The notes under the pieces were generated by a model, which had not been told where the DNA came from, ran no database searches, and worked only from the letters and a program-made list of their open reading frames with translations. 24,012 nucleotides of DNA from a virus. Positions 1 to 24,012 of this stretch are shown piece by piece. Position 1 is the first letter of the stretch. Each line of letters begins with the position of its first letter. The position numbers and the translations under genes were made by a program. The stretch is from the IMG/VR virus record IMGVR_UViG_3300012469_000009, positions 1 through 24,012 of that record; one strand, given 5' to 3'.

Positions 1-516
1 CTTGATAACATCCTGCTGCCACGTCGGTCCTGCTGCTGCGATCGTAGAGATAGAGTTGGTGATCGCCTGTGCAGGAGAGATGTGTTCAGCAGACTTGTAG
101 CTCTGGTTCCAGTCCTTTGCGCTGAAGAAGCTTGCGTTGCCAGTGTCAACACGCGCGGCTTGTAGCCACGCGGTAGATAGCGGCTGAGATACGCCCTTCG
201 AGTATAGCCAATACGCACCAGAAGCTAGCTTGTCGACAGGGGCTACGACTAGACTGTCGGCCCCTTCCTTCGCTACTCCATATCCCGGTACGTGCGACAG
301 GGCCCCGTCAAGGGCCTTGCCGCCAGAGCTTAGCCATCCCATGGTCTGCTGCATAAACCCGCCACGCTCCTGGCGTGCGGCAGCTTCCTGCTGCTGCTGG
401 TTCTTGTTCTGCGCCAGAACCTGAGAAGGCATAGTCGCAATCTGGAGTGCGAGGTTCGGGTCTGCGAAAAGACCCTGCCCTGCATCTGCTACATCCTCAT
501 CCCACCAGCGACTCAT
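1..516 (-). CDS. Partial virion-associated protein (N-terminal 172 residues)
   Basis: An open reading frame starts at ATG 516-514 and runs off the left edge without a stop, so only the N-terminus is visible. The start is supported by AAGGAG seven to eight bases upstream. The protein begins MSRWWDEDVADAGQG, has a Gln/Ala-rich stretch around residues 35-50 (NKNQQQQEAAARQ), then Gly/Ala-rich helical sequence with no recognised domain. Its place as the last visible gene of the terminase-portal operon suggests a structural or internal virion protein. Function is inferred from context only. Confidence 0.7.
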   Translation of the reverse strand, partial: MSRWWDEDVADAGQGLFADPNLALQIATMPSQVLAQNKNQQQQEAAARQERGGFMQQTMGWLSSGGKALDGALSHVPGYGVAKEGADSLVVAPVDKLASGAYWLYSKGVSQPLSTAWLQAARVDTGNASFFSAKDWNQSYKSAEHISPAQAITNSISTIAAAGPTWQQDVIK

Positions 517-525
517 GCCTTCTCC

Positions 526-942
526 TTATAGCTGCGACTTGATCTGACGCACGAGATTACGTGCGGCATCAGAACTACCTGGCTGGTTGGCCAGGAACTC
601 TAGGGCGACCATGTAAGACGCCATGTACTGATTCTGTGTTGACTGCGAACTAGACAGGGCCGAAGGGCCCTGGCCTGGTCCCGCGGCCGCTCCATCTGTT
701 ACGGGTACATCAGGCATCTGTGTGTCAGCGTTGAGGCCGACTACGTTCTGCGCTGGATTCCCGAACATAGAGTTGAACGAAGATGCGATAGCACCAGAGT
801 TTGCCATTGGTGCAGATGCCTTGAGATCCTGGTAGTCGGCGTTCTCTCCGTACTGCGAGTTAGGTAGCGAGTTGTTCGCGTTGCTCACAGCCGTGTCAGT
901 CCGCTTGCTGAACTGCCCAGGTCCGGACACTGGAGTGCTCAT
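526..942 (-). CDS. Hypothetical protein of the structural operon (138 aa)
   Basis: Start ATG 942 overlaps the stop of the upstream gene (ATGA) and follows GAGGGAACA as ribosome-binding site. Composition is low-complexity: rich in Ser, Asn, Gln, Ala and Gly, with Pro/Gly runs around residues 85-100 and a more ordered helix-like C-terminus (YMVALEFLANQPGSSDAARN). No enzymatic motif is visible. Translational coupling to its neighbours and position between portal and a larger virion gene suggest a minor structural or assembly protein. I do not recognise the family. Confidence 0.7.
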   Translation of the reverse strand: MSTPVSGPGQFSKRTDTAVSNANNSLPNSQYGENADYQDLKASAPMANSGAIASSFNSMFGNPAQNVVGLNADTQMPDVPVTDGAAAGPGQGPSALSSSQSTQNQYMASYMVALEFLANQPGSSDAARNLVRQIKSQL

Positions 943-1142
943 TGTTCCCTCGTGATCTCGTTGAACTTGCGATCGTAGATCTTCTGGTTAGCATGCTGTG
1001 CGGCGATCATAGATCCTGCCGCCATGCCATCGCTCAGATCCTGGAAGATGTTAGTTGCTACATTGAGAGCAAGGATGAGGACAGACCAGCGGTCATGTGT
1101 CATCGGCTTCATTGTGATGTACCCGGTCTCGTCCTCATCCAT
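939..1142 (-). CDS. Hypothetical small protein (67 aa)
   Basis: Start ATG 1142 is preceded by AAGGAG with good spacing. The sequence has an acidic N-terminus (MDEDETGY), a central hydrophobic/amphipathic helix (WSVLILALNVATNIF) and a charged C-terminus. The hydrophobic stretch is borderline for a membrane segment. It overlaps the next gene by four bases, so the two are probably co-translated. No family recognised. Confidence 0.65.
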   Translation of the reverse strand: MDEDETGYITMKPMTHDRWSVLILALNVATNIFQDLSDGMAAGSMIAAQHANQKIYDRKFNEITREQ

Positions 1143-1151
1143 GCTGACTCC

Positions 1152-1370
1152 TTACTTGTTGGCTAGCTGGCCGCCAGGACCAGTGCAGCCGGTAGTGACG
1201 ATTACGCTTGCATCCCACGCCAGGGTAGCAGCCTCGTCAATGTGGCGAGAGTCGCCCATTGCGTTAGACTCCATTGGCATCTGTAGGTGCGGAGCGAGCA
1301 TAGGACCCTTTAGGGATGCGAAGACCCCATCCGGGCTGTGGTCGCCAGCGAACATGGTTCCGTCGCTCAT
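1152..1370 (-). CDS. Hypothetical small protein (72 aa)
   Basis: Start ATG 1370 overlaps the stop of the zinc-ribbon gene (ATGA), and AAGGATAAGG lies just upstream. The protein is Met/Gly/Pro-rich at the N-terminus and ends GCTGPGGQLANK. No motif that I can name. Membership of the late operon is its only functional clue. Confidence 0.65.
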   Translation of the reverse strand: MSDGTMFAGDHSPDGVFASLKGPMLAPHLQMPMESNAMGDSRHIDEAATLAWDASVIVTTGCTGPGGQLANK

Positions 1371-1645
1371 ACCTTATCCTTCGGCTTAGCAGCGGCCCGC
1401 TTTGCGGCGGGCCTGGTCTTCGGTGTTACCACCTTGGCAGGGTCAGCATCCGCCTTGGCGGTGCTAGTGGCTGCAAGCTTTGCTTGCGGGCTGTCCTGCT
1501 CTAGTTCCCCGCAGCTTCCGCAACGAGAAGTCTGTGTGATGTCAGATGTGTACACAAGGTACCGTCCGACGTTGCAGTTCCAACAGAAGGTGTTGTTAGC
1601 ATCTCCGCCAGTCCATGACTCGTAGCTAGTTACCGCGTTACTCAT
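1367..1645 (-). CDS. Zinc-ribbon protein with basic C-terminal tail (92 aa)
   Basis: Two CxxC knuckles are visible, CWNC near residues 21-24 and CGSC near residues 42-45, about 20 residues apart: a classic zinc-ribbon arrangement. The C-terminal third (from about residue 55) is Lys/Ala/Pro-rich and basic, as in nucleic-acid-binding tails. Start ATG 1645 overlaps the portal stop codon (ATGA), indicating translational coupling. It could bind DNA or stabilise a virion subunit; neither can be shown here. Confidence 0.7.
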   Translation of the reverse strand: MSNAVTSYESWTGGDANNTFCWNCNVGRYLVYTSDITQTSRCGSCGELEQDSPQAKLAATSTAKADADPAKVVTPKTRPAAKRAAAKPKDKV

Positions 1646-3459
1646 ACGGCCGACTGCCTCCTAACTCCTGCGCTCATCGTAGGCTGACCAGATCCGGTAA
1701 GACCTGCCAGTAGCGTCTGCATGTCTCGGCCCTGCTGCTCGCCTGGCACGCCTGTGCTGCCCCCAGGAGGGACTGGCTGGCTTCCTCCCGGCCCTGGAGT
1801 GCCAGGCTGACCCTGTCCACCCATAAGGGCTTCTAGGGGGTTCTGGGCCCCACCAGGGGCCTCCTGAGGCTTGAAGACCTTTAGGACCGCCTCGTGGAAT
1901 GCAGTGCCCTTGTCTCGCTCATCAATGAGCTTAGCCATCTTGGTAAGACCGTCCATCGGATCCTGACCCTGTAGCGCCATAGCAGGAACGTTCTGCGCGT
2001 AAGCCATCATGCCCTGCTTGAGGGCATCGGTCATTTGCTCCTGGTCGATCTGGACTTGGAGCTGTACAACATCGAGGTCCATCGGAAGCTGTCGCTGAAC
2101 GAAGTCACGCGAAACCAGTTGGTCACCACGAAGCTGTAGAAGAGCAACGATCGCACGTGCAGGATCCTGTCCGGCCGCGAACCCGTAAGTGACGTCAGAA
2201 GTATATCCTCCGTTAATATCCTTAGAGGGAACGTAGGTCTCTTCAAACGGAACACCCTGGACAACTCCCTTGACGGTCTTCTTCGCACCAGGCCACAGCT
2301 TCTCGTCCATCTCGAAGCACAGTGCCAGAGCGTGACGAAGGGCCATTGCGATAACGCTTTGGCCCGTGGTGATCACAGTGTTGAATCCGCCCATCAGGGC
2401 CTGGACTCCACGACCAGTAATGATCGAGGCATCCATGTTTCCAGACCTAGCCTCGGGGCTACGGGTTCCAGTCCTAGTCTCGGAATCGAGAACCTGTCCT
2501 TCCTGGAACGCGTACTGAGGCATGTCGCGGGTAATGTACTTGACCTTGTCCGGGTTGTCGGTGCGGATAATCGCATCGTCTCCGAACGTCATCTTCTGTA
2601 CGTCACGAGGTACTGCCAGTGGAGCGCGTACTGCCTTCTCGGTAGCCTCAAGCGCTAGAAGAGCCATGCGGCTCTTCGCTAGCTGAACCCAGACTACGTC
2701 ATCGAATGCACCACGAGTCTCACGGTCAAAGCCGGGACGCTTAGCGATTGCGACGTACACCTTGCCCAGTGGGTTCGGCATAGACTCAAGTACCTGGTTA
2801 CCGTGCTGAGGTAGGAACATAATCATCTGGTCGGCATCGACGTACTTGACAACCTCAATCTCGCGCTCTGCCCAGCCCATAGTCTCCTGGCCGCCAGTCT
2901 CGTTAGACTGGAGAAGTCGGAGAAGGGAAGGGAACTTCGAGGCAAGGTGGATCGCCTCTTCGCGCCAGATCTTGGAGTACGACCGGATCCTACCGTACAG
3001 GTCGATCTCTGGGTAAACGCCCATCGGGTTCTCTACGCGGATCCTTGGCATCTTCTCTTCGAAGTCTGCCTCGATGACGTAGATGCCCATGCCGTACGTG
3101 TTGTAATGATCGCAGAACTCGACCTGGTGGCCATGCTGTAGCTGGCTGAACTGAACGTAGTGGTTGGCGATCTTAGTTCGCTTAGCCATGAACTTCTTCG
3201 ACTTGTCTGTGGTGATGACACCAGCAGAGCAGTTGATAGAAGGCATGACGCCCATAGTCTCTGCGAAGTCACGAGCAGAGGTATCGATCAGGTTTGCCAC
3301 GATAGGCTTGGGCCATGCATCAGGCATGGCCCCTGGGATCACGGTGTCAATGTCGCCAGACCTGACGTCGTGAACATCCCTCATACGCTGATCACGATCG
3401 GCAGAAGCGCGGCGCAGCGACTCGACCTTCATTGCGACTTGTTCGATCATAAGCGCCAT
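1642..3459 (-). CDS. Portal protein
   Basis: At 605 aa this has the size, place and composition of a phage portal (head-tail connector) protein, the dodecameric ring through which the terminase pumps DNA. Supporting features: location in the same operon as the large terminase; an early segment MPDAWPKPIVANLIDTSARD; a long middle of alternating strands and helices; a Gln/Gly/Pro-rich disordered C-terminus from about residue 535 (GGQGQPGTPGPGG). The start at 3459 has GGGAG seven bases upstream. Portals diverge strongly and lack short signature motifs, so the call combines context with overall resemblance. The stop overlaps the zinc-ribbon gene start. Confidence 0.8.
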   Translation of the reverse strand: MALMIEQVAMKVESLRRASADRDQRMRDVHDVRSGDIDTVIPGAMPDAWPKPIVANLIDTSARDFAETMGVMPSINCSAGVITTDKSKKFMAKRTKIANHYVQFSQLQHGHQVEFCDHYNTYGMGIYVIEADFEEKMPRIRVENPMGVYPEIDLYGRIRSYSKIWREEAIHLASKFPSLLRLLQSNETGGQETMGWAEREIEVVKYVDADQMIMFLPQHGNQVLESMPNPLGKVYVAIAKRPGFDRETRGAFDDVVWVQLAKSRMALLALEATEKAVRAPLAVPRDVQKMTFGDDAIIRTDNPDKVKYITRDMPQYAFQEGQVLDSETRTGTRSPEARSGNMDASIITGRGVQALMGGFNTVITTGQSVIAMALRHALALCFEMDEKLWPGAKKTVKGVVQGVPFEETYVPSKDINGGYTSDVTYGFAAGQDPARAIVALLQLRGDQLVSRDFVQRQLPMDLDVVQLQVQIDQEQMTDALKQGMMAYAQNVPAMALQGQDPMDGLTKMAKLIDERDKGTAFHEAVLKVFKPQEAPGGAQNPLEALMGGQGQPGTPGPGGSQPVPPGGSTGVPGEQQGRDMQTLLAGLTGSGQPTMSAGVRRQSAV

Positions 3460-3470
3460 GTGCTACTCCC

Positions 3471-4286
3471 TTACGCTGGAACCTTTAGAAGGTCCCAAGT
3501 CTTCTTGCCCGGAATGCCGTTGGCATCCTTGCCCTTGTATCCGTGCTTCTTCTGCCACCAAGAGTAGGCAGCCATGTCAGCACGTGTGAACTCTGGGCCT
3601 GCGCCCTTCTTGTATCCCTTGTATCCTTCGGCGATCAGACGCTTACCCATTGCAGTGATGAGAGGGTGCTTGCGTCCAAGTCGGAAGAAGGAAGCTCCGG
3701 GGTACGCGGCGTAGTGTGGGCTTGGCTTAGCTACAGGCTTCCCTGCCCATACGAGCATAGCCCCTCGGTTAGCGAAGTCAGCAACGTCCCGATCGACGCC
3801 ACCCGCCGAACTATACTGATGAATCTTCCACCCCGGAGCGATGCCTGGCTTTCCGGCAGGGCTGGATGGATCTGCAATCCAGAGGAAGTCGCCCGCATAG
3901 TTAGAGTGATCTCGATTCTTCCAGTAGTCCTTGTTGCAGTACAGACCGACCTTGAGGCCGGGCGCCAGTGCCTTGGTCTTCCTTAGGAACTCGTTCTTCT
4001 CTGCGTCATCGACACCAGGAGACTCCCAGTCGAGAACTAGGAACTCACCAGACTTCTCGGTCGCGGTCTTGACGAAGAACGTAGCCTGAGCGTCCATAGA
4101 CGCGCTAGAGTTAACGAAGTGGTAGTGTCCGACGACTAGGCCCTTAGCCCTGCCGTGCGCGACCTGAGCGGCGTACCTAGGGTTCTTGTAGTTAGTTCCT
4201 TCGGTAGCCTTGACCACCACGAAGTCTAGCCCTGTGGTGTCGTAGCTGTCGCTCTGGTAGCTAGCTACGTCGATACCCTTGATCAT
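3471..4286 (-). CDS. Endolysin: GH25 muramidase with C-terminal peptidoglycan-binding domain
   Basis: The 271-aa protein begins MIKGIDVASYQ, the hallmark of glycoside hydrolase family 25 lysozymes (catalytic Asp about residue 6), and carries the second acidic pair in LVLDWES (Asp86, Glu88). These enzymes cleave the MurNAc-GlcNAc bond of peptidoglycan to release progeny. Residues about 190-271 (YPGASFFRLG, then WWQKKHGYKG and NGIPGKKTW) match the peptidoglycan-binding tail common in Streptomyces hydrolases and their phages. ATG 4286 is chosen over an in-frame upstream start because GGGGAGGA sits six bases before it. No signal peptide is seen, so a holin is presumably needed; none is evident. 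It lies between terminase and portal. Confidence 0.92.
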   Translation of the reverse strand: MIKGIDVASYQSDSYDTTGLDFVVVKATEGTNYKNPRYAAQVAHGRAKGLVVGHYHFVNSSASMDAQATFFVKTATEKSGEFLVLDWESPGVDDAEKNEFLRKTKALAPGLKVGLYCNKDYWKNRDHSNYAGDFLWIADPSSPAGKPGIAPGWKIHQYSSAGGVDRDVADFANRGAMLVWAGKPVAKPSPHYAAYPGASFFRLGRKHPLITAMGKRLIAEGYKGYKKGAGPEFTRADMAAYSWWQKKHGYKGKDANGIPGKKTWDLLKVPA

Positions 4287-4288
4287 TG

Positions 4289-6265
4289 TTATCCTCCCCA
4301 CCAACCATTTGGATCTATATCCATGGCAACTCCCATGAGATCTAGATCGATGGTGGTAGTACGGTTCTTGTCTCGCTCGGACTGGAATGGGTTGTCAACG
4401 TGGAACACGTTGTTTACTTCGTTGGTAATCTCTCGCGCCCTGATCTCTGCGAACCACAGGGCCATGACTACGTCGGTATTCTTCTTGGTCTTGACGCCAG
4501 GAGGAAGTGGCTCCCACGTGGTTAGCTGCTCGATCATAGCCTTGACGCCCTCACCGGAGGAACGAGACGGCAGATGGATCAGAGCCTTCTTAGACTCCCA
4601 TCCATCGAACAGTGCAGACATAGAAGCGACGCCGAAGTCGGCGTCCCACTTGTTGTTTCCAGTGTAGTGCTCCTTGAGGATGCAGCCTCGGCTGGCAAGG
4701 AAGTTCCTGATGTCGCGGTTCTGGGTGACCATGAGGTTCATCGCGTTCTTCTCGATGCGCCATTCCATGATCCCGTACTTGACAGTTAGTTCCTTGATCT
4801 TGTCGAAGATGTCATCTGGCTTAAGGCTGCCCTTGGTCCAGACGTCAAGGACCCATCGCTCCCCGGTCATCCTGTCGACTCCCATTACTACCGAAGCCGA
4901 GTGGCCGGTCATGGCAGGGTCGAAGCCCCCGACAACATACAGTCCTTGCATTCCGTTCGCACGATGACCGGGTGCACCGCTCTGCATTACACCCGCAGCG
5001 CGCATACCGTCTACACAACCAGTGACCGCCTTTACTGGGAAGATAGCGTCTTCTACCACAGACTCCTGCTGGTACACCAGGGCCCAGTTGCGAGGACTCA
5101 TAGAAGAGCGGCGCTTACGAAGCGCCTCTCCAGTCCACATAGGCCAGAGTCCGTCTTCGTCCTGAACTACCTGAGACCTACCTGCGAGGGATACAGGAGG
5201 ACGGTTAGTTCGAGGCCATAGCGTGTTCCAGTCCTCCGGATCGTCGGCGTACTCCAGGACCGCAGGTTGGGTGAGGTAGGTCCAAGGAGACGTCTCATCG
5301 CCGTAGTAGTCGTCCTTGATGATCTCACCGTACAGGTCCACCGGTGAAAGCCTCGTGCCCACCAGAAGGATACGACCGCCCGGGTAAGATAGTCGGTTGT
5401 ATACTTCTCGCTGGAGCCAGTCCATCTGCTTCTCATACTCATGTGCGTTCTTTCCTGTTACGCAGTCATCGAGGATAATAAGGTCAGCACGTGCACCATA
5501 GATCTGTCCTCCGATACCAAGAGCCTGAACCGTAGGGTCCTTCTCTCCGGACTCACGGCTAGAGCTGGATACGTAGATCTCGGTCGCCGTCCAGGCGGAC
5601 GAGCCTTCATCGAATCCACCCTCGGGACCGAAGTCAACCTGAAGCTTCTGGTAGTTCCTGTTCTCGGATGCTAGTCGATCCTTGATGCCACGAAGGAATC
5701 GCTTGGCCATGTCCTGAGTCTGAGACACGATGATGACACGAACGTTCGGGTCCTGGCAGATCCTGTAAGTTACATAGTTCATAGTGATCGTCGTGGACTT
5801 AGCGTGCTCAGGTGGAGTGTTGATCAGTAGGAACTCAGGCTCGCCCTTGATGTAGATCTGGTTCTCGTGCAGGTTCCTAGGGTCACGACCTTCAAGAACG
5901 TCGATCCACTGTAGGTGGTGATTGAAGAGCTTCGTGTCTAGGTAGTCTTCACACCACTGAGGGAACGGACCGATGTTCTGGCGGTTCTCGTCAGCATCGT
6001 AGTCGCCAGACTTCATAAGCCTGAGACGATCCATCTCGTCTCGGAAGTTGGCATCCGACTGACGTAGGTACTTGTACTGGGCCTCTGTGAGTCCCATGTC
6101 CAGGCAAGCCTGCTTGATCGACTTACCGTTCTTGACGTAGTTGATGAAGGTCTGCTTGCGCTGCTGAGAGTCGGTAACTTGACCACGACTGCTACGAGCC
6201 TTCGGAGCCTTCGTCGGATCAGTCTTGTAGACCTTGCCATCCTCCGTCTTGTATACCCTTGCCAT
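4289..6265 (-). CDS. terL: Terminase large subunit
   Basis: This 658-aa protein is the ATP-driven DNA packaging motor. Residues about 35-80 form a helix-turn-helix-like N-terminus (GKSIKQACLDMGLTEAQYKYL) as in small terminase subunits, which may explain why no separate one is seen. The ATPase carries a variant Walker A, TPPEHAKST (about 150-158), and Walker B LIILDD (about 262-267). The C-terminal RNase H-like nuclease shows GGFDPAMTG (Asp about 449) and a late TDVVMALWFAE acidic motif. ATG 6265 (MARVYK) is preferred to 6280 because AAAGGG lies upstream of it and nothing useful precedes the earlier ATG. First gene of the late operon. Confidence 0.93.
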   Translation of the reverse strand: MARVYKTEDGKVYKTDPTKAPKARSSRGQVTDSQQRKQTFINYVKNGKSIKQACLDMGLTEAQYKYLRQSDANFRDEMDRLRLMKSGDYDADENRQNIGPFPQWCEDYLDTKLFNHHLQWIDVLEGRDPRNLHENQIYIKGEPEFLLINTPPEHAKSTTITMNYVTYRICQDPNVRVIIVSQTQDMAKRFLRGIKDRLASENRNYQKLQVDFGPEGGFDEGSSAWTATEIYVSSSSRESGEKDPTVQALGIGGQIYGARADLIILDDCVTGKNAHEYEKQMDWLQREVYNRLSYPGGRILLVGTRLSPVDLYGEIIKDDYYGDETSPWTYLTQPAVLEYADDPEDWNTLWPRTNRPPVSLAGRSQVVQDEDGLWPMWTGEALRKRRSSMSPRNWALVYQQESVVEDAIFPVKAVTGCVDGMRAAGVMQSGAPGHRANGMQGLYVVGGFDPAMTGHSASVVMGVDRMTGERWVLDVWTKGSLKPDDIFDKIKELTVKYGIMEWRIEKNAMNLMVTQNRDIRNFLASRGCILKEHYTGNNKWDADFGVASMSALFDGWESKKALIHLPSRSSGEGVKAMIEQLTTWEPLPPGVKTKKNTDVVMALWFAEIRAREITNEVNNVFHVDNPFQSERDKNRTTTIDLDLMGVAMDIDPNGWWGG

Positions 6266-6323
6266 CTGGTGCCCTTTCATATAAATGGCCTACGGCCCTA
6301 CTATATCCAGTGGCACGTATTGT

Positions 6324-6372
6324 GGGTGTTCCCCACACCCCTGGTTCAGTGGCACCCGCCCTAAGGGGCGGT
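6324..6372 (-). other. Two hairpins in the 5' leader of the terminase transcript
   Basis: GGGTGT...ACACCC (6324-6340) and a 10-bp stem with one bulge closed by a TAAG loop (CCGCCC TAAG GGGCGG core, 6348-6372) lie between the putative late promoter and terL. They could regulate translation or stability of the late mRNA, or terminate read-through. No function is shown. Confidence 0.45.
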
Positions 6373-6409
6373 GCCTGGAACGGAGGAGGGATTCCGAGAA
6401 GGAGACCTT

Positions 6410-6422
6410 TATAGTATAACTA
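6410..6422 (-). promoter_or_regulatory. Candidate late promoter element TAGTTATACTATA
   Basis: On the minus strand the AT-rich motif TAGTTATACTATA lies about 145 bp upstream of terL and points into the late operon. A near copy, TAGTTATATATA, lies at 6533-6544 on the plus strand, so the motif is divergently duplicated in an otherwise GC-rich region. It does not resemble a host -35/-10 pair and could be a target of the phage sigma-like factor. This is inference from two copies. Confidence 0.35.
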
Positions 6423-6466
6423 GTAGAACCTGTAGACTCCGTGTACGGTCGTGCCTGGTGCACACT

Positions 6467-6491
6467 GGGCAGGCCGCTCAGGCGGCTGCCC
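6467..6491. other. GC-rich hairpin between divergent promoter-like motifs
   Basis: GGGCAG-g-CCGC TCAG GCGG CTGCCC forms a 10-bp stem with one bulged G and a four-base loop. It has no T-run on either side, so it is terminator-like at best. It separates the two TAGTTATA motifs. Confidence 0.4.
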
Positions 6492-6506
6492 CTGTGCCTA
6501 GCGCAC

Positions 6507-6518
6507 AAGTGTACACTT
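6507..6518. promoter_or_regulatory. Perfect 12-bp palindrome AAGTGTACACTT
   Basis: A perfect dyad in the divergent intergenic region, 15 bp before the plus-strand TAGTTATA motif. It is the size and shape of a dimeric repressor operator. No cognate regulator can be identified from the sequence. Confidence 0.35.
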
Positions 6519-6532
6519 CTTCACTAGTCTCA

Positions 6533-6544
6533 TAGTTATATATA
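6533..6544 (+). promoter_or_regulatory. Candidate promoter element TAGTTATATATA
   Basis: Plus-strand counterpart of the late-promoter motif at 6410-6422, pointing rightward into the non-coding region. Shared core TAGTTATA followed by TATA. See the minus-strand entry for reasoning. Confidence 0.3.
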
Positions 6545-6580
6545 CCCATCACTCGTGTCTGGCAGGGACAGGGTAATCTG

Positions 6581-6596
6581 TGTGATCTGGGTCACG
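6581..6596. promoter_or_regulatory. Crp-type palindrome (TGTGA-N6-TCACG)
   Basis: The half-sites TGTGA and TCAC are separated by six bases and contain GGTCAC on the right. This is the Crp/Fnr-family operator form; as I recall it, the Streptomyces Crp motif is GTG-N6-GNCAC, which this matches. A second site lies 55 bp downstream. Confidence 0.5.
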
Positions 6597-6605
6597 TGCC
6601 CACAT

Positions 6606-6622
6606 CCCTTGTGGGACAAGGG
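6606..6622. other. Perfect hairpin between the two Crp-type sites
   Basis: CCCTTGT GGG ACAAGGG forms a 7-bp stem with a 3-base loop exactly between the two Crp-type palindromes. It may be an additional operator or simply a small hairpin. Confidence 0.3.
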
Positions 6623-6635
6623 CTCTGACGGCTGG

Positions 6636-6651
6636 TGTGACCAGGGTCACA
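6636..6651. promoter_or_regulatory. Perfect Crp-type palindrome (TGTGA-N6-TCACA)
   Basis: TGTGACCAGGGTCACA is a perfect TGTGA-N6-TCACA dyad. Its centre is 55 bp from the previous site, about five helical turns, so two dimers would sit on the same DNA face. A third copy of the type lies at 16419-16434. Confidence 0.55.
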
Positions 6652-7090
6652 GGCATTTATGATGGAAATTTAATGGGACTCACACACTCACTCTCCGCCC
6701 GATTTAACAATGCCCGGGTAGGTTTGTACCAGCGAGCGCCACTCTGTGTGCTTGTGTCCGAACCGCGTGCCATGTCCTAGTTGTCTGCTCATCTGAGCGT
6801 GGGCTAGCTCATCCGAGTCAATACCTATGCACTGGGATGCATACTGATACATACGGCAGCACACTGTATATACACGCGTGCGCCTGTGGATCCATGGCCA
6901 ACAGCAGCATCTGCCTTGATATCCACGGATTGTGGCCGCATCTGCCACGGATACAGGTAATATAACGCTGTAATGCCATGGAATCAGTGGTTGGAGACTG
7001 TCTTATCGTCATAGTGACGCATCCATCCAGGCTCCCCATACCGGACATCCAGGGTGTACCAATCACCCGTCTAGGCCCTCTGACCTGCAA
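6652..7090. other. Non-coding stretch without a recognised function
   Basis: About 440 bp with no reading frame that has both a credible ribosome-binding site and protein-like composition. I see short palindromes (for example TGTATATACA near 6865) and a repeated GCATCTGCC (about 6909 and 6939). Nothing supports a gene, tRNA or origin. Confidence 0.5.
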
Positions 7091-7093
7091 AGC

Positions 7094-7121
7094 TTGACTC
7101 TACCGCCAGGCTGAGTAGCGT
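7094..7121 (+). promoter_or_regulatory. Candidate housekeeping-type promoter upstream of boxA-1
   Basis: TTGACT (7094-7099), a 16-bp spacer and TAGCGT (7116-7121) fit the actinobacterial housekeeping consensus TTGAC(A)/TAnnnT. Transcription would begin near 7128 and run through the first boxA-like motif and the 16S-like segment. Confidence 0.45.
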
Positions 7122-7258
7122 TCTCCTTGTCAACAACACGCCCCGCTAGCACAGGGGGCAAGGGGTTGGCGCCGTGTCTGATCGAGTACGTGACGGACTG
7201 CCTTGGGTCTTTCGATCTAGGTAACGCGTCAGCAGTACGGGGCACGGGCAGCGGTATC

Positions 7259-7273
7259 GTTCCTTGAGAACTC
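7259..7273 (+). promoter_or_regulatory. boxA-like element 1
   Basis: GTTCCTTGAGAACTC matches the conserved motif found before 16S and 23S genes in actinobacterial rRNA operons, which contains boxA, the site where NusB/NusE load for antitermination. It lies 124 bp upstream of the 16S-like segment, on the same strand. The match is from memory of rRNA leaders and needs alignment. Confidence 0.55.
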
Positions 7274-7382
7274 CATACGCACCACCAAGCCACACGGCCC
7301 GCTAAGGCGGTCCGAGGCAGTAGTCCGATGCTAACCCTTTGGGGATGCGGACACGGTCTCAGATCGTCGCACAGGGCCTGCG

Positions 7383-7494
7383 GAGTAACACGTGAGTACC
7401 TTCGGGGCTTGCGGCTGATCAGCTAGTAGGTGAGGTAACGGCTCACCTAGGCTCCGACCAGTATCCGGCCAGAGATGGCGTCAGGACCGCACAG
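7383..7494 (+). ncRNA. 16S rRNA-like segment: miniature of the 5' domain (h6/h7, h11, h12 region)
   Basis: GAGTAACACGTGAGTA (7383-7398) equals the conserved 16S stretch near E. coli position 105. After only 18 bases comes a 36-base block (7417-7452) that, from memory, matches E. coli 16S near 225-260 at 34 of 36 positions, including the hairpin TAGGTGAG / CTCACCTA with a 7-base loop. Similarity continues to about 7494 (GTATCCGGCC, then GAGATGGCG), closest to actinobacterial 16S. The roughly 105 bases that separate the first two blocks in real 16S are missing, replaced by a TTCG-containing turn. The 8-bp stem is perfect here, so the structure seems maintained. It cannot be a functional 16S rRNA. 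Confidence 0.7.
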
Positions 7495-7503
7495 CACAAC
7501 GGC

Positions 7504-7532
7504 TTGACAGTGCGCATGGAGTCGGCTAGGTT
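7504..7532 (+). promoter_or_regulatory. Strong housekeeping-type promoter (tandem copy 1)
   Basis: TTGACA (7504-7509), exactly 17 bp, TAGGTT (7527-7532): near-consensus for the principal sigma factor of Streptomyces. The expected start region reads CGACCACGGCACA, repeated after the second promoter. It points at boxA-2 and the early genes. Confidence 0.6.
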
Positions 7533-7579
7533 CGACCACGGCACAGCGAGAGGGAGCCGAAAGGCCAGAGCCTCTAGTC

Positions 7580-7608
7580 TTGACAGGCTCGCAAGAGTCT
7601 GGCAGTAT
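7580..7608 (+). promoter_or_regulatory. Housekeeping-type promoter (tandem copy 2)
   Basis: TTGACA (7580-7585), 17 bp, then CAGTAT (7603-7608), a weaker -10. It is followed by CGCACCACGGCACA, nearly the same initial sequence as copy 1. The -35 boxes are 76 bp apart and the ACCACGGCACA motifs 77 bp apart, so the promoter unit is a tandem duplication. Confidence 0.5.
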
Positions 7609-7696
7609 CGCACCACGGCACAACGCAGCACCCGGAGGATAGGTCACAATCCAGAGCCCTTGAGGGGGCTTGAAAGGGCCTCCGAAGGCAGTGTTT

Positions 7697-7718
7697 GTTC
7701 CTTGATAACTCAACAGTG
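7697..7718 (+). promoter_or_regulatory. boxA-like element 2
   Basis: GTTCCTTGATAACTC followed by AACAGTG resembles the actinobacterial rRNA leader/spacer motif (TTTGAGAACTCAA...AGTG) more fully than element 1. One base of the small GTTC/GAAC dyad of element 1 is altered, as expected if sequence rather than pairing is conserved. It lies downstream of the tandem promoters, as boxA does in rRNA operons. Confidence 0.6.
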
Positions 7719-7954
7719 AGCTTGTGATGGATGCCGCCCATAATTGGGAGTTGGCTTCACTTGGGCTGGATAGGCTGACCTACAACCCTTCGGGGCCGGT
7801 CGCCGACAGGGCTCGTGATGACTGACGTACACGTGAGCATCTCTCTAGATTAGCGAGGGCGTAAGCCTGATCATGTCTGAACCTAGGCCACGCTAGAGAC
7901 ACGGTAAAACCATGGGATCAGCGGTATTCATCACCTCTTCCTTCCTTGTTTGGT

Positions 7955-7984
7955 GGGCTGCTAGTCCTTCGGGGTTAGCGGTCC
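7955..7984 (+). other. 13-bp hairpin with UUCG tetraloop
   Basis: GGGCTGCTAGTCC (7955-7967), loop TTCG, GGGTTAGCGGTCC (7972-7984). All 13 positions pair when four G-U pairs are allowed. G-U pairs do not pair in DNA, so the dyad makes sense as an RNA structure. Confidence 0.6.
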
Positions 7985-8082
7985 ATCAGAGTGGGGGGAG
8001 GGTGCATCACCCGGAAGCGAAGGCGCTGTCTAGAATGTATAGGCAGTAGCTGCCAAGGGCCGTGCATCCCTCCTCCGTTCGG

Positions 8083-8106
8083 CGCACACACCGCAAGGTG
8101 TGTGCG
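8083..8106 (+). other. 10-bp hairpin with GCAA tetraloop before the first early gene
   Basis: CGCACACACC GCAA GGTGTGTGCG is a perfect stem with a GNRA loop. It ends six bases before the AAGGGAGAGAAC ribosome-binding block of the gene at 8126, so it could shield or present that site, or mark an mRNA 5' end after processing. Confidence 0.6.
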
Positions 8107-8125
8107 GATCAAGGGAGAGAACACT

Positions 8126-8527
8126 ATGACAGTCTTCGGTTTCGCCTCCGGTGAGTACTCTTACGCCGACTCCGGCTGGTTCGTGGAGTGGGCGGACAGG
8201 GACGGATATCCGGCGTCAGCGCGAAACTACGCTCACGAGGTTTTCAGCTACGACGAAGACCTTGACGAGACGACCTACAACATCCTCGATGAGCTGGACG
8301 ACTACTTCGGCATTGGCAAGTGGCACTTCTCCGATGATGCCAGCCGTTCCGTCGCGGTCGCCAACGAGGACACGGAAGCCTTTCCTTTCACGGTCCGGCA
8401 ACGCGTCGTCCTGGTTCTGAAGTACCACGACGGAGTCAACGGCTGGACAGAGAAGCCGTACCGCCTGCTCCGCACAGAGCCCCTCATGGCTCCCGCCGTG
8501 GAGCCGAAGGTGTTCCACGAACTGTGA
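8126..8527 (+). CDS. Early protein of unknown function (133 aa)
   Basis: First protein gene after the long leader. ATG 8126 follows the block AAGGGAGAGAAC that precedes almost every gene up to 12.7 kb. The protein is acidic and soluble, rich in aromatic residues at its start (FGFASGEYSYADSGWFVEW), with an acidic middle (DEDLDETTYNILDELDDYFG). No motif is recognised. As the promoter-proximal early gene it may take part in host takeover, which is inference from position. Confidence 0.8.
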   Translation: MTVFGFASGEYSYADSGWFVEWADRDGYPASARNYAHEVFSYDEDLDETTYNILDELDDYFGIGKWHFSDDASRSVAVANEDTEAFPFTVRQRVVLVLKYHDGVNGWTEKPYRLLRTEPLMAPAVEPKVFHEL

Positions 8528-8577
8528 CCACTCTTGACGTACGTCTAGTACGTACGTCTTGACGGCATCACAGCCGA
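8523..8577 (+). repeat. Composite intergenic element, copy 1
   Basis: Layout: CTGTGACCA, a perfect 9-bp hairpin GACGTACGT CTAGT ACGTACGTC (8536-8558), TTGA, then the short hairpin CGGC ATCACA GCCG (8563-8576). The same layout occurs at 8746, 9820 and 10329 with other stem sequences. Confidence 0.65.
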
Positions 8578-8591
8578 TCAAGGGAGAGAAC

Positions 8592-8744
8592 ATGAACGCT
8601 GACGACACCATCCGGGAACTGATCGCAGAATACTGCGAGATTGCCCCGGAGGACGTCAAGGGCAGCGTCGTTCGTGGATACACGATCGATGACATGCCCT
8701 GGGATGAGTGGGACGACGCAGTAAACGGCCCCCGTAACGACTAG
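8592..8744 (+). CDS. Small acidic early protein (50 aa)
   Basis: ATG 8592 directly follows AAGGGAGAGAAC, which decides the start over an upstream in-frame ATG. The sequence is acidic: IRELIAEYCEIAPEDVKG, then MPWDEWDDAVNG. The first part resembles a short helical acyl-carrier-like or anti-restriction-type acidic protein only in composition; no family can be assigned. It lies between two composite hairpin elements. Confidence 0.72.
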   Translation: MNADDTIRELIAEYCEIAPEDVKGSVVRGYTIDDMPWDEWDDAVNGPRND

Positions 8745-8745
8745 T

Positions 8746-8846
8746 CTGTGACTAAGGTGAGCGGACGGGCTTCGGCCCGTCCGTTGACACGGCATCACAG
8801 CCGAACAGGTGAGCACGTAAGTGCGATCCGAATAAGGGAGAGAACA
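8746..8846 (+). repeat. Composite intergenic element, copy 2, plus GCAC-GTAA-GTGC module
   Basis: CTGTGAC, a 9-bp UUCG hairpin (CGGACGGGC TTCG GCCCGTCCG, 8762-8783), GTTGACA, the CGGC ATCACA GCCG hairpin (8790-8803), then a module AGGTGAGCACGTAAGTGC whose GCAC GTAA GTGC is a GNRA hairpin, then the ribosome-binding block. The module recurs at 9157 and 11637. Confidence 0.65.
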
Positions 8847-9098
8847 ATGGCAAAGCTTGAGACCGAAACTCAGGTGACTTACGTCCTCACTCTCGACGCA
8901 GAGGAAGCGGGTTACCTCAAGGATCTTCTCAGCGCGCACATCGCTGGCGGCATGACCTCTGGCGTCCAGCCTCTCGGGCGTATCCGGGTGGCGCTGGCGG
9001 ACGTGGAGCGTATGTACCTGTACGACAGCCGAGCGGACGCTACGAATCACCCGGTTCTGTGGCGTAGCTCGGTAGAAGCGGGTTACCGCGAGGATTAA
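8847..9098 (+). CDS. Early protein of unknown function (83 aa)
   Basis: ATG 8847 follows AAGGGAGAGAACA. N-terminal strand (TYVLTLDAEEAGYLKDLLSAH) then a helix-rich middle (LGRIRVALADVERMYLY). Small proteins with a VLTL..EEA.YL..LL pattern are frequent in actinobacteriophage early regions, but no function is known to me. A separate small gene flanked by hairpin elements. Confidence 0.75.
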   Translation: MAKLETETQVTYVLTLDAEEAGYLKDLLSAHIAGGMTSGVQPLGRIRVALADVERMYLYDSRADATNHPVLWRSSVEAGYRED

Positions 9099-9197
9099 GC
9101 GACGGTTGAGCGTACGGGCTTTGGCCCGTCCGTTCACTCAGCCTGCTTAAGACTGAAACAGGTGAGCACGTAAGTGCGATCCGACAAGGGAGAGAAC
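9099..9197 (+). repeat. Intergenic hairpin plus second GCAC-GTAA-GTGC module
   Basis: A hairpin ACGGGC TTTG GCCCGT (9114-9129), a shortened relative of the UUCG hairpin at 8762, is followed by the module AGGTGAGCACGTAAGTGCG and the ribosome-binding block. The CGGC ATCACA GCCG part is missing here. Confidence 0.55.
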
Positions 9198-9812
9198 ATG
9201 AACAACAGCCTAGGTACCATCTGGATGTGTCAGGACTGTATGCACCACCACGCCAATGGCGAGTGTGGCTCCTGTCACGACGACCTTGGCCACGAGGGCG
9301 GGGATCCGATGAGCATCATCGGTGACGACGTTCACGTGACTATGGGAATGGTCGCAGAGGAGCACGCAGAAGACTGCGATCCCGAGGAGTACTGTGAGTG
9401 CGAGACCGTGGAATACAGCAAGCTTCCGTGCGAGGGTTGCGGTTCGGTCTACTACGGCGAGCGTCACGCTTTCACCCTTTGGGCGATTCGTGACCACCGT
9501 CTCAACACACTCGGTCAGATCAAGGACGCCCACAAGGGTTTTTGGTTTGACAAGGAAACGCTGCGATGGTTCAAGTCTCGCGTCTCGGAGACGGTCTACC
9601 CGACCTTCTCAACTACGGCCGGAACGCTTTTCGTCTCCAGTGAGATGTTCGAGGACGGCAGGCGTTACACCGTACGCTGTGCGACTCTGGTACTAGACGA
9701 TATCGGAGTCTCTGACTGCGACATCAGCACTATCGGCGAGTACGGCCAGTACAAGACACGCAACGGAGCACACGCTGCTGCGAAGCGTATCCGCGACAAG
9801 CACAAGGTGTGA
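9198..9812 (+). CDS. Early protein with multi-cysteine zinc-binding N-terminus (204 aa)
   Basis: ATG 9198 is set by AAGGGAGAGAAC. Residues about 10-90 hold many potential zinc ligands: CQDC, HHH, CGSC, an acidic segment with CDPEEYCEC, and LPCEGCGS. The C-terminal half (from about residue 95) is a separate fold with WFDKETLRWFKSRVSETVY and an RYTVRCATLVLDD strand region, ending in a basic helix (AAAKRIRDKHKV). The N-terminus looks like one or two treble-clef or rubredoxin-like knuckles. A nucleic-acid or host-protein binding role is plausible; no family is assigned. Confidence 0.75.
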   Translation: MNNSLGTIWMCQDCMHHHANGECGSCHDDLGHEGGDPMSIIGDDVHVTMGMVAEEHAEDCDPEEYCECETVEYSKLPCEGCGSVYYGERHAFTLWAIRDHRLNTLGQIKDAHKGFWFDKETLRWFKSRVSETVYPTFSTTAGTLFVSSEMFEDGRRYTVRCATLVLDDIGVSDCDISTIGEYGQYKTRNGAHAAAKRIRDKHKV

Positions 9813-9819
9813 ACAGGTT

Positions 9820-9940
9820 CTGTGACCAGTGTTGCCAGCCGTCTTGAACGGCTGGTTTCACGGCATCACAGCCGAAACGAAGACAGTGAAACTGTCTTCT
9901 AAGCGTCCAGCTTCGCTGGAACGCGAACAAGGGAGAGAAC
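9820..9940 (+). repeat. Composite intergenic element, copy 3, with two extra hairpins
   Basis: CTGTGACCA, an 8-bp hairpin CCAGCCGT CTTGA ACGGCTGG (9835-9855), the CGGC ATCACA GCCG hairpin (9861-9874), then GAAGACAGT GAA ACTGTCTTC (9879-9899) and a CCAG CTTCG CTGG hairpin with an outer GCG/CGC (9904-9925), ending in AAGGGAGAGAAC. Four hairpins in 120 bases. Confidence 0.6.
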
Positions 9941-10333
9941 ATGTACAAGGAAATCGCTGACAAGCTGGTCTCTGCTCTCCGTTCCGGCGAGTATGAGCAG
10001 GCCAGCGGTCGGCTCCGTAACGAGACGGGACACTGCTGCCTCGGAGTCCTCTGCGACTTGTATGACAAGGAGCAGATCGAGGCTGGCAACGGAACGGGAT
10101 GGACCGTCGTTTCCCCTTCGGTCGTGTATTCCGTTCGCTACGAATACCACGGCGACAGGGGAGTCCTTCCTTCGGCCGTGCAGAAGTGGGCTGGTATGTA
10201 CACTGACAGCGGTGCGTACGACTACGATGCCGACACGGGCGTTCACAATGACTCCCTGGCCGGTGACAACGACAGAGGTGCATCGTTCGCAGAGATCGCC
10301 GACTTCGTAGAAGAGCAGTACAAGGTTCTGTGA
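9941..10333 (+). CDS. CCLGVLC-family early protein, paralogue A (130 aa)
   Basis: One of three paralogues here (others at 11678 and 12131). Shared landmarks: a helical start ending SGEYEQ (residues 15-20), GRLR, the invariant CCLGVLCDL (32-40), LPSAVQKWAG (about 76-85) and a C-terminal GASFAEIADFVEEQ helix. The CCLGVLC motif recurs in small phage proteins of unknown function; paired cysteines may bind a metal or be buried. Start set by AAGGGAGAGAAC. Parts of the gene are identical at DNA level to its paralogues, suggesting recent duplication or gene conversion. Confidence 0.82.
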   Translation: MYKEIADKLVSALRSGEYEQASGRLRNETGHCCLGVLCDLYDKEQIEAGNGTGWTVVSPSVVYSVRYEYHGDRGVLPSAVQKWAGMYTDSGAYDYDADTGVHNDSLAGDNDRGASFAEIADFVEEQYKVL

Positions 10334-10394
10334 CCACTCTTGGTGCATCTCTAGTAGGTGCACCTTGACGGCATCGCAGCCGAAGGGAGAGAAC
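10329..10394 (+). repeat. Composite intergenic element, copy 4
   Basis: CTGTGACCACTCTT, hairpin GGTGCATCT CTAGT AGGTGCACC (10342-10364), TTGA, CGGC ATCGCA GCCG (10369-10382), AGGGAGAGAAC. Flanks and the loop CTAGT equal copy 1, while both stem arms differ yet still pair over 9 bp. Confidence 0.65.
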
Positions 10395-10505
10395 ATGCAC
10401 TTTCACAAGTGGTCCAACTGGACGACTCCAGTCAAGGGGTTCATCTATTACTACCAGACTCGCTCCTGCCTCAAGTGTGGCAAGGGTCGGGTGAGGATTT
10501 ACTAA
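10395..10505 (+). CDS. Mini zinc-knuckle protein A (36 aa)
   Basis: ATG 10395 lies right after GAAGGGAGAGAAC. The peptide has HKWSNW near the start and CLKCGKG near the end, so one CxxC pair plus His could bind a metal. Stop and next start overlap (TAATG). It resembles the next gene (H-K/R-W-S, aromatic residues, C-x-K-C-G), so the two look like a tandem duplication. Confidence 0.6.
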   Translation: MHFHKWSNWTTPVKGFIYYYQTRSCLKCGKGRVRIY

Positions 10506-10621
10506 TGTGCTTCCCAGGACTGCACCGATGGAGCCACCCGGCTCCGTTAGGTGACTACGGTAACCAGTGGTTCAAGATCTGCGAGAAGTGTGGCGCAACA
10601 AAGATCATCGCCGAGCGTTGA
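10505..10621 (+). CDS. Mini zinc-knuckle protein B (38 aa)
   Basis: Starts at ATG 10505 inside the TAATG overlap with the previous gene and lacks its own ribosome-binding block, implying translational coupling. Contains LHRWSHPAP, GDYGNQWFKI and CEKCGATKI. Same order of landmarks as protein A. No known function. Confidence 0.58.
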   Translation: MCFPGLHRWSHPAPLGDYGNQWFKICEKCGATKIIAER

Positions 10622-10655
10622 GCATGATGCAGGGCCTACGGGCCCTGCTTCGTGT
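10620..10655 (+). repeat. Hairpin family B, copy 1
   Basis: GAGCATGAT followed by GCAGGGCC TACG GGCCCTGC (perfect 8-bp stem) and TTCGTGT. The same block follows two later genes (11587 and 12067). Placed directly after stop codons, it could be a terminator, a 3'-end stabiliser or a processing site. Confidence 0.6.
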
Positions 10656-10687
10656 CCTCTGTTCGGAGGAAATACAAGGGAGAGAAC

Positions 10688-10921
10688 ATGCAGGAGTTTC
10701 GTACTATCGCGGACCTGTCCAAGGAATCCGGACTTTCTCAGATGAAGGTCCGGAACATCCTCAAGGACGTGACTCCGGAGATCAAGGTCGGCCGTAGCGA
10801 GGGATATCACCCCGACGCGCTGCGGTCTGCCCTGATCAACAAGCTCGGTCCCGAGCTTCGGTACCTCAACGTCCAGGACTACGCAAGCAACATCCTCGCT
10901 GGTTTCAGTCCCAAGGACTGA
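10688..10921 (+). CDS. Small helix-turn-helix-like early protein (77 aa)
   Basis: ATG 10688 is fixed by AAGGGAGAGAAC. The N-terminus IADLSKESGLSQMKVRNILK (about residues 7-26) reads as a helix-turn-helix: helix, tight turn at SGLS, recognition helix. It is followed by an EIKVGRSEGYHPDAL segment like the wing or linker of MerR/excisionase-type proteins, and a helical C-terminus. It is therefore a candidate early transcription regulator or excisionase-like DNA binder, inferred from motif shape only. Confidence 0.72.
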   Translation: MQEFRTIADLSKESGLSQMKVRNILKDVTPEIKVGRSEGYHPDALRSALINKLGPELRYLNVQDYASNILAGFSPKD

Positions 10922-11029
10922 TATCAGGGACACCGGCCCAAGTGTTTAGGGTGATCACTGTCCAATCCATCTTGACAGGGACAGTGTTCGCCTGGTTCAC
11001 TTGAACCAAGGTTCGACAAGGGAGAGAAC
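10922..11029 (+). other. Intergenic region with two hairpins
   Basis: CACTGTCC (about 10956) pairs with GGACAGTG (about 10978), and GGTTCA CT TGAACC lies just upstream of the ribosome-binding block. Sequence differs from the other intergenic families. A TTGACA (10973-10978) lies inside but I see no matching -10. Confidence 0.45.
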
Positions 11030-11581
11030 ATGATCAAGGCACTGGAACGTCAGGCTTCCAACGGCGAGTACGTTCTCGCCTCGGAACTGGACGTCCTCGC
11101 TACCGCTGTCTACAAGGTGATGGGGTTCGAGCCGAAGCGGTTTTCCGTGGACGTCTGGCCCGAGCGCGAGCCGTCTCTGAATGACACGCTCGCCGAGGCG
11201 GCTCCGCTCCACCAGGAGTTTCACGACTCGTGGGAGGACGCCAAGTCTCGTCTGGAACAGATCTTCAAGGAGATCGAGGCTGGTACGTTCGCGTACAACC
11301 CGCCGATGCTTCCGGACGAGACCGTCACGGACGACGCTGTCAAGTTCGAAACCGTCGGCGACTACCGGGTTTCTACTGTCGGCCTCAGTCTCCTGCCCAA
11401 GATGTACAACAAGGGCGACGCTGAGTACGAGACTGCTGTGTTCCGGGCATACGACAACATGGTCGTGCACACTGAGCGCTCCGTCACTCGTGAGGGCGCG
11501 GAAGCGGTGCACGACGCTATTGTGCTAGACATCCTGGCCAACGAGTTCAAGGGTAACGGTAAGGGCTGGGGCGACTTCTGA
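11030..11581 (+). CDS. Early protein of unknown function (183 aa)
   Basis: ATG 11030 follows CAAGGGAGAGAAC. An all-helical look: MIKALERQASNGEYVLASELDVLATAVYKVMG, then a segment with HQEFHDSWEDAKSRLEQIFKEIEAG typical of a long helix, a central strand region (ETVGDYRVSTVGLSLL) and ETAVFRAYDNMVVHTERSVTREGAEAVHDAI. The last segment is reminiscent of small phage proteins sharing a YETMVF pattern; no function is known to me. Confidence 0.78.
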   Translation: MIKALERQASNGEYVLASELDVLATAVYKVMGFEPKRFSVDVWPEREPSLNDTLAEAAPLHQEFHDSWEDAKSRLEQIFKEIEAGTFAYNPPMLPDETVTDDAVKFETVGDYRVSTVGLSLLPKMYNKGDAEYETAVFRAYDNMVVHTERSVTREGAEAVHDAIVLDILANEFKGNGKGWGDF

Positions 11582-11586
11582 TAGGT

Positions 11587-11677
11587 AGCATGATGCAGGG
11601 CCTACGGGCCCTGCTTCGTGTGGTTTATCAGAACCGACAAGGTGAGCACATAAGTGCGATCCGACAAGGGAGAGAAC
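11587..11677 (+). repeat. Hairpin family B copy 2 plus third GCAC-NTAA-GTGC module
   Basis: AGCATGAT, GCAGGGCC TACG GGCCCTGC, TTCGTGTGGTTTATCAGAACC, then AGGTGAGCACATAAGTGC (loop ATAA instead of GTAA) and AAGGGAGAGAAC. It joins family B to the module seen at 8804 and 9157, showing these elements are modular. Confidence 0.62.
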
Positions 11678-12061
11678 ATGGACGAGCGAGTCAAGGCTCT
11701 GTGGATCGACGCTCTCAAGAGTGGCGACTACGAGCAGGGCGAAGGGCGCCTCCGGCGTACGCGTTGGAATGCCCCTCCCTCTTACTGCTGCCTCGGAGTC
11801 CTCTGCGAAATTGCCGTCAAGGATGGTCTTGACGTCAAGGTCGACCCTGTATACGGGACCTACAACGACGAGGGTGCCGTGCTTCCCAGCCGCATCCAGG
11901 AGTGGGCTGGGCTCGGTAGCTACGATGGGACCTTCGGCGTCGACCTCAAGGTCAATGACTCGAACGGAGAAGAATGCATCGTTAGCAACCTCATCAGCCT
12001 TAACGACGCGGCTGGTTACACGTTCGAACAGATCGCAGACGTGATCAACGAACAGTTCTGA
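11678..12061 (+). CDS. CCLGVLC-family early protein, paralogue B (127 aa)
   Basis: Second paralogue. SGDYEQGEGRLR (about residues 15-26), CCLGVLCEI (37-45), LPSRIQEWAGL, and a C-terminal NDAAGYTFEQIADVINEQF. ATG 11678 is chosen over an in-frame upstream ATG because it directly follows AAGGGAGAGAAC. The stretch coding CCLGVLC is nearly identical in DNA to paralogues A and C. Function unknown. Confidence 0.82.
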   Translation: MDERVKALWIDALKSGDYEQGEGRLRRTRWNAPPSYCCLGVLCEIAVKDGLDVKVDPVYGTYNDEGAVLPSRIQEWAGLGSYDGTFGVDLKVNDSNGEECIVSNLISLNDAAGYTFEQIADVINEQF

Positions 12062-12066
12062 TCAAT

Positions 12067-12120
12067 AGCATGATGCAGGGGCGCAAGTCCCTGCTTCGTG
12101 TGGTTTATCAGAACCGACAA
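12067..12120 (+). repeat. Hairpin family B, copy 3 (changed stem and loop)
   Basis: Same flanks as copy 2, but the hairpin reads GCAGGGGC GCAA GTCCCTGC. The two loop-proximal pairs and the loop differ (UACG replaced by GCAA), while pairing is kept with one G-U. This points to selection on RNA structure. Confidence 0.62.
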
Positions 12121-12130
12121 GGGAGAGAAC

Positions 12131-12559
12131 ATGAACAAGGAAATCGCAAAGATCTGGACTGCCGCTCTTCGCTCCGGTGAGTATGGGCAGGCGACGGGCG
12201 TGCTGGTCGAGATCAACCCTGCGGACGGCGAGAAGGTAGGATACTGCTGCCTCGGAGTCCTCTGTGACCTCGCCGTCAAGGCAGGGGTTCCTATCAGCGT
12301 CGATGGTCCGACGCTCTGCGAAGCCGACGATCCCGACGATGAGGAGTACTGGAACGGCGTTGAGTACGACAGCAGCGACGCGCTCCTGCCCGATTCGGTC
12401 ATGAAGTGGGCGGGCCTGCGAAGCGACGACGGAAAGCTGTTCGGCTCCGGCGACGGCTTCTATGGTAACGAAAATGACACGCTCGCTGCCCGGAACGACG
12501 GCGGCGCATCGTTCGCAGAGATCGCGGAACTGATCGACACGAACGTCGATGCCCTGTAA
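12131..12559 (+). CDS. CCLGVLC-family early protein, paralogue C (142 aa)
   Basis: Third paralogue and the longest, with an insertion (VEINPADGEKV) before CCLGVLCDL (39-47) and a longer acidic middle (CEADDPDDEEYW). Keeps LPDSVMKWAGL and GASFAEIAELI. DNA identity with paralogue A is high around the CCLGVLC codons and around the GASFAEIA codons. Start at ATG 12131 after AAGGGAGAGAAC. Function unknown. Confidence 0.82.
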   Translation: MNKEIAKIWTAALRSGEYGQATGVLVEINPADGEKVGYCCLGVLCDLAVKAGVPISVDGPTLCEADDPDDEEYWNGVEYDSSDALLPDSVMKWAGLRSDDGKLFGSGDGFYGNENDTLAARNDGGASFAEIAELIDTNVDAL

Positions 12560-12560
12560 C

Positions 12561-12614
12561 CTAGTGAGTAGGATGGCGCACGCCTCCGGGCGTGCTCCGT
12601 CTGGCCTACTAGGG
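12561..12614 (+). other. Long imperfect intergenic hairpin
   Basis: CTAGTGAGTAGG pairs with CCTACTAG (about 12604-12611) around an inner GCACGCC / GGCGTGC stem with a small loop. Together they form one extended hairpin filling the gap between two genes. Its sequence is unrelated to families A-C. Confidence 0.5.
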
Positions 12615-12635
12615 CCAGGATGAAAGGGAGAGAGC

Positions 12636-13028
12636 ATGAACGAGGTTCGTATCGACTACGCCAAGGCTGTCGACATGATCAATCAGGAGATCGCCAAGGA
12701 GTCGCCGGATTACGTGTACCAGATAGGGGAAATTTACCGCTCGTGCTCCAACACAACGGAGCTGCCCGATGGTACCGTGGTCGGGTCGTGCGTCGTGGGC
12801 CGCGCCCTCATCTCCGCTGGCGCCGACGCCAAGTTTCTTCACAAGGAGGCCCAGTTCAAGGACGTTGAGGGCGCTCTCGCGCTTCTCGACGGCTTCTACG
12901 TGACCCCCAAGGCGTTCGAGTTCCTGGCCAACGTTCAGGCGCGACAGGACATGGGCACCACATGGGGAGACGCCACGAAGCGGGCGCAGGAAAGCGTCTC
13001 TAAGTTCGACCTCAGGGACGAGTTCTAA
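12636..13028 (+). CDS. Early protein with CVVG motif (130 aa)
   Basis: ATG 12636 follows AAAGGGAGAGAGC, a slightly altered ribosome-binding block. Contains CSNTTELPDGTVVGSCVVGRALISAGAD (about residues 33-60). The SCVVGRAL part is similar in layout to CCLGVLC in the three neighbouring paralogues, so it may be a distant relative. The C-terminal part (FLANVQARQDMGTTWGDATKRAQES) is helical. Function unknown. Confidence 0.78.
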   Translation: MNEVRIDYAKAVDMINQEIAKESPDYVYQIGEIYRSCSNTTELPDGTVVGSCVVGRALISAGADAKFLHKEAQFKDVEGALALLDGFYVTPKAFEFLANVQARQDMGTTWGDATKRAQESVSKFDLRDEF

Positions 13029-13037
13029 CACAATCTT

Positions 13038-13180
13038 GTAAGCAGGGGCAGGTCCGGGAATGTAAGTACCGGCCGCTTACGCAACCCTCGCCCGGTTGCT
13101 AGGTGTTCTTCGCCTGCCCCTGCTTGCATTCACTGCCGGTCTTGACCGGTGCCTACCGTACTCTCTCTCCGGTAGGCACC
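13038..13180 (+). ncRNA. Multi-branched structured RNA element
   Basis: A 15-bp closing stem (13038-13052 with 13113-13127; core GCAGGGGCAGG / CCTGCCCCTGC, one G-U) encloses a GTAAG/CTTAC arm (13062-13080) and a GCAACC ctcgccc GGTTGC arm (13081-13099): a three-way-junction layout. It is followed by an 11-bp hairpin GGTGCCTACCG / CGGTAGGCACC (13148-13180). No reading frame is credible here. It may be an mRNA leader element of the gene at 13208, a small RNA or a terminator complex. Confidence 0.5.
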
Positions 13181-13207
13181 GATCTGGACTTACAGCGAAG
13201 GAGCATC

Positions 13208-13423
13208 ATGACACAGTACGTCGTTTCAGTGAACCACGGTCTCGATGTCGGCGCAATCGACACGTACGAAGACGTGTTCGCCGACCTGATCGCGGCCCAG
13301 AACGAGGCGCAGGGTCGCGCCTCCGAGGGGTATGGGGAGACGATCCACTACGTTCACGAGATCACTACTCGTCCGGTATTCAAGGCGCAGGGGATCAGGA
13401 CTGTCGCCACGGAGGTGATGTAA
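13208..13423 (+). CDS. Small protein of unknown function (71 aa)
   Basis: ATG 13208 follows AAGGAG with six-base spacing; this start excludes the structured RNA upstream from the gene. Sequence: TQYVVSVNHGLDVGAID, an acidic helix (EDVFADLIAAQNEAQ), IHYVHEITTRPVF and GIRTVATEVM. It looks like a small alpha/beta domain. GGAGG at its 3' end may serve as ribosome-binding site for the next gene. Confidence 0.7.
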   Translation: MTQYVVSVNHGLDVGAIDTYEDVFADLIAAQNEAQGRASEGYGETIHYVHEITTRPVFKAQGIRTVATEVM

Positions 13424-13424
13424 T

Positions 13425-13934
13425 ACGGCAAGCAAGAGCGATCAGGTCAAGGCTCTCGTCAAGTTTCTAGAAGACGAGAAACGAGAAGAGCAGACCATAG
13501 AAGAAGTAGCCAAAGACATTGTCTCTGGTTTCTATGATCTGCTCACTAAAGATCTGAAAGATGAGCCGCCAACCCTAAAGGTTGGCGAGCCGTTCAAGCA
13601 CGCAGTCACTAACAAAGTGCACTACGTAGCCTGGACGGAGGGAGAACTGTACTGGATCACCACATCAGACAGCAGGTATGGCTATCTCGGACCTGTCGAA
13701 CCATGGCGGAAGTACGCGTCAGAAAGTCGCGCCAAGACTGGCGCGCCTGGTAGCAACTCTGACGGGTGGGTAGTAGGCGACGCGCTTACCACCGCACAAG
13801 GTAGCATCCGAGCTACGATCCTAGCTGTAGCAGACAAGTGCGCTCTGATCCAGACGGATCGTGACCGGCGACCGTGGCCCGAGCCTAACGACCACCTAGC
13901 CAGGTTTTACAAGAAGCAAGTCAAGCTGTTCTAG
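13425..13934 (+). CDS. Hypothetical protein with apparent ACG start (169 aa)
   Basis: Protein-like sequence is continuous from 13425 to 13934, yet the first ATG, GTG or TTG in frame is GTG 13617, mid-domain. The upstream part reads ASKSDQVKALVKFLEDEKR, then EEVAKDIVSGFYDLL and LKVGEPFKHAV before HYVAWTEGELYW, a natural N-terminus. ACG 13425 is one base from ATG and lies nine bases after GGAGG (13411-13415). So either ACG initiates, or this genome carries a start-codon mutation, with a shorter product from 13617. The C-terminal half has an SH3-like strand pattern (VVGDALTTAQGSIRATILAVADKCALIQ). Function unknown. Confidence 0.55.
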   Translation, partial: TASKSDQVKALVKFLEDEKREEQTIEEVAKDIVSGFYDLLTKDLKDEPPTLKVGEPFKHAVTNKVHYVAWTEGELYWITTSDSRYGYLGPVEPWRKYASESRAKTGAPGSNSDGWVVGDALTTAQGSIRATILAVADKCALIQTDRDRRPWPEPNDHLARFYKKQVKLF

Positions 13935-13944
13935 AGGGAGAAGC

Positions 13945-14361
13945 ATGAACATCACCGTAGGCATGACCCTGTACTCTCGCAACGACGACGAGTACACGTC
14001 GCCTGTGTTCAAGAAAGGGACGGTGGTCGCTAAGGCTTTCGATGGTCGGTATATCGTAGAGATCGTAGAATCGATCAACGATCACCTCGCGGCCGGTACT
14101 CTGATCTATCGGAACGCCGACGTCCTCCACAACCACTACACAGACGTGGTGCCCCGCACGTTCTTCAAGCTCGGAAGTACGTACAAGTACAAGCACTCCC
14201 CGTCGCAGACCGAGTACACGATCACCGATCTGTACCTCTTGGACAACCCGTCGATCACCGATCGACACGAGGCCGCCGTCGCCAAGGCCGTAAAGGCCGA
14301 TCGCAAGGAGTACTTGGCTATCCTCACCAAGGTCGACTTCAACGCAATGAAAGAGATCTGA
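13945..14361 (+). CDS. Hypothetical protein (138 aa)
   Basis: ATG 13945 follows GAGGGAGAAGC, a variant of the early-gene ribosome-binding block. The N-terminus (ITVGMTLYSRNDDEY, then KGTVVAKAFDGRYIVEIVES) resembles a small SH3-like beta barrel. It is followed by FFKLGSTYKYKHSPSQTEYTITDLYLL and a helical C-terminus. Similar in style to the preceding protein, perhaps distantly related. Last plus-strand gene before the convergent operon. Confidence 0.75.
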   Translation: MNITVGMTLYSRNDDEYTSPVFKKGTVVAKAFDGRYIVEIVESINDHLAAGTLIYRNADVLHNHYTDVVPRTFFKLGSTYKYKHSPSQTEYTITDLYLLDNPSITDRHEAAVAKAVKADRKEYLAILTKVDFNAMKEI

Positions 14362-14372
14362 CGCATGATGTT

Positions 14373-14396
14373 GGGGCCGCTCTTCGGAGCGACCCC
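14373..14396. terminator. Convergent terminator-like hairpin
   Basis: GGGG, a C-A mismatch, CGCTC, loop TTCG, GAGCG, CCCC. It lies in the 46-bp gap between the ends of two convergent genes (14361 plus, 14408 minus) and could stop transcription from both sides. There is no long T-run, as is usual in high-GC actinobacterial terminators. Confidence 0.6.
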
Positions 14397-14407
14397 TTCA
14401 CCGTACG

Positions 14408-15076
14408 TTAGCCTTCATAGCTATTGGACATCTCAGCGCGCCATGCCGCGTTGCTCCTGACAGCCCGCCTGCCGGGCCGTGGAGTGTCGCCGGTATCCTT
14501 GCGCCCAAGCTCCCGCTGTAGGCCCTTGACGACCCGCTGAGACCGCTTCTTGGCGGCCTCAAGGCTGATGCCGAGGGCTAGGGAGATCTCCTCTAGCGTG
14601 TACTCCTTGCCGTACTGGTACTCAAGGAACAGTTGCGTCTCGTCGTTCATCTTAGACAGCGCGTTCTTGATGTCGATCAGTTCGGTAACGTGGTCACCAT
14701 ACGTTTGAGCGGCAGCCTTGGGCTGTCCGTCTCCGAAAGTAGAGAACGACTGCCAGTCCTGATAGTTCATAGCGTCAGCAATAAGACTCTTGATCTTAGG
14801 GACTGAGTAGCGGTAGATATCAGAAGGATCATAGCCTTCTGTCGCCGCCTTCTCTGCGTTGCAGTGGTCATAGGCCACCTTGCGAAGGGTAGACGTGATC
14901 TTGGCTTCCCATCCGGAGCCGTCCGCTACCGCGCGCTCAATCGAAGCGCGCTTCTGATAGATCCAAAGGAACAGCGCGCCCTCTGTGTCTTCTGCTGTTA
15001 CGTAGGAAGGGAACTTAGAAGACACAGAGGCCGCTACTCCCTTTACGATCGGCATGATCTTATCGTGGTCTAGCAT
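14408..15076 (-). CDS. RNA polymerase sigma-like factor
   Basis: This 222-aa protein has a C-terminal region-4-type helix-turn-helix (about 158-190: YTLEEISLALGISLEAAKKR) that would contact the -35 element. The N-terminal half (about 25-75: DTEGALFLWIYQKRASIE, then ITSTLRKVAYDHC) is like sigma region 2 of phage-encoded and ECF-type factors. A basic tail (RPGRRAVRSNAAWR) follows. The start ATG overlaps the stop of the nuclease gene (TGATG), so the operon is translationally coupled. A role in switching to late promoters, perhaps the TAGTTATA motifs, is inferred. Confidence 0.75.
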   Translation of the reverse strand: MLDHDKIMPIVKGVAASVSSKFPSYVTAEDTEGALFLWIYQKRASIERAVADGSGWEAKITSTLRKVAYDHCNAEKAATEGYDPSDIYRYSVPKIKSLIADAMNYQDWQSFSTFGDGQPKAAAQTYGDHVTELIDIKNALSKMNDETQLFLEYQYGKEYTLEEISLALGISLEAAKKRSQRVVKGLQRELGRKDTGDTPRPGRRAVRSNAAWRAEMSNSYEG

Positions 15077-15450
15077 CAGTACTTAACTCCGTTCCTAAGG
15101 TATTCGGCTGCGGACTCCAGGAGTGCAGGGTCGTCCCCAAAGAAGCCCATGCCCCTATTGCACCTGTCGCACAGCAGGCCACGCACACACCCTCCACACG
15201 ACCTTTTGCCTGGGCAGCATGCGTGATCGTGGTCTACGGCAAGCCTCCTCCCATCTGGGTTGACACTTCCACAAATGGCGCAACGTCCACCCTGATCTCG
15301 GTCCATCTTTTCTACATCGACGTTGAACTTCCACGTCTGATGCGACACCCTGGTCTGGGATGGATATCCAGTCGATGTACATTCGTCGCAATACTTGGAA
15401 GCCCTCCCTGGCTTCGCTGGCGACTCACCGCACATCTTACACATCTTCAT
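15076..15450 (-). CDS. HNH nuclease, recombination endonuclease VII type (copy 1)
   Basis: The 124-aa protein has zinc-binding CKMC and CDEC pairs near the N-terminus, CAIC (57-60), the catalytic AVDHDH (73-76) and GLLCDRCN (CxxCN, 94-98), ending FFGDDPALLESAAEYL. This is the treble-clef ββα-metal fold of T4 endonuclease VII, a resolvase of branched DNA. An insertion CCPGKRSCGGC adds extra cysteines. ATG 15450 (MKMCKMCG) overlaps the preceding stop (TAATG) and is preferred to the in-frame codon at 15510. It could be a resolvase or a homing-type nuclease in a small minus-strand cassette. Confidence 0.85.
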   Translation of the reverse strand: MKMCKMCGESPAKPGRASKYCDECTSTGYPSQTRVSHQTWKFNVDVEKMDRDQGGRCAICGSVNPDGRRLAVDHDHACCPGKRSCGGCVRGLLCDRCNRGMGFFGDDPALLESAAEYLRNGVKY

Positions 15451-16214
15451 TAATATCGAACTCCGTTCACCCAAAAGCTTCGGTTGTTGGCAAGGACAAG
15501 CTCCGGCCACACCCGCTTACCGTCGTCGCGCAGTAGCGCGAACGACATAGTCCACGACACCGCTCCGTCCTTGACGTATGTAGCGTGCTGTGGGTCCATG
15601 ATACTCCCCACGTTCATCGTGAACCACGGGGTAACCTTGCCATCGTATCCAGTGGCATGTGTAGTAAGGAAAGGCTGATGAGTGTGACCGAAGATCACGT
15701 TACGCTCGGTACCGTAGCGCTTCCCGAATTTTGTCTGCCAAGCCTGAGGGGTGCTAGAGTACCCGCTAGACTCGTGACCATGAACCGCGATGGTATTGGT
15801 AGCAATCCTTTTCGGACCGCGCGTGTACTCGATGCCGAGGTCGTCCAGTCCGAACAGGGATTCCATCTTGAGTGCGTCAAGTACCCGAAGAGCAGGGGCG
15901 TACTTCCCGACGAACTCCATAAGGCGGAGATCGTGGTTCCCTTCCAGCCAAGTTATCTTGGCGTCAGGAGCTACGTCCCGCAGGGGTTCAAGAACGTCCC
16001 GACGAAAGCCTTCTACGTGCTCTTGCAGCGTAGTGACATAAGCGCCAGCCGTACCGACGCTCCAGCGTGAGACCTGAGGGAAGTCGATAGCGTCACCGAT
16101 GCTGAGGATAGCGTCGGGCTTGATGCTGTCGACTACCCTGAGGATCTTAGTCAGCATCAGGGTATCGCAGTACGGATACTGGATGTCCGGAAGAATCAGC
16201 GTAGTCTTCATCAT
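15450..16214 (-). CDS. Calcineurin-like metallophosphoesterase
   Basis: All motifs of the dinuclear metallophosphoesterase family are visible in this 254-aa protein: PDIQ (10-12, where DxH is usual), IGDAID (GD at 40-41), EGNHD (92-95), AVHGH (145-147) and GHTH (176-179). Members hydrolyse phosphomonoesters, phosphodiesters or nucleotides; the substrate here is unknown. Phage relatives are often annotated as DNA-repair-type or nucleotide phosphatases. ATG 16214 is chosen over a TTG at 16241 without a ribosome-binding site; a second ATG follows at once. First gene of the minus-strand operon that includes the sigma-like factor. Confidence 0.85.
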   Translation of the reverse strand: MMKTTLILPDIQYPYCDTLMLTKILRVVDSIKPDAILSIGDAIDFPQVSRWSVGTAGAYVTTLQEHVEGFRRDVLEPLRDVAPDAKITWLEGNHDLRLMEFVGKYAPALRVLDALKMESLFGLDDLGIEYTRGPKRIATNTIAVHGHESSGYSSTPQAWQTKFGKRYGTERNVIFGHTHQPFLTTHATGYDGKVTPWFTMNVGSIMDPQHATYVKDGAVSWTMSFALLRDDGKRVWPELVLANNRSFWVNGVRY

Positions 16215-16243
16215 ACCCGCAAGTCTACCATAAGGATTCAATC

Positions 16244-16417
16244 ATGGTTGAACGCCCTATCGTCAACGTGATCGGCGCACCTGGCTTCATCGACTTCCAG
16301 GGTGAGCTGATCATGGAAACCACCACCCCCGACGGTCGCCTTCTGTCGGTCATCGAGGTCGCCGACTTCGACAACGATCTGTTCGTGATCGAAAGCAAGT
16401 ACGTCACGCTGGACTGA
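16244..16417 (+). CDS. Small protein of unknown function (57 aa)
   Basis: ATG 16244 lies six bases after TAAGGA. The product (ERPIVNVIGAPGFIDFQGEL, then GRLLSVIEVADFDNDLFVIES) is a compact all-beta-looking peptide. It is divergent from the metallophosphoesterase, with only about 30 bp between the starts. A Crp-type palindrome begins two bases after its stop codon. No family recognised. Confidence 0.62.
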   Translation: MVERPIVNVIGAPGFIDFQGELIMETTTPDGRLLSVIEVADFDNDLFVIESKYVTLD

Positions 16418-16418
16418 C

Positions 16419-16434
16419 TGTGACGTAGGTCACA
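16419..16434. promoter_or_regulatory. Perfect Crp-type palindrome, third copy
   Basis: TGTGACGTAGGTCACA: TGTGA-N6-TCACA with the same GGTCAC right arm as the sites at 6581 and 6636. It lies about 230 bp upstream of the WhiB-like gene and just after a small gene, so it may control the regulator. Confidence 0.52.
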
Positions 16435-16651
16435 ACCCCTCCGGGAATTTTTTTGGGACTTGGCGCGTTGCTCTTAGTACAGCAAGCGTCAGCGCGCCCG
16501 AGCCTCAGCGAGGGTATGCGCAATCACGCACTAGGTACGATCGCATCACTGGTAGGGATGTGTGCTCGGTGAACCGTGTGGCCACTGGGCCACATGCTTA
16601 CTAGCCTCTGATCGTCAGCCCTAAGGGGCTGACTCGTTGACCGGAGGAAAA
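16435..16651 (+). other. Untranslated leader with hairpins upstream of the WhiB-like gene
   Basis: No credible gene. Two perfect hairpins: TGTGGCC ACTG GGCCACA (16577-16594) and GTCAGCCC TAAG GGGCTGAC (16614-16633). The second ends nine bases before a strong GGAGG. A run of seven T (about 16449-16455) follows CCCTCCGGGAA and may be terminator-like. The arrangement of hairpin, ribosome-binding site and tiny reading frame is attenuator-like. Confidence 0.45.
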
Positions 16652-16681
16652 ATGAGGGAGAAGAAGTGTACTCAAGTTTGA
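16652..16681 (+). CDS. Possible 9-residue leader peptide
   Basis: ATG 16652 follows GGAGGAAAA, a better ribosome-binding site than that of the regulator itself, and encodes MREKKCTQV then stop. It overlaps the GTG start of the WhiB-like gene in another frame, so its translation would affect, by coupling or occlusion, initiation at 16666. The reading frame is too short to be sure. Confidence 0.35.
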   Translation: MREKKCTQV

Positions 16682-17091
16682 TTAGTCAACCTCCTGTCGG
16701 TGGATCACATGGTGAAGATAACAACTGGGAAGAAGAAGCTGAGTGTCGTAACCATGACTCTAAGCTCTTCATCCTTTCCGAGAATCCAGAGGACAAAGAA
16801 GTAAACAGGGCAAGGTTCGAGGAAGCGGAAGTCATCTGCTCCACATGTCCTGTGATTACGCAGTGTTGGCAGGCTGCTACTGGTATCGACAAGCGTGTGA
16901 CCATGCGCGGAGGCGCATGGCCTACGCTGTACAGCGAGCCTGAGGTCATCAGGCCCAAGCGTACCCACTGTGCTCACGGTCACGACATCAGCGACCCAAG
17001 CTCCAAGGACTCCAAGGGACGCTGCCACCAGTGCGCCAGGGAGCGAGTCAGGGCGTACCGCGCCCGAGTTGCGGCAGCCAAGAAGGCGTGA
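16666..17091 (+). CDS. WhiB-like iron-sulfur regulator with C-terminal zinc finger
   Basis: A 141-aa protein with the four-cysteine pattern of WhiB-like proteins: Cys27, then CSTCPVITQC (Cys58, Cys61, Cys67), which hold a 4Fe-4S cluster in this actinobacterial family. The usual G-V/I-W-G-G turn appears as MRGGAWP (80-86). Beyond it is a second module, CAHGH (102-106) and CHQC (120-123), followed by a basic helix (ARERVRAYRARVAA). WhiB proteins bind the principal sigma factor and redirect transcription; phage copies can repress host whiB genes. GTG 16666 follows GGGAG by five bases. It lies downstream of a Crp-type site and a possible leader peptide. Confidence 0.87.
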   Translation: MYSSLISQPPVGGSHGEDNNWEEEAECRNHDSKLFILSENPEDKEVNRARFEEAEVICSTCPVITQCWQAATGIDKRVTMRGGAWPTLYSEPEVIRPKRTHCAHGHDISDPSSKDSKGRCHQCARERVRAYRARVAAAKKA

Positions 17092-17108
17092 TACACTAGT
17101 TCTTACCA

Positions 17109-17128
17109 GGGAGGCCGACGGGCCTCCC
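17109..17128 (+). terminator. Hairpin after the WhiB-like gene
   Basis: GGGAGGCC GACG GGCCTCCC, a perfect 8-bp stem, 18 bases after the stop codon. No T-run, but it is in the right place for a terminator. It is followed by CTCCCTG / CAGGGGGAG, which may pair before the tRNA-like gene. Confidence 0.6.
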
Positions 17129-17156
17129 GGTTGCTCCCTGTATGGCCACCAGGGGG

Positions 17157-17226
17157 AGTGTCGTGGTGTACTGGTAGCAGCCTGCCGTTGAAGCAGGGGC
17201 CCGAGGTTCGACTCCTCGGCGACACT
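17157..17226 (+). tRNA. tRNA-like gene, nearest to tRNA-Gln(TTG), atypical
   Basis: A full cloverleaf folds: acceptor AGTGTCG / CGACACT (7 bp); U8, A14, G18G19 and A21 equivalents in a D-arm GTGT ACTGGTA GCAG whose outer pair is a G-G mismatch; anticodon stem CCTGC / GCAGG with loop CGTTGAA; T-arm CCGAGG TTCGACT CCTCGG with the standard TTCGA loop. Oddities: the loop base before the presumed anticodon TTG is G, not the near-universal U33; the base between D and anticodon stems is missing; the T-stem is 6 bp; no encoded CCA. It may be a functional tRNA-Gln, a degenerate one or a tRNA mimic. Confidence 0.5.
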
Positions 17227-17254
17227 CGTAGTAGGACTTGGGTTAAGATCTGAC

Positions 17255-17398
17255 GACCGGTCAAGGCTGGTCTAATGGCGCCAGTGATCCTGGCTTCCAC
17301 CTCATGGGGTGGTCATACCGAGTTAGCGGGGATGCAAGTCGCCTACGGGTTCGGGACCATCATATCCTGGCTTGCATTCCCTGATTCCCCCTCCGGTC
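17255..17398 (+). ncRNA. Structured intergenic RNA of unknown type
   Basis: GACCGG (17255-17260) can pair with CCGGTC (17393-17398), enclosing GCCAG / CTGGC near 17279-17294, CCACC / GGGTGG near 17297-17312, and a strong 11-bp stem GGGGATGCAAG / CTTGCATTCCC (17328-17338 with 17371-17381; one G-U) that encloses GGT TCGGG ACC. There is no reading frame. It sits between the tRNA-like gene and the replication operon, whose first gene starts 35 bases later. Could be a leader element, small RNA or degenerate tRNA cluster. Confidence 0.4.
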
Positions 17399-17432
17399 AG
17401 GAGCGGCCAGAGGCCGATCCCTATGGAGTAGT

Positions 17433-18242
17433 ATGATCGAGTACCTGTCTTACTCTCAGTACAACACGTACGTTCAGTGCCCTAGGTCTTGGTACCTAGG
17501 CAAGGTAGTCAAAGCAGAAGAGAAGCAGACATGGTATCTGCCTCTAGGTTCGGCCGTTCACGCGGCCGTTGAGACTAAGCTAGCAGGAGGTGAGCCTGAT
17601 GTCGAAGCGATCTTCTACGGTCTGGTTTCCGAGCAACTGACGATCGAACCTGACACCAGTACATGGCTGCACGGCGGCTCGCACGATGAGCCTATCGTTG
17701 AAGCTCGTGCACTGCAACGGGTGAAGGACTGCTACGAGAAAGCGCTAGAGTTCCTTGCTGAGATCGACGTCTGGGAAGTAGAGTACGATGCTTCCGGGCC
17801 GCTGCCCGGACTAGACGTACCACTCAAGGCATTCGTTGACATCATCGGGGAACACAAGAAGCTCGGGCCAGTGATCGTGGACTGGAAGAGCGGTGCTTCT
17901 AAGCCTAAGAACAACTTTCAGCTAGAGACATACAAGGCCCTGCTAGAGTACCAAGCATTCAGTAAGTCGGCCACGAATAGTATGGTTGACACTGGACTGT
18001 GGGCGATGCTCTCACCCAAGGCCAGCAAAGCACGACCGGTTGACCTGTCTAGTGTGTCACCGAAGGATGTCGGAGAGAAGTATCAGGCAGTGTACGAGCA
18101 GATGGTCAAGAAGATTTACAAGACCAACGCTGGTTACAACTGCCGCTTCTGCTTCCATCAGGAGAACTGTCTACTCGAAGCGGGGCCAACGCCCCGCGCT
18201 AGGTACTACGACAAGGCGGACACAGATGGATTCCCATTCTAA
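17433..18242 (+). CDS. Cas4/RecB-like PD-(D/E)XK exonuclease with iron-sulfur cysteines
   Basis: The 269-aa protein shows the Cas4/AddB-type arrangement: Cys16 in YVQCPRSWYL, then three clustered cysteines near the C-terminus (Cys237, Cys240, Cys246), the four ligands of a 4Fe-4S cluster. The nuclease core has His43 (GSAVHAAVE), Asp136 (AFVDIIG), VIVDWKSG (Asp150, Lys152) and QLETYKAL (Gln163, Tyr167). Such enzymes degrade single-stranded ends in recombination and repair. ATG 17433 follows GGAG by five bases. No cas1, cas2 or repeat array is nearby, so it is a replication/recombination nuclease, not part of a CRISPR system. It heads the replication operon. Confidence 0.88.
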   Translation: MIEYLSYSQYNTYVQCPRSWYLGKVVKAEEKQTWYLPLGSAVHAAVETKLAGGEPDVEAIFYGLVSEQLTIEPDTSTWLHGGSHDEPIVEARALQRVKDCYEKALEFLAEIDVWEVEYDASGPLPGLDVPLKAFVDIIGEHKKLGPVIVDWKSGASKPKNNFQLETYKALLEYQAFSKSATNSMVDTGLWAMLSPKASKARPVDLSSVSPKDVGEKYQAVYEQMVKKIYKTNAGYNCRFCFHQENCLLEAGPTPRARYYDKADTDGFPF

Positions 18243-18462
18243 CGAGCAGGTAACTGACCTTGACGTGGGTCGAGTGCTAGGGATGGTCCTTGCGTTCGAC
18301 TTCCTGATGAAGAACGACTACATCGAGGCAGCTTCCGTGATTGCCAATCGCATCATGATGAGCGATGACATTGATGTGGATTGGGACGACGAAGAGCGCA
18401 TGACGATCATGATCGACAAGCAGGGTGCCGAGTACAAGCTCACGGATAAGGCGTTCATGTGA
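18226..18462 (+). CDS. Small acidic helical protein (78 aa)
   Basis: ATG 18226 lies inside the end of the exonuclease gene (17-base overlap). Sequence: an acidic start, helix VGRVLGMVLAFDFLMKNDYI, helix EAASVIANRIMM, acidic turn DDIDVDWDDEE, then a short strand. It may be an accessory subunit of its neighbours; no family is recognised. The stop overlaps the next start. Confidence 0.68.
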   Translation: MDSHSNEQVTDLDVGRVLGMVLAFDFLMKNDYIEAASVIANRIMMSDDIDVDWDDEERMTIMIDKQGAEYKLTDKAFM

Positions 18463-18809
18463 AGGTAACGTTCCGCCTGCCGAGCAAGAAGATCGGGTAC
18501 GGGTACGCTGAGATCGAGTTCGAACTCGATGAGGCTACCACGCTTGAGGCGCCCGCCAACCTTGGTGCGATGTATGCCAAGTATACTCTGGACTTCCAGA
18601 CCGGCGAGATCGACGCGGTAGTCAAGTACCAGGAGGACATGAAGAAGGGCGAGGCCCTTCTTAAGTCCGAGCTTGGTGCTAAGGTAGTCTCGGAAGAGGC
18701 CGTTCCCGACCAGCCGGAGCCCCCGCAGGGCGACGCTCCGTGGGAGCAGCCCGCTCCTGCCGCCAGCCCTAAGCCGTGGGAAACCAAGAGCAAGGTAAGT
18801 CTGTTCTAA
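18459..18809 (+). CDS. Hypothetical protein with Pro-rich tail (116 aa)
   Basis: GTG 18459 overlaps the previous stop (GTGA). Residues 1-70 look like a folded beta-rich domain (VTFRLPSKKIGYGYAEIEFEL, then MYAKYTLDFQTGEIDAVVKY). Residues 80-116 are Pro/Ala-rich and disordered (PPQGDAPWEQPAPAASP), ending KVSLF. A folded core plus flexible tail next to a nuclease and an ATPase would suit a DNA-replication accessory protein, but this is context only. Confidence 0.7.
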   Translation: MKVTFRLPSKKIGYGYAEIEFELDEATTLEAPANLGAMYAKYTLDFQTGEIDAVVKYQEDMKKGEALLKSELGAKVVSEEAVPDQPEPPQGDAPWEQPAPAASPKPWETKSKVSLF

Positions 18810-18848
18810 CGAACGGACGACGAATCAAACCACAGAGAAGGATATAAC

Positions 18849-19265
18849 ATGGCGTCTCAGGCAGACCTGTTCGGCCCGTCGGTTCCGACCGACAAGTTCT
18901 ACCTCACCAAGGGCGAGGTGACTCAGGGTGTTGTCACTCGTGAGCCGGTGGTCAGCGACGAGCTGGACTACAAGACTAAGCAGCCGAAGCTCAACAGCTA
19001 CGGCAGTGCTAAGCAGCAGCTCGCGGTGATCCACCGGGATAACGATGGCGTTGAGAAGCGCATCTTCTTCCGGGGTGGCATGCTCTTCGCCCTGAAGAAG
19101 GCTCTCCAGGAGGCGAGTGTTGCTTCCGTCAAGGCGGGTGGGCCGACCATCTCCGAGGTCCAGGTCGGCGGCACTATCGGTGTCGTCTGGTCGGGCGACG
19201 AGAAGACTGACAGCGGGTTCGATGCCAAGGTCTTCACTGTCAAGTACGCTCCGCCGACCGACTGA
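18849..19265 (+). CDS. Hypothetical replication-operon protein, possibly ssDNA-binding (138 aa)
   Basis: ATG 18849 follows GAAGGA by six bases. Beta-rich sequence (FYLTKGEVTQGVVTREPVV; KQQLAVIHRDNDGVEKRIFF; ISEVQVGGTIGVVWSGD; FDAKVFTVKYAPP) with one helix in the middle, compatible with an OB-fold. Size and place between the Cas4-like nuclease and the helicase-like ATPase suit a single-stranded DNA-binding protein. No signature motif or acidic C-terminal tail is present, so this is a hypothesis. Confidence 0.72.
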   Translation: MASQADLFGPSVPTDKFYLTKGEVTQGVVTREPVVSDELDYKTKQPKLNSYGSAKQQLAVIHRDNDGVEKRIFFRGGMLFALKKALQEASVASVKAGGPTISEVQVGGTIGVVWSGDEKTDSGFDAKVFTVKYAPPTD

Positions 19266-19369
19266 TGGGTCGCGGTCCAGCGGGTGGTGAAGAGCAGGAC
19301 AGGGATCTCGATGAGGCTGCAAAGCGATTCGAGGACACCCTCGGTGGCAACAAGCCCGAACAGGAGTAG
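19265..19369 (+). CDS. Small acidic peptide (34 aa)
   Basis: ATG 19265 overlaps the preceding stop (TGATG). Encodes MGRGPAGGEEQDRDLDEAAK then RFEDTLGGNKPEQE. Highly charged and probably helical. Its last codons contain AGGAG, which would serve as ribosome-binding site for the next gene. Could be an accessory peptide, or mainly a coupling device for translation of the ATPase. Confidence 0.55.
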   Translation: MGRGPAGGEEQDRDLDEAAKRFEDTLGGNKPEQE

Positions 19370-19371
19370 TC

Positions 19372-20247
19372 ATTAAGACGCTCGCAAGGGCGGTTAGCAG
19401 GGGGCTCTCATCTGGAGAGCCCCTTCCTAATCCTTACCCTATCTTCGCGCAGAAGAAGATCACATTCAGGCGATCGTCTTTGCACATGATTGCCGGTCCG
19501 CCTGGATCGATGAAGACTATGTTCACGCTTAACATCGTGGACAACATGGGACCAGACGTCCCTACTCTGTATCATTCCTCCGACTCGGACGACTTCACAA
19601 TGGCGGCCCGTGTCTTGTCGATGCGATCTGGCATCGGCGGTGAAGAAGCGGAAGAGATGGTGCTTAACACACCAGACCTGACGCGAGACACGCTTGCCGA
19701 GTGGAGCCATGTTAAGTGGTCGTTCCATGCAGCGCCTACGCTAGACCACATGTGGCGGGAAGCGGAAGCTTTCCGCGAGGTAAACGGTACATACCCGCAT
19801 CACACTATCGTTGACATCCTGATGGATGTCGACTACGAAGGGGCGGGAGAGCAGAACTACTGGGCCTTGATGGCAGAGATGAAGGTGATGGCGCGTGACC
19901 AACAGACAGCTCTCACTATCGTTCACCACACCAGCGAATCCACAAAGGCGGGGTCGCCCCCGCCAAGGTCAGCGATCATGGGAAAGGCAAGTCAGCTTCC
20001 CATTCTTGTCATCACGCTTTGGGGCGACGGTCACGCTGGTACACTGGACGTGGCAGTCGTCAAGAACCGCTTTGGCCCAGGTGACGCTATGGCGAAGAAG
20101 TTCTTCCGGATGAAAGCAGAGCCTACGTTCTGCCGAGTCACTGAGGACGAAGAGCTTGATCTCGAACATGAGATCCTGTTCCGCGATGGTCCTTATGTAC
20201 CGGATCATCTCAAGGTTAACCCGTTCGATTGGAACGAAGATGGCTGA
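19372..20247 (+). CDS. DnaB/RadA-like RecA-fold ATPase, apparent ATT start
   Basis: A RecA-fold NTPase, probably the replicative helicase or a recombination ATPase. Walker A GPPGSMKT (42-49; Met replaces the usual second Gly), Walker B TIVDILMDVD (145-154), IVHHT sensor-like motif (about 183-187) and VVKNRFGPG (231-236), the KNRFG motif known from RadA and some DnaB-like proteins. The first conventional codon, TTG 19480, lies at LHMIAGPPG and would cut off the strand before Walker A. The frame is open upstream (KTLARAVSRGLSSGEPLPN, FAQKKITFRRSS) to ATT 19372, five bases after AGGAG. Hence ATT is the likely start, giving about 291 aa. Confidence 0.75.
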   Translation: MKTLARAVSRGLSSGEPLPNPYPIFAQKKITFRRSSLHMIAGPPGSMKTMFTLNIVDNMGPDVPTLYHSSDSDDFTMAARVLSMRSGIGGEEAEEMVLNTPDLTRDTLAEWSHVKWSFHAAPTLDHMWREAEAFREVNGTYPHHTIVDILMDVDYEGAGEQNYWALMAEMKVMARDQQTALTIVHHTSESTKAGSPPPRSAIMGKASQLPILVITLWGDGHAGTLDVAVVKNRFGPGDAMAKKFFRMKAEPTFCRVTEDEELDLEHEILFRDGPYVPDHLKVNPFDWNEDG

Positions 20248-20416
20248 GCCTATGAGCCAAGGCTATGACCAGACGTGCGGCACCTGTCAGGGTTACCGTT
20301 ACGTTATCGTAGAGAAGGCTGGCGTCTGGAAAGACAACCAGGTCAGCACGGTCCAGACACAGGAAACCTGCCGTACTTGCGGCGGTCAAGGTAGGATTGG
20401 AGGTCAGTCGCAATGA
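20240..20416 (+). CDS. DnaJ-like zinc-knuckle protein (58 aa)
   Basis: ATG 20240 overlaps the end of the ATPase gene. It carries CGTCQGY and CRTCGGQG, two CxxCxG repeats of the DnaJ cysteine-rich type, about 27 residues apart, likely binding one zinc. No J domain is present. Start could also be ATG 20252. An accessory zinc protein in the replication operon. Confidence 0.65.
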   Translation: MAEPMSQGYDQTCGTCQGYRYVIVEKAGVWKDNQVSTVQTQETCRTCGGQGRIGGQSQ

Positions 20417-20490
20417 GTTGTCCTGATGTCAACTGCCGTAAGGGCGGTTGCACTACCGAGCCGAAGCCGAACGATGGCAAGGGCAAGTAA
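20413..20490 (+). CDS. Cysteine-containing micro-protein (25 aa)
   Basis: ATG 20413 overlaps the previous stop (ATGA). Encodes MSCPDVNCRKGGC followed by TTEPKPNDGKGK. Three cysteines in 11 residues could bind a metal ion. Its end overlaps the start of the endonuclease gene. Short, so moderate confidence. Confidence 0.45.
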   Translation: MSCPDVNCRKGGCTTEPKPNDGKGK

Positions 20491-20887
20491 GACGTGTAAG
20501 GATTGTGGGGTCGGGTCCAAGCGACCCGCCCCTCATCCTGGACCACGCTGCGCTACTCACCACAGAGCCGTCAAGGCGGCCCGTAAGGCCGCCGCTCACA
20601 GCGCATGGGTACTCAAGACCTACGGCCTCAAGGAGGGACAGTACGAAGCCCTCTACGAGGCACAGGGAGGCTCGTGCTGGTTGTGCAAGCGAGCTAAGGG
20701 CATCTCTCGGAAGCTGTCCGTGGACCACGACCATGCCACCGGCTACGTTCGTGGCCTGCTGTGCAGTACGTGCAACAAGATCCTAGGCCATCTAAGAGAT
20801 GACCCTGACTTCGCGTACAGGATCGCTGACTACATCGTAGATCCTCCCGCGTTCAAGACGATCGGACAAGTGAAGGCTAATGAGTAA
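20474..20887 (+). CDS. Recombination endonuclease VII-type nuclease (copy 2)
   Basis: A 137-aa protein: CKDC (8-11), CWLC (68-71), LSVDHDHATG (84-87), RGLLCSTCN (97-101) and LGHLRDDPDF. This is the endonuclease VII family, which cuts Holliday junctions and branched DNA before packaging. It lacks the cysteine insertion of copy 1 at 15076. ATG 20474 (MARASKTCKDCG) is chosen over an upstream in-frame ATG that would overlap the micro-protein entirely. Place in the replication operon supports a resolvase role. Confidence 0.88.
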   Translation: MARASKTCKDCGVGSKRPAPHPGPRCATHHRAVKAARKAAAHSAWVLKTYGLKEGQYEALYEAQGGSCWLCKRAKGISRKLSVDHDHATGYVRGLLCSTCNKILGHLRDDPDFAYRIADYIVDPPAFKTIGQVKANE

Positions 20888-21032
20888 GTGGTTCGGTGGA
20901 GATCGAGACGAAGCGATCCACGAAGTAACTCAGGCGTACACCGCAAGTCAGGGTCACATGCCTGACGAGATCCATATGTTCGACATCGAAGACACGGTCG
21001 ACAAGTACCTCGCCGAGGAAGACTGCGACTAG
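20880..21032 (+). CDS. Small acidic protein (50 aa)
   Basis: ATG 20880 overlaps the end of the endonuclease gene. Sequence: KWFGGDRDEAIHEVTQAYTA, then HMPDEIHMFDIEDTVDKYLA and an acidic end. Probably two helices. No family recognised. Confidence 0.58.
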   Translation: MSKWFGGDRDEAIHEVTQAYTASQGHMPDEIHMFDIEDTVDKYLAEEDCD

Positions 21033-21094
21033 TGAACGGATGGGATGTGGCCCTCGTTGCGATCTTCATATGGGCATTCACGCGAAAGCGATGA
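21032..21094 (+). CDS. Possible 20-residue membrane peptide
   Basis: GTG 21032 overlaps the stop of the previous gene and encodes a peptide with a hydrophobic core (WDVALVAIFIWAF) and a basic end (TRKR), as in a single membrane helix. It largely overlaps the primase zinc-finger gene in another frame, and the ribosome-binding site is weak. Listed as a possibility only. Confidence 0.25.
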   Translation: MNGWDVALVAIFIWAFTRKR

Positions 21095-21461
21095 GAAAGA
21101 GTGGCCGGTCTTCTCGATCGGAGAACTCTTGATAGCGTACGGCGGCGAGCCGTGCGTTGAAGACAGTGGATGGCGGATGTACAAGTGTCCGTTCCACAAC
21201 GAGCGGACCGCATCCGCGTCGGTTAACACTACGCTACAGATCTTCGTGTGCCATGGTTGCGGCATTAAGGGGAATGCTGTACAGTGTGTCATGAAGCATG
21301 AAGGGCTCAAGTATGGCGATGCTCTCAAACGTACAGCGGAAGTCTCTGGAAAGAGCCACGATGCAGTACATGGAGAACGTAGCGGAGGCCGAAGGGTATC
21401 TGGAAGGTCGGGGAATCGATCTGGCAGTCGCGCGTTCCGTCGGACTTGGCGTAGTTCATGA
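21045..21461 (+). CDS. Primase CHC2 zinc-finger part
   Basis: Residues about 20-100 match the N-terminal zinc-binding domain of DnaG-type primases: MYKCPFHNERTASASV (Cys48, His51) and IFVCHGCGIKGNAVQ (Cys69, Cys72), followed by VMKHEGLKYGDALKRTAEVSG. This domain selects the template start for RNA priming. After about residue 105 the sequence turns Arg/Ser/Gly-rich and unlike a primase (HGERSGGRRVSGRSG), just where the next frame takes over with primase-like sequence. So either the primase is split into two overlapping genes or a +1 shift joins them. The start at ATG 21045 is uncertain. Confidence 0.8.
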   Translation: MWPSLRSSYGHSRESDEKEWPVFSIGELLIAYGGEPCVEDSGWRMYKCPFHNERTASASVNTTLQIFVCHGCGIKGNAVQCVMKHEGLKYGDALKRTAEVSGKSHDAVHGERSGGRRVSGRSGNRSGSRAFRRTWRSS

Positions 21462-21945
21462 TCCAATCCCTGGGCACGAAGGTCTAGAGGGTCGCTTGTC
21501 GATCCCGTACCTCACGCCCTCTGGTCCAGTGAACATGAACTTCCGCTGCATCAAGGATCACCAGTGCAAAGAGCACCGGCACCAGAAGTACATGACATGG
21601 GCCGGACTAGAGACTACTCTGTACGGCGTACAGTTCCTTGCCGAGGCAGGCGATTACATCGCCGTGTCCGAGGGTGAGATCGACGCCCTGACTAGCAACA
21701 TCGCTGGTGTACCGTGCGTTGGGATCTCTGGTGCAGAGAAGTGGAAGGACCACTGGTCCAACGTGTTCGAGGACTTCACCCGTGTGTACGTCTGGCAAGA
21801 GGGTGACGAAGCAGGAAAGAAATTCGGTGATATGCTAGTACGAGAGGTTGGCGCGATCAGGCTGCCGCTGGCGGCTAAGGAAGACGTCAACTCTACGCTC
21901 GTCAAGCATGGGCCAGAAGCACTACGATCTAGAATCAGGACGTGA
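21361..21945 (+). CDS. Primase TOPRIM part
   Basis: This 194-aa protein resembles the catalytic half of DnaG-like primases: EGYLEGRGIDLAVARSVGLG (11-30), the GRLSIPYL strand, then TOPRIM motif I AVSEGEIDAL (about 101-110) and WQEGDEAGKK (145-154; Glu where the first Asp of DxD is usual). TOPRIM binds the metal for RNA synthesis. ATG 21361 follows GGAAAGAG by about six bases; earlier in-frame ATGs exist (21298, 21313, 21319). It lies in the +1 frame relative to the zinc-finger part with about 100 bases of overlap. Together they would form a complete primase. Confidence 0.82.
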   Translation: MQYMENVAEAEGYLEGRGIDLAVARSVGLGVVHDPIPGHEGLEGRLSIPYLTPSGPVNMNFRCIKDHQCKEHRHQKYMTWAGLETTLYGVQFLAEAGDYIAVSEGEIDALTSNIAGVPCVGISGAEKWKDHWSNVFEDFTRVYVWQEGDEAGKKFGDMLVREVGAIRLPLAAKEDVNSTLVKHGPEALRSRIRT

Positions 21946-21947
21946 CC

Positions 21948-22193
21948 ATGACTGCAATCTTCGTGATCATCAACGAGTCTCTGCCTGAGGACTCCGAGTA
22001 CGAGCTGACCGATGTTATTCCAGTCGCTCGCTGGTCGTACCAGGATGCACTTGACGACCTGGCGGAAATCGCAGACGAGAGTGGCATCGAGGTCGGCGAC
22101 GACGACACCGTCATTTCCCTTCCGGTCAAGGGCACCGGGCTCAAGTACGACAACTACTACGTCATCGCTTTGGAGGTGCTGGACCGTGGGTAA
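21948..22193 (+). CDS. Acidic protein of unknown function (81 aa)
   Basis: ATG 21948 is chosen over GTG 21942 because AGGA lies seven bases before it. A beta-alpha-beta-like small domain: TAIFVIINESLPEDSEYELTD, WSYQDALDDLAEIADE, then DTVISLPVKGTGLKYDNYYVIALEVL. Very acidic. No family recognised. The stop overlaps the next start. Confidence 0.7.
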   Translation: MTAIFVIINESLPEDSEYELTDVIPVARWSYQDALDDLAEIADESGIEVGDDDTVISLPVKGTGLKYDNYYVIALEVLDRG

Positions 22194-22344
22194 GCACAAC
22201 CGTAGTACCGACTGGGAGAACCAGTCTGCACAGCAGAAGGCCGAAGAGTTCGACAAGCAGTTCGACGAGTCTGTCGCTCGCGCTAACGAGAAGCGCGAGA
22301 ACAACGATTACCCGTACGATCTCGATGGGATCGTTGGTCAGTGA
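22186..22344 (+). CDS. Small charged helical protein (52 aa)
   Basis: GTG 22186 lies nine bases after GGAGG and overlaps the previous gene. Sequence MGKHNRSTDWENQSAQQKAE, FDKQFDESVARANEKRENN: one long charged helix, perhaps coiled-coil. Function unknown. Confidence 0.62.
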   Translation: MGKHNRSTDWENQSAQQKAEEFDKQFDESVARANEKRENNDYPYDLDGIVGQ

Positions 22345-22796
22345 CCGAGCGTCCCTCCTGGGACGAGACGTATTCAGAGATAGCTAAGATAGTATCTCAA
22401 CGAGCGACGTGCTCCCGCCGAAAGGTGGGGGCCGTCATCGTTCAGGATAACGTAATCGTATCCACAGGATACAACGGTGTAGCTTCTGGCAAGACTCACT
22501 GCACGGAAGGTGGGTGTCCTCGTGGAAAGTTTAGTCACGATGAGATACCGAAGGACGCAGACTATAACGCGTTCCCTTGCAGGGCTGTCCACGCCGAAGC
22601 CAATGCGATTTCAAGGATAGGCTACGCCGCCTGCAAGGGCGGCACTCTGTATGTGACAGAGGAGCCATGCCAGCAATGCTGGAACTCGATCGAAGCAGCA
22701 GGCATCGGAAGGCTAGTGATAGTAGATGGCACGCACTATGGGTTTTACCCACACCGGGATGTACCGGACCGTGGTCAAGACGACCTTCACGACTGA
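22341..22796 (+). CDS. dCMP deaminase
   Basis: A 151-aa zinc-dependent deoxycytidylate deaminase that converts dCMP to dUMP for thymidylate synthesis. The catalytic HAEANAI (His84, Glu86) and PCQQC (Cys110, Cys113) supply zinc ligands and proton shuttle. CTEGGCPRG (54-62) corresponds to the extra cysteine-containing loop of T4-type and ComEB-type dCMP deaminases. GTG 22341 overlaps the previous stop (GTGA). Thymidylate synthase is not in this window. Confidence 0.92.
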   Translation: MTERPSWDETYSEIAKIVSQRATCSRRKVGAVIVQDNVIVSTGYNGVASGKTHCTEGGCPRGKFSHDEIPKDADYNAFPCRAVHAEANAISRIGYAACKGGTLYVTEEPCQQCWNSIEAAGIGRLVIVDGTHYGFYPHRDVPDRGQDDLHD

Positions 22797-23169
22797 CTCG
22801 ACAACTAAGCATCGAGTCTGGAACCGAGACACTGGCGAGTATGACCTCGTCCCTGTACACAAGGCTGGCGAGGTAGTGACCGAGGTGTTCGGTCCGTACA
22901 TCAACAGCGCCCAGAGTCAGAACTACTCGATGATCGGGGCAGGGTACTTCGAGGACACCGATGAACTGCGCTTCAAGCGCGAGGATTACGCGTACTTTTC
23001 GGACACTAAGTTCGAGGAACTCTATGGCCACCGCAAGGACGAGAAGAAGGAGCGGTACGTCAGCACTTCAACGAAGCACGTCCAGCATCAGAAGCTCGCA
23101 CCTGTCTTCGCGTTCCAGCAGAACGGTACGCTCGCGCTAGACCTGGATTGGGTGATGTATGGCAACTGA
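22726..23169 (+). CDS. Hypothetical protein (up to 147 aa, start uncertain)
   Basis: The C-terminal 130 residues read as a folded protein: MYRTVVKTTFTTDSTTKHRV, EYDLVPVHKAGEVVTEVFGPY, KREDYAYFSDTKFEELYGHR and LALDLDWVMYGN. The first ATG (22726) overlaps the deaminase by 70 bases without a good ribosome-binding site; ATG 22759 or GTG 22771 may be the true start. Family not recognised. Confidence 0.68.
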   Translation: MARTMGFTHTGMYRTVVKTTFTTDSTTKHRVWNRDTGEYDLVPVHKAGEVVTEVFGPYINSAQSQNYSMIGAGYFEDTDELRFKREDYAYFSDTKFEELYGHRKDEKKERYVSTSTKHVQHQKLAPVFAFQQNGTLALDLDWVMYGN

Positions 23170-23254
23170 GCCGGAACCGCAGCACGACGAGACCGACGAC
23201 GAAGCTCCTCCGCAGTGGGACAACATGCCCGCCCGGGAAGGTGGACACCAGTGA
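23159..23254 (+). CDS. Acidic micro-protein (31 aa)
   Basis: ATG 23159 overlaps the previous gene. Encodes MATEPEPQHDETDDEAPPQW then DNMPAREGGHQ: acidic, Pro-rich and disordered. The GTGA at its end starts the next gene. It may be mainly a coupling frame. Confidence 0.42.
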   Translation: MATEPEPQHDETDDEAPPQWDNMPAREGGHQ

Positions 23255-23328
23255 ACCAGCCCACGTGCCCTAAGTGTGGCGGCACCATGGAAACCTGTAC
23301 GTGTGGAAGCGGTGACTCTCCTCGATGA
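23251..23328 (+). CDS. Zinc-ribbon micro-protein (25 aa)
   Basis: GTG 23251, overlapping the preceding stop, encodes MNQPTCPKCGGTMETCTCGS plus five residues. CPKCGG and CTC form a compact zinc knuckle. AAGGTGGA lies upstream as ribosome-binding site. Confidence 0.5.
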   Translation: MNQPTCPKCGGTMETCTCGSGDSPR

Positions 23329-23471
23329 TCTGCAACAACTGTGCAGCTTTGGCTGACTCCGTAACTGAGCACGACGTAGCCGACTGCGACCACGAAGACT
23401 GCTCTTGCCAGCATAAGGAGAACGGTTCGTGGAATGGAACCGCCTCAATGAAGTCGTCCGAGAACTCCTAG
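23325..23471 (+). CDS. Cysteine-rich small protein (48 aa)
   Basis: ATG 23325 overlaps the previous stop (ATGA). Begins MICNNCAALADSVTEHDVAD then CDHEDCSCQH: CxxC and CDHEDCSC make it a likely metal binder, followed by a Ser/Asn-rich tail. The second of two adjacent Cys-rich micro-genes. Function unknown. Confidence 0.5.
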   Translation: MICNNCAALADSVTEHDVADCDHEDCSCQHKENGSWNGTASMKSSENS

Positions 23472-23566
23472 CAGTCAAGGCGAACAACGAAGAACTCACC
23501 AAGCGGGTAGCCAAGCTCGAAGCGGAGGTGGAAGCTATTGCCTCTGGTCAACGGAATCGAGAATGA
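23429..23566 (+). CDS. Coiled-coil small protein (45 aa)
   Basis: GTG 23429 lies eight bases after AAGGAG, inside the previous gene in another frame. The product (MEWNRLNEVVRELLAVKANN, EELTKRVAKLEAEVEAIASG) has clear heptads of Leu/Val, a strong coiled-coil signature. Probably a dimerising or partner-binding peptide. Confidence 0.6.
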   Translation: MEWNRLNEVVRELLAVKANNEELTKRVAKLEAEVEAIASGQRNRE

Positions 23567-23747
23567 CTACGCTACTTGTATGGTCATGAACTTCGGTGAG
23601 CTAGTCAAGGGTCGGTACAAGTGGACTCGCAAGTCTGATGGCAAGCTGATCGTAGAGATCCGAACCGACAAGGTAGCCAAGACTCGGAAGGCGTTCGCGC
23701 CTTCTGATGTGCAACTGTTCGAGACGACGAAGGTGGTAGTGAAGTGA
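23538..23747 (+). CDS. Hypothetical basic protein (69 aa, TTG start)
   Basis: TTG 23538 lies nine bases after GGAGG (23524-23528) within the end of the coiled-coil gene; ATG 23580 is an alternative without a ribosome-binding site. Sequence NFGELVKGRYKWTRKSDGKL, IVEIRTDKVAKTRKAF: a small beta-rich basic domain. Family unknown. Confidence 0.6.
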   Translation: MPLVNGIENDYATCMVMNFGELVKGRYKWTRKSDGKLIVEIRTDKVAKTRKAFAPSDVQLFETTKVVVK

Positions 23748-23998
23748 AGAGCATGATCCCGATGATCGCAGAGTCGGTAGTCTCCGATGCCGTCCAGGCT
23801 CTGGTCAAGGAGGTCGACCTGGTCCCGTATGTGACTAAGGTTCTGACCGACAACGATCTGTACTCTCCGGTCCTGATGGATGCGATCATGGACTACGTCA
23901 ACGCGGAAAATGTGTCGATTCAGATTTCGACGTACATTCGCATGGACGAGGATTGGTCCAACTCTGGCGACTCGTTCGAGATGCAGTTCGAGCACTGA
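23744..23998 (+). CDS. Acidic protein of unknown function (84 aa)
   Basis: GTG 23744 overlaps the previous stop (GTGA). Helical N-terminus (MIPMIAESVVSDAVQALVKE, VDLVPYVTKVLTDND) and acidic end (MDEDWSNSGDSFEMQFEH). No motif recognised. Last complete gene; the final 14 bases hold nothing identifiable. Confidence 0.65.
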   Translation: MKSMIPMIAESVVSDAVQALVKEVDLVPYVTKVLTDNDLYSPVLMDAIMDYVNAENVSIQISTYIRMDEDWSNSGDSFEMQFEH

Positions 23999-24012
23999 CA
24001 TGTAACACAAAG

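Follow-up and report, generated by a model that had tools for sequence, protein, structure and literature searches.

Why a short intergenic element should keep a constant frame while the hairpin stem inside it is exchanged almost completely is the question raised by the locus described here. The window, which is the whole stretch of 24,012 nucleotides that was analysed, is a 24-kb phage fragment, the terminase, endolysin, and portal sequences of which show ~78% DNA identity to those of Streptomyces phages of Beephvirinae. A block of small early genes on the + strand begins at position 8126 of the window, and a purine-rich site, AAGGGAGAGAAC, precedes most of them.

Repeated elements in the early-gene block

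A preliminary description of the window reported four gaps with a shared frame and exchanged hairpin stems, and this was borne out on the + strand: the pattern CTGTGA-N25..55-CGGCATCRCAGCCG has four matches in the window, against none in 100 dinucleotide shuffles. Copies 1 and 4 have the loop CTAGT and all flanks in common and differ in their 9-bp stems, as had been described, with one G.U pair in that of copy 4. Regarding the other stem lengths, the 8 bp given for copy 3 was correct but is extended by a terminal G.U pair, while the 9 bp given for copy 2 has to be replaced by an upper stem of 11 bp with a UUCG loop. In the copies, this variable hairpin, P2, begins with a lower part of 2-3 bp, which a small internal loop (GA/UG or UU/UU) separates from the variable stem.

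The complementarity between the two constant parts had been overlooked. The 5' CUGUGA has its reverse complement, UCACAG, in the 3' part, CGGC-AUCACA-GCCG, in which the helix S2 (CGGC/GCCG) closes a 6-nt loop, and the strand S1 (UGUGA) is complementary to five bases of this loop. On the evidence of the sequences, each copy is a predicted H-type pseudoknot with P2 in its first loop, in which S1 and S2 can both form at once, and the element is a predicted RNA pseudoknot occupying the gap between two co-directed genes. As is characteristic of this class, the loop pairs with a strand outside it and both helices exhibit compensatory changes. S1 is a strand of 5-6 nt at or beside the upstream stop codon, and its partner is the last 5-6 nt of the S2 hairpin loop; P2 is placed between S1 and S2 and abuts S2, and the next ribosome-binding site begins 4-9 nt 3' of S2 (5-9 nt in most gaps of the relatives). 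The four copies and the ribosome-binding sites are as follows (p values are versus shuffles).

8522-8576, + strand: copy 1; S1 at 8523-8527 (UGUGA), P2 hairpin at 8532-8562, S2 at 8563-8566/8573-8576; stop codon of the upstream gene (8525-8527) within S1; loop AUCACA pairs with S1; p=0.0025
8746-8803, + strand: copy 2; S1 at 8747-8751, P2 at ~8757-8788, S2 at 8790-8793/8800-8803; stop codon TAG (8742-8744) just 5' of the copy; p=0.0075
9820-9874, + strand: copy 3; S1 at 9821-9825, a P2 hairpin, S2 at 9861-9864/9871-9874; two more hairpins between the pseudoknot and the ribosome-binding site
10328-10382, + strand: copy 4; S1 at 10329-10333, P2 at ~10338-10368, S2 at 10369-10372/10379-10382; stop codon (10331-10333) within S1; loop AUCGCA, with one U.G pair with S1; p=0.005
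8580-8589, + strand: example of the purine-rich ribosome-binding site, AAGGGAGAGA, which lies 3' of each element and is represented by the repeat families D1/D2
~8834, 9186, 9929, 10383, 10676, 11018, 11666, 12119, and 12623, + strand: other ribosome-binding sites of the AAGGGAGAGA type 3' of elements

A gap test, in which S1 had to lie near the stop codon and P2 had to abut S2, gave p<=0.01 versus dinucleotide shuffles in 9 of the 11 early gaps of the window (Fisher ~8e-12 on the sense strand and 0.08 on the antisense strand). In the gap of copy 3 (gap 4), the top-scoring fold was an alternative over a longer span, not the copy-3 pseudoknot. The same architecture, built from unrelated sequences, had likewise been overlooked in five further gaps and probably in a sixth, at 9095, which was recognised by eye and was not detected by the strict scan.

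9095-9156, + strand: probable degenerate member; S1 UUAAG (9095-9099) with CUUAA (9146-9150), stop codon UAA in S1; S2 UCAGCC/GACUGA at 9138-9143/9151-9156 with one C.A mismatch; P2 related to that of copy 2
10612-10670, + strand: S1 CGAGCG (10612-10617) pairing with loop UGUUCG; P2 at 10623-10654; S2 UCCUC/GAGGA at 10655-10659/10666-10670; p=0.0025
10939-11008, + strand: S1 CAAGUG (10939-10944), loop CACUUG; S2 UGGUU/AACCA at 10993-10997/11004-11008; same family present in L010 and L013; p=0.0075
11578-11635, + strand: S1 CUGAUA (11578-11583) with stop codon UGA within it, loop UAUCAG; S2 GGUU/AACC at 11622-11625/11632-11635; p=0.010
12058-12115, + strand: S1 CUGAU (12058-12062) with stop codon UGA within it; S2 GGUU/AACC at 12102-12105/12112-12115; p=0.0025
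12561-12618, + strand: S1 CUAGUG (12561-12566), loop UACUAG; S2 CUGGCC/GGCCAG at 12601-12606/12613-12618; p=0.0025

Two of the window copies carry extra hairpins before the ribosome-binding site.

Covariation in relatives

Since the elements and the genes diverge too fast for blastn, which returned no match for the early region among phage records, relatives were collected by pattern searches. A search with the exact 5' and 3' parts yielded 16 viral-contig stretches, approximately half of which were true members, located in gaps before AAGGRGAGA sites, while the rest were chance matches inside genes. In a second pattern, S2 and the ribosome-binding site were fixed and S1 was left free. At the 50 sites chosen without regard to S1, on the basis of S2, the adjacent hairpin, and CYA, S1 was fully paired in 42, against a mean of 10.7 and a maximum of 20 in 2000 permutations in which the loops were re-dealt. 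The other eight were seven chance sites and one recombinant (L016 at 5858), in which the UGUAG strand of one type has been joined to the UCUCA loop of another.

In an alignment of 39 distinct elements over 41 fixed columns (A1), 99.0% of the S1 cells were paired, and double compensatory changes were found at 5/5 pairs. The covariation score of S1 was 0.534, versus <=0.06 in slid controls, which were 23-53% paired. The S1/loop types comprise UGUGA/UCACA, UGUGA/UCGCA, AGUGA/UCACU, ACUGA/UCAGU, AACGA/UCGUU, UGAGA/UCUCA, UGUAG/CUACA, and UGAGG/CCUCA; the counts of UGUGA and AGUGA are partly biased by the search patterns, while the UGAGA, UGUAG, UGAGG, and AACGA types are unbiased. The near-invariance of S2 within the CGGC family reflects the search pattern, in which S2 was specified; the compensatory variants of S2 are CGGC/GCCG, CAGCA/UGCUG, CAGUAU/AUACUG, UGGC/GCCA, GGUU/AACC, UCCUC/GAGGA, and CUGGCC/GGCCAG. 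In one orthologous gap, a change in the stop codon is matched in the loop, with UAGCA/UGCUA in Manuel, UGAGU/ACUCA in Immanuel3, and UGAAC/GUUCA in FlowerPower.

Selection for an RNA structure, as had been proposed for the stems, is strongly supported: double changes were observed at 8/8 counted pairs of P2, and conserved G.U pairs together with a signal on the sense strand and none on the antisense strand point to selection on RNA rather than DNA. Unpaired substitutions in relatives, which had been named as evidence against this view, were looked for, and none was found except in the recombinant copy mentioned above. The accompanying suggestion of selection against identical stems received no support, as identical P2 hairpins recur inside single genomes (byte-identical in L008 at 7024 and 7968 and in L017 at 9563 and 11232); CCAGATGGAGCGGCCACCTTCGGGTGGCCGTTGCAA is present in four copies within one contig, the source of both L027 and L036, and window copy 3 is nearly identical to a copy in L010. 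The behaviour of P2 is that of a spacer hairpin under free drift. There is also no need to assume that the different stems bind different partners, since only the shape is kept. As judged by comparison among relatives, the shape and position of the element are conserved and its sequence is not; since one fold has been kept while nearly every base has changed, the fold itself must matter.

Distribution among phages

In the relatives, 102 of 191 ribosome-binding sites were at p<=0.05 in a scan blind to stop codons; this general scan was designed after the first examples, and its p-values serve as heuristic guides. Of the 110 gaps with a length of 40-130 nt, 83 contained the architecture, compared with 5 of the 19 short gaps and with 8 of the 39 sites that had no upstream ORF. 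The scan took no account of stop codons, yet in 34 of these 83 gaps the stop codon fell at least partly within S1, versus 9.5 expected. Among annotated phages, the right-arm early block of Manuel, RosePharie, Immanuel3, FlowerPower, and Abafar had 21/45 gaps at p<0.05, and the replication block and late genes of these phages had almost no such architecture. Some of the remaining gaps appear by eye to contain a less strict version, in which the loops are longer or pair with each other. The control phages TM4 and phiC31 gave 1/13 and 2/16, respectively.

The terminase encoded by 14 of the 15 element-bearing contigs is 57-92% identical to that of the window, which places every carrier whose terminase could be detected in a single phage lineage; the feature thus belongs to one lineage. 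Among the matches listed for a loose pattern, TGACCA..CGGCATCANNGCCG, in viral contigs, most were chance matches in coding sequence. The same was true of GTGACCA..CGGCATCACNGCCGA in bacterial genomes, where none of the 119 stretches listed was followed by a ribosome-binding site and a start codon.

Possible functions

In the absence of any conserved sequence, the element is unlikely to be recognised by a sequence-specific protein or by a shared trans-acting RNA, and a factor that senses its shape is needed, namely, RNA polymerase, an exonuclease, or the ribosome. Translation is the process most compatible with the location of the element, which extends from the stop codon to the ribosome-binding site and occurs mainly in gaps, not in overlapping gene pairs; the element was absent from the leader and the operon end that were examined. 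Termination-reinitiation fails beyond ~20-40 nt (PMC10666635), and gaps of 55-65 nt would therefore be uncoupled unless bridged. In a synthetic operon, reinitiation has been shown to be controlled by structures lying immediately 3' of the stop codon in gaps >25 nt, for which a role as cistron insulators was proposed; these ribosome termination structures (RTSs) are overrepresented where genes are >=25 nt apart and underrepresented where genes overlap (PMC7518266).

On the basis of its position and the analogy to RTSs, the element may insulate cistrons at translation termination, as an RTS with a pseudoknot, a reading that we regard as having close to an even chance of being correct. A ribosome finishing gene n would open S1 and meet P2; upon its release, S1 would snap onto the S2 loop and close the gap, which would keep post-termination ribosomes from wandering and present the next ribosome-binding site for its own initiation. 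P2 would then be a replaceable spacer, which would explain why its stems were exchanged wholesale. The opening by the terminating ribosome, the reclosing, and the insulation are all steps that we infer. A more specific proposal, in which the pseudoknot clamps the stop codon as a dedicated, sequence-free device in most early gaps, opened by each terminating ribosome, reclosing behind it, and setting the passage of ribosomes between cistrons, is possible, although we put it forward tentatively and with the balance of probability somewhat against it. The pseudoknot is not accounted for by the insulator reading, since an RTS needs a hairpin alone. Also speaking against this reading, in several copies S1 is placed a few nt 3' of the stop codon, two window copies have the extra hairpins mentioned above, and all carriers are from one phage lineage. 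Furthermore, phage gaps are compact, and any element in them may abut both the stop codon and the ribosome-binding site. In line with the insulator reading, pseudoknot formation left the accessibility of the ribosome-binding site unchanged: its mean unpaired probability, which was computed for 50 gaps with a nested-fold model only, was 0.56 in the nested, 0.58 in the pseudoknotted, and 0.56 in the ribosome-occupied state.

The conservation of shape without sequence across most early gaps would also be expected if the element acted in the processing or stability of mRNA, with a compact fold of roughly 20 bp in total (P2 stacked on S2 and S1) blocking exonucleases or marking cleavage, such that the polycistronic early RNA would be cleaved into, or degraded as, messages each with a stability of its own. 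By covering the stop codon, S1 would shield the extreme 3' end of each ORF, and the pseudoknot in the timP leader likewise raised mRNA levels (PMC11228461). This explanation does not require the tight spacing of 4-9 nt to the next ribosome-binding site, and the leader and operon end that were examined are without the element, the operon end of Abafar having an annotated terminator; we consider it a doubtful but serious candidate.

Instead of separating cistrons, the pseudoknot might relay translation from gene n to gene n+1 by bringing the stop codon near the next ribosome-binding site or by recruiting ribosomes, as the repZ pseudoknot of IncI plasmids reportedly does. The element spans exactly from the stop codon to the ribosome-binding site, gaps of 55-65 nt would need bridging given the limit on reinitiation (PMC10666635), and pseudoknots adjacent to the ribosome-binding site can be essential for initiation (PMC11228461). 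However, a ribosome positioned on the stop codon prevents S1 from pairing, and the nearly equal accessibilities given above show no sign of a ribosome-binding site hidden when the pseudoknot is open; such a relay is unlikely.

We regard as quite improbable a switch between two nested folds, a long hairpin closed by S1 around P2 and the S2 form, in place of a simultaneous pseudoknot. RNAfold folds copies 1, 2, and 4 with S2 and copy 3 as the nested hairpin closed by S1, but the partner of S1 lies wholly inside the S2 loop, so that both helices can coexist, and in many other gaps all six nt of the loop are paired, as in loop-loop complexes. A recombination cassette or DNA-level repeat for early-gene shuffling, with incidental hairpins, would agree with the natural chimera of two copy types and the recurrence of identical modules within one genome, but it is very improbable because the elements of most gaps have no common sequence for homologous exchange, and the covariation and strand asymmetry indicate RNA.

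Several other candidates were rejected. The family alignment lacks the conserved hexamers of a promoter or ESAS-like element; an intrinsic transcription terminator would have a U run, in place of which CGGC/GCCG or an A-rich spacer and the ribosome-binding site follow. An Rfam ribozyme or riboswitch was likewise rejected, as no Rfam family matched window positions 8500-12700 in a covariance-model search up to E=5. A readthrough signal is not consistent with a stop codon that lies in S1 in some copies, upstream in others, and nowhere in the AACGA variant. A switch of the repZ type that sequesters the ribosome-binding site was also rejected, as the accessibility computed for the 50 gaps with the nested-fold model did not differ between states.

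Relationship to known systems

The repZ/repBA system of IncI-complex plasmids, reportedly described by Asano and Mizobuchi in 1998 in work that PMC10286972 cites, resembles the present element in that a pseudoknot adjacent to the ribosome-binding site is tied to the translation of an upstream frame. It is said to be a single regulatory locus under the control of an antisense RNA, whereas the present element is found in most gaps of an operon and shows no sign of sequestering the ribosome-binding site. The PeSL mobile regulatory cassettes of T4-type phages are reportedly also repeated stem-loops in early gaps with traces of shuffling, and are said to carry early promoters and terminators; the present elements differ in having no conserved promoter. 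The timP leader pseudoknot shares loop pairing upstream of the ribosome-binding site and covariation, and is required for translation, but it is located in the 5' UTR of one toxin gene, is not intercistronic, and does not involve a stop codon (PMC11228461).

RTSs are similar in being stable mRNA structures after stop codons in gaps >~25 nt, in the importance of shape over sequence, and in their proposed insulating role (PMC7518266). The present element takes up similar positions, with S1 at the stop codon, in gaps of 40-130 nt (83/110, versus 5/19 short gaps) and not in overlapping gene pairs. RTSs differ in being defined by general folding stability, without a pseudoknot, pairing between the stop region and a loop, or a defined architecture, and phages are not mentioned in that study (PMC7518266). 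The closest phage precedent is the SAS/ESAS elements of cluster K mycobacteriophages, which are repeated intergenic inverted repeats upstream of a ribosome-binding motif of early genes (PMC3203893, PMC11373665). In contrast to the present element, ESAS is a conserved DNA sequence (GTGTTGA...TCAACA twice) that is now read as a putative SigA-type promoter (PMC3203893, PMC11373665); its conserved 17-bp inverted repeats with -35/-10 hexamers were not found in the present element, and the ESAS sites of TM4 have no such pseudoknot.

Structural elements in intercistronic gaps are known, but no earlier description of one with this defined pseudoknot architecture was found in the literature on intergenic or intercistronic phage pseudoknots and on Beephvirinae, with most subscription journals lying outside the search. 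For studying whether an operon separates its ribosomes at gene borders or passes them on from gene to gene, this phage lineage, with dozens of gaps, represents a large natural set and a ready assay system to distinguish insulation from coupling and RNA stability. The element may also serve as a sequence-free insulator part for synthetic operons. As a caution for similar surveys, searches based on primary sequence or nested folds miss such elements.

Motifs and a ribosomal RNA-like stretch upstream of the early operon

In the Beephvirinae, the annotated Streptomyces phages related to the window, TTGAGAACTC(AACAGTG) motifs lie upstream of the early operon, mostly as two copies with a spacing of about 400 nt, which is about 615 nt in the related sequence L026; a single copy was found in each of three other relatives (L handles denote related viral sequences).

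Window 7264 and 7702, two copies
L021 -781/-1187, two copies
L022 -832/-1236, two copies
L023 -762/-1165, two copies
L025 -903/-1308, two copies
L026 +23770/+24386, two copies
L024 -1070, single copy
L020 -5461, single copy
L034 -1817, single copy

This motif resembles the leader or boxA-like motif found in rRNA operons of actinobacteria, suggesting that the early transcript is under ribosomal-type antitermination.

The 1.8-kb noncoding stretch at 6281-8125 of the window also contains a segment (7370-7520) similar to the 5' domain of 16S rRNA (GCGGAGTAACACGTGAGTA...GATCAGCTAGTAGGTGAGGTAACGGCTCACC; 71 bits, Rfam); over 62 nt it is 81% identical to the 16S rRNA of E. coli. The match was absent from the output when the region alone was scanned, and none was seen in the three relatives that were looked at. 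Does this segment represent a ribosomal RNA mimic within the early-operon leader?

Variant intercistronic gaps

One natural copy (L016 +5858) is chimeric, joining the UGUAG strand of one pseudoknot type to the UCUCA loop of another. Its S1, the pairing of the strand at or beside the upstream stop codon with the 3' hairpin loop, is broken, and it provides evidence that copies recombine with each other.

In the CAAGUG/CACUUG gap family, a TTGACA box is located inside P2, the variable hairpin, and may be an internal promoter.

Window 10941-11008
L010 near 7288
L013 near 1049

A longer gap of 160-240 nt (L021 18666-18827 and orthologous gaps in L022, L023, L024, and L025), in which the long-range fold GUGAAGGAUGCACAGG...CCUGUGCAUCC is conserved and an AUAAGUA motif is also present, is possibly an internal promoter combined with a structured leader.

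In a related gap type, the 5' strand lies in the loop of a small hairpin of its own (CGC-ACYGGCU-GCG or CGCG-GUGAGY-CGCG), and its pairing partner is the loop of a later hairpin. This type, which shows compensatory changes, is a kissing-loop version of the stop-codon pseudoknot gap.

L023 42860-42962
L024 42618-42717
L151 about 2513
L026 about 26692
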